A DNA stretch of 39,467 nt. Source: Ignavibacteriota bacterium (GTDB lineage: Bacteria > Bacteroidota > Ignavibacteria > UBA10030). Position numbers and translations under genes: made by a program. The stretch is from NCBI GenBank assembly GCA_003155495.1, contig PMDB01000035.1, positions 35,209-74,675 of the forward strand. The letters run 5' to 3'. The notes under the pieces were generated by a model, which saw only the letters and a program-made list of their open reading frames with translations, ran no database searches and was not told the DNA's origin. Positions 1 to 39,467 of this stretch are shown here, piece by piece. The stretch's first letter is position 1, and every line of letters begins with the position of its first letter.

Positions 1-444
1 GATGAAGATGACGCCGAAGATGTTGTTCAGGAAAGTTTTATCAGGATTTGGAATCACCTAAAAAATTTCGATCCGAAAATGAAATTTACGACTTGGATGT
101 ACAAGATCGTTGTCAATCTCTGCTATGACAAAGCTAAGTCCAATAAGAGAAGAATGAGTGTGTTTGCGAGATTGAATGACAATTCCTCTAAAGACGATTA
201 CATCGAAAGTACCAATCTAGAACGGGATTTGACCAATAAAGAAACGGCGGCGTTGATCAAACATATTGCCGATGGATTATCTGAAAAGCAGCGAATGATT
301 TTTCTACTGAGAGATATACAGGAACTGACCATTGAAGAGGTCGCTGTTATTACCGGAATGTCTGACGCTGCAATAAAGACAAACCTTTTCTTCGCAAGAA
401 AAAACATCAGAAAGAAAATAGCGAGGTTGGAGGTAACCGTATGA
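1..444 (+). CDS. ECF-type RNA polymerase sigma factor, 5' truncated by window edge
   Basis: The reading frame is open from base 1 and ends with TGA at 442-444, so the start lies outside the window. An internal ATG at 79 would cut through region 2 and is not the real start. The visible part holds sigma region 2 (DAEDVVQESFIRIW followed by F-D-P-K-x-K-F-x-T-W-x-Y-K-I, the classic ECF region 2.3/2.4 signature) and a C-terminal region 4 helix-turn-helix (LSEKQRMIFLLRDIQELTIEE, then AVITGMSDAAIKTNLFFARKN). ECF factors direct polymerase to small stress or envelope regulons and are held by an anti-sigma factor. The next gene is such a factor and overlaps this one by ATGA (441-444), so the pair is translationally coupled. 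The promoter specificity cannot be read from the sequence. Confidence 0.93.
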   Translation, partial: DEDDAEDVVQESFIRIWNHLKNFDPKMKFTTWMYKIVVNLCYDKAKSNKRRMSVFARLNDNSSKDDYIESTNLERDLTNKETAALIKHIADGLSEKQRMIFLLRDIQELTIEEVAVITGMSDAAIKTNLFFARKNIRKKIARLEVTV

Positions 445-1196
445 CGTGCAAAGAACTACAACAGCTTCTTTACTCAGCAAGAATCGAGGACTTCGATCCG
501 GCTGAAAGAGAATTCTTAAAGAAACATCTTGCTGATTGCGAAACTTGCAAAACGATCTTTCAGGAAGTATCGAAAGCTGATCGGATACTTGATAGAATCA
601 AGGAGGCAATACCACTCATCCGAAATGAGCACGCGTTGACAGAATCCATTATCGCTGCAATTGTTAGCGACGAGAGATCATTGGCGGATATCAGTGCGAA
701 TAAATTCCTCGATCGTTTGAATGACATATTCAGCATCAAATCCGTTCGATTCGCTTGCGGTATCGTTATCCTTTTGTGTGGAATGACGTATGTGTTCATG
801 GAATACAACGATACAAAGGTAATAATGAATCTGGAACAAAGACTGGGAAAAAAGACTGAATATAACCGTGCGGTTATATTTCAACAAGAAATCAATGTCC
901 TAAACTTTGTGCGTGATCTTTACAATCTGTCGAATGGAAGTACAACATCCGTGGAATTGACAAACACATTGGTCCTGATGAAGAAAGCGGATTTACAAGC
1001 CCTGCTCAAAGGGTACAAGACATTAGATGAAACATCACGGGCACGCCTGGACGATATATGGGACAAATATAAGGAAGAGGAATCTTCCGTAATCGTTTCT
1101 GAAAAAAATCGCAAAGAAATAATCGCTCTTCGGAACGAAATCGAGCGATTAAAGAAAGAATTGGAACAAAGCAACCTGAAGAAAGGAAGACAATGA
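441..1196 (+). CDS. Transmembrane anti-sigma factor with zf-HC2/ZAS-type N-terminus
   Basis: A 251-residue protein. The N-terminus has the zinc-associated anti-sigma pattern: Cys3, then H-x3-C-x2-C (KKHLADCETCK), as in RsrA/ChrR-like ZAS domains. One transmembrane segment follows at about residues 101-120 (RFACGIVILLCGMTYVFM). The remaining ~130 residues are charged and end in a helical coiled-coil-like stretch (RNEIERLKKELEQSNLKKG), which would lie in the periplasm. Position directly after an ECF sigma gene with a 4-bp overlap supports the role: it would bind and silence the upstream sigma factor until an envelope signal arrives. The start ATG at 441 overlaps the sigma stop. The long coiled-coil C-terminus is a plausible signal-sensing part, but that is inference. 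Confidence 0.85.
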   Translation: MTCKELQQLLYSARIEDFDPAEREFLKKHLADCETCKTIFQEVSKADRILDRIKEAIPLIRNEHALTESIIAAIVSDERSLADISANKFLDRLNDIFSIKSVRFACGIVILLCGMTYVFMEYNDTKVIMNLEQRLGKKTEYNRAVIFQQEINVLNFVRDLYNLSNGSTTSVELTNTLVLMKKADLQALLKGYKTLDETSRARLDDIWDKYKEEESSVIVSEKNRKEIIALRNEIERLKKELEQSNLKKGRQ

Positions 1197-2161
1197 ACAC
1201 TCAAATGAAATGCCGGTTTGGTACTATCATCGTCTTGGTCCTCTTAACTGCATCTGGGTGTAAAAAAGATAAAAAGACCACGACGAAAATCAATATCGAC
1301 GGATCGTGTGTGAGAACTGTCGTTGTCAATCCTGTTAGTGATACGTCGTCGTCTTTTCCCGTCCCGACCGATAAGAGCTGGGAGGCTCGGTTGGAAGGTG
1401 ATACGGAGAAGATCTATATTGCCAGTAAGAGGTTCGACGATGTCAACCAAATGAATAACGAGTATAAAAGGCCAAGCAAAGTTGGCATTGACCTCAAGTT
1501 TGAAAAGAAATTTCGATGGTTCTTTACGTATTTCAGCTATCAGGAAACATATAAAACCTGCTTTCAGATTCAGAGAATTCCCATTCAAACCTTTTTGACT
1601 GAAGAAGAATATGCTCAGTACGAGAATGGAGATACCAGTAAAGCGTTAAACAAGAGAATGGACGAGTTTTTGATGGCAAACATTTTTGAAGAATTTTATA
1701 GACAGTTGATCGATTCGGTGGAGAGCCTTCACGATCCATCCGTCCCTGTGAGTATTTTTATCGCGAAGAAAAAGGAAATTGATTTTCACAAGATGGAGCA
1801 TAACACAAAAGATATTGTTAAATATCTAGAGAGAATCCTTGGTCTAAAATTGAAGGGTGAATTGGAACGACAAATCGATGGTATTACGAAGTCGATAGAC
1901 GCCAAGGTTCAATTTATGATTAACGCGGGTGGCGATTATGTTAACGAAGTAGTAATGCCCGGGATCATTTTAAACACCAACGCGAATACAGTGGAGGGGA
2001 ACAAGGTTGTATGGCATTTTAATGAGGATAAATTCACATTTATAAACTATACAATGAATGTCGAATCACGTATTGCCAACCTGTGGGCAACGTATACAAC
2101 CGGTGGAGTGTTGATTGTGTTAGTCGCTCTATTGATATTGCCGCGATTAAGAAGAAAATAG
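1193..2161 (+). CDS. Putative lipoprotein with C-terminal transmembrane anchor, third gene of the sigma/anti-sigma operon
   Basis: A 322-residue protein starting at ATG 1193, which overlaps the anti-sigma stop (ATGA). The N-terminus is a signal peptide ending in a lipobox-like LTASGC followed by a lysine-rich stretch. The middle is soluble and has no motif I recognise. The C-terminus is a hydrophobic helix followed by a basic tail (TGGVLIVLVALLILPRLRRK), like a tail anchor or sorting signal. Lipid anchor plus C-terminal helix would tie both ends to a membrane. Tight linkage to an ECF sigma/anti-sigma pair suggests it is either an extra sensor part or a product under the same control. No family is recognised; function unknown. 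Confidence 0.8.
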   Translation: MNTQMKCRFGTIIVLVLLTASGCKKDKKTTTKINIDGSCVRTVVVNPVSDTSSSFPVPTDKSWEARLEGDTEKIYIASKRFDDVNQMNNEYKRPSKVGIDLKFEKKFRWFFTYFSYQETYKTCFQIQRIPIQTFLTEEEYAQYENGDTSKALNKRMDEFLMANIFEEFYRQLIDSVESLHDPSVPVSIFIAKKKEIDFHKMEHNTKDIVKYLERILGLKLKGELERQIDGITKSIDAKVQFMINAGGDYVNEVVMPGIILNTNANTVEGNKVVWHFNEDKFTFINYTMNVESRIANLWATYTTGGVLIVLVALLILPRLRRK

Positions 2162-2186
2162 TTGTTAGAGAGGAGACCACAACTCA

Positions 2187-2218
2187 AGCCGTCATCTTTG
2201 ATGACGGCTATTTTTTTG
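2187..2218 (+). terminator. Rho-independent terminator of the sigma/anti-sigma operon
   Basis: A perfect 10-bp stem (AGCCGTCATC at 2187-2196 pairing with GATGACGGCT at 2200-2209) with a TTT loop is followed by A and seven T residues. It lies 26 bp after the stop of the lipoprotein gene. It also shows that the next open frame cannot begin upstream at 2083. Confidence 0.9.
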
Positions 2219-2268
2219 TTATTTTCTTGAACTATGAGATTGAAATGCTTTGTGAGGAAAATAGAGCG

Positions 2269-3378
2269 ATGAAAGTTGCTCTTGTTCATGATTGGCTCAC
2301 AGGAATGCGGGGCGGCGAGAAGATTCTCGAAGTCTTTTGCGAATTATTTCCTGATGCAACGATTTTTGCCACGATCCATAACAAGGGAACGATGTCGCCT
2401 GTTATTGAGCGAATGAAAATCAAAACTTCATTCATTCAGGATCTTCCTCTCAAGGCAACGAAGTACCGTAACTATTTACCACTGATGCCCGCCGCTATGG
2501 ATGCACTCGATTTTTCAGAATATGATTTTATTCTTTCTACAAGTGTTGCTGTTGCCAAGGCAGCAAAGCCGCGCAGCGGAGCAATGCACATTTGCTACTG
2601 CAATACGCCTATGCGGTACATTTGGGATCAGTACGAGGAATATTTTGGAAATGATCGCGCAGGAATCGTCACGCGTACGGCGATGTCGTTGATTGCGCCG
2701 TATCTTCGGCGATGGGATGTCCGCACGTGCGACCGTGTGCATTATTTCATCGCGAATTCACGCAATGTCGCTGAACGTATCTCGCGGATCTATCACCGCA
2801 CCTCAGATGTGATTTATCCGCCGGTGAGTACGGATGCTTTTACCGTGTCGCACAAGGACGACGGGTACTATCTCATTGTGAGTGCGCTTGTTCCGTATAA
2901 ACGAGTGGATCTCGCTGTTGAGACGTTCAATCGGTTTGGTGAGAGACTTCTTATTGTCGGGTCGGGGCCTGAGATGGAAAAACTCAAGAAGATGGCGAAA
3001 AAGAATATAGAATTTCTTGGCTGGCAGAGCGATGAAAACCTTGTGAAACTTTATGCAGGATGCCTTGCATTGATTTTCCCGGGTGTCGAGGATTTCGGCA
3101 TTGTGCCGCTCGAAGCAATGGCAAGCGGGAAGCCGGTGGTTGCGTTTGCAAAAGGGGGAGCGCTAGAAACTGTTGTCGGAGATGGCGACATACCAACCGG
3201 TGTTTTCTTTCACCGTCAAATGGTTGAAGCACTTATTGAAGCTATAAGAGCTCTTCCAAAAATGAAGTTCGATCCGTATGCCATTCGCCGGCACGCAGAG
3301 AAGTTTGATCGGAAAGAATTTAAGCGCCAGATCGCGGAATATGTAATGAAACAATTACCTGTTTCAATTTGTACATAA
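2269..3378 (+). CDS. GT4-family (GT-B fold) glycosyltransferase
   Basis: A 369-residue protein. The frame is open from 2083, but that part crosses the upstream gene and its terminator. ATG 2269, after GAGGAAAA, gives a normal family N-terminus (MKVALVHDWLTGMRGGEK). The C-terminal half carries the GT-B donor-site signature E-x7-E in GVEDFGIVPLEAMASGKPVV, typical of retaining GT4 enzymes such as those of polysaccharide or LPS assembly. The enzyme would transfer a sugar from a nucleotide donor at the cytoplasmic face of the membrane. Donor and acceptor cannot be deduced. It stands alone on this strand, with no polysaccharide cluster around it. Confidence 0.9.
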   Translation: MKVALVHDWLTGMRGGEKILEVFCELFPDATIFATIHNKGTMSPVIERMKIKTSFIQDLPLKATKYRNYLPLMPAAMDALDFSEYDFILSTSVAVAKAAKPRSGAMHICYCNTPMRYIWDQYEEYFGNDRAGIVTRTAMSLIAPYLRRWDVRTCDRVHYFIANSRNVAERISRIYHRTSDVIYPPVSTDAFTVSHKDDGYYLIVSALVPYKRVDLAVETFNRFGERLLIVGSGPEMEKLKKMAKKNIEFLGWQSDENLVKLYAGCLALIFPGVEDFGIVPLEAMASGKPVVAFAKGGALETVVGDGDIPTGVFFHRQMVEALIEAIRALPKMKFDPYAIRRHAEKFDRKEFKRQIAEYVMKQLPVSICT

Positions 3379-3432
3379 AAGACAGATCTGAAACTGGAAG
3401 TTAAATATTTGTATCTTTTGTCGACCTGTTTA

Positions 3433-4320
3433 CTACGCCAGCTTTATTTCCATTCCTTCAGCAGCACCAAAACACTTGATAGTCGATTTTTGTGCGTCAA
3501 GCAATTTTTGTGCGTGCCGTACCATCACATCGATTGTTGCATCGTCATGTGCGGGATCGTGATGGAACAGAGCAAGTTGTTTTACATTTGCCTTGATAGC
3601 AAATTCCACCACCGACTCGACGGGAGAATGCCCCCAGCCGATCTTTGATCGATATTCATCCAATGTATATTGCGCCTCGCTGACAAGGAAGTCTGCTCCC
3701 GTGAGAAAGTCAATGAACTTCTGATCCAGTTCTGCACCGTATTGAGATGCAAGTTGATCTTTTCGTGCCGCATGAAGTGTGTACCTGTATGGTTCATTAT
3801 CTGATGCATAAATAAATGTTTTTCCACCTTCGAAAATTTTATAGGCGAGCGTCATTGCTGGATGATTGATATAGAAGGGTGTTATCTGTGCATTTCCAAT
3901 CCAGAATGGCTCACGTACCTCCTGCATTACTATTTGAGCGTTTAGGTCGCCTAATGGCACAGGAAAATATTCCGAATCCATTTGAAACTTTAAAAGATCC
4001 TTCAAACTTTTATCGCGTGCAGGAGGCCCATAGACATTCAGCTGGAAATTCTTTGCATAAGCGGGCATGAAGAATGGAAAACCCTGAATATGATCCCAAT
4101 GCGTATGGCTGATGAACAGATGTATGGTTACGGAGGGCTGGGCAGCGAATTCTTTCATGAGTTTCGTGCCAAGATCCCGTATGCCGGTTCCTGCATCGAA
4201 GATAAGTATCTGATTATTGACACGCACTTCAACGCAAGATGTGTTGCCGCCGTACTTCACCGTCGATTTTCCCGGTGATGGAATGGATCCGCGTGTTCCC
4301 CAGAATCGAATGTTCATCAT
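3433..4320 (-). CDS. MBL-fold metallo-hydrolase
   Basis: A 295-residue protein with no signal peptide. The metallo-beta-lactamase signature H-T-H-W-D-H lies at residues 72-77, after the fold's FDAGTG strand at about 41-46. Later metal ligands are likely in YASDNE, GHSPVE and LALFHHDPAHDD. The start MMNIRFWGTRGSIPSPG with YGGNTSC resembles the PhnP/ElaC-like or class II phosphodiesterase-like MBL branch, so a phosphodiester or cyclic nucleotide substrate is possible but unproven. The ATG at 4320 overlaps the stop of the response regulator (ATGATGA arrangement), so the two are translationally coupled. MBL proteins joined to receiver domains are known, and the product may be an output enzyme of that regulator. 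Confidence 0.88.
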   Translation of the reverse strand: MMNIRFWGTRGSIPSPGKSTVKYGGNTSCVEVRVNNQILIFDAGTGIRDLGTKLMKEFAAQPSVTIHLFISHTHWDHIQGFPFFMPAYAKNFQLNVYGPPARDKSLKDLLKFQMDSEYFPVPLGDLNAQIVMQEVREPFWIGNAQITPFYINHPAMTLAYKIFEGGKTFIYASDNEPYRYTLHAARKDQLASQYGAELDQKFIDFLTGADFLVSEAQYTLDEYRSKIGWGHSPVESVVEFAIKANVKQLALFHHDPAHDDATIDVMVRHAQKLLDAQKSTIKCFGAAEGMEIKLA

Positions 4321-4718
4321 GGCTGGCTCGCTCGTAAGTTCATATACAGGGTGGCAATTTCGAGAAGTTCTTTAGGTAAAAATGGTTTCACAATATATGC
4401 ATCAGCGCCTAATTGTATGGCTTTATCAACATCGGTTTTATATGATTTTCCTGATGTGACAATAATTGCTGTGTGCCGCATGTTTGAATTAGCCCGAAGC
4501 ATTTTGCAGACTTCGAAACCGTGCAGTCCTTCCATCATAAGGTCAAGGATGACGACAGCAGGGGGCTTGATAAGCGCCTGTCGAACTCCTTCACTGCCAT
4601 CATGGGCAATCGATACATCAAACCCGTTCCGCTCGAATATGACTTGAGCGAGCCGGCGGTGTGTAGCGTCATCGTCAATAATAAGTACTTTGGGTTTTGG
4701 TGCTGCTGTTGCATCCAT
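4317..4718 (-). CDS. Single-domain response regulator (CheY-like receiver)
   Basis: A 133-residue receiver domain. The acidic pocket is IIDDD (residues 13-17), the phosphoacceptor is Asp59 in VILDLMM, the switch residue is Thr88 in VTSG, and Lys111 lies in VKPF. No DNA-binding or enzymatic output domain follows. The frame can be extended to a TTG at 4751, but that has no ribosome site. ATG 4718 begins MDATAAPKPKVLII, as expected. The stop overlaps the start of the MBL hydrolase gene. No histidine kinase is adjacent; the nearest is at 8121-9761 on the other strand, and a functional link is only a possibility. Confidence 0.93.
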   Translation of the reverse strand: MDATAAPKPKVLIIDDDATHRRLAQVIFERNGFDVSIAHDGSEGVRQALIKPPAVVILDLMMEGLHGFEVCKMLRANSNMRHTAIIVTSGKSYKTDVDKAIQLGADAYIVKPFLPKELLEIATLYMNLRASQP

Positions 4719-4817
4719 CGGATCAGATTCTCGATTGAGTTCACAATGCAATCAACTCATAAGATAATACGTTGAATTTATCAAAGAAGGAACACATAAT
4801 TTGTGTAACTCAGTGAC

Positions 4818-4858
4818 TTTCGGAAGACTACGAGGTTAAACAAGGTGAACTTCCGAAA
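4818..4858. repeat. 9-bp inverted repeat between the ABC-F and response-regulator genes
   Basis: TTTCGGAAG at 4818-4826 and CTTCCGAAA at 4850-4858 are perfect reverse complements, separated by 23 bases. It sits downstream of the ABC-F gene and upstream of the response regulator, both on the minus strand. There is no T-tract on either side, so it could be a weak terminator, an operator or chance. Confidence 0.4.
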
Positions 4859-4910
4859 ATGATTGGGATCCTTCGAATAGCCCTGGATATTTGGTAAAAT
4901 ATTTAAAAAA

Positions 4911-6857
4911 CTATGATTCCGACTGCACTTTTTCGAGTTGCTCCGATACTTTTCCCCACCGCCAATAGGCGTCGTCTAATTCCTTCTGAACCGATTTGTA
5001 TTCAGCGGAAATGGTTTTTACTTCATCACCTCTTTTATATAATTCCGGATCGGCAAGAAGTTTTTCGATCTCACTTTTCCTCAGTTCGTGATGAGCGATC
5101 TCTGCCTCAACTGCTTCTAATTGCCGCTTTACAGAGCGCACTTCTTTCTCTTTTGCTTTTTTACGGTCCTGCTCTTCCTGCCGTGCAGCATGCGCCGTTG
5201 CTTTCGAATTATCCAGTGGTTTCATCTGTGTGGCGGATTGCCGGGAAAGGTTCTCCTGCTTTTTCTTTGCAAAATATTCCGACATGGAACCAAGATAGAG
5301 GTGCATCGAGCCAGGACGTAGTTCCAGGACTTTGTTTATGATGGGATCGAGAAAAGCACGGTCATGTGAAACGATGAGAAATGTTCCTTCGTATTCAGCG
5401 AGTGCGGTTTGTAGTACTTTCTTCGAACGCATATCGAGGTGATTGGTCGGTTCGTCCATGATGAGAAAGTTGGCTGGCCGTAGAAGCATACGTGCGAGGG
5501 CTAATCTGCTTTTTTCGCCTCCAGAAAGTACTGATACTCGTTTAAATACATCGTCGCCGTGGAAGAGGAATGAACCGAGAAGCGTGCGCAGTTGTGTCTT
5601 GGTCTCGGATGAAGAAACCTCTTCTACCGATTGGAGAACATCTTTGGAAAGGTCGAGTTCATCTGCCTGATCTTGTCCGAAGTAAGAGAGCAAGACGTTA
5701 TGTCCAACGATCCGTTCGCCTTTCTCAAATGACTCTTCTCCGGAAATAATCCGGACGAGTGTCGATTTCCCCGCACCGTTTACACCCACTACTGCAATAC
5801 GGTTACCGCGTTCCACTTTGAAATCAAGATGATTGAAAACTTCCAGTGAATCGTATTTTTTGTAAATTCCCTGTAAATCCAACACAACACGCCCGCTCGA
5901 AACCGGCTGTGGGAACCTGAACCGAAGCGCTTCTTCTTCGCGCTCTACTTCGACTATTTCGATTTTTTCCAGCATCTTCACGCGACTTTGTACTTGCCGA
6001 GCTTTGGTGGCTTTGTAACGAAACCGCTCGATGAATTCCTGTGTATGCTTGATTTGATCTTGCTGATTTCGTTGTTGACTCAAAAGAAGTTCGCGCCGAA
6101 CGAGGCGTTCTTTTTCGTAGAAAGAATAATTGCCGGTATATTCCTCAAACCTCCCGGCAGAAAGAGCAAACGTACGTGAAGTGAGGTTATCGAGGAATGC
6201 ACGGTCGTGCGAGACGAGGATAATAGCGCCGTTATATTGACGAAGATATTCTTCCAGCCATTGGAGTGATTCGAGATCGAGGTGATTTGTCGGTTCGTCA
6301 AGGAGCAAAAGACTCGGTTCCTGCAACAGCAATTTTGCCATCGCGATACGCATTTGCCAGCCGCCGCTGAATTCTTCTGTCAGTCGATTGAGATCTGTTT
6401 GTGAAAAACCCAATCCATTCAAGACGCGTTCGATCTTTGAGCGCATTCGGTATGCGTCCAGGTCTTCGAGTTTATGCTGTAATTCCCCATAGACTTCAAG
6501 TGTGTCGGCGTATTCCTCACTTGTTGGATCGAGCTCAGTCAGAGTATCCTGTGCTTCGCTCAATTTTTGCTGTGCATCTAATACGTCTTCAAACGCTGTT
6601 TCTGCTTCCTCATAAAGCGTTTTGCCATGCAAAGAAATCGTTTCCTGCTGGAGATACCCAACCGTTACGTAATGGGCTTTCTTGACGGTTCCTTCTTCTC
6701 CCTGCGGTATACCGGAAATGATATGGAGCAGCGTGGTTTTTCCGCTGCCGTTGGAACCGACTAATCCGATTCGGTCGCGCGGGCCGACGGTTGTTGAAAC
6801 GTCGTTGAAGAGCGTTCGTTCTCCAAACTCAAGAGTAACATGTTCGAGTGAAAGCAT
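4911..6857 (-). CDS. ABC-F family ATPase (duplicated ATP-binding cassette protein)
   Basis: A 648-residue soluble protein with two ABC cassettes and no membrane domain. Cassette 1 has Walker A GSNGSGKTT (about 34-42), signature FSGGW and Walker B LLLLDEPTNHLD. Cassette 2 has Walker A GVNGAGKST, signature LSGGEKSRLALARMLL and Walker B FLIMDEPTNHLD. A helical linker rich in R/K/Q lies between them, and a charged coiled-coil C-terminal extension follows (EKEVRSVKRQLEAVEAEIAH), as in the Uup/YheS-type subgroup. ABC-F proteins act on the ribosome E site or in translation quality control, and some give antibiotic resistance. Nothing here points to a resistance type. ATG 6857 gives a normal family start. 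The gene is divergent from 7076. Confidence 0.96.
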   Translation of the reverse strand: MLSLEHVTLEFGERTLFNDVSTTVGPRDRIGLVGSNGSGKTTLLHIISGIPQGEEGTVKKAHYVTVGYLQQETISLHGKTLYEEAETAFEDVLDAQQKLSEAQDTLTELDPTSEEYADTLEVYGELQHKLEDLDAYRMRSKIERVLNGLGFSQTDLNRLTEEFSGGWQMRIAMAKLLLQEPSLLLLDEPTNHLDLESLQWLEEYLRQYNGAIILVSHDRAFLDNLTSRTFALSAGRFEEYTGNYSFYEKERLVRRELLLSQQRNQQDQIKHTQEFIERFRYKATKARQVQSRVKMLEKIEIVEVEREEEALRFRFPQPVSSGRVVLDLQGIYKKYDSLEVFNHLDFKVERGNRIAVVGVNGAGKSTLVRIISGEESFEKGERIVGHNVLLSYFGQDQADELDLSKDVLQSVEEVSSSETKTQLRTLLGSFLFHGDDVFKRVSVLSGGEKSRLALARMLLRPANFLIMDEPTNHLDMRSKKVLQTALAEYEGTFLIVSHDRAFLDPIINKVLELRPGSMHLYLGSMSEYFAKKKQENLSRQSATQMKPLDNSKATAHAARQEEQDRKKAKEKEVRSVKRQLEAVEAEIAHHELRKSEIEKLLADPELYKRGDEVKTISAEYKSVQKELDDAYWRWGKVSEQLEKVQSES

Positions 6858-7075
6858 AATAATTCAATATAGGGAAAAGTGTTTGAGCAGAAAACTCTTT
6901 GGAATTGAGCGAAAAACTCTTCCTTTTGTTGAGGACTTGCTTTCTTCATAAATTGCAGTAACTTCCATTCGTGCGACGCCAAACTAATCATAGATCGCAT
7001 CGTTTCGTGTTCTTTAAAAACGCCAGAACGCGAGAATGAGCACCAATCACTTCTTACTTTCATAGGAGGAATTTT

Positions 7076-7495
7076 ATGAAAACCACAGGAACACTTGTCC
7101 TTGGCATTCTTGTTGTATTATGCTTCGGATTGCTTTGGGCATTTCATAGCCCCGCAAAGAGCGCGCCCGTTTCTCAGGGTCAACAACTCACAGGTAATGA
7201 GAATCATCAAATCGATTTGGTGACAGCAGTTCGCTATATTGGGAATTACAAATCGAATCTTAAAGCTCCTTCCACAAAGGGCGGTTTCTTCGGTCGAAAT
7301 GCTTTCGAAAAAATTCTCGCTCAGGCGGGATGTATTGGCATCCGCTATTATTACGCCCAGAACGATGCTAGCGAATCAGTACTCGTTCTTGTTGGTGTGG
7401 ATGGGAAAGGGGTAGATATGCAAACAAGTCTCATTATGGAGAGGGCTCTCCCTTGCCCTCCATACTGTGGTGTTGCGAGTGAACTTACAAAGTAA
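7076..7495 (+). CDS. Hypothetical secreted or membrane-anchored protein
   Basis: A 139-residue protein with a very good ribosome site (AGGAGGA at 7064-7070). The N-terminus is a signal peptide or anchor (MKTTGTLVLGILVVLCFGLLWAF). The rest is a small domain with a YIGNYKSN segment, a glycine-rich KGGFFGRNAF stretch, GIRYYYAQND, a VLVGVDGKG strand and a C-terminal LPCPPYCG with two Cys. I do not recognise the family by name. It would lie in the periplasm. Only 8 bp separate it from the next membrane protein gene, so it probably leads an operon through 9761. Confidence 0.75.
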   Translation: MKTTGTLVLGILVVLCFGLLWAFHSPAKSAPVSQGQQLTGNENHQIDLVTAVRYIGNYKSNLKAPSTKGGFFGRNAFEKILAQAGCIGIRYYYAQNDASESVLVLVGVDGKGVDMQTSLIMERALPCPPYCGVASELTK

Positions 7496-7503
7496 GATTA
7501 GCT

Positions 7504-8133
7504 GTGAAATTTCCGCTCTTATTTTATATTTTTTTACTCATACAATGCGGTGTTGCGATTGTGGGAGGCTTCCGTTATCGAAGCCTCCCGCGGCCTCTTC
7601 GAATTCTTGAATGGTTGATTATCCTCGGGATTGTAGATTCTATTGTACAGTGGTTTCTTGCCTCTTTTCGTATTCACAATCTTTGGACAATGCATTTTTA
7701 TACAATTATTGAACTCATATTTGTGGTTATGATATATTCATCATGGATGAAACAACGTCGAAGCCGGTCGATTCTCTTGTTGTGCCTTGCAGGATTTGCC
7801 ATTCTCTGGATTGTGAGTAAGTTTTCATTTGAGCCACTCTCAGTTGCTGATGACTGGACTTCTGCAATCTCCAAAGTGTTACAGATAGCGTTCTCAGGGT
7901 ACTTGCTGGTGGATATTGTAAAAGATAGCGATATCATATGGACAAACGATCCGCGCTTTTGGGTTGTTACAGGTACGATAATCTATTCAGCAGCAAGCCT
8001 GTTCTTGTTTGCTTTGTTTACTAGGATGCTTCAGATTTCAACTGAACGTTTCCTGATAATATGGCCATTGAACTGGATTTTTTTGATCATCTCTTATCTG
8101 CTTTATGCGCGGGGCTTTTTGTGCAAAACGTAA
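7504..8133 (+). CDS. Multi-pass integral membrane protein, unknown function
   Basis: A 209-residue hydrophobic protein with roughly six transmembrane segments (for example LLFYIFLLIQCGVAIVGGF, ILEWLIILGIVDSIVQWFL, FYTIIELIFVVMIY, VVTGTIIYSAASLFLFALF). It starts at GTG 7504, 8 bp after the previous stop. No catalytic motif is seen. The downstream histidine kinase begins inside its 3' end, which suggests translational coupling. It may provide membrane sensing for the kinase, but that rests only on gene order. Confidence 0.75.
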   Translation: MKFPLLFYIFLLIQCGVAIVGGFRYRSLPRPLRILEWLIILGIVDSIVQWFLASFRIHNLWTMHFYTIIELIFVVMIYSSWMKQRRSRSILLLCLAGFAILWIVSKFSFEPLSVADDWTSAISKVLQIAFSGYLLVDIVKDSDIIWTNDPRFWVVTGTIIYSAASLFLFALFTRMLQISTERFLIIWPLNWIFLIISYLLYARGFLCKT

Positions 8134-9761
8134 CATTTGATATTTGGTGGACGGTTGCGCTTGGAACCATTGCGTTGTTAGTAATTACGGTCGGATTTGT
8201 TGCCGCAGTCATGACAAGCAAACAAAAGGAGCTGATCACCAAAAAGCGACAACTGGAAGAATTGACGATTAGCGAACGCAAGTACCGAAATCTTTTTGAG
8301 CAATCACCTGCCGGTATGCTTCGTATAACGACCGATCAATGGAATGTTGCCGATGCAAATCACGCGCTTCTTCGTATGTTTGCAGTCGAGACATTCGATG
8401 AAGTAAAGGAAGTGCTCACATCGATGTCTCCTCAAGATCGGGAGTATCTTGTTGAACGTTTATCAACAGGCCAGTCTGTAGAGGATTATAAAACCATTTT
8501 GAGTCGTAAGGACGGAACGACGTTCTGGATTTCTTTCTCTGCTTCTATCCACGCTCTCGAAAGTTTTACCGAAGCAGTTATTATCGACATTACCATACGC
8601 AGGCTTGCGGAAGATAAAATTCGTGAACAAGCGTTGTTGCTGGATCAGGCGCAGGATGCCATCCTCGTTCTTGACCTCAACAAAACGGTACGATACTGGA
8701 ACAAAGGTGCTGAGCGAATGTATGGCTACGAGCCGTTAGAAGTAGTAGGAAGAGATGTGGTGAAGGTTCTCTATGGGTCGGAAGGAGCAGAAGGATTTGA
8801 ACGCGCATACGCGTTGACGGTACAGCATTTGGCTTGGTCGGGCGAGCTTCAACAAAAAAAAAGAGATGGAACGGCCATCATCACAGATTGTCGATGGACT
8901 CTCGTTCGCAATCCAGGCGGCGAACCTACCGGCATTCTTCAGGTCTGCACGGATATGACAGAACGGAAACGATTAGAAACACGCTTTCTCCGAGCACAGC
9001 GAGTGGAAAGTATCGGTATTTTCGCAAGTGGTATCGCGCATGACTTGAGCAATACATTGGCGCCGGTCCTGGTTGGTGTAGAAGTACTCAAACGAAAGTT
9101 ATTAGATACCCAAAGTCAGCGGCTTTTGAAAGCGATCGAGTCAAGTGCGAAGCATGGCTCTGAAATGGTCTATCAAGTTCTTTCCTTTGTAAAGGGAGTG
9201 GAGGGCAAGCATGCAAAACTCAATCCCTTGAAGATCGTGAAGGACATTACAGGTTTATTAAGTCAAATCGTTCCCAGCAGCATTACAGTCCGTACTCGTA
9301 TATCCGATACTGTTTCACCGGTGATCGGGGACAGAACCCAGCTCCACCAAGTGCTAATCAACCTGTGCACCAACGCGCGCGATGCTATGCTGCAAGGCGG
9401 TGAATTGACATTTTCTGCAGAGAATGTTTTGGTATCGAAGGAGATGGAAGAAGAACATGCTGATGCGGTCGAAGGAGAGTACGTAGTATTTAGTATCGGC
9501 GATACAGGCGTTGGAATACCGGCTGTCGAAATCCATAAGATCTTTGAGCCGTTTTATACGACGAAGGAAATAGGGAAAGGTACAGGGCTTGGCCTTTCGA
9601 TTTGTCTCGGTATTGTGAAGGGACATAAAGGATTTATGACGGTGGAGAGCGTGGAAGGAAAAGGTTCGACGTTTAAAATGTTTCTGCCGGCGGCTTCCGT
9701 AATGAAAGAGGGCGAGCAGGAAGAGGATTTCAATAAGAATGTCATCCGCAAGCTGTCTTGA
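8121..9761 (+). CDS. PAS-domain sensor histidine kinase
   Basis: One N-terminal transmembrane helix (WWTVALGTIALLVITVGFVAAVM) is followed by two PAS domains (beginning SERKYRNLFEQSPAGML and LLLDQAQDAILVLDLN). Then come a HisKA-like dimerisation domain with the phospho-acceptor in GIFASGIAHDLSNTLAP and a HATPase_c domain with N box NLCTNARDAM, G1 GDTGVGIP, F box FEPFYTT and G2 GTGLGLS. There is no receiver domain at the end. The frame is open from ATG 8061, but that would overlap the membrane protein by 73 bp and has no ribosome site. GTG 8121, after GCGGGG, overlaps by only 13 bp and keeps the transmembrane helix, so I prefer it. The ligand is unknown and no cognate regulator follows. Confidence 0.88.
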   Translation: MQNVTFDIWWTVALGTIALLVITVGFVAAVMTSKQKELITKKRQLEELTISERKYRNLFEQSPAGMLRITTDQWNVADANHALLRMFAVETFDEVKEVLTSMSPQDREYLVERLSTGQSVEDYKTILSRKDGTTFWISFSASIHALESFTEAVIIDITIRRLAEDKIREQALLLDQAQDAILVLDLNKTVRYWNKGAERMYGYEPLEVVGRDVVKVLYGSEGAEGFERAYALTVQHLAWSGELQQKKRDGTAIITDCRWTLVRNPGGEPTGILQVCTDMTERKRLETRFLRAQRVESIGIFASGIAHDLSNTLAPVLVGVEVLKRKLLDTQSQRLLKAIESSAKHGSEMVYQVLSFVKGVEGKHAKLNPLKIVKDITGLLSQIVPSSITVRTRISDTVSPVIGDRTQLHQVLINLCTNARDAMLQGGELTFSAENVLVSKEMEEEHADAVEGEYVVFSIGDTGVGIPAVEIHKIFEPFYTTKEIGKGTGLGLSICLGIVKGHKGFMTVESVEGKGSTFKMFLPAASVMKEGEQEEDFNKNVIRKLS

Positions 9762-9852
9762 CACAACCTGCTACTCTCGAATCGCTACTTCAAACAATCG
9801 AACAGGCTGCGCTGTGCAGGAACAAATCATCAGAGGAGACTCAGCACAAAAT

Positions 9853-10815
9853 CTAATGCACACGACACCGGAAATCTTTTTTCTCTAGAAAGTATAATAC
9901 TTCATCGACACTGAATTGGGATTTTCGCTCGACGGCTTCCATGGTGTTGAATGCATTGTGCGGAGTAAAGAGAACATTCGGATGCTGAAGCAATTCTTCA
10001 ATGAGTTGAGCCGCTGGAAATGTATTCGTGTGTTCGCTTCGAAGAGCGACAGCAACGTTTGACTCATCTTCAAACACATCAAGTCCGAGTCCGCCCACGT
10101 GTCGTTCCTGCACTAATCGCAACATATCGGCAAGAGGAGTATGCTCCCCGCGTGCGATATTGACGAAGAGAACACCGGGCTTGGCTTGTCTCAAGAGGTG
10201 ATAAGAAAAATAACCACGGTTTTCGTTTGTCAAATTCATAGAGCAGATAATGACATCAGCCCAGGGGATGCCTTCTTCTTTCTCGATGTACTGCACATCC
10301 TTATGATGCCGGACAATGTCCACACCGCGGACATTCATGCCAAGTGATGAACCGATCTTCACAATCTCACTGCCAATCCGTCCCACGCCTACGATTAAAA
10401 GATTTTTTCCTGAACTTTCTCCGCCTGTAAGTCCATCCCGATTGAAATTTTTAAATTGTATCATCTGTTGCGGCAGCCTGCGCATGAGTGCCATTATGAG
10501 TAAGATCGCATGTTCGGCTACGGCACGTGTTGCGTATTCCTCTAGATAACCGCATGGAAGAGGTTTGCGGATTGTCTCTAAGTATTTTTTCAGATGATCA
10601 TATCCTGTGCTTCGGCTTAGTACACCATCGAGCTTATCCGCCCATTCTCGTGGAATGATCGATTGTGTACGGATACTAATCAGTCGAGCCGGTGGATTGA
10701 GATGATCCGTTTCTTGAATCGTTTTATCCGTCATCTCATAGGTGAGTTGATTGCCGAGAAGAGATTTAAGGGATAATGCCTCTTCTTCAAACGCTTCGTA
10801 GAAATAGACATCCAT
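9853..10815 (-). CDS. NAD-dependent D-2-hydroxyacid dehydrogenase family protein
   Basis: A 320-residue protein. The Rossmann nucleotide-binding motif GVGRIG is at about 143-148 with an acidic residue at the end of the next strand (VRGVDIV). The catalytic Arg lies in NIARGE (about 222), Glu in LDVFEDE (about 249) and His in TPHNAFNT (about 286). The substrate-side loop SRSTGYDH is also typical. The family reduces 2-keto acids to D-2-hydroxy acids or the reverse (D-lactate, 3-phosphoglycerate, glyoxylate and others), in the cytoplasm. The arrangement recalls D-lactate dehydrogenase-like members, but the substrate cannot be fixed. ATG 10815 is a clear start. It appears to be a single-gene unit. 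Confidence 0.9.
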   Translation of the reverse strand: MDVYFYEAFEEEALSLKSLLGNQLTYEMTDKTIQETDHLNPPARLISIRTQSIIPREWADKLDGVLSRSTGYDHLKKYLETIRKPLPCGYLEEYATRAVAEHAILLIMALMRRLPQQMIQFKNFNRDGLTGGESSGKNLLIVGVGRIGSEIVKIGSSLGMNVRGVDIVRHHKDVQYIEKEEGIPWADVIICSMNLTNENRGYFSYHLLRQAKPGVLFVNIARGEHTPLADMLRLVQERHVGGLGLDVFEDESNVAVALRSEHTNTFPAAQLIEELLQHPNVLFTPHNAFNTMEAVERKSQFSVDEVLYFLEKKDFRCRVH

Positions 10816-10867
10816 AAATTTATTTTATCCCGATTTTAAAAAATCTGCATCATTCCGCTGTCTCATT

Positions 10868-11491
10868 TTATTTTTTTTGAAACATTTTTTTAAGGTCAGA
10901 TATTCGCTTTTCAGATTTATCTATATCGTTATTGAGTCGTATTATTTCCTCGTGAATCATACCTGCTTCGTGCATTATATGAACCATAACTGGTCCATTT
11001 GTTATTTCACGACTTTGACGTTCTGTTGTCTCTATTTGTTTACTTAGCTTAGCTAATTTAGTATTTAATGAATCAAAATTCTTTTTTTGTCTTTGTACAT
11101 CCGCTGCATATTCAAGAATAATATTTCTCTTTTGTATCAAAGCATCTAAATTGATAGTAAGAATACTATCCACTTTATTTTTTGTCGATTGAATTATATG
11201 ATTAGAAATTGTATCAGCTTTTATCTTAAGATTATTCTGCAGCGCTGTGTCGAGTCGATCGTATACATTAAAACCCGTATAAATCAGGATAAACGAAATC
11301 AAAGCAATGGTTGTGTGAATACCATTAAAGCTTGAACGAGTATAAATAATATGATCAAGAATGGATTTATCATCTAATAATTTACGAGATTCATTAGATT
11401 TTAACAGTTTTTTTAAGGAACGATTTGAACGAATGATGAAGTAAGTAGTTGTAATAAGTAATAAACCTAATATGATGTTTATGGCGCCCAT
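10868..11491 (-). CDS. Membrane-anchored coiled-coil protein, unknown
   Basis: A 207-residue protein. There are two hydrophobic segments, at about 2-20 (AINIILGLLLITTTYFII) and 60-76 (TTIALISFILIYTGFNV), then a long polar, helix-prone tail with heptad-like spacing (LNTKLAKLSKQIETTERQ and IIRLNNDIDKSEKRISDLKK). No catalytic motif is visible. The gene is visibly more A+T rich than its neighbours, with many AAA/ATA/TTA codons, which may mark later acquisition. It is not coupled to the dehydrogenase gene. Function unknown. Confidence 0.72.
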   Translation of the reverse strand: MGAINIILGLLLITTTYFIIRSNRSLKKLLKSNESRKLLDDKSILDHIIYTRSSFNGIHTTIALISFILIYTGFNVYDRLDTALQNNLKIKADTISNHIIQSTKNKVDSILTINLDALIQKRNIILEYAADVQRQKKNFDSLNTKLAKLSKQIETTERQSREITNGPVMVHIMHEAGMIHEEIIRLNNDIDKSEKRISDLKKMFQKK

Positions 11492-11601
11492 AGCTATATC
11501 ATTCCTTTCTTGTTTAAACTATTTATAAATATAGCAAGAAGAGTAAACATAATAGTAAATAGACAACTAAGATTATAGCTAAGAGAAGAAGAATTACTCA
11601 A

Positions 11602-11623
11602 TAAAAAGGCATTTTTGCCTTTT
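11602..11623 (-). terminator. Terminator downstream of tRNA-Leu
   Basis: Read on the minus strand just after the tRNA 3' end, AAAAGGC pairs with GCCTTTT around an AAAAAT loop, and the second arm runs into a T-rich end (TTTTTA). This is a short intrinsic terminator. Confidence 0.75.
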
Positions 11624-11624
11624 G

Positions 11625-11708
11625 TGCCCGAAGGGGGACTTGAACCCCCAAGACCTTGCGGTCACTAGCTCCTGAAGCTAGCGCGTCTGCCAATTTCGCC
11701 ATCCGGGC
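11625..11708 (-). tRNA. tRNA-Leu (anticodon CAG)
   Basis: An 84-nt class II tRNA on the minus strand. The acceptor arm GCCCGGA pairs with TTCGGGC (one G-U), followed by discriminator A. CCA is not encoded. The D arm contains GGCGAAATTGGCAGACGC, typical of tRNA-Leu. The anticodon stem CTAGC/GCTAG encloses loop TTCAGGA, giving anticodon CAG. A variable arm (TGACCGCAAGGTC) and a T arm with GGTTCAAGTCC follow. It reads leucine codon CUG. Confidence 0.96.
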
Positions 11709-12262
11709 GGCGATTCTAAATCAAAATCAAAACTTTATTCTTTTTCACTAACCCACTAAACACCAAAATTTCTGTATATATGTTACGATTTGGTAAGGTT
11801 TAGTATGGGCTGTTATAGATTATCACCTATTGATGTTATTATAAGGTAGAGTTTTTTATTTAGAGGTTCAACTATTCTTTCTATTGTCTTCAATATTAAG
11901 ATATCTTTTGCACCTTAACTCCGAAATTTTGTATAATACTATACATCGGTAAGCTTTTTATTGTCCAATCGCTGCCAATAATTATTCTGATTTGTTTTAG
12001 AAGCTGACGTCTGAATTCTTGTAGGTTGATAAATGGTATCAAGCAGGATGTGTTTAAAATATCTTCGATACATTATTAAGTCATGCTCTAAAAAAATGCC
12101 TAACGATTCTGTCTGCCTACTTCATATTGAACGAATGAAGCTCTATCAAATTACTCCTCCTTCAGAACATTGGAATGGAATATTTTATTTACAATTGAGG
12201 AGATGGAAAAGAAAGATTGTATTATTGCAGCAAGAATATTCGCGATGAAAATTCTGCTGAAA
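11709..12262. other. About 550-bp A+T-rich stretch with no supported gene
   Basis: This lies between tRNA-Leu and the PAP2 gene. It holds one open frame of 71 codons (12033-12248 plus) without a ribosome site or recognisable protein features. No tRNA-end duplication, integrase or inverted repeat pair was seen. The tRNA promoter should lie just right of 11708, but I cannot point to a convincing pair of boxes. Confidence 0.5.
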
Positions 12263-12961
12263 TCATTTCGATCTAGTAAGTAAATGGAAAAAGGCCTCTA
12301 TTAAGTTACGGATGTCATTACCCACAGTGCCAATTAAAAAAGTCATGACAAAAAGGAGAGCATAGAACACACCTTGTTTTACACGCAATAAATGCACAGG
12401 GAGTCTAGCCATGAAGGAACTCACCGATCGTATATTTGCCACCCAACCCACTCCTATACCGACGAGGGCACCTGCTATTATATCTGTTGGATAGTGCTCC
12501 CCGATGTAGATTCTCGGTAGACACACAAATAATATAGTGAAGGTATAAGCAAAAATACCCACTGGACGAGAAACAAACGTCAGACCCGTTGATAAGGTGA
12601 AGAATAATACTGCATGGTCGCTCGGGAAGGAACTCATTTTCTCCCATGCTAGTGTTGCACTGGCGGGTAATCTGGAAACGAGGCCAGGAATTGCTAACGG
12701 CCTGACCCTGAATGGCAAGCACACTGACATCAACTTCGCTATAATGATTGCGACCATACAGAATAGGAGTGTCGAGATGAGACGCTCACGGTCTGTGTCA
12801 ACCGTTTTGCTTGGTCTAAACCAAGCCCACCAGACCAATGCAACAAGGGGGACAGTCCTGAACAAATGACCGCCGATAGTACTAAATACTCTATCAAAAA
12901 ATGGATATTGTTGGGCGAATTGATTGATAATACGTATTATTTCTATATCTAAAGACTCCAT
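12263..12961 (-). CDS. PAP2-family membrane phosphatase
   Basis: About 232 residues with five or six transmembrane helices. All three PAP2 motifs are present: a K-x6-RP-like KLMSVCLPFRVRP, the FPSDHAV version of PSGH (Gly replaced by Asp, as in several bacterial undecaprenyl-PP phosphatases), and R-x5-H-x3-D in RIYIGEHYPTDIIAG. The family removes phosphate from lipid phosphates such as phosphatidate or undecaprenyl pyrophosphate, with the active site outside the cytoplasm. The frame can start at ATG 12976, but ATG 12961 is preceded by AAGGACGGACAA at a better distance. It is a single-gene unit. Confidence 0.88.
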   Translation of the reverse strand: MESLDIEIIRIINQFAQQYPFFDRVFSTIGGHLFRTVPLVALVWWAWFRPSKTVDTDRERLISTLLFCMVAIIIAKLMSVCLPFRVRPLAIPGLVSRLPASATLAWEKMSSFPSDHAVLFFTLSTGLTFVSRPVGIFAYTFTILFVCLPRIYIGEHYPTDIIAGALVGIGVGWVANIRSVSSFMARLPVHLLRVKQGVFYALLFVMTFLIGTVGNDIRNLIEAFFHLLTRSK

Positions 12962-13216
12962 TTGTCCGTCCTTCATGTCGATTTTTAATGACCCAACACT
13001 TGATCACAGAACTTATTTAAAAGTTAACACTTGGAAATGATTGATGCAAATACTCAAAGATCCGTCTGTTTTCTCGATATTGCAACCTTAAGGACCGAAT
13101 ATCCGTATTTATCGAATAAAGTATCATAAGATTTTTTTTATTCCCACAACCTTTTGGTAGTATAAACAGTCTAATTCTGGTCATGTGTCAAGATGATTTT
13201 TAAAAACGAGATACCT

Positions 13217-15874
13217 ATGCGTCCTGTTGGTTGCTTTCTCTTGATCGTCTTCGCGAGTTTCTTGCATCTCGATGCACAACCACCGGAATTTATCAAACAG
13301 GTACACGCGATTCGTGTGAATGAACAAATGCACATTGATGGAGCATTGTCTGAATCGGTCTGGCAGCGTCAGGGTACAACGGCATTTTTTCAGCAGGAGC
13401 CAAACCAGGGGCAAGCAGTATCTGAATTGACAGAAGTGTGGGTAGCATATGATGATGAGGCATTATACGTTGCCGCTCGAATGCATGATACGCACCCTGA
13501 TTCCATTATTGCCCGACTCGCACGGCGTGATAACGATGCCAGTTCAGATGAATTCGCTGTGGGCATCGATTCATATCACGACAAGCGGAATGGCTTTTAC
13601 TTCATCGTATCGGCAGCAGGCGTATTGCGGGACGGGATTCTTTATAACGACGATTGGAGCGATGGAAGCTGGGATGGAGTATGGGAAGCAAAACCACTTA
13701 TCACTTCTGATGGATGGTGTGTTGAGATGAAGATTCCGTTTTCCCAATTACGGTTCGAACAACATGATCAATATGTTTGGGGAATCAATTTCGAGCGCAT
13801 TATAGGAAGGAAAAAAGAACAAGCCTATCTTGTGTACACTCCGCGCAACGAAAGCGGATCGGTTTCTCGTTATCCTGATCTTATTGGTATCGAACATATT
13901 ACACCTCCAACCCGGTTGGAAGTTACTCCATACATGACCGGACGAGCTGAATACGCGCCGCACGATGCTGGCGATCCGTTTAACACAGGATCAAAATATG
14001 CTCCGGATATCGGAGCGGATTTAAAATGGGGTTTAAGTACCAACGTAGTACTCGAAGGGACGATCAATCCGGATTTCGGGCAAGTGGAAGTCGATCCTGC
14101 TGTCGTAAATTTAAGCGACGTGGAAACGTATTTCAATGAGAAACGCCCTTTCTTTCTCGAAGGAATGAATATTTTTTCGTTCGGGCAAGGAGGTGTGAAC
14201 AACTATTGGAGTTTTAACTGGTCTTCACCGAGTTTGTTTTACAGCCGCCGCATCGGTCGTGCGCCGCAACGCGGACTGCCGGATCGCGATTATGCCGATG
14301 TTCCGTTCGGTACGCATATCCTTGGTGCGGCAAAAATCACAGGTAAAGTTGTTGATGGATGGAATGTTGGAGTGATTGAAGCTCTTACGAAACGTGAATA
14401 TGCACAATTGGATATCGCTGGAACACATCGGTCGTTAGAAGTCGAACCGACGACATCCTATGCGGTCGCACGCGTTCAACAGGATTTTAACGAGGGCCGT
14501 CAGGGTGTGGGAATTCTTTTTACATCTGTGAACAGATTTTTCGATGACACCGGCATAAAAACAGATGTCAATGAAAATGCCTATGTCGCTGCTCTTGATG
14601 GCTGGACGGCATTTGATACAAATAAAACATATATGATCTCGGGGTGGACCGCTATCTCGAACGTTCAAGGTACTCGCGAAAGAATAATAAATTTGCAACA
14701 AAGTTCTTCCCGTTATTTTCAGCGGCCCGACGCGCACTATATTTCTTTAGATAGTTCTGCAACATCGTTGAGCGGTTATGCCGGTCGGTTTACCTTGAAT
14801 AAACAAAAAGGCAATATGCTGCTCAATGCTGCACTCGGATTCATCAGTCCAGGATTTGAATCAGGAGATCTCGGATTTCTATCGCGTACCGACGTAATCA
14901 ATTATCATGTAGGCACAGGATACAAGTGGAATGATCCAACGCAGTATTATCGTTATGTGAACATCCTTGGTTCAGTTTTCGGCACGTTCGATTTCGGCGG
15001 AGACGTGGCGTGTCGAGGTGTTTGGGGTGGCATTGATTACCAATTGCCGAGCTATGACTACTTCGGTTTGTACTACGATTATGGATTTGAATCCTACGAC
15101 GATTACCGCACGCGCGGCGGTCCGAAAATGCTCAATCCTGTATGCTACGAGTGGAATTTTAATTATTCTTCAGATAACCGCAACAAGTATGTTTTTGGAG
15201 CTTACTGGTATTCATATGAAGGAGGCAATGGATTTTATCATAGTATCAACTTGTCCGTTACAATGCGTCCTGTCTCGAGTGTTTCAGTATCATTCGGTCC
15301 GGGATATGTATTCAACTCAGATCGAGCACACTGGATTGACAATTTTGATGACCCACTTGCTGCAGTAACATATGGCAGAAGATATATCTTTGCAGATTTA
15401 ATATATAAGGAACTCTCCGCTCAATTACGTGTTGATTGGACACTCACGCCGACGCTGAGCTTCCAACTCTTTGCTCAGCCATTACTTTCGTCGGGGAATT
15501 TTACTAATTTTAAAGAATTTGCGCGTCCGCGATCGTTTGATTTCATGGTGTTCGGGAAGGACGGTTCTTCAATATTGAAAAATGTCAATTCTGATGGTTC
15601 GATTGGTAGCTATGATCTTGATCCGGATGGCAGCGGGCCTGCTCCGGTAATAAATATTTCAAATCCGAATTTCAATTTTGTGTCTCTTCGCGGCAACGCT
15701 GTGCTACGATGGGAATATATGCCCGGTTCCACACTCTTTTTAGTGTGGACACAGAGCCGTTCCGATAATATCGTAGACGGGACATTTGCATTAAACGGCT
15801 CGTTCGACCGGCTCGTCAGTTCAAAGCCCGATAATATTTTCATGTTAAAGCTGACCTACTGGATCGGTGGATAG
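13217..15874 (+). CDS. DUF5916 outer-membrane protein with N-terminal CBM9-like domain
   Basis: About 885 residues. The signal peptide is MRPVGCFLLIVFASFLHLDAQ. ATG 13217 with GAGA just upstream gives this clean signal; ATG 13193 would add eight residues in front of it. The first ~200 residues are a carbohydrate-binding family 9-like domain (HIDGALSESVWQR, then WVAYDDEALYVAARMHDT, WDGVWEAKP, WCVEMKIPFSQLRF, WGINFERIIGRKKE). The rest is the DUF5916 region with the hallmark NEKRPFFLEG and LFYSRRIGR, and a C-terminal series of aromatic-rich strands ending in LKLTYWIGG, consistent with a large beta-barrel. Family members are common in this phylum and are thought to lie in the outer membrane; the substrate is not known. 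Confidence 0.9.
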   Translation: MRPVGCFLLIVFASFLHLDAQPPEFIKQVHAIRVNEQMHIDGALSESVWQRQGTTAFFQQEPNQGQAVSELTEVWVAYDDEALYVAARMHDTHPDSIIARLARRDNDASSDEFAVGIDSYHDKRNGFYFIVSAAGVLRDGILYNDDWSDGSWDGVWEAKPLITSDGWCVEMKIPFSQLRFEQHDQYVWGINFERIIGRKKEQAYLVYTPRNESGSVSRYPDLIGIEHITPPTRLEVTPYMTGRAEYAPHDAGDPFNTGSKYAPDIGADLKWGLSTNVVLEGTINPDFGQVEVDPAVVNLSDVETYFNEKRPFFLEGMNIFSFGQGGVNNYWSFNWSSPSLFYSRRIGRAPQRGLPDRDYADVPFGTHILGAAKITGKVVDGWNVGVIEALTKREYAQLDIAGTHRSLEVEPTTSYAVARVQQDFNEGRQGVGILFTSVNRFFDDTGIKTDVNENAYVAALDGWTAFDTNKTYMISGWTAISNVQGTRERIINLQQSSSRYFQRPDAHYISLDSSATSLSGYAGRFTLNKQKGNMLLNAALGFISPGFESGDLGFLSRTDVINYHVGTGYKWNDPTQYYRYVNILGSVFGTFDFGGDVACRGVWGGIDYQLPSYDYFGLYYDYGFESYDDYRTRGGPKMLNPVCYEWNFNYSSDNRNKYVFGAYWYSYEGGNGFYHSINLSVTMRPVSSVSVSFGPGYVFNSDRAHWIDNFDDPLAAVTYGRRYIFADLIYKELSAQLRVDWTLTPTLSFQLFAQPLLSSGNFTNFKEFARPRSFDFMVFGKDGSSILKNVNSDGSIGSYDLDPDGSGPAPVINISNPNFNFVSLRGNAVLRWEYMPGSTLFLVWTQSRSDNIVDGTFALNGSFDRLVSSKPDNIFMLKLTYWIGG

Positions 15875-15899
15875 GAATTCCCTCCCGAATGTTTTGGGC

Positions 15900-15948
15900 A
15901 ACCTTGTCAAAGTTCTCTTGGTTGGACTCAGGCACCTTTGACAAGGTT
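15900..15948. terminator. 13-bp inverted repeat between convergent genes, possible bidirectional terminator
   Basis: AACCTTGTCAAAG at 15900-15912 and CTTTGACAAGGTT at 15936-15948 are perfect reverse complements separated by 23 bases. It lies between the stop of the DUF5916 gene (15874, plus) and the stop of the peptidase gene (15959, minus). No long T-tract follows on either side, so it may be a terminator-like stem, an mRNA end stabiliser or one copy of a dispersed palindromic repeat. Confidence 0.6.
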
Positions 15949-15958
15949 CTCAAATATT

Positions 15959-18052
15959 TTACTTCTTGTATTCTTTTAGTGCTCTTTCGGTTGCATCAAG
16001 CATTGCTTCGCTTCCAACAGGTGAACCGGCCGCGTTCTTCATCCACAAATCTGGAGCGATACTTCCGGATTTGACCATACGTTCCACTTCAGTGCCCACG
16101 CTGCCACTCTTCTTCACCTGCTCTTCAATCTGGTGAGATATTAAATAACCGATTGCATAATCGGGAATATAGAGAAACGAGTGAATAATGTGTGAATAGA
16201 TAGCCAGTAGAACAACATCCTTCTTTTTGAAGACCGGAGCGTAATACTTATTCCAAATTTCTTTTGCTATTTGGAGTGTAGCATCTTTGAGTTCTGCGGG
16301 TGTCGCATTGGGATGATCATACATCCAATGCCAGATTCCCATGTCCACGAGTGAAACACCTGCGATTTCGTAAGTCATCCAAAAATCATTCAGTGTCTTA
16401 AGCCCTTCGCTTTGAGGATCGGGAGAAGACAGGTCAAGCAAGTCGAGATCGTGTGCCTGAAATACAAACGCGATAGCTTCGGTAAATGCGGTATTTGGGA
16501 CGCCACTGAGAAAGTAATGATCAATATCGTTCAATGACAGCGTTTGTTCTACATTGTGTCCCATCTCGTGGACAGCAATGTTGAAACCCTTATAGTCCAT
16601 TCCATCTTTTCCAACACGCGTGCGAAGATGGGCTTTTGCGGAACGCATAGCTGCACCATATGCGTGTCCCGAGCCGCGAGCCGGATCGACCAAAATATTG
16701 TCCGCAAGATATTTCGCACGCTCTTTACTGAAACCAAGCTTCATAAGCATATTCGGCATGTCTGCTTTATACGCATCGGGTGTCGGGTATCGCTTCTTTA
16801 CTATTTCATCAAGCTCTGCTTCGGTGTATTTTCCCTTTGCACGGAAACCATTGTACCAAATGTCGTACGGTTCAAGGGATCTGCCTAATCTTTCTTCAAT
16901 CATTTTTGCTACTTTCGACACGATCGGCGAACTCAACACCGATTCGAGCATTGCTTTCACCCGTGCTTCTGGAATTTCACGCTCCTCGTCGAATTTACGC
17001 GCGATCAAGGTCGGTGCAGTGGGAGAATATGGATCGACTTTCTTTGAAGCGAGGAAGGCTTTTAATAAAGTCGCATACCGTGTATCGGGCTCGGATATAT
17101 TGCTAACTTTAAGGTTTGCTTTGGCCGGTGCATCGATATCTGTGACACCTGCAGGTTGCACCTCGTTCGTAAATGGATTCCAATCCACATTCGGATTATT
17201 CACGACGACTTCCGGAATGGTTTGTGTAACAATTCGTTCCATCACCTGCTGGATCATTTTCTGTTTGGCAATTCCATGCTCTTTGTCATTGTAATCGGCT
17301 TTCAATTCATCGCGCAGATTCCAATGTGAGAGCAGGCGCATCTTTGGAGGGAAGAGACGGTCGCCTTTTGCATCGATAAGGTGATGCATATAAATATTGT
17401 ACTCAGAAATATATTGATCTGTGATAGAAGCGGCTTCCGCAACAGCCTGATTGACTTCTGCCGGAATGCGTTTAGAAAAACGCTGTCCCAGCCTCACTTC
17501 TGCCCATTGGCGGCGCGACCATTGTTCACCGTAGGTCAACCGTTCGTTGAGCGTCGTGAGTGGGAAATTCAGCAGTACTATGAATGCGAGTTTGTTCTTG
17601 AAAAAATCATCCGTGATGTGAGCACCCGGAGAATATGCTGCGAAAGTTTCGTCGAATGGATAGATCGGTCCAAGATCGAGTTCAGATTGCTGACGGAACG
17701 CCAGGCCGATTTCGTTCATATGGCCGCTGAGTTGTTCAAGCAGATTCTCGAAGCGGTTGAACATAACATCGAGTGTTGTTTGATCGCCGGCGAAGTCTAT
17801 GCGAATGAAATCCTCAAATGCAGCCGCATCACCATCTTCCGTGCGCCAGAAATCGGCGACTTGCTTTAATCCTTTTTGCACACGAGTGCGCTGCAACTCG
17901 CCAAATTTTGCGATAAGTTCTTTCTCAAGCTTTGTTTGAGAGTCCTTCATCCATATGACCTGTGCCACTTGTGCTTTCATATGAGTCCCTAGGGTGAGCG
18001 TCAAGAATAACGCAAAAATAAACAAGTTGAGAAAATGATTAAGCGTTGACAT
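15959..18052 (-). CDS. Secreted M3-like (gluzincin) zinc metallopeptidase
   Basis: A 697-residue protein. The N-terminus is a signal peptide (LNLFIFALFLTLTLGTHMKAQ). The zinc motif HEMGH is at residues 495-499 and the likely third ligand is Glu525 in TEAIAF, 26 residues later, a spacing that fits the M3 family (HExGH with a downstream Glu). The long helical N-terminal region is also like M3 oligopeptidases. The enzyme would cleave peptides in the periplasm. A strong ribosome site (TAAGGAGTA) precedes ATG 18052. It is the last gene of a minus-strand run after the AhpD-like gene (53-bp gap). The M3 assignment is inference from motif spacing; the metallopeptidase call itself is firm. Confidence 0.87.
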   Translation of the reverse strand: MSTLNHFLNLFIFALFLTLTLGTHMKAQVAQVIWMKDSQTKLEKELIAKFGELQRTRVQKGLKQVADFWRTEDGDAAAFEDFIRIDFAGDQTTLDVMFNRFENLLEQLSGHMNEIGLAFRQQSELDLGPIYPFDETFAAYSPGAHITDDFFKNKLAFIVLLNFPLTTLNERLTYGEQWSRRQWAEVRLGQRFSKRIPAEVNQAVAEAASITDQYISEYNIYMHHLIDAKGDRLFPPKMRLLSHWNLRDELKADYNDKEHGIAKQKMIQQVMERIVTQTIPEVVVNNPNVDWNPFTNEVQPAGVTDIDAPAKANLKVSNISEPDTRYATLLKAFLASKKVDPYSPTAPTLIARKFDEEREIPEARVKAMLESVLSSPIVSKVAKMIEERLGRSLEPYDIWYNGFRAKGKYTEAELDEIVKKRYPTPDAYKADMPNMLMKLGFSKERAKYLADNILVDPARGSGHAYGAAMRSAKAHLRTRVGKDGMDYKGFNIAVHEMGHNVEQTLSLNDIDHYFLSGVPNTAFTEAIAFVFQAHDLDLLDLSSPDPQSEGLKTLNDFWMTYEIAGVSLVDMGIWHWMYDHPNATPAELKDATLQIAKEIWNKYYAPVFKKKDVVLLAIYSHIIHSFLYIPDYAIGYLISHQIEEQVKKSGSVGTEVERMVKSGSIAPDLWMKNAAGSPVGSEAMLDATERALKEYKK

Positions 18053-18105
18053 AAAATACTCCTTAGAATATTGTCATTCCATGAAAAAGATTTCAACACC
18101 GATTT

Positions 18106-18468
18106 TTAGACTTCCAATGGCTTATGTTCTGCTCGAAGAGTGTCGATTGTTTCCACGGCGTGGCGTAAGTGCGGAATAAAAATGCTTCCACCGACAATGA
18201 GTGCCACGTTCAAAGCGTCATATAATTCCTCGTCTTTCCATCCTGCATCGATACATTGAATGAGATGATAATCTATGCAATCGTTGCACCGGAGAACGGC
18301 AGAAGCGACCAAGCCCAGCAATTCTTTTGTCCTGGAATCGAGCGTTCCTTCTTTGTAGGCGGCACCATCCAAATTAAGAAACCGTTTGATACCGAGATGA
18401 TCGATTTGGCCAATGCGGTCATTCATTTTCGTGCGGTAAGTGCGGAACTCGTCAAGTTTTGTCGACAT
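18106..18468 (-). CDS. Carboxymuconolactone decarboxylase family (AhpD-like) protein
   Basis: A 120-residue, all-helical protein. The family's redox motif C-x2-C with a nearby His is present (VLRCNDCIDYHL), preceded by LDSRTKELLGLVASAV and followed by DALNVALIVGGSIFIPHL. AhpD-like members use the Cys pair as a thiol reductase or peroxidase partner; true decarboxylases lack this pair, so a redox function is favoured. The start ATG 18468 has AGGATAA upstream. It lies between hemerythrin genes and the peptidase on the same strand, in a setting that looks like oxidative or nitrosative stress defence. Confidence 0.88.
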   Translation of the reverse strand: MSTKLDEFRTYRTKMNDRIGQIDHLGIKRFLNLDGAAYKEGTLDSRTKELLGLVASAVLRCNDCIDYHLIQCIDAGWKDEELYDALNVALIVGGSIFIPHLRHAVETIDTLRAEHKPLEV

Positions 18469-18517
18469 AGTTTATCCTAAGGAATCTTCCTGATTATTGA
18501 TGCTGAAATCCCGTCTG

Positions 18518-18934
18518 TCATGGTTTTGAGATCTTTTTCGATGCAAGGAATGGAATGTAATGTCTGTCGGTTCCAAGCACATGGTAAGAATACCACTCTT
18601 TGAGATATCGGAGAAGTTCTATTCGCAATTCATCCCCACTGCTGCTTTCTATTCTCAAAGCAAGACCAACTGTTTTCATAATAAAGTCAATGTGCTCCAA
18701 TACGTGTTGCTTCAGATTGGGAAAATGTACTTGTAAAAGATATCGTTCCTCTGTAGCAAAATGTGTATAGGCATAATGAATGATCGAAGAGAGCGCAGGT
18801 GAAAATTTTGCTGCTTCGTATTTGTCTCTCTGCTCTTCGAGCAGTGTATTGATCGTCTTGAGTAGATTTCGATGTTGGTCATCAAGTTCCTTCACACCGA
18901 CGGTATATTCATTTTGCCATTCTATGGTTTTCAT
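18518..18934 (-). CDS. Bacteriohemerythrin (copy 1)
   Basis: A 138-residue hemerythrin-like four-helix protein. The di-iron ligand set is complete: His21 (DDQHRNL), His58 and Glu62 (HFATEER), His77, His81 (KQHVLEHIDF), His118 and Asp123 (HVLGTD). The family reversibly binds O2 and is used in bacteria for oxygen delivery, sensing or protection, and for NO binding in some cases. It follows a second hemerythrin gene by 19 bp; the two are paralogues with the same W-x-N/D-x-Y-x-[VI]-G-V-K-E start. No extra domain is fused. Confidence 0.93.
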   Translation of the reverse strand: MKTIEWQNEYTVGVKELDDQHRNLLKTINTLLEEQRDKYEAAKFSPALSSIIHYAYTHFATEERYLLQVHFPNLKQHVLEHIDFIMKTVGLALRIESSSGDELRIELLRYLKEWYSYHVLGTDRHYIPFLASKKISKP

Positions 18935-18953
18935 TGCCTGCGGCTCCTTGCTC

Positions 18954-19361
18954 TTAAGTAAATCCTTTATCCATGAGCGCTTTTTGATAGTCTCGATCTG
19001 TTCCCATGATATGTGCCATATACCAGTCTTTTAGATAATTGAGAATCTTTTGCTGGATATCCGGTTCTTTCTTTTCACAATCATGCACAAGTTTCATCAC
19101 TTCTGTTATGAATACAGTATGTTCCTGTTGATGTTCGATCAATTTTGCGTACTGTGCTTCTCGCATGTAACGCTCTTCAGTGGCAAAGTGGATTTTCGTA
19201 TAGTCGACGAGCTGGATGAGCATAGCGAAAAAATATTTTCCGTCTGTCTCGTACCTCTGCGACGTAGAGAGTTTACTGATGATGTCGAATAATCCACGAT
19301 GTTGAATGTCGATCTCTTTCACACCGATGTTATATGTATCTTCCCATTCGAGGAATTGCAT
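18954..19361 (-). CDS. Bacteriohemerythrin (copy 2)
   Basis: A 135-residue protein beginning MQFLEWEDTYNIGVKEI. The open frame reaches back to 19445, but that extension has no family match. ATG 19361 has GAGGCAGG upstream and aligns with copy 1. Iron ligands are in DIQHRGL, KIHFATEERYM, IEHQQEHTVF and AHIMGTD. It lies 19 bp before copy 1 and 19 bp after the PAS gene, so all three are probably on one transcript. Two adjacent hemerythrins suggest either different O2/NO affinity or a heteromer. Confidence 0.92.
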   Translation of the reverse strand: MQFLEWEDTYNIGVKEIDIQHRGLFDIISKLSTSQRYETDGKYFFAMLIQLVDYTKIHFATEERYMREAQYAKLIEHQQEHTVFITEVMKLVHDCEKKEPDIQQKILNYLKDWYMAHIMGTDRDYQKALMDKGFT

Positions 19362-19380
19362 ACATGCCTGCCTCTTTCTT

Positions 19381-19722
19381 TTACGTCCGAATAAAATGCG
19401 GCATTTCGGATGGAATGGGAAGGCTGAGTTCAACAAAACCGCCATATGTTCCGTCTTGATACCACGGTACCTGATAAATCAACTTATTTGCGCTTCGCTT
19501 TTCAATGGTGTAATAATTTGGTTTCTCGGTTTTTAACATTTCGGCAAGCTGCAAGCGGGCCGGTTCAGGATGGCACTCAAGGAGGTTTTTCCCGAGTAGC
19601 TTTTCGCCTCCGTCTGCTTGAAAAACTTCAATTGCCTTATCGTTCATTTCGAGAATGATCCCATGGACATCGCATACAGTAATTGCGGCAGGGAACGATT
19701 TAATCCATTCATGCTTCATCAT
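19381..19722 (-). CDS. Stand-alone PAS-domain protein
   Basis: A 113-residue protein made of one PAS fold: AITVCDVHGIILEMNDKA, then GKNLLECHPEPARLQL, YYTIEKRSANKLIYQVPWYQDG and GGFVELSLPIP. The CHPEPA segment and the terminal strand resemble the PAS module that follows a hemerythrin domain in DUF438-type proteins, where CHP is also seen. No output domain is attached, so it may work by binding partners. It starts at tandem ATGs (19722/19719), 10 bp after the DinB-like gene, and is followed by two hemerythrin genes. I infer a sensing or redox-ligand role; the ligand is unknown. Confidence 0.82.
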   Translation of the reverse strand: MMKHEWIKSFPAAITVCDVHGIILEMNDKAIEVFQADGGEKLLGKNLLECHPEPARLQLAEMLKTEKPNYYTIEKRSANKLIYQVPWYQDGTYGGFVELSLPIPSEMPHFIRT

Positions 19723-19731
19723 GGATTCTAT

Positions 19732-20202
19732 CTACCATTTCATTTTCTCACGGAATGTGACGATCTGCTGCATGTGGGATTCGCCATGTCTTGAATATAA
19801 TTTTAGTACTTCAAAAAGGGTCACCCTGCCGTTTTCCAGATGAATCCCTTCTCTCGTCCAGCTCGTTTCCGGCAGCGACCGCAAGAAAAGGACCCATCGT
19901 TCGTGCAATCCTTTGATAAGCGTTAGGGTTGATTCAATCGGACCACTCTTGCAATCTGCAAGAATTGCCCATTGATCTTGGTTATAGGGTTTCAGGATGG
20001 GCTTTTCTTCAGTGACGATCAGCTTCATCCGCGTGCATGCGTTCATATTGGCATCGGCAATATGATGCGTAATCTGCCGGATGGTCCATTTACCTTCGCC
20101 GACAGGCGTATCGAGCTGCTTATCGGACAATCCAAGTACGGCGGCGCTAAGAGCATTAGGAAGTCGCTCAATAGCATCAATAAAAATTTTATGTTCTGTC
20201 AT
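19732..20202 (-). CDS. DinB-like (DinB_2/YfiT type) putative metal-dependent hydrolase or thiol transferase
   Basis: A 156-residue four-helix protein. Metal-ligand positions of the family are present: a His pair in ITHHIADANMN (about 46-47) and H-x3-H in YSRHGESHMQQI near the C-terminus. Motif WTIRQITHHIAD is typical of the YfiT/DinB_2 branch. Some DinB-fold proteins are bacillithiol or mycothiol S-transferases and others are of unknown function. The ribosome site AAAGGAA precedes ATG 20202. It heads the run DinB-PAS-hemerythrin-hemerythrin-AhpD-peptidase. Confidence 0.88.
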   Translation of the reverse strand: MTEHKIFIDAIERLPNALSAAVLGLSDKQLDTPVGEGKWTIRQITHHIADANMNACTRMKLIVTEEKPILKPYNQDQWAILADCKSGPIESTLTLIKGLHERWVLFLRSLPETSWTREGIHLENGRVTLFEVLKLYSRHGESHMQQIVTFREKMKW

Positions 20203-20301
20203 AAAAAAATTCCTTTCAGTTTCATTCTTTTTAAAAGTATTTTTGTCTGCTGTTTTTCGTTCTTCATCTGGATATCGAGATTAAAATAAAGATCGATGCC
20301 G

Positions 20302-20934
20302 TTATGGTTTGAAAAGGCCGGATGGTTTTGAACCAAGAAGGCCTGCCTTATAGGAACGTTTATCGACACACGTAAGTTTCCGCGTCATTGCCGGTGTCAT
20401 AATACGATATTTCCGAACACCATTCAATGCATCGCCAATAACATCCATGGCACTGTTATCAATAAGCCAATCGACTTTGTTAAAGCGGTTGAGGTTCAAT
20501 GGAGCGGTGTAACCGAGGAGCGTTCTTTCTCCTGCGATGTTAAAATATGATTCGAAGTATGACATAATCAGTTCACGCAGACTTCGGTACACCGGTTCAC
20601 GATATCGAAGTCCGACAAAATTGGATTTTGCTACAGCGCCCCAGCATTTGCCTTGTCGAAAAACAGCAAGGATGTGGTCGTCATCGCGGTCATTTGGGAG
20701 CATCTCTACAAGAAGCGGCGGAAAGCCGATCATCTGCAAAGCGGCAGCGGCAAAGACCGCGCCGTCGTAACAATGTGCCTTGTTATCCTGTAAAACACTT
20801 CGCGGACAACGATATCTTGCTTCATCACTGTAGGGAAGTGAATCAAGGAAATTCTGAATCTTGACCGGTGAAATGAGTTTGGAAAAAACTTTCAATTCTT
20901 TTTTATGAAGAAGAGATTGTAAGCGAGTTATCAT
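20302..20934 (-). CDS. Putative transglutaminase-like/cysteine-peptidase-fold protein
   Basis: A 210-residue protein without a signal peptide. A possible catalytic Cys lies in KAHCYDGAVFAAAALQMIG, at the start of a helix as in transglutaminase-like folds, and a possible catalytic His in DRDDDHILAVFR, at the start of a strand 40-odd residues later. An aromatic strand (CWGAVAKSN) follows. I do not recognise a named family; the Cys-helix/His-strand order is the only support for the fold. The C-terminal 50 residues are basic. It sits 99 bp upstream of the DinB-like gene, perhaps in the same run. Confidence 0.7.
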   Translation of the reverse strand: MITRLQSLLHKKELKVFSKLISPVKIQNFLDSLPYSDEARYRCPRSVLQDNKAHCYDGAVFAAAALQMIGFPPLLVEMLPNDRDDDHILAVFRQGKCWGAVAKSNFVGLRYREPVYRSLRELIMSYFESYFNIAGERTLLGYTAPLNLNRFNKVDWLIDNSAMDVIGDALNGVRKYRIMTPAMTRKLTCVDKRSYKAGLLGSKPSGLFKP

Positions 20935-21010
20935 ATGCCCTTCAGTCGTTTGGTGTAATTTTATCTAAGAGTAAAGTAATTCAGACTTGAATGAAAGGCA
21001 AGCAGGAAAA

Positions 21011-21229
21011 TCAAAACAACCTGTTGGCCAGGATCGGTATAATAAAATATGCCCAGCTCATGCCTGCGAAGGTAAGACCGGCAAGTGCGACGAACGCCCA
21101 AAATGCCATCATAAGTTCACCATCTTTTTTCTTGGCGCTTTGCATTGCAAAGTAGATAGCAACGCCGCCAACGAGTAATCCGATAGTCGAGAGAATCCCA
21201 AAGACTATAAGCAGCAAATTATCAGGCAT
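21011..21229 (-). CDS. Small two-helix membrane protein
   Basis: A 72-residue protein with two transmembrane segments (NLLLIVFGILSTIGLLVGGVAIYFA and MMAFWAFVALAGLTFAGMSWAYFII) joined by a short charged loop (QSAKKKDGE). Such a hairpin topology is common in small membrane regulators or stress proteins, but no family is recognised. No ribosome site is obvious before ATG 21229. It stands between two minus-strand groups. Moderate confidence that it is real, because the hydrophobic pattern and loop are coherent. Confidence 0.6.
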   Translation of the reverse strand: MPDNLLLIVFGILSTIGLLVGGVAIYFAMQSAKKKDGELMMAFWAFVALAGLTFAGMSWAYFIIPILANRLF

Positions 21230-21294
21230 GATGGAGTTAATATACAGAAACGAGCCGGCGGAAGCAAAAAGTGGGAACGAATGAAGTGAACGGC

Positions 21295-21332
21295 ATAAAT
21301 AAAAGCCGTTACCGATTGTGCGATGACGGCTT
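21295..21332 (-). terminator. Probable terminator of the tlpA-dsbD operon
   Basis: On the minus strand, AAGCCGT (21332-21326) pairs with ACGGCTT (21309-21303), with an inner ATCG/CGGT stem around CACAAT, followed by TTATTTAT. It lies 22 bp after the stop of the cysteine-containing secreted protein gene. Confidence 0.6.
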
Positions 21333-21353
21333 CTGGGAAGACATTGTTAGGCG

Positions 21354-21785
21354 TTATTTCTTTTCTACGTGTTTCTTTGCAGTGGGTGTGAAGTCTTTAA
21401 TCGTTTCTACGGTCAATTTATTATCATTCATAGTCCCAATAACTTCGACCTTGATATTGTTTTCCTTTTTTGTAGCTTTTAAGTACTCTTTTGCTTTTAT
21501 ATCCCCCGAAACATCAAACTTATAAAATGTACCTCCTGTAACAAGGCCATAGCCTTCTGCGCTGCAAGTTTCTTCGAGCGCACAGTCTTTTGTATGTCTT
21601 GCAGCTTTCGCATCCGATTTCTTGACATCAGCCATAACCATTTTTTCCCCGCACATTTGATCAACTAAATAGCCAACCATTGAGTGGGACTTTGTGTGCT
21701 CCTCTTTCGTCTTCATCTTTTCCTGTGCGGCGATAAGGGTAATAGAAAATAACGTGACAAGAATTACTGCTATTAATTTCTTCAC
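21354..21785 (-). CDS. Secreted protein with conserved cysteines, downstream of dsbD
   Basis: About 143 residues. GTG 21785, preceded by TTGGAGA, gives a standard signal peptide (MKKLIAVILVTLFSITLIAAQ); the frame could also start at TTG 21797. The mature protein has GYLVDQMCGEKMV, AARHTKDCALEETCSAEGYGLV, a GTFYKFDVSGD strand, and a KVEVIGTMNDNKLTVETIKDF ending that looks like a small OB- or beta-type domain. Three Cys, with the HTKDCALEETC cluster, suggest a metal or disulfide function. I have seen similar unnamed proteins in this phylum, without a known role. It lies 24 bp after dsbD, so it may be a substrate or partner of that disulfide reductase. Confidence 0.78.
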   Translation of the reverse strand: MKKLIAVILVTLFSITLIAAQEKMKTKEEHTKSHSMVGYLVDQMCGEKMVMADVKKSDAKAARHTKDCALEETCSAEGYGLVTGGTFYKFDVSGDIKAKEYLKATKKENNIKVEVIGTMNDNKLTVETIKDFTPTAKKHVEKK

Positions 21786-21809
21786 ATCAATCTCCAATAG
21801 TGTAAAAGA

Positions 21810-23591
21810 TTAATAATCTGTGGGCATAGCCTGGTTCAATTTAGCTAAAAATTCTTTTGGGGGAACAAAACCGATAATCCGTGATTCTGTCGCTTCTGTA
21901 CCATCCGTTCGGATGAAAACTACTGTTGGAACACCGGAGATATTGAATTTTTTCCTCAATGTCTCTGATTCAGGTGAATCAAAATATGTAAGGTCCACTT
22001 TTAATCGGCTGATATCTTTTGTTGCGTCGATCACTTTCGGATCGGTCCATGTATTGCGGTCAAGCTCCATACATGGGATACACCAGTCGGCATAGAAATC
22101 AAGGAGCACCGGCATCCCGTTTTGCTTTGCCTCCGATAAATCCAAGTCGGAATATTCTTCCCATGTCATCCCTGTGTCTCTGATACTATTGGCGTATAAA
22201 AGTCCGAGCAGAATCACCACAATTCCGAAAACCCACTGAATATTTTTTAGTACCGGTTTGTCTCTACCGGAGCTGTCAATAAATCCGAGGTAGATTCCGC
22301 CAACGACGAGAACCAAAGGGATAACATACATGTTTTCTTTTGGTGCGATAGCGAGCGAAAGATAGAACAACGCCGTTCCTGTGAGTATGACACCGAATAT
22401 ATGTTCCACCCAGACGAGCCAGGAACCGGACCGTGGGATATTTTTAATAAGTCCCGAGAACGTACCAAGAATGAGATAGGGTAATCCAAGTCCTATCGAA
22501 AGAGTAAAGAATGCCCAGAAGCCGAATGCAGCGCTTCCTTTTGCCGCAACGAATGTCAGCAGTGCAATGACCGGCGGACCGACACAGGGTGCCGCAAACA
22601 CACCGACAACTAAACCGGAAAAATAAAGAGCGATAAAACCAGTGCCGCTTGTGCCGCCGAGTCTGCTGGTAAGCCAATACGGCATCTGTATTTGATATAA
22701 TCCGAATGAACTGAGTGCTAATACAAACAACAGGGCAGCAATAGCGCCAAGTATCCACGGACTTTGCAGCCAGCTTCCAAACAATCCGCCGCCGAGCGCG
22801 GCTGTTACTCCAATGACACTATACATGGTTGCAATGCCGAGAACATAGATGATGGCTTTGATGAAGACTCGTACAAAATTTGTTTCTGACTGTGAACCAA
22901 ATAAGGATACCGTAACGGATAACATCGGATAGACACACGGAGTAAGATTGAGAGCAAGGCCGATGAGGAAGATGGCAAGAAAAGTAAGTACCGATCCTTT
23001 TTGATCAAACATGATCGCAAGTTCATTGTTTACACTTTCTCCGGCGAATTCGGATGGTTTATACCGAGAAAAAATATTTTGGTCTTGCTGAATGGTAGAT
23101 TCTTCAGTACTCACGATGTGCACGGGTATGTTCACATCGATGGTCGACGGAGCAAGACAGAGTTGATTGTTACATGCTTGAACAATGATGCTTGCTTTCA
23201 GTGTATCTCTTCCGGTTGCAAGTTTGTCTGAAAACTTGATGGAAGCAAAGATCGTCGTCATTCCTTCGTACACATCGATCGGTTGATCAGCGAAGGAGAG
23301 TAAGACGAGTTTTCCTTGCGGATACTGCACATCGGTAAGAATGATTCCCTCTCGTGCTTGAAGATCGAATGCGGTACCGATTAAATAATCGAAAGTCGGA
23401 TGATGTGAGTTGACATGCCAATTCTCATTGATGCTAAGTTGAATAGCCACTTGAGCAGTGCTGCCAACTCGAACTTTATCCGATGAGAGTTTGATCTCTA
23501 CGCTCACTTTTTTTGCTGTTGATAGTGACTGAGCAGGGAGTACCGATGCCAGTAAACTCACAAGGAGAAGAATGGAAAGAAAAAATCTCAT
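21810..23591 (-). CDS. dsbD: DsbD-like thiol:disulfide interchange protein
   Basis: A 593-residue protein with the full three-part DsbD layout. After the signal peptide is a periplasmic alpha domain with its Cys pair in ACNNQLCLAP. An eight-helix membrane domain follows, with the two redox Cys in LNLTPCVYPMLS and FAAPCVGPPVIAL. The C-terminal thioredoxin-like gamma domain has WCIPC in VLLDFYADWCIPCMELD. It carries electrons from cytoplasmic thioredoxin across the inner membrane to reduce periplasmic disulfides. It lies 74 bp after the TlpA-like gene and 24 bp before a Cys-containing secreted protein, so it forms a periplasmic thiol-redox operon. Confidence 0.95.
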   Translation of the reverse strand: MRFFLSILLLVSLLASVLPAQSLSTAKKVSVEIKLSSDKVRVGSTAQVAIQLSINENWHVNSHHPTFDYLIGTAFDLQAREGIILTDVQYPQGKLVLLSFADQPIDVYEGMTTIFASIKFSDKLATGRDTLKASIIVQACNNQLCLAPSTIDVNIPVHIVSTEESTIQQDQNIFSRYKPSEFAGESVNNELAIMFDQKGSVLTFLAIFLIGLALNLTPCVYPMLSVTVSLFGSQSETNFVRVFIKAIIYVLGIATMYSVIGVTAALGGGLFGSWLQSPWILGAIAALLFVLALSSFGLYQIQMPYWLTSRLGGTSGTGFIALYFSGLVVGVFAAPCVGPPVIALLTFVAAKGSAAFGFWAFFTLSIGLGLPYLILGTFSGLIKNIPRSGSWLVWVEHIFGVILTGTALFYLSLAIAPKENMYVIPLVLVVGGIYLGFIDSSGRDKPVLKNIQWVFGIVVILLGLLYANSIRDTGMTWEEYSDLDLSEAKQNGMPVLLDFYADWCIPCMELDRNTWTDPKVIDATKDISRLKVDLTYFDSPESETLRKKFNISGVPTVVFIRTDGTEATESRIIGFVPPKEFLAKLNQAMPTDY

Positions 23592-23665
23592 AATCTCATA
23601 TTATCCTCAGTGAGGTTCACCAGTAGACTGCTGTCTCGAAGATGTTTGATATTGTTGAGATCATC

Positions 23666-24154
23666 TTACTTTAATAATGATTTCAATTTCTGTTCGAGTA
23701 ATTCTTTTGATACTAATCCAACCTGACTGGCCATGATATATCCTTTTCTATCTACGATAAAAGTCGTCGGGATGGCTTCGATGCCGCCATACTGTTGAAC
23801 CACTTTTGCTGTTCCGAGCACTACCGGATAATTCATTTTCGCTTTTTCAATATAAGGGGCTACTTTTGACCAACCGTCTTCGTCCAGCGCAATACCGACG
23901 ATTTCAAATCCTTTGGTTTTGTACGTATTGTACACTTCGATAAAATCGGGTATCTCTGCACGGCATGGCGGACACCATGTTGCCCAAAAATTTACAAGAA
24001 CAACTTTTCCTGATAACTTGGAGAGTTCAATCACTTTTCCGTTCTGAGTTTGGAGAGAGAAGTTTGGAGCTTTTTCCCTTTTTTCCTGTTGTGCAGTGCA
24101 GGCGGTGAACAAAAATACGGTAAATACAACTGCAATACTCAATATGCGCTTCAT
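23666..24154 (-). CDS. TlpA/ResA-like thioredoxin lipoprotein
   Basis: A 162-residue protein. The signal peptide has a lipobox (FLFTAC, Cys19), then the thioredoxin-like fold of the AhpC/TSA-TlpA type: APNFSLQTQNGKVIELSKLSGK, the active site ATWCPPCRAEIP (C-x2-C), and the cis-Pro in IEAIPTTFIVDRKG. Proteins of this type reduce disulfides in the periplasm, for example apocytochrome c Cys pairs. The dsbD gene 74 bp downstream could supply the electrons. It is likely the first gene of that operon. Confidence 0.93.
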   Translation of the reverse strand: MKRILSIAVVFTVFLFTACTAQQEKREKAPNFSLQTQNGKVIELSKLSGKVVLVNFWATWCPPCRAEIPDFIEVYNTYKTKGFEIVGIALDEDGWSKVAPYIEKAKMNYPVVLGTAKVVQQYGGIEAIPTTFIVDRKGYIMASQVGLVSKELLEQKLKSLLK

Positions 24155-24370
24155 GATAATCCTTTCTTAATATATTGATTCATAATCCCCCAATCCATAA
24201 CCAACCATAGATATAAAAGGTTTCAGCCCATTTTCACTGGCTGGAAAATAGGAAAAATTCGGTTGAATTGATATTTCATGACTGGAAATCGATTATTGTT
24301 GATGTTTATGTCGTTTATTATCTCTTATCGTTTGCTTTTCATTGAATTATCGTCAATATTTTTCTCATCT

Positions 24371-25318
24371 ATGGATAAACCTCTTTATATCATCGGTATC
24401 GACGGCGGTGGAACAAAAACCACCTCCATACTATGTGCGCTTGATGGTGTCATCCTTGCAGAAGCCCAAGGTGCTCCTTCAAACTTCCAAATCATCGGTA
24501 TTGAACGAACTTCACATACCATTCTTGACCTCGTTGAAACTTGTTGTCACTCAGTTGGATGCAACATTTCACAAATCGGTGCTGTCGTGGCGGGTTTAGC
24601 AGGCGCCGGTCGATCCAGTGATCAGCAAAGCATGCGCGATGGAATCATGGACTTAGCGCATACACGGAATCTCACAATCAATAATCTCATCGTTGAGAGC
24701 GATGCACGCATTGCGTTGGAAGGCGCTTTCGGTGGAAAGCCGGGAATGATCGTCATCGCTGGAACCGGGTCGATTGTCTTTGGAAAAGATGAACATGGAA
24801 AAATATACCGCGCGGGCGGATGGGGAAGATTGATCGGTGATGAGGGCAGCGGCTATGCAATGGGCCAGCAAGCGTTCCGCGCTGTAGCAAGATCGCTCGA
24901 TGATAAAAACACGAAGACAAAACTGGCAAAGCTCTTTAAAGAAAAGTTCGGGTTGAATACTCAGGAAGCGATTATTCATTCTCTCTATAAAGAAAATTTT
25001 GATATCGCTTCCGTCATGCCGACAGTGATTGGCGCGGCGTCGAAAGGGGATACAGCTGCAAAGAGAATTCTCGATAACGCGGCTTTGGAGTTGGTCGAGA
25101 TCATTGAAATTGCGTTGAAGAAAATGAACACGAACATCAAGAATCCATCAAAGCGACCGCTGGCACTGATTGGCGGTTTACTGGCGAACGAACATTATTA
25201 CTCACGGAAAGTTTTTTCGGTCATCAGAAAAAAATTACTGCCGGTTTCCGTTCGTCAAGCTGAATCATCGCCTGTCGTCGGTGCGGCGATTATGGCAATT
25301 GATGTACTGAAATCTTGA
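24371..25318 (+). CDS. BadF/BadG-type N-acetylhexosamine kinase (ASKHA fold)
   Basis: A 315-residue protein. The frame is open from 24278, but that adds 31 hydrophobic residues. ATG 24371 starts the family's own N-terminus (MDKPLYIIGIDGGGTKTTS), although without a strong ribosome site. ATP-site motifs are DGGGTKT (about 11-17), AGLAGAGR, VIAGTGSIVFG and GWGRLIGDEGSGYAMG; the C-terminal phosphate 2/adenosine region is GGLL...SSPVVGAAIMA. Members include GlcNAc kinase and MurNAc/GlcNAc kinase (MurK). Six genes here run the same way through an AmpG-like importer, so a role in phosphorylating salvaged amino sugars is likely. The exact substrate is not determined. Confidence 0.9.
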   Translation: MDKPLYIIGIDGGGTKTTSILCALDGVILAEAQGAPSNFQIIGIERTSHTILDLVETCCHSVGCNISQIGAVVAGLAGAGRSSDQQSMRDGIMDLAHTRNLTINNLIVESDARIALEGAFGGKPGMIVIAGTGSIVFGKDEHGKIYRAGGWGRLIGDEGSGYAMGQQAFRAVARSLDDKNTKTKLAKLFKEKFGLNTQEAIIHSLYKENFDIASVMPTVIGAASKGDTAAKRILDNAALELVEIIEIALKKMNTNIKNPSKRPLALIGGLLANEHYYSRKVFSVIRKKLLPVSVRQAESSPVVGAAIMAIDVLKS

Positions 25319-25360
25319 ACAGATACGACGAGACTCTGTTTTTCTTTCCAGTCGAAAATA

Positions 25361-26836
25361 ATGAATACACTGACAGTGATCTTACCGTATTCGCCGATTT
25401 CACAGTTTGAAACAACTCTCAATCGCTTTATTGATTCGTCACTGGTGGAACAGGTGTGTATCGTTCATAACAAAGAATATGTCGGCTCGTATCTGAAATG
25501 CGAAACCTTGAAGTCCCGTTCATGTACCTCTGGTAAAACACTCAACCGTTTGATCGAAAAAATCAAGACAAAGTATTTCTTGATGATCGTTCAAGCGCAA
25601 AGAATAGATCTCGGACAGAATGCACTGGAACGGATGCTCAGTGTTGCGGAACAAACTCAAGCAGGGATGGTGTACGCTGATTACTATGAGATTCGCGAAG
25701 GTGAACGTGATGAACATCCGGTGAACGAGTATCAGCTCGGCAGTATTCGTGATGGATTTGATTTTGGGCCACTTCTTCTCTTTTCAACTGCTGCTGTGAA
25801 GAAGGCACTCAAAAAGTACGGCAGAATTGAGAGTGTGGAATATGCCGGACTGTACGATCTTCGTTTAAAGGTTGCCATCGATTATCGGCTCTTTCATATT
25901 CAAGAATTCCTTTCTACGAAAGTCAGTTCTGATCTTAGTCAGAACGATGTGAAGCAATTTGATTACGTTGATCCGCGCAATCGGCATGTGCAAAAGGAAA
26001 TGGAAAAAGTAGCGACGAAGTATCTCAAGCATATCGGTGCATATCTCGAGCCGAAATTTGAGAAAGTACCGAATGTCGAGTTCCCGTTTCCGGTGGAAGC
26101 GAGCGTCATTATTCCCGTCCGTAATCGTTTGAATATTGTCAGCGATGCAGTGAGGAGCGTGCTGGAGCAGAGAACCGATTTTCCCTTCAACTGTATCGTA
26201 GTTGATAACTACTCAACAGACGGAACAACATACTTGCTGCGAGAACTTGCCAAAGTGCATCAGCAGGTAAAGCTTCTTGTTCCGCAGCATACCGATCTCG
26301 GCATTGGCGGTTGTTGGAATGAGGCGATCTTCTCCGAAGAGTGTGGCCGTTATGCAGTTCAACTCGATTCCGATGATATATATATCGGGCCACATATACT
26401 TCAAAAGATTGTAGAAGAATTTCATCGCCGTCATTGTGCGATGGTGATCGGTTCGTACAAATTAGTGAATATGAAATTAGAAGAGCTTCCTCCCGGCATT
26501 GTCGATCACCGGGAGTGGACTCCGGCAAATGGCAGAAACAATGCGCTTCGCATCAACGGGCTCGGTGCTCCACGCGCATTCAATACTGCATTACTTCGAG
26601 AAGCAGGTGGATTGCCTAATGTAAGTTATGGCGAGGATTATGCAGTCACGCTCCGATTATCACGTCAATACCAAATTGGAAGAATTTACGAGCCGCTCTA
26701 TCTCTGCCGACGCTGGGAGGGCAATTCTGATGCAGTATTGCCAATAGAAAAAGTGAATAAGCACGACGAGTACAAGGACAAGGTTCGAACCATGGAAATT
26801 CTCGCTCGTTGTAACCGCATCGGGAAGAAAAAGTGA
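25361..26836 (+). CDS. Soluble two-module GT2-like glycosyltransferase
   Basis: A 491-residue protein with no signal or transmembrane helix. The second half (from about residue 245) is a GT-A/GT2 domain: EASVIIPVRNRLNIVSDAVRSVLEQ, VVDNYSTDGT, the metal-binding QLDSDDIYI, and a family-like GEDYAVTLRLSRQYQIGRI. The first half (TVILPYSPISQFETTLNRFI to about 230) looks like a diverged GT-A domain without a clear DxD. It would act in the cytoplasm with a nucleotide-sugar donor. It lies 42 bp after the kinase gene, and its stop overlaps the GNAT start (GTGA), so it is part of the same transcription unit. Acceptor unknown. Confidence 0.85.
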   Translation: MNTLTVILPYSPISQFETTLNRFIDSSLVEQVCIVHNKEYVGSYLKCETLKSRSCTSGKTLNRLIEKIKTKYFLMIVQAQRIDLGQNALERMLSVAEQTQAGMVYADYYEIREGERDEHPVNEYQLGSIRDGFDFGPLLLFSTAAVKKALKKYGRIESVEYAGLYDLRLKVAIDYRLFHIQEFLSTKVSSDLSQNDVKQFDYVDPRNRHVQKEMEKVATKYLKHIGAYLEPKFEKVPNVEFPFPVEASVIIPVRNRLNIVSDAVRSVLEQRTDFPFNCIVVDNYSTDGTTYLLRELAKVHQQVKLLVPQHTDLGIGGCWNEAIFSEECGRYAVQLDSDDIYIGPHILQKIVEEFHRRHCAMVIGSYKLVNMKLEELPPGIVDHREWTPANGRNNALRINGLGAPRAFNTALLREAGGLPNVSYGEDYAVTLRLSRQYQIGRIYEPLYLCRRWEGNSDAVLPIEKVNKHDEYKDKVRTMEILARCNRIGKKK

Positions 26837-27363
26837 GAATCAATTATCGTCGATGGGAATTGAAAGATGTCGAAAGCATTCGTCAATTGCTGCACGAAAC
26901 GTGGGTGGATACGTATGCCGAGTTCATTCCTCGCAGGGACATCCTGGAATATTTGAAAGAACATTATAACGGAGATATAGTACGATCGTTCGTTGACGAC
27001 CCCAATGTTGTCGGATTCGTTGCTGAAGTTGACGGTGCGATAGCGGGTTATGAAAAGACATTCTATAATCGAGAAGAGAAGCGGCTCTATGTTCAGCAAT
27101 TGTACATTTTACCTCGGCACCAAGGATTGGGGCTTGGAAAACAGCTGATGGCATTTGCAGCTGACCATGCAAAAACATACGACCTTGATCGTGTCTGGCT
27201 TGGGGTGATGGTGGATAATACACCGGCGTTGTTATGGTATCAGAATATGGGATATCAGATTATAGAGAAAACACCGTTTACTCTGGGGAAGACAACGGTG
27301 GAACACTATATCGGCTTTATTCCGATCGCTGATATTTTTCAACAGAGTGAAAAGAAATACTAA
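26833..27363 (+). CDS. GNAT-family N-acetyltransferase
   Basis: A 176-residue protein starting at GTG 26833, which overlaps the glycosyltransferase stop. GNAT features are present: motif D/A with VQQLYILPRHQGLGLGKQLM (the acetyl-CoA loop R/Q-x2-G-x-G/A) at about 89-109, then motif B VWLGVMVDNTPALLWYQNMGYQ, plus the N-terminal RRWELKDVESIRQLL. It would acetylate an amino group on a small molecule or protein. In this setting an amino sugar or peptide fragment from cell-wall salvage is a reasonable guess, but no substrate is shown by the sequence. Confidence 0.88.
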   Translation: MRINYRRWELKDVESIRQLLHETWVDTYAEFIPRRDILEYLKEHYNGDIVRSFVDDPNVVGFVAEVDGAIAGYEKTFYNREEKRLYVQQLYILPRHQGLGLGKQLMAFAADHAKTYDLDRVWLGVMVDNTPALLWYQNMGYQIIEKTPFTLGKTTVEHYIGFIPIADIFQQSEKKY

Positions 27364-27380
27364 ACGACAAGCGACGAACC

Positions 27381-28388
27381 GTGATTTCTTCGAATAATTC
27401 TCTTCTTGCGCAAAAAACTTACGCCGTTTTTAGCTCGACGAGTACTCACGGTACTCTTGTACAGCTCTGCCATAACCTCATGGAACAGCAAAAACTTCAA
27501 TGGCCGCAATTGGCAGAAGGATATGCGGCGTTGGAGTCGGTTCGGATTCGTGAAATTGTCTGCAGCAACTATACTGTCTCCGTGCAATTCAATCCAAATC
27601 GTATCCGCAGCACAGGAGCAGACCTCAATCCGAAAGCAATTCAAGAACGCAACTGTTTTCTCTGTCTTGAGCATCTTCCCGAGCCGCAGAAGGGAATCCT
27701 GTATCGCGATGAATTCTTGTTACTCTGCAATCCGGTACCGATCTTTGCTCGGCACTTAACTTTTTCCAGTATTCACCACATTCCACAGGAATTGGAATCT
27801 TCTTTGAGTATCTTACTTGATCTATCGAGAGACCTTAGCCCGGATTTTACAGTATTTTACAATGGACCGAAAAGCGGCGCATCGGCACCGGATCATTTGC
27901 ATTTCCAAATGAGTCCGCGTCGTGCTCTTCCGATCGAATGCGATGCCGTTGATATGCGGCGACGAAAACGGTTGTATTATAAGGACCATGTTGCTGGTTG
28001 TGTCTTGATGAATTACGGCCGTACGGCATTCGTTGTCGAATCCACAAATAAGCTTCGGCTGCTTGAGTTCCTGAAAAATATTTTGGAAGTATGGAAAACA
28101 GTTCTCGGTTCTACAGAAGAACCGAAGATGAACATTCTGTGTTCCTATCAGGAGGATTTATGGAGACTGATCATCTTACCGCGGCGTAAGCACCGTCCTG
28201 ATATATATTTTCTCGAAGGCGATGATCGTGTTCTTATTAGCCCTGCTGCTGTCGATCTCGGCGGTCTTGTGGTAACACCGTTGGAGAAAGATTTCTTACG
28301 CGCGGATGCAAAGCTTATTGAGAGTATATTTGCTGAAGTAACCGAGCCGCCGGAACTTATAGAAAAAATATTAGAGAAGTTGCAGTGA
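27381..28388 (+). CDS. DUF4922 protein, GalT/Ap4A-phosphorylase-like nucleotidyltransferase
   Basis: A 335-residue protein starting at GTG 27381. It has the layout of the GalT/Apa branch of the HIT superfamily: a C-x2-C pair (Cys92, Cys95 in RNCFLCLEHLP), the strand and loop LLCNPVPIFARHLTFSSIHH, and the catalytic H-x-H-x-Q at 172-176 (APDHLHFQMSP). In that branch the second His is the nucleophile that forms a nucleotidyl-enzyme, as in galactose-1-P uridylyltransferase, Ap4A phosphorylase and GDP-L-galactose phosphorylase. The same chemistry is expected here, with an unknown nucleotide or sugar phosphate. The name DUF4922 is from memory of similar proteins. Its stop overlaps the SpoIID start (GTGA). 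Confidence 0.85.
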   Translation: MISSNNSLLAQKTYAVFSSTSTHGTLVQLCHNLMEQQKLQWPQLAEGYAALESVRIREIVCSNYTVSVQFNPNRIRSTGADLNPKAIQERNCFLCLEHLPEPQKGILYRDEFLLLCNPVPIFARHLTFSSIHHIPQELESSLSILLDLSRDLSPDFTVFYNGPKSGASAPDHLHFQMSPRRALPIECDAVDMRRRKRLYYKDHVAGCVLMNYGRTAFVVESTNKLRLLEFLKNILEVWKTVLGSTEEPKMNILCSYQEDLWRLIILPRRKHRPDIYFLEGDDRVLISPAAVDLGGLVVTPLEKDFLRADAKLIESIFAEVTEPPELIEKILEKLQ

Positions 28389-29719
28389 TCTCGGCAGAAC
28401 CAATCATAGCTGTGGGAATTATTGAGCGCACGCAAGAAATTCGCGGTGTGTTCCATGGTTCTTATGAACTGCCGAATTTTGTGCGTCTCCAAGGTCGATT
28501 CACAGTGTATGGTGAAGGCAGCAAACTCGTGTTGACAGATAGCGAAGGGGTGGAAGTGATTCGCGGTACGGAATTTCGTTGTCGCGCATTGAATGGGGCG
28601 ACATGTACACTATGCAATGTTACCATCGGTATTCACTTTCACTGGGAGCGAAAAGAAGATCAAACATTCGAAGGCAATCTGCACTTTCTTACCGATGCCA
28701 ACGGAACGGTCTCAGCAATCAATGAGATTGGTGTTGAGCAATATCTCCAGAGTGTCATTTCTTCCGAAATGAGTGCAGAAGCGCCTGGTGAGTTACTCAA
28801 GGTGCATGCCATTACATCAAGGAGTTGGTTAGTAGCGATGCTGGAACGGCAAAAAAAGTATAAGAACGTTCGTATGCCATCACAGCGATCCCAAGGGACG
28901 AAGGATGAAATACTTCGATGGTACGACCGCGAGGATCATACACACTTCGATGTATGTGCAGATGATCATTGCCAAAGGTATCAAGGGATAACGAAAGTGA
29001 TTGCAATGTCGGCCAAAGAAGCGGTATCGGCAACGCGAGGCCAATTTCTCGTGTATAAGAATGAAATATGCGATGCGCGTTTTTCCAAAGCGTGCGGCGG
29101 CAGGACAGAATTGTTCGAACACACTTGGGAAGAGACGCCGATACCATATCTCCAATCCGTTTCCGATTCTGCCCAAGCTCATCCACAAATACTGAACGAA
29201 GCAGACGCTGAACGCTGGATCCTCTCTTCACCAGATGCTTATTGCAATACTTCGGATGGAGGAATTCTCAAACAAGTTCTTCCATCATTCGATCAAGAGA
29301 CGACAGATTTCTTCCGATGGAAGGTTGAATATACACAAGAACAGCTCGTACATATTCTTCATACAAAATCAGAAATTGATTTTGGAATAGTCATGGATCT
29401 TGTTCCACTGTCACGCGGACCATCCGGCCGCATGGACAAGTTGAAGGTGGTTGGAAGCAAGCGAACGATAATTGTTGGAAAAGAATTGGAAATCCGCCGC
29501 TGGTTTTCCAATTCACACCTCTACTCAAGTGCATTCATCGTGAAGACTGAACGTGATGCGAAAGGAATACCAACGAAGTTCACATTCTTTGGTGCAGGAT
29601 GGGGGCATGGTGTCGGATTGTGTCAGATCGGTGCGGCGGTCATGGCAGAAAAAGGATTTACGGCAGAAGAAATTTTAAAGCATTATTTTTGTGGAACAGA
29701 ATTAAAGAAATTGTACTGA
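28385..29719 (+). CDS. SpoIID/LytB-domain protein without signal peptide
   Basis: A 444-residue protein starting at GTG 28385, coupled to the DUF4922 stop. A SpoIID core is clear: the block with the catalytic Glu (SVISSEMSAEAPGELLKVHAITSRSW, Glu128), the second block TRGQFLVYKNEICDARFSKACGGRTE, and the C-terminal FFGAGWGHGVGLCQIGAAVMAEKG followed by ILKHYFCGTELK. SpoIID is a lytic transglycosylase that cuts denuded peptidoglycan glycan. Such enzymes normally act outside the cytoplasm, yet there is no signal peptide or helix at this N-terminus (MISAEPIIAVGII) and the upstream frame soon meets a stop. An acidic Cys/His segment (HFDVCADDHCQRYQG) is inserted between the blocks. Adjacent genes suggest action on imported muropeptides. 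Confidence 0.87.
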   Translation: MISAEPIIAVGIIERTQEIRGVFHGSYELPNFVRLQGRFTVYGEGSKLVLTDSEGVEVIRGTEFRCRALNGATCTLCNVTIGIHFHWERKEDQTFEGNLHFLTDANGTVSAINEIGVEQYLQSVISSEMSAEAPGELLKVHAITSRSWLVAMLERQKKYKNVRMPSQRSQGTKDEILRWYDREDHTHFDVCADDHCQRYQGITKVIAMSAKEAVSATRGQFLVYKNEICDARFSKACGGRTELFEHTWEETPIPYLQSVSDSAQAHPQILNEADAERWILSSPDAYCNTSDGGILKQVLPSFDQETTDFFRWKVEYTQEQLVHILHTKSEIDFGIVMDLVPLSRGPSGRMDKLKVVGSKRTIIVGKELEIRRWFSNSHLYSSAFIVKTERDAKGIPTKFTFFGAGWGHGVGLCQIGAAVMAEKGFTAEEILKHYFCGTELKKLY

Positions 29720-29749
29720 TCCACGACAGACACAAAACGAGAGAAAGTA

Positions 29750-31150
29750 ATGACAACCGCAAAATCAACATCTCGGAATCCCTGGGCTTGGGTACCATCC
29801 CTGTATTTTGCAGAAGGAATTCCGTACGTGATGGTCATGACGGTCTCTGTCATTATGTATAAGAAGTTTGGCTTGTCCAACACGGATATCGCGTTGTATA
29901 CAAGCTGGCTCTACTTGCCCTGGGTGATCAAGCCGCTCTGGAGCCCTTTTATTGATATCTTCGAGACAAAACGTTTCTGGGCAGTGACGATGCAATTATT
30001 CATCGGGGCGGCCTTGGCTGGTATTGCTCTCACCATCCCTGCGCCAAATTTCTTCCAATATACCATCGCTGTCTTTTGGTTGATGGCTTTCAGCTCTGCA
30101 ACCCATGATATAGCCGCGGATGGATTTTATTTGCTCGGTCTTGATGAATCGAATCAAGCTGCGTTTATCGGAATACGCAGCACGTTCTACCGAATCGCAA
30201 TGCTTACAGGTCAGGGTGCTTTGGTTGTAGTAGCTGGAACACTTGAGCCGAAACTCGGCATCCAACATGCATGGTCAATCACATTTTATGTGATCGCAGC
30301 ATTTTTTCTTGTTCTCTTTCTGTACCATCGTTTCATACTGCCATATCCAGCATCGGACAAATCGACACTGCAAATCTCAAAATCTTCAAATATCGATACC
30401 AGAATAAACTATGGAAAAAATATGACCACCCCATCTCCCCTCCTTCATAAGGAGGGGAGAAAGGGGAGGTCGTTTTTCGGCTTCAAAATGCAATTGAATG
30501 TTATTGTCGCTGAGTTTGTTCGAACGTTCGTTCTCTTCTTTAAACGAAAAGATATCTGGCTGATTCTTTTATTTTTACTTTTTTTTCGCTTTGCTGAAGC
30601 ACAGTTAGTCAAACTTGTTTCACCATTTCTGCTTGATGTGCGCGAGAAAGGCGGGCTTGGATTAAGCACCCGCCAAGTCGGAATCGTTTATGGAACCGTT
30701 GGCATTATAGCTTTAACAGCCGGAGGATTGCTTGGCGGTTATGTCATCTCGAAAAAAGGTCTCCGCAGGTGGCTCTGGCCGATGGTTATTATCATGCATA
30801 TACCGGATTTGATGTTCGTGTATCTTTCGCAGTTCCAGCCGTTCAATTTCCTGCTTATCAATAGTGCTGTAGCTCTTGAACAGTTCGGCTACGGATTTGG
30901 CTTTACTGCGTACGCAATGTATATGATTTACGTCTCACAAGGTGAACACAAGACAGCACATTATGCTATCTGCACGGGCATTATGGCGCTGGGCATGATG
31001 CTGCCTGGAATGATCAGCGGGAAAATTCAAGAACTCATCGGCTACCAGCATTTTTTCCTCTGGGTCATGATTTCAACTATTCCGGGATTTATTGTTGCGG
31101 CATTGGTGAAGATCGATCCGGAGTTCGGGAAGAAAAAAACAGAAGTTTAA
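29750..31150 (+). CDS. AmpG-like MFS permease (putative muropeptide importer)
   Basis: A 466-residue protein with about 12 transmembrane helices. The AmpG-like start (WVPSLYFAEGIPYVMVMTVSVIMYKKFGLSNTDIAL, then YLPWVIKPLWSPFIDI) and the SATHDIAADGFYL segment identify the branch that imports GlcNAc-anhydroMurNAc (peptides) in other bacteria. It starts at ATG 29750, 30 bp after the SpoIID-like gene. Between helices 6 and 7, codons about 225-241 are encoded by a near-perfect palindrome (30424-30471) that gives a Pro/Gly/Lys-rich insert (TTPSPLLHKEGRKGRS) foreign to the rest of the protein. The insert is in frame and in the central cytoplasmic loop, so function may be preserved. Confidence 0.9.
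   Translation: MTTAKSTSRNPWAWVPSLYFAEGIPYVMVMTVSVIMYKKFGLSNTDIALYTSWLYLPWVIKPLWSPFIDIFETKRFWAVTMQLFIGAALAGIALTIPAPNFFQYTIAVFWLMAFSSATHDIAADGFYLLGLDESNQAAFIGIRSTFYRIAMLTGQGALVVVAGTLEPKLGIQHAWSITFYVIAAFFLVLFLYHRFILPYPASDKSTLQISKSSNIDTRINYGKNMTTPSPLLHKEGRKGRSFFGFKMQLNVIVAEFVRTFVLFFKRKDIWLILLFLLFFRFAEAQLVKLVSPFLLDVREKGGLGLSTRQVGIVYGTVGIIALTAGGLLGGYVISKKGLRRWLWPMVIIMHIPDLMFVYLSQFQPFNFLLINSAVALEQFGYGFGFTAYAMYMIYVSQGEHKTAHYAICTGIMALGMMLPGMISGKIQELIGYQHFFLWVMISTIPGFIVAALVKIDPEFGKKKTEV
30424..30471. repeat. 48-bp palindromic element in frame inside the AmpG-like gene
   Basis: A perfect 12-bp stem (TCTCCCCTCCTT at 30434-30445 with AAGGAGGGGAGA at 30449-30460, loop CAT) is flanked by outer arms GACCACCCC (30424-30432) and GGGGAGGTC (30463-30471) with one mismatch. 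The length is a multiple of three and keeps the reading frame. Its base composition (C/T and G/A blocks) differs sharply from the surrounding gene, which suggests insertion of a mobile palindromic repeat. Confidence 0.85.
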
Positions 31151-31546
31151 AGAATATCATCATATAGCCGAATGCAGTTTTCCTCGACCGGCATTTCCTT
31201 AAAGCTTCAATTGATGTGAATGATCATGTTCACACCATCTTGGCAATATGAGCTTTGCAAACCCGCCTGCTGATAGCAAAGTTCACTTTTAACGAAGAGA
31301 TTTCGCTAACCAGTTCCCCTTTCGAACGGTGGTATTATCCACTCCCACTTATAATTTACAGTCCTTCTTTGATCTGTGTAGTATATGCACCTCTCCCGAA
31401 AAGGATTAGCTACTCTTTCATCCTTTAGGACTATTGGATTTCGAGGCTATCATCGGTACACTATTTCGAATTCAAAAAGAGATTTTCCGTTCTTGAATAG
31501 CAGGAATTGAAAACCACATTTCACAATAATACAAAAGGAGGATTCA
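31151..31546. other. 396-bp intergenic region holding the promoter region of the DUF4398/OmpA operon
   Basis: No gene is seen. It contains copy A of a 56-bp element (31380-31435) and the ribosome site AAAAGGAGG just before 31547. No terminator with a strong stem was found after the AmpG-like gene. Confidence 0.6.
31380..31435 (+). promoter_or_regulatory. Shared 56-bp upstream element, copy A
   Basis: It has the same length as copy B (33141-33196), and 45 of 56 bases match by eye. Fixed parts are AGTATA, TCCC, AAAAGGATTA, TACT, TTTCATCCTTTAGG and CTATT at identical spacing. It holds the dyad AAAGGAT-N13-ATCCTTT. It ends 111 bp before the DUF4398 gene start, a distance suited to a promoter or activator site. 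What binds it is not known. Confidence 0.7.
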
Positions 31547-31930
31547 ATGAGACATCTGAACGTGGTCATGTTGGCGGGAAGTGCTCTGCTCGCTGGAGTG
31601 ATTGCAGGTTGCGGAAGTGCCCCGCCGGTCAATAAAGAGGCGTCCACGTCGGCAATCCGTGCCGCCGAGGAATCTGGTGCGTCCAACGTTCCCAGCGCAT
31701 CTCTCTATTTGCAGCTTGCAAAGGAGGAATTAGAGAATGCCAAGGTGCTTGTAGCAAAGGACGAAAAGGAACAAGCCGAGTCCATGCTATCGCGTGCCCA
31801 AGCCGATGGCGAACTGGCAGTAGCGCTCTCTCACGGAGATGCCGATAAGAAAGAAGCCATACAAGCGATAGAGCGGGTACGACAGCTTCGAGAAGATAAT
31901 AAATTGCCTCAGAAAGGAAGTGTCTTATGA
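31547..31930 (+). CDS. DUF4398-type lipoprotein
   Basis: A 127-residue lipoprotein: signal peptide MRHLNVVMLAGSALLAGVIAGC with lipobox IAGC (Cys22), then an Ala/Glu-rich helical domain (YLQLAKEELENAKVLVAKDEKEQAESMLSRAQADGELAVALS) typical of DUF4398 proteins. A strong AAAAGGAGG site precedes it. Its ATG-overlapping stop couples it to the OmpA-like gene. The pair is often found together and is thought to sit at the outer membrane; the exact role is unknown. The 56-bp element upstream may control it. Confidence 0.88.
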   Translation: MRHLNVVMLAGSALLAGVIAGCGSAPPVNKEASTSAIRAAEESGASNVPSASLYLQLAKEELENAKVLVAKDEKEQAESMLSRAQADGELAVALSHGDADKKEAIQAIERVRQLREDNKLPQKGSVL

Positions 31931-32931
31931 AATCCATTATATCTCTCATCATCATCGCATGTGTCGGACTACTCGTTGGTTGTGCAAGCGTCCCCCCGCC
32001 AGAGCTTATTAATGCGCGGCAGGCTTACCAGCACGCGAGCGCAGGGGAAGCAGTACAATTAGTACCTGCAGAGTTACATAAGGCACAAGAAGCACTTGCT
32101 ATCGCTGAGAAGTCTTTCCAAGACGATCCTAAATCGTTCCGTACGCGAGATCTTGCCTATATAGCAGATCGCAAAGCCAAAATGGCTGAAGCGTTCGCGA
32201 CCACCGCTGCTGGAAATGCAGCCACCGCCAAGGCGAATAAGGATTACCAGGCGACTCAGACCGAAATTATGAAAAACACGAAACAAGATCTTGCGACCCA
32301 AACCGAAATCGTGAAGAATACAAAGCAAGATCTTGCTACGCAAACCGAGATATCGAAGAACACGAAACAAGATCTTGCAACCCAAACCGAGATTTCGAAG
32401 AATACGAAAGAAGACCTGGCTGCTTCGGAGCGCAGCAGTGCAGTTAAAACAGAACAGCTTGCCTCAGAGCAAAGAGCACGGCTCGATGCAGAGAATAGGG
32501 CGACAGTTGCACAAGCAGATCTTGTCAAACTCGCAGCAGTGAAGGAAGAAGCCCGCGGTCTGGTCATTACGCTTTCGGGCAGTGTCCTCTTTGCTTCGAA
32601 CAAATCGGAGCTCTTGCCGTCCGCGCAAAATCGGTTGAACCAAGTTGCCGATGCGCTCATGGCGACAAAAGAGCGAAAGCTTACCGTTGAGGGTCATACG
32701 GACTCTCAGGGTTCTTCCAAGTACAATCAGGAGTTGTCGCAGCGGCGTGCGGATGTGGTGCGCTCGTACATCATCTCGCGTGGCTACACGAGTGATCTCA
32801 TTGAAGCGCATGGAATCGGTAAAGATAGACCGGTTGCAGACAATGCCAGCGCCGAAGGCCGAGCGAACAATCGGCGAGTAGAGATTATCGTCGATCATGC
32901 AGCCAATTACCAACAAAGCGTGAACAAATAG
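31927..32931 (+). CDS. OmpA-family lipoprotein with DUF4398-like N-terminus and tandem repeats
   Basis: A 334-residue lipoprotein: lipobox LLVGC (Cys19), a DUF4398-like helical part (ARQAYQHASAGEAVQLVPAELHKAQEALAIAEKSF), four tandem 14-residue repeats (TQTEIxKNTKQDLA, about residues 110-165), a coiled-coil, and a C-terminal OmpA peptidoglycan-binding domain with VEGHTDSQGSSKYNQELSQRRA and NRRVEIIVD. The OmpA domain binds the diaminopimelate of peptidoglycan, so the protein would tether the outer membrane to the wall. The repeats would lengthen the helical spacer. The ATG at 31927 overlaps the previous stop. Confidence 0.93.
   Translation: MKSIISLIIIACVGLLVGCASVPPPELINARQAYQHASAGEAVQLVPAELHKAQEALAIAEKSFQDDPKSFRTRDLAYIADRKAKMAEAFATTAAGNAATAKANKDYQATQTEIMKNTKQDLATQTEIVKNTKQDLATQTEISKNTKQDLATQTEISKNTKEDLAASERSSAVKTEQLASEQRARLDAENRATVAQADLVKLAAVKEEARGLVITLSGSVLFASNKSELLPSAQNRLNQVADALMATKERKLTVEGHTDSQGSSKYNQELSQRRADVVRSYIISRGYTSDLIEAHGIGKDRPVADNASAEGRANNRRVEIIVDHAANYQQSVNK
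32254..32421 (+). repeat. Four tandem 42-bp repeats inside the OmpA-like gene
   Basis: Four consecutive units encode TQTEI-x-KNTK-[QE]-DLA with mostly silent changes between units (ACT/ACC/ACG, GAT/GAC, CTT/CTG). Silent drift shows selection on the protein repeat and some age. The unit is 14 codons, so changes in copy number would keep the frame. Confidence 0.9.
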
Positions 32932-32942
32932 CTGAGATACAT

Positions 32943-32976
32943 ACGACCCGGAATTTTTCCGGGTCGTTCGTTTTTT
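32943..32976 (+). terminator. Rho-independent terminator of the DUF4398/OmpA operon
   Basis: An 11-bp perfect stem (ACGACCCGGAA at 32943-32953 with TTCCGGGTCGT at 32957-32967) and a TTT loop are followed by TCGTTTTTT. It lies 11 bp after the OmpA-like stop. Confidence 0.92.
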
Positions 32977-33140
32977 CAGTCCGATGCATTTTCCCGTTTA
33001 GGTTTTCCCGAAAACTCTACTCCGAAAGAACAATAGTGTTATACTCGTTCCCTGTCCCAGTTTTCCTTCCCTCAACGAATCAATTTACTGAAGCATCCCT
33101 GAGGAAAACAGTTGGGATTCAGGATTTTATTCCCATACGA

Positions 33141-33196
33141 AGTATAGATCCTTATCCCAAAAAGGATTAATTACTTTTTCATCCTTTAGGGCTATT
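33141..33196 (+). promoter_or_regulatory. Shared 56-bp upstream element, copy B
   Basis: Paired with copy A (31380-31435), with the same spacing of conserved blocks and the same dyad AAAGGAT-N13-ATCCTTT. It ends 282 bp before the coiled-coil lipoprotein start, so a long leader (with two hairpins) or a second promoter is implied. Confidence 0.7.
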
Positions 33197-33343
33197 CCCG
33201 GTTAACAAACTTATCAATAAGTTTTTTTGCCGTCAGGAGAGAAGTATTTATCCTTGAATGGTGAGGTTGGACAGCTTTCCTGCCTCTTTTCAGAAGAAAG
33301 GAACGTTCACCTTGACCTGGGATTGCAAGAAAGTTGATTAGTG

Positions 33344-33409
33344 ATGTCAGTCCCACAAAGCGGGGTTCCTGACATTCAACAGTATCGGTCAGGACGTAAG
33401 TCCTGACCG
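33344..33409. repeat. REP-like pair of hairpins upstream of the coiled-coil lipoprotein gene
   Basis: Hairpin 1 is ATGTCAG (33344-33350) with CTGACAT (33369-33375), with CCC/GGG pairing inside. Hairpin 2 is CGGTCAGGAC (33386-33395) with GTCCTGACCG (33400-33409), loop GTAA. Both share GTCAG/CTGAC, so they look like related palindromes. They lie 70-135 bp before the gene start and have no T-tract. Confidence 0.65.
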
Positions 33410-33478
33410 CACTAAAAAGAAGGCAGCAAAATGCAGGTAAACCACAAATTACATAAACCCATCAATAAAAGGAGATTT

Positions 33479-33898
33479 ATGAAAAACAAAATATTCACCT
33501 TCGCTGTCATAGGATGCATGGCAGGATTGTTTTTAGCGGGCTGTGAAAAAAAAGCAGAACAAAAAGTTGCGGAAGCCAAGCAAGAGATAAAGGAGGCGAA
33601 AGCCGATTACGTTGCAGAGTGGCAAAAATTCAAAACTGAATCTGAAGCACAAATCAAAGTCAATGAAGACAAGATCGATGCATTCAAGGCAAAGATGGAT
33701 AAGGCCGGTACCAAAACGAAAGCGAAGTACAAAAAAGCAATAACGGAGTTAAAGGAAAAAAATCATGCCCTCAAAGAGAAGTTAGAAGATTATAAAGACG
33801 AGGGAGAAAGCAAATGGCAAGAGTTCAAGACGAACTTCAGTCATGATTTGGATGCGGTCGGAAAAACAATATCGGATTTATTTAAAGATAAAGATTAG
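33479..33898 (+). CDS. Coiled-coil lipoprotein
   Basis: A 139-residue lipoprotein. ATG 33479 with AAAAGGAGA upstream is chosen over the in-frame ATG at 33431. Signal peptide MKNKIFTFAVIGCMAGLFLAGC has lipobox LAGC (Cys22). The mature part is almost entirely charged, helix-forming sequence with heptad character (AEQKVAEAKQEIKEAKADYV to KEKNHALKEKLEDYKDEGES) and WQKF/WQEF repeats. There is no enzymatic motif. It is probably a periplasmic or outer-membrane stress or spacer protein. It shares the 56-bp upstream element with the DUF4398/OmpA operon, which suggests common control. Confidence 0.85.
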   Translation: MKNKIFTFAVIGCMAGLFLAGCEKKAEQKVAEAKQEIKEAKADYVAEWQKFKTESEAQIKVNEDKIDAFKAKMDKAGTKTKAKYKKAITELKEKNHALKEKLEDYKDEGESKWQEFKTNFSHDLDAVGKTISDLFKDKD

Positions 33899-33918
33899 CA
33901 GCAACGACGTTTTTAATC

Positions 33919-33956
33919 GACAGGAGAACGACCAAATACTAGGTTGTTCTCTTGTC
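33919..33956 (+). terminator. Possible terminator after the coiled-coil lipoprotein gene
   Basis: A 15-bp stem in RNA (GACAGGAGAACGACC at 33919-33933 with GGTTGTTCTCTTGTC at 33942-33956, two G-U pairs) with an 8-nt loop. The following sequence (AGCTATTTT) has only a weak T-run. Confidence 0.6.
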
Positions 33957-34046
33957 AGCTATTTTGGATAAATGATACGGGGACTGAAAGTGATCCGACA
34001 AATGGCATTGCGCCGACGAAGTCTGCACAACATAAAAGGAAGCACA

Positions 34047-35813
34047 ATGAAAACACTGTGCATCTTATTTGTGTCGCTGTTGTATTCAGTACCAGTTCAA
34101 GCGCATAATGAACCAGCGTTTGAAAAAAAGATATTACTAAATCAAAATACCTGGTCAAGCTGCCAGACGTCAGAAAGTGAGATTAATCATTTTTCTGATT
34201 TAGTCTCCGGTTCTAATGAAACATCATTCCCGAACTCTATTATCACTTCTCTCAAAGATACTATTCCTTCCCAGCTGGATACGCTGGCCAAGCTAAAGAA
34301 TGCTCTTAAGGACACGAATGAGGTTAAGAAAGACACTCCTATTCCGGATACAATCAAGCAGCATATTGAGGAAACCAATGTCAAGACGAACGTTGTCCCC
34401 ACGGATACGAGCTACAAGAAAATTTTAGTCCAGGACTCGACTGCGCACATTTATAACATGTACCGGGGTTTGCTGAATGATGATCCAATCTATAACAAAA
34501 GGGCTCCATTGTGGCAGCCGATCATGAAGATCTTGATACAGAATACGCTCGTAAACTTGGTCGATCATTATATTATTCATTATGACTGGGCTGTCGTGGG
34601 GTTAAAGTCTTGGAATCAAACGGCAGTTCACTCGGGTGTTCCCTGGGGTGAAGGATGGAAATGGGATCAGGATAGATTTGGCAATAACTTTTTTCTGCAT
34701 CCCTATACAGGAGCAGGCTACTTCAATTCAGCACGCGCAACCGGATATAACTTTTGGGAATCGTCGATCTTTGTATTTGGAGGAGCGTATACGTACAAGC
34801 TGTTCGGAGAGAATGGCTGGCCCGATGGTAAACCGGAAAGGAATGATCTGATTGCTACAACTCTCGGTGGTATGTTCGCCGGTGAAGTATTGTACAGACT
34901 GTCGTCAAACGTCTTAGATGAGAGAACTACCGGGATAGAAAGAGTCGGCAGGGAATTCCTGGCCCTTCTTGTGAGTCCTGGCAGGGCCTTCACCAGATTC
35001 ATGAACGGGAAAATGTTCAGGCATAATACGGAAGAGGTTTATCAAAAAGAACCGCTTGATGTCGTTATATCGGCTGGCGGCATCTTGGTGAACGACCAAA
35101 ATACTTTCGGAACAGGACCAAAGGGATATTTCTTTAATGCTGATTTTGATTATGGAAATCCGTTCGAGAAAAGGCACCGAAAGCCGTATGATTACTTTCA
35201 ACTTCGGGCTGATATGAATTTCGGATTAGGTAGAAAATTTGTAGATAATGTTATTGGGTACGGTATTCTTACAGGCACAAATGCCAAGGTAGGTAATTTT
35301 GAAATGCTCTTCGGAACTTTTCAACACTTTGATTATTGGGATAATAAATTATTTGAGCTGGGAACGATGTCGTTCGGCGTCGGAGTCATTACCATGATGC
35401 CGATAACCAGGGGGACGAATCTATTCATGAATATTCACATCGCTGGAATACCCTTTGCAGGAAATTCGACAGAGAAGGGGCCGGATACTACACAAGTGAG
35501 AGATTATAATTTTGGCGGCGGAGCACAGGCAAAGTGTGATATCACGCTTAATATTGGTGGATTTGTCAGCGCAACGTTCATGGGTTATTATTATTGGATA
35601 AATACGTTCGTCGGTTATTCAGGGAACAACTATATTGGTATCATAAAACCCAGAATTGAATTCCACCTCTTCAGTAATGTCGGAATTGGATTTGAACATA
35701 GGGTATATTACAATGACAGATATTTACGTGATTTCCCTGCTATCCATCAAATACATACAGAGCAAAAACTTTTTCTGACATTTTATTTTGCAGACTTTGC
35801 GCACAATAAGTAA
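34047..35813 (+). CDS. DUF3943-domain outer-membrane protein, copy 1
   Basis: A 588-residue protein. ATG 34047 with AAAAGGA upstream starts a signal peptide (MKTLCILFVSLLYSVPVQAH); the frame from 33972 adds a basic non-signal extension. An N-terminal Ser/Thr/Asp/Lys-rich spacer of about 120 residues is followed by the DUF3943 core: NLVDHYIIHYDWAVVG, GWKWDQDRFGNNFFLHPYTGAGYF, ARATGYNFWESSIF and RVGREFLALLVSPGRAFTRF. The C-terminus has alternating aromatic strands ending FFLTFYFADFAH-like, consistent with a beta-barrel. Function unknown. A close paralogue follows at 36084. Confidence 0.87.
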   Translation: MKTLCILFVSLLYSVPVQAHNEPAFEKKILLNQNTWSSCQTSESEINHFSDLVSGSNETSFPNSIITSLKDTIPSQLDTLAKLKNALKDTNEVKKDTPIPDTIKQHIEETNVKTNVVPTDTSYKKILVQDSTAHIYNMYRGLLNDDPIYNKRAPLWQPIMKILIQNTLVNLVDHYIIHYDWAVVGLKSWNQTAVHSGVPWGEGWKWDQDRFGNNFFLHPYTGAGYFNSARATGYNFWESSIFVFGGAYTYKLFGENGWPDGKPERNDLIATTLGGMFAGEVLYRLSSNVLDERTTGIERVGREFLALLVSPGRAFTRFMNGKMFRHNTEEVYQKEPLDVVISAGGILVNDQNTFGTGPKGYFFNADFDYGNPFEKRHRKPYDYFQLRADMNFGLGRKFVDNVIGYGILTGTNAKVGNFEMLFGTFQHFDYWDNKLFELGTMSFGVGVITMMPITRGTNLFMNIHIAGIPFAGNSTEKGPDTTQVRDYNFGGGAQAKCDITLNIGGFVSATFMGYYYWINTFVGYSGNNYIGIIKPRIEFHLFSNVGIGFEHRVYYNDRYLRDFPAIHQIHTEQKLFLTFYFADFAHNK

Positions 35814-36083
35814 AATCATTTTTGCCTGGGACCGGCGTTGTTCTTCAATCGTATCTCCTTGGCAATTCGTAGGAGCTTGGAATAACTCTTCACTGATGAA
35901 CAGGATGAAGGTTCGCGAAATGAAACGAAGAATGTGTTTATTATTGGATGTGAATCTTCTCTCTTTGGAAAACAGACAGCTAAGGAATGACCCAACGGCT
36001 CCGGGATCTGGTTCTAATCAGGTCCTGCGTTTGTCTGGAAAACGGCGGACGGATAATCAATCGGACGACAACGGAGGTAAAAA

Positions 36084-37610
36084 ATGAAAATCATATTCAT
36101 AATGGCTATCGCCATATTGTGTTCAGGATTGCTTCGGGCACAATATCTTGTAAAGCTTGATACACTATACATGTCAAATCTGAAGATCGGAACTCAGCAA
36201 CAACTCTACAAAGTGGATTCCAGATCTTATTCCTACTTAGGATTGAACACCGCGAAACATTCGCTGGAAGACACTGTACACAATAAGTACGGTGATTTAC
36301 GGAATGACAAAGAGGAATTTAACAAGCAATACCCCTTGTGGACAGTTGCTCTGAAGGTTACCGGAGCTAATATTTTTACTTTTTTAGTCGATAGATATTT
36401 TTTCAACTATGATTTTTCGCGGGTAGGATTCAATTCCTGGAACCATAACATACAAACCGGATGGGAATGGGATCAAGATAGATTTGGCATGAACTTTATC
36501 GTGCATCCGTACTCCGGAAGCGCTTTTTTCAATGCTGCGCGCTCAAGCGGTTACAATTTCTGGGAATCAGCGCCTTTTGCAGCTTTAGGCAGTTTGGAGT
36601 GGGAGTACTTTGGAGAAAACACCCTGCCGTCATATAACGATATTATCAACACGACGGTCGACGGCATCTTCATCGGAGAAGTGTTCTATAGAATAGGCTC
36701 GGATATACTCGATGATCAAACGACGGGATTTGATAGATTTTTCCGGGAATTTTCTGTTGCCATTCTTTCTCCCACGAGAGCTTTCAGCAGGTTCACACAG
36801 GGGAAAATGTTCAGAGTGACCTCGGAAGAGGTCTATCAGCAAGAACCGCTGAATGTTACATTGACGCTCGGGATGCGTGAGGTGAATAATGGATCAAAAT
36901 TCTTGACAGGACCAGCAAACCCCCTCTTTGAGATTAACCTTGATTATGGGAATCCGTTTGAAATAAGGTCACGGAAACCTTTTGATTATTTCAAGGTGAG
37001 AATGAGTATAACTCAAGGAGTGGGAAGAAAAATATTGGATAACATCACCGGAGATGGAATCCTCTTCGGCGGTAATGTCCATTCTGGTCGTTTTGACATG
37101 CTCGGCGGGGGATTTCAACATTTTGACTACTTTGATAATAAAACATTCGAACTTGCCACCTTTGGGTTCGGTCCCGGAATAGTCACTAAACTGCATGTGA
37201 ACACGAATTCCAATCTTTACACAAACTTCCATATCGGCATAGTGCCGCTCGCTGGAAATAGTACACGATTTGGACCTGACACTCTTCAATTGAGGGATTA
37301 TAACTTTGGAGGAGGGGCTGAAATAAAATTTGAATCTACTCTTAATCTTGGATCGTGGGTAGGCTTTTCATTAGTAGGTTATTATTTCTGGATTCATACG
37401 TACGTGGGGGATGCAGAGGATCATTACATCGGCATTCTCAAACCCAGTATAGGATTAAAACTTTTCAACAATCTCAGTATTGGATTTGAACATTTGATAT
37501 ACTATAGCGATCGATACACACGTGATTATGGTAATTTTCATCAAGTGAGAACCGAACAGAGAATCCAATTGACACTCTACTTCGAAAATTTTAAACAACA
37601 AAAAAAATGA
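36084..37610 (+). CDS. DUF3943-domain outer-membrane protein, copy 2
   Basis: A 508-residue protein with ribosome site GGAGG before ATG 36084 and signal peptide MKIIFIMAIAILCSGLLRAQ. The core matches copy 1 block for block: FNSWNHNIQTGWEWDQDRFGM, FIVHPYSGSAFFNAARSSGYNFWES, DDQTTGFDRFFREFSVAILSPTRAFSRFTQGKMF. It lacks the long polar spacer of copy 1. It is thus a tandem paralogue with a different N-terminus. Function unknown. The next gene starts 62 bp later and encodes a PAP2 protein. Confidence 0.87.
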   Translation: MKIIFIMAIAILCSGLLRAQYLVKLDTLYMSNLKIGTQQQLYKVDSRSYSYLGLNTAKHSLEDTVHNKYGDLRNDKEEFNKQYPLWTVALKVTGANIFTFLVDRYFFNYDFSRVGFNSWNHNIQTGWEWDQDRFGMNFIVHPYSGSAFFNAARSSGYNFWESAPFAALGSLEWEYFGENTLPSYNDIINTTVDGIFIGEVFYRIGSDILDDQTTGFDRFFREFSVAILSPTRAFSRFTQGKMFRVTSEEVYQQEPLNVTLTLGMREVNNGSKFLTGPANPLFEINLDYGNPFEIRSRKPFDYFKVRMSITQGVGRKILDNITGDGILFGGNVHSGRFDMLGGGFQHFDYFDNKTFELATFGFGPGIVTKLHVNTNSNLYTNFHIGIVPLAGNSTRFGPDTLQLRDYNFGGGAEIKFESTLNLGSWVGFSLVGYYFWIHTYVGDAEDHYIGILKPSIGLKLFNNLSIGFEHLIYYSDRYTRDYGNFHQVRTEQRIQLTLYFENFKQQKK

Positions 37611-37671
37611 TCTGCTTTTTTGGTCTTGTTGTCTTCATTGGTTGGCTGCTCTTGAGAAAGGAAGTATCAGT

Positions 37672-38556
37672 ATGACAAAGAAACCAAAGAATCGGTTCCT
37701 TCTTATTAATGTCATCATCTTTTCATTGGCTGTTACCGGCATGGTGATACCGATGTATTCGCAGTCTCCGGCAAGGGATTCTACATTTCATCCGTACCAT
37801 GTTAATTACTGGGTAACAGGTGGTATTTTCATCATAGGAGTTCCGGCAACAGCGATTGCGGCACCCTGGATATCGAACAAATCGGCCTTGACAAATGCAG
37901 ATTTTCAGATATTGGACAGAGGCGATATTAACCCGATTGACCGTTGGGCTTTGGAACTGAACCCTTCGAATAGGGGTTACTACGCGAATCTTTCAGATAA
38001 TGTGCTTACGGGTATAATCCTTCTTCCGGCCCTCACAATGTTTGATCACAACATCAGGCGAGACTGGTTGGACGTAACGCTGATGTATGCGGAGACCCAA
38101 TTAATTGTAAATGCGATATACCTATACAGCCCTCTCGGGCCGACTTTTCAAAATAGATTACGTCCTATTGTTTACTACGATACGTTTGGTACCAGTCATG
38201 CGAGAACAACAGCCTGGAACCGGAGTTCATTTTACAGCGGCCATGTTGCATCTGCCGCAGCGGCAACTTTCTTTATTGCAAAGGTATTTTGTGATTATTA
38301 TCCGGAAATGGGAAGCAAGAAATATCTTCTCTATGGTGCAGCGTCAATCATTCCACTTTTCGAAGGATATCTAAGAATGAAAGCACTCTTTCATTTTCCA
38401 TCCGATATAGCAGTTGGTTTTGGAATAGGGGCATTATGCGGCATATTAATCCCCGAAATTCATCGAATCAAAATTGAGAACGTTTCATTAGGGTTATATT
38501 CTTCTTATGAAGGAACGGGAATAAGCCTGAAATGGCAGCCGGATTTTTTAAAATAG
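37672..38556 (+). CDS. PAP2-family phosphatase, envelope-located
   Basis: A 294-residue protein. ATG 37672 with AAAGGAAG upstream is preferred over TTG 37642. An N-terminal signal or anchor segment (FLLINVIIFSLAVTGMVIPMYSQ) is followed by PAP2 motifs: NRLRPIVYY, a YSGH version of the central motif (SSFYSGHVASAAAATFF), and GYLRMKALFHFPSDIAVGFGIG (R-x5-H-x3-D). Compared with the PAP2 at 12263 it has a periplasmic extension and a different motif 1. It is placed between DUF3943 genes and a beta-barrel gene, so it may work on lipid phosphates of the outer envelope. Confidence 0.87.
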   Translation: MTKKPKNRFLLINVIIFSLAVTGMVIPMYSQSPARDSTFHPYHVNYWVTGGIFIIGVPATAIAAPWISNKSALTNADFQILDRGDINPIDRWALELNPSNRGYYANLSDNVLTGIILLPALTMFDHNIRRDWLDVTLMYAETQLIVNAIYLYSPLGPTFQNRLRPIVYYDTFGTSHARTTAWNRSSFYSGHVASAAAATFFIAKVFCDYYPEMGSKKYLLYGAASIIPLFEGYLRMKALFHFPSDIAVGFGIGALCGILIPEIHRIKIENVSLGLYSSYEGTGISLKWQPDFLK

Positions 38557-38661
38557 ACATGTACACTTTTGAAAATGAATTTTGTTGTGCTTCTATCAGC
38601 AGTAATTAAACTTTTGAGTCTGTACTCATTTGATGAATAATTTTTTTAAAAGAAATTTGAA

Positions 38662-39459
38662 ATGAAAAATTCAAAAGACAAAATCATTATTTACATCTCC
38701 ATTGTCACACTTATTTTTGTGACCGTACTAAAGGTAGATGCGCAACAATTTGAACTCGGGGTACGGTATAATCCTGAATTCACGGGTTTAATAAATAAGA
38801 ACGACAATAATGCCGGTAATAAATTGGATGTAACGAGTAATTTTGGATACTTCTCTTTTGGAGCAGGTGCAATTTTCAATTTCAATAATAATATCGGTTT
38901 AGCGGTTGATCTTTTGTTCTCGAGGGAAGGGCAGAGATTTAAGGGAAATTTCAACGGCAGCCTTCCTGATGCAGCGACGTATAGCTCAGTCGTTAGCACG
39001 CAGGTATCTTTGAACAATATGGTTATCGTAGGAGATTATGTAGCAAAGGCTGAATTGAATTATATCAAACTGCCAATCATGTTGTCACTCACTTCTGATA
39101 ATACCAAACCGCTCTTTTTCACGCTCCTAGTGGGTCCACAGTTCAATTTTCTGGAAGGTGTTGCGCAGGAGGTGAATCATGATGACCTAGAATATCCGAA
39201 CAGTAATATTGAACCGATAGATTTGTACAAGTCCTTTACGATTAGTGGAGTTCTGGCATTTGGTGGAGCTTACAACCTTACGCCAAATATGGTATTATCA
39301 GCGCGGTTACGATTCGACTATGGTTTTGATGATGTGGAGAAGAAAGACGTGATGGTTAGTTACTCCGGTGCTATCCCCATTCGTTTTTATTCTACTGAAC
39401 GTCAAGCCACACACAACATAACAGGTGCCTTGATGCTCGGGCTGGATTTCAAATTGTGA
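38662..39459 (+). CDS. PorT-like outer-membrane beta-barrel protein
   Basis: A 265-residue protein. The signal peptide is KIIIYISIVTLIFVTVLKVDAQ. The mature part is a series of short amphipathic strands (FELGVRYNPEFTGLINK, FGYFSFGAGAIFNFNNNIGLAVDLLFSREGQRF, AELNYIKLPIMLSLTS, PLFFTLLVGPQFNFL) ending HNITGALMLGLDFKL, the usual C-terminal strand of an outer-membrane barrel. The pattern Y-I-K-L-P-I/L-x with GPQFNFL is typical of the PorT family. It ends at TGA 39457-39459 and is complete. The ligand or function is unknown. Confidence 0.85.
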   Translation: MKNSKDKIIIYISIVTLIFVTVLKVDAQQFELGVRYNPEFTGLINKNDNNAGNKLDVTSNFGYFSFGAGAIFNFNNNIGLAVDLLFSREGQRFKGNFNGSLPDAATYSSVVSTQVSLNNMVIVGDYVAKAELNYIKLPIMLSLTSDNTKPLFFTLLVGPQFNFLEGVAQEVNHDDLEYPNSNIEPIDLYKSFTISGVLAFGGAYNLTPNMVLSARLRFDYGFDDVEKKDVMVSYSGAIPIRFYSTERQATHNITGALMLGLDFKL

Positions 39460-39467
39460 AGAGTTCT

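Follow-up and report, generated by a model that had tools for sequence, protein, structure and literature searches.

Among the closest described systems are some that join a PAS domain to a hemerythrin and some that have two hemerythrins in one genome. DUF438 proteins consist of a DUF438 domain, a PF01814 hemerythrin and a PAS_10 domain (solved example PF0695, 3cax), and like the locus analysed here they hold a CHP-motif PAS and a hemerythrin in one genetic unit. Two arrangements are described in Methylomonas denitrificans (PMC12607906): bhr-77/-88, a contiguous bacteriohemerythrin pair like the one found here, and Bhr-55, in which PAS-like domains are fused to a bacteriohemerythrin, whereas the PAS protein here stands alone. 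Campylobacter jejuni likewise has two hemerythrins per genome, HerA and HerB, which help to shield Fe-S enzymes from oxygen (PMC4257069), and this protection is a likely analogue. In contrast to HerA and HerB, the two hemerythrins studied here are adjacent and lie among thiol-defence genes, and their function is putative.

The locus was found in the window, that is, the whole 39,467-nucleotide stretch of Ignavibacteriota DNA that was analysed. It comprises five genes at 18106-20202, all on the minus strand and all confirmed by open reading frame (ORF) and domain searches, and is flanked by two further genes, given first and last below:

20302..20934, minus strand: transglutaminase-like gene, upstream (Transglut_core, below cut-off)
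19732..20202, minus strand: DinB-fold protein of YfiT type, putative bacillithiol S-transferase, 156 aa (PF12867, PRK13291, 1rxq)
19381..19722, minus strand: stand-alone PAS protein, 113 aa, CHPEPA motif (PF00989, AF2 model)
18954..19361, minus strand: bacteriohemerythrin HemB, 135 aa (NF033749, seven-ligand pattern, 4xpy)
18518..18934, minus strand: bacteriohemerythrin HemA, 138 aa (NF033749, seven-ligand pattern, DcrH 2avk)
18106..18468, minus strand: AhpD-like CMD protein, 120 aa, CNDCIDYH motif (PF02627, TIGR00778, 1vke/1p8c)
15959..18052, minus strand: M3-like metallopeptidase gene, downstream, 53 bp from the AhpD-like gene (PF01432 below cut-off; HExxH in the sequence)

The intergenic gaps are 9 bp (DinB-PAS), 19 bp (PAS-HemB), 19 bp (HemB-HemA) and 49 bp (HemA-AhpD), so that the original prediction of five genes on one strand was right and its spacing (10-19 bp from DinB through the hemerythrins, 49 bp before AhpD) nearly exact. 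The domains above curated cut-offs in the cluster are Hemerythrin (PF01814, twice), DinB_2, CMD and PAS. Further upstream lie two redox neighbours, DsbD and an AhpC/TSA-type protein. Neither promoter-like sites (12 found, 17.5 expected from shuffled sequence) nor terminator-like sites (10 found, 8.2 expected) were in excess, and a search for RNA families returned one tRNA and nothing else.

HemA and HemB are bacteriohemerythrins and are predicted to bind O2. Both exceed the cut-off of 84 bits of the bacteriohemerythrin profile NF033749 (HemB 118.9, HemA 105.8), a pattern search finds the full set of seven ligands of a diiron site in each (five His, one Glu and one Asp), and both align with solved proteins (HemB with the bacteriohemerythrin 4xpy, HemA with DcrH 2avk); the two are 38% identical to each other. 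The HemB start was corrected from 19445 to 19361, where the M of MQFLEW gives the usual length. The start given in the ORF list, 19445, falls within the PAS gene.

The genes at either end of the cluster belong to families linked to thiols. The DinB gene matches PF12867 (77 bits), and its closest solved structure is YfiT (1rxq, E 1.6e-31), with an alignment over nearly the whole length that keeps the histidines which we take to be the metal site; it differs from YfiT in scoring just under the cut-off of the curated transferase model PRK13291 (156.7 against 160 bits). The bacillithiol synthase BshC was present in 20 of 21 genomes, the window's own included, in a search confined to BshC among the Bsh proteins. 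The AhpD-like gene matches PF02627 (55 bits) and the AhpD core domain TIGR00778 (30.6 bits, cut-off 27.8), with the CxxC...H motif present as CNDCIDYH. Its closest solved structure is 1vke/1p8c (E 2.4e-35), presumably the AhpD-like CMD protein TM1620 of Thermotoga, which it matches over almost its whole length with the CxxC region kept. It differs from AhpD proper, however, falling far below the cut-off of the full-length profile TIGR00777 (16.3 against 191.95 bits). The suggestion that the AhpD-like and DinB-fold neighbours fit a thiol-based defence is thus upheld by the YfiT-type gene, by BshC in the genome and by the CxxC of the AhpD-like gene.

The PAS gene scores 27 bits with PF00989 (cut-off 22.6), and its AF2 model (pLDDT 89.3) has a PAS fold. 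It belongs to a discrete family of stand-alone proteins with no output domain, present in many phyla, whose members score above 106 bits with the family profile, against less than 31 bits for other PAS domains (contig-end fragments excepted). Each of 102 distinct family sequences has Cys50 and His51, and 17 residues are the same in all 102; these figures are biased upwards because the named loci (n = 80) are the best 80 of at least 565 matches to two peptide patterns. In our own judgement, the conservation is above what would be expected for a PAS domain. Among the papers listed, a literature search, which reached a minority of subscription papers, found none on the function of this family and no recognisable description of the five-gene set. 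The PAS protein is most likely a diffusible redox or gas sensor with a putative partner.

The nearest named relatives are Ignavibacteriota metagenome-assembled genomes. The whole gene order is kept in three of the five other genomes of the genus (G001, G003 and G004), and in G005 as far as the contig end. In comparison with G001, the five genes show dN of 0.02-0.15 and dS of 0.27-1.12, and are therefore under purifying selection; in each of the 14 gene comparisons with G003-G005, dS either exceeded 2 or could not be computed. The PAS-HemB gap is 19 bp in the window and about 17-20 bp in the others, across five genomes counting the window. Two kinds of natural uncoupling were observed: G002 keeps DinB-HemB-HemA and has no PAS or AhpD match in its genome, while G009 and G017 keep DinB, PAS and AhpD with no bacteriohemerythrin in the locus DNA searched. 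Outside the genus the order breaks up and the PAS neighbours differ between lineages (PAS was found in 44 genomes of the order, and the neighbours were compared leaving out those in G060, G076, G093 and G097; the tally covered all but four of 65 close neighbours, namely DinB and HemB at both L075 and L076). The original prediction had named a lack of conserved order in relatives as grounds for its refutation; such a lack is seen outside the genus, with the sole exception of G026, whereas within the genus the order is conserved. The five genes form a genuine redox cluster, which close relatives retain.

The explanation that we regard as probable is that the cluster is a microaerobic and thiol-stress accessory operon, whose genes would be co-transcribed and whose PAS protein would be a separate soluble sensor or adaptor and not a detached half of a DUF438 protein. 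HemA and HemB would use their diiron centres to bind O2 (or NO), which they would buffer or deliver, and by analogy with hemerythrins elsewhere they may thereby shield oxygen-sensitive enzymes. The YfiT-type protein would conjugate electrophiles to bacillithiol, and the AhpD-like protein would be a thiol peroxidase or reductase of CxxC type. The PAS protein would work through its invariant Cys50-His51 pair, its position beside the hemerythrins being a pairing at the level of the lineage.

A fairly unlikely alternative is a trans-acting O2/NO sensor, in which the PAS protein would bind HemB (or both hemerythrins) and read its oxygenation, a split that is functional and not evolutionary. It is favoured by the short gaps at which PAS adjoins HemB throughout the five genomes, by a published case in which a predicted bacteriohemerythrin carries as many as seven fused PAS-like domains (PMC12607906), and by the PAS model, whose C-terminal half finds its best structure matches in two DUF438 PAS domains, 3cax and 2qkp (Z 5.9, low in absolute terms, against 4.2 for the next). 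A PAS-hemerythrin order beyond the genus was sought by tblastn with HemA and HemB, by the ligand pattern and by the bacteriohemerythrin profile, and only G026 stood up. There the stop codon of the PAS gene overlaps the start codon of a HemB-like hemerythrin by one base, the upstream genes differ from those of the genus, and the hemerythrin branches next to the HemB clade (support 0.947) at 35-41% identity, while the PAS protein falls apart from those of the genus in a tree that left out L006, the window's own duplicate locus. The G026 hemerythrin is, however, almost as close (40%) to L192, another hemerythrin of G001, and this genome is 55% complete, with a contig that ends inside the hemerythrin gene, which is why the seven-ligand pattern missed it. 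Also against such a sensor, G002 has the hemerythrins without PAS, and the profile detected no bacteriohemerythrin near PAS at 96 of 97 distinct loci outside the genus (the named loci being the best 80 of at least 565 matches) or at 13 further class-level loci, within neighbourhoods of 1.5 to 6 kb on each side, or shorter where a contig ends (at L045, L073, L109, L130 and L147, fewer than 400 bp follow the PAS gene). This count applies less fully to HHE-type hemerythrins, since the profile barely detects them in a control and PF01814 hits were considered among the matches listed. We estimate that in some 110 loci one adjacency would arise by chance with a probability of roughly one tenth, which is not improbable.

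That the five are unrelated small genes, incidental neighbours which stay side by side through the general synteny of a single genus, is unlikely. The flanking genes keep the same order too, so the conserved order may be partly general synteny: the transglutaminase-like gene is beside or near DinB in G001, G003, G004 and G005 (in G002 as well, by eye), although in G001 it is about 830 bp away with other sequence between, and the M3-like metallopeptidase gene adjoins the cluster in G001, G003, G004 and G009. By the same evidence, the cluster may be longer than five genes and include both flanking genes. The loss of the order outside the genus and the variable PAS neighbours also fit chance proximity, but the short gaps on one strand persist where dS is saturated, and DinB, PAS and AhpD are together again in G009 and G017.

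It is quite unlikely that the PAS protein is by itself a heme-based gas sensor, with His51 as the ligand at the place of the Aer2 heme histidine. The full model does match Aer2 PAS domains best in fold (3vol and 4hi4, Z 12.3 and 12.6), although the ranking amounts to a tie because many other PAS structures come within 1 Z. In an alignment of the C-terminal fragment known by its end points only, PAS residue 46 (model residue 1) falls at Aer2 228-229, which places the invariant His51 at about 233-234; the Aer2 heme is coordinated through H234 (PMC13401364), by a histidine on E-alpha/E-eta (PMC10468136). Unlike Aer2, the protein stands alone and its heme would be putative. PAS domains in general often have HP at this position too. 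Aer2-type heme PAS domains have a distal Trp on I-beta, and its counterpart, counted from the end of the alignment range, would lie near PAS residues 99-101, L-S-L. FixL binds heme through a histidine on F-alpha, one of the two in its HEH motif, which in a weak match (E 0.03) aligns with PAS residues 57-59 (L, Q, L), so a FixL-type heme histidine is absent. A broader and more speculative proposal, to which we give little credence, would make the family a hitherto undescribed kind of gas or redox sensor, free-standing, almost unchanged over many phyla and acting in trans through the invariant Cys-His pair, which would here be wired to a bacteriohemerythrin as a two-protein diiron/PAS oxygen sensor.

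The original prediction had read CHPEPA as a segment of DUF438 PAS domains and the cluster as a possible split version of such a protein; neither reading is supported. The motif was CHPP in 14 of 14 DUF438 proteins (one ORF, chosen by its CHP, from each of 14 loci), and CHPE marks the separate stand-alone family. No DUF438 domain was matched in the window's genome (G000, 97% complete), in a search whose control was detected in 2 of 14 genomes. With the CHPE PAS profile, DUF438 PAS domains score 6-14 bits and other PAS domains 16-30 bits, a contrast biased towards the latter because they were picked as best hits (they are unannotated, and several sit within long ORFs and could be kinases). The hemerythrin subfamily differs as well: that of the DUF438 protein examined matches PF01814, and DUF438 proteins score at most 10 bits with a profile built from bacteriohemerythrin genes. 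PAS_10 (PF13596) is absent from the window's PAS protein at E 0.1, and 10 of the 37 family members match it, the best at 1.6e-4. A distant relation is retained, as CHP stands at the same place in both PAS groups and a profile-profile comparison gives a probability of 91.8 at 21% identity; 3cax, a leading match of the C-terminal half, ranked 12 for the full model in one structure search and was absent from the 50 entries of another. That an ancestral DUF438-hemerythrin-PAS protein was literally broken into genes is highly improbable, and was rejected after tests by domain search, motif, profile scores and fold. Since relatives have the hemerythrins without the PAS gene and the PAS gene without the hemerythrins, the cluster probably does not represent a known sensor protein broken up into separate genes.

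Every part of the cluster is thus of a known kind, and its orphan PAS protein is strikingly conserved. The gene-loss contrasts among the relatives offer a natural test of stand-alone PAS proteins as separate sensors.

The cluster consists of five adjacent genes on one strand, and this part of the original prediction is borne out by the ORFs, their coordinates and the gaps between them:

19732-20202, minus strand, ORF of the DinB/YfiT-type gene
19381-19722, minus strand, ORF of the PAS gene
18954-19361, minus strand, ORF of the bacteriohemerythrin gene HemB
18518-18934, minus strand, ORF of the bacteriohemerythrin gene HemA
18106-18468, minus strand, ORF of the AhpD-like gene

The gaps measure 9 bp (DinB-PAS), 19 bp (PAS-HemB), 19 bp (HemB-HemA) and 49 bp (HemA-AhpD). 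HemA and HemB both score above the bacteriohemerythrin profile cut-off, carry the seven-ligand pattern (pattern search) and are alignable with solved bacteriohemerythrins and DcrH. Their mutual identity is 38%, slightly above the 30-34% that they share with a second tandem bacteriohemerythrin pair of the same genome; the two members of that second pair (locus L057, 3424-3831 and 4036-4443) are 67% identical. The AhpD-like protein is matched over almost its full length by the CMD proteins 1vke/1p8c, the DinB-fold protein is matched by YfiT 1rxq, and the genome encodes the bacillithiol synthase BshC. Upstream, at 21810-24154 on the minus strand, lie a DsbD-type and an AhpC/TSA-type gene, which together with the cluster form a redox neighbourhood. 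The plus strand of the window encodes two adjoining DUF3943 proteins (33972-35813 and 36084-37610).

A thiol/oxygen-stress function, as originally proposed, is plausible, and the YfiT-type, AhpD-like and BshC identities fit its thiol-defence part. The diiron hemerythrins would act as O2 or NO buffers, thiol-based handling of electrophiles and peroxides would fall to the YfiT-type and AhpD-like proteins, and the PAS protein would sense redox state or a gas. By analogy with HerA/HerB (PMC4257069), the role of the hemerythrins would be protective. The PAS protein lacks a FixL-type heme histidine in the alignment; judged from alignment end points, its His51 would lie near the place of the Aer2 heme histidine, and heme binding is therefore an option.

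Among the matches listed, the closest named relatives are Ignavibacteriae (= Ignavibacteriota) MAGs. The complete DinB-PAS-HemB-HemA-AhpD order, followed by an M3-like peptidase, occurs in three genomes of the genus (G001, G003 and G004); G005 shows the same order up to a contig end after HemA, with the AhpD gene beginning a different contig. Relative to G003-G005, each of the 14 gene comparisons gives a dS that is >2 or cannot be computed, so the shared gene order is of some age. Flanking genes are kept too, and the conservation may thus partly be plain synteny. In G002 of the same genus (96% complete; L205, 2061-3471), an otherwise similar cluster contains DinB, HemB and HemA in order, with a DinB-HemB spacing of ~100 bp and a transglutaminase-like gene (identified by eye) ahead of DinB, and the whole genome yields no PAS or AhpD match. 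In contrast, two relatives outside the genus have DinB-PAS-AhpD-peptidase (G009) or DinB, a 653-aa gene, PAS and AhpD (G017), with no bacteriohemerythrin on the flanking DNA examined. The two hemerythrin genes can thus occur without PAS and AhpD, and PAS with AhpD can occur without the hemerythrins.

The suggestion that the cluster represents a split DUF438 protein is not supported: a domain search found no DUF438 domain in the window's genome, and the PAS in all 14 DUF438-bearing cases (14 of 247 phylum genomes) has CHPP. Scored with the PAS family profile, DUF438 PAS domains reach 6-14 bits, against 16-30 bits for other PAS domains; the latter are best hits, which biases the contrast in their favour. 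Nevertheless, the resemblance to DUF438 PAS is real. The relation is detectable by profile-profile comparison (probability 91.8, 21% identity). The full PAS model is most like Aer2 in predicted fold, but tied with many PAS domains, whereas its C-terminal half is closest to 3cax and 2qkp, both confirmed DUF438 relatives (rmsd 3.9/2.9 over 68/67 residues; Z 5.9, low in absolute terms, the next being 4.2).

The PAS protein belongs to a stand-alone, discrete family that is single-copy in the order, present in 44 of 98 genomes with scores >140 bits except for two contig-end fragments; other PAS domains of these 98 genomes score <28 bits. Extending the search to a sample of 395 genomes of the phylum gave 33 with a match at E 0.001, of which 20 scored >106 bits and the others <31. 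Named genomes contain at least 565 coding stretches related to this PAS family, and the best 80 of these span 15 phylum groups, including two archaeal MAGs, with phyla mixed in the tree. Seventeen residues are invariant in 102 distinct sequences, including C50, H51, Y71, K75, K80, Q84, W87, E98 and R112. Gene neighbours vary by lineage: one protein family lies near PAS in 20 Chloroflexota loci, on one side in L109 and on both sides in the other 19 (L080, L081, L082, L085, L088, L096-L099, L103, L105, L108, L113, L119, L122, L124, L129, L134 and L150), and Radical_SAM (17), PqqD (11) and SPASM (9) head the Pfam tally of 61 close co-directional neighbours from all lineages. In L081 and L113, the gene upstream of PAS is a second, diverged PAS copy, with CHPEPS in one of these copies.

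Outside the genus, a bacteriohemerythrin adjoins PAS in one of 97 distinct PAS loci, that of G026 (L073), and none was found near PAS in 13 further class-level loci. The G026 hemerythrin gene (3180-3489), which is cut by the contig end, has a start codon sharing one base with the PAS stop codon, a mark of tight operon coupling. Its product is placed next to the HemB clade with a support of 0.947 and has 35-41% identity to it, but another G001 hemerythrin is almost equally near (40%); the G026 PAS groups apart from the genus sequences in the tree, and the upstream genes also differ. We put the probability of a single adjacency of this kind in ~110 loci at roughly 0.1, and the pairing is therefore a lead rather than proof. 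The orphan PAS family and its additional hemerythrin pairing in G026 are worth following.
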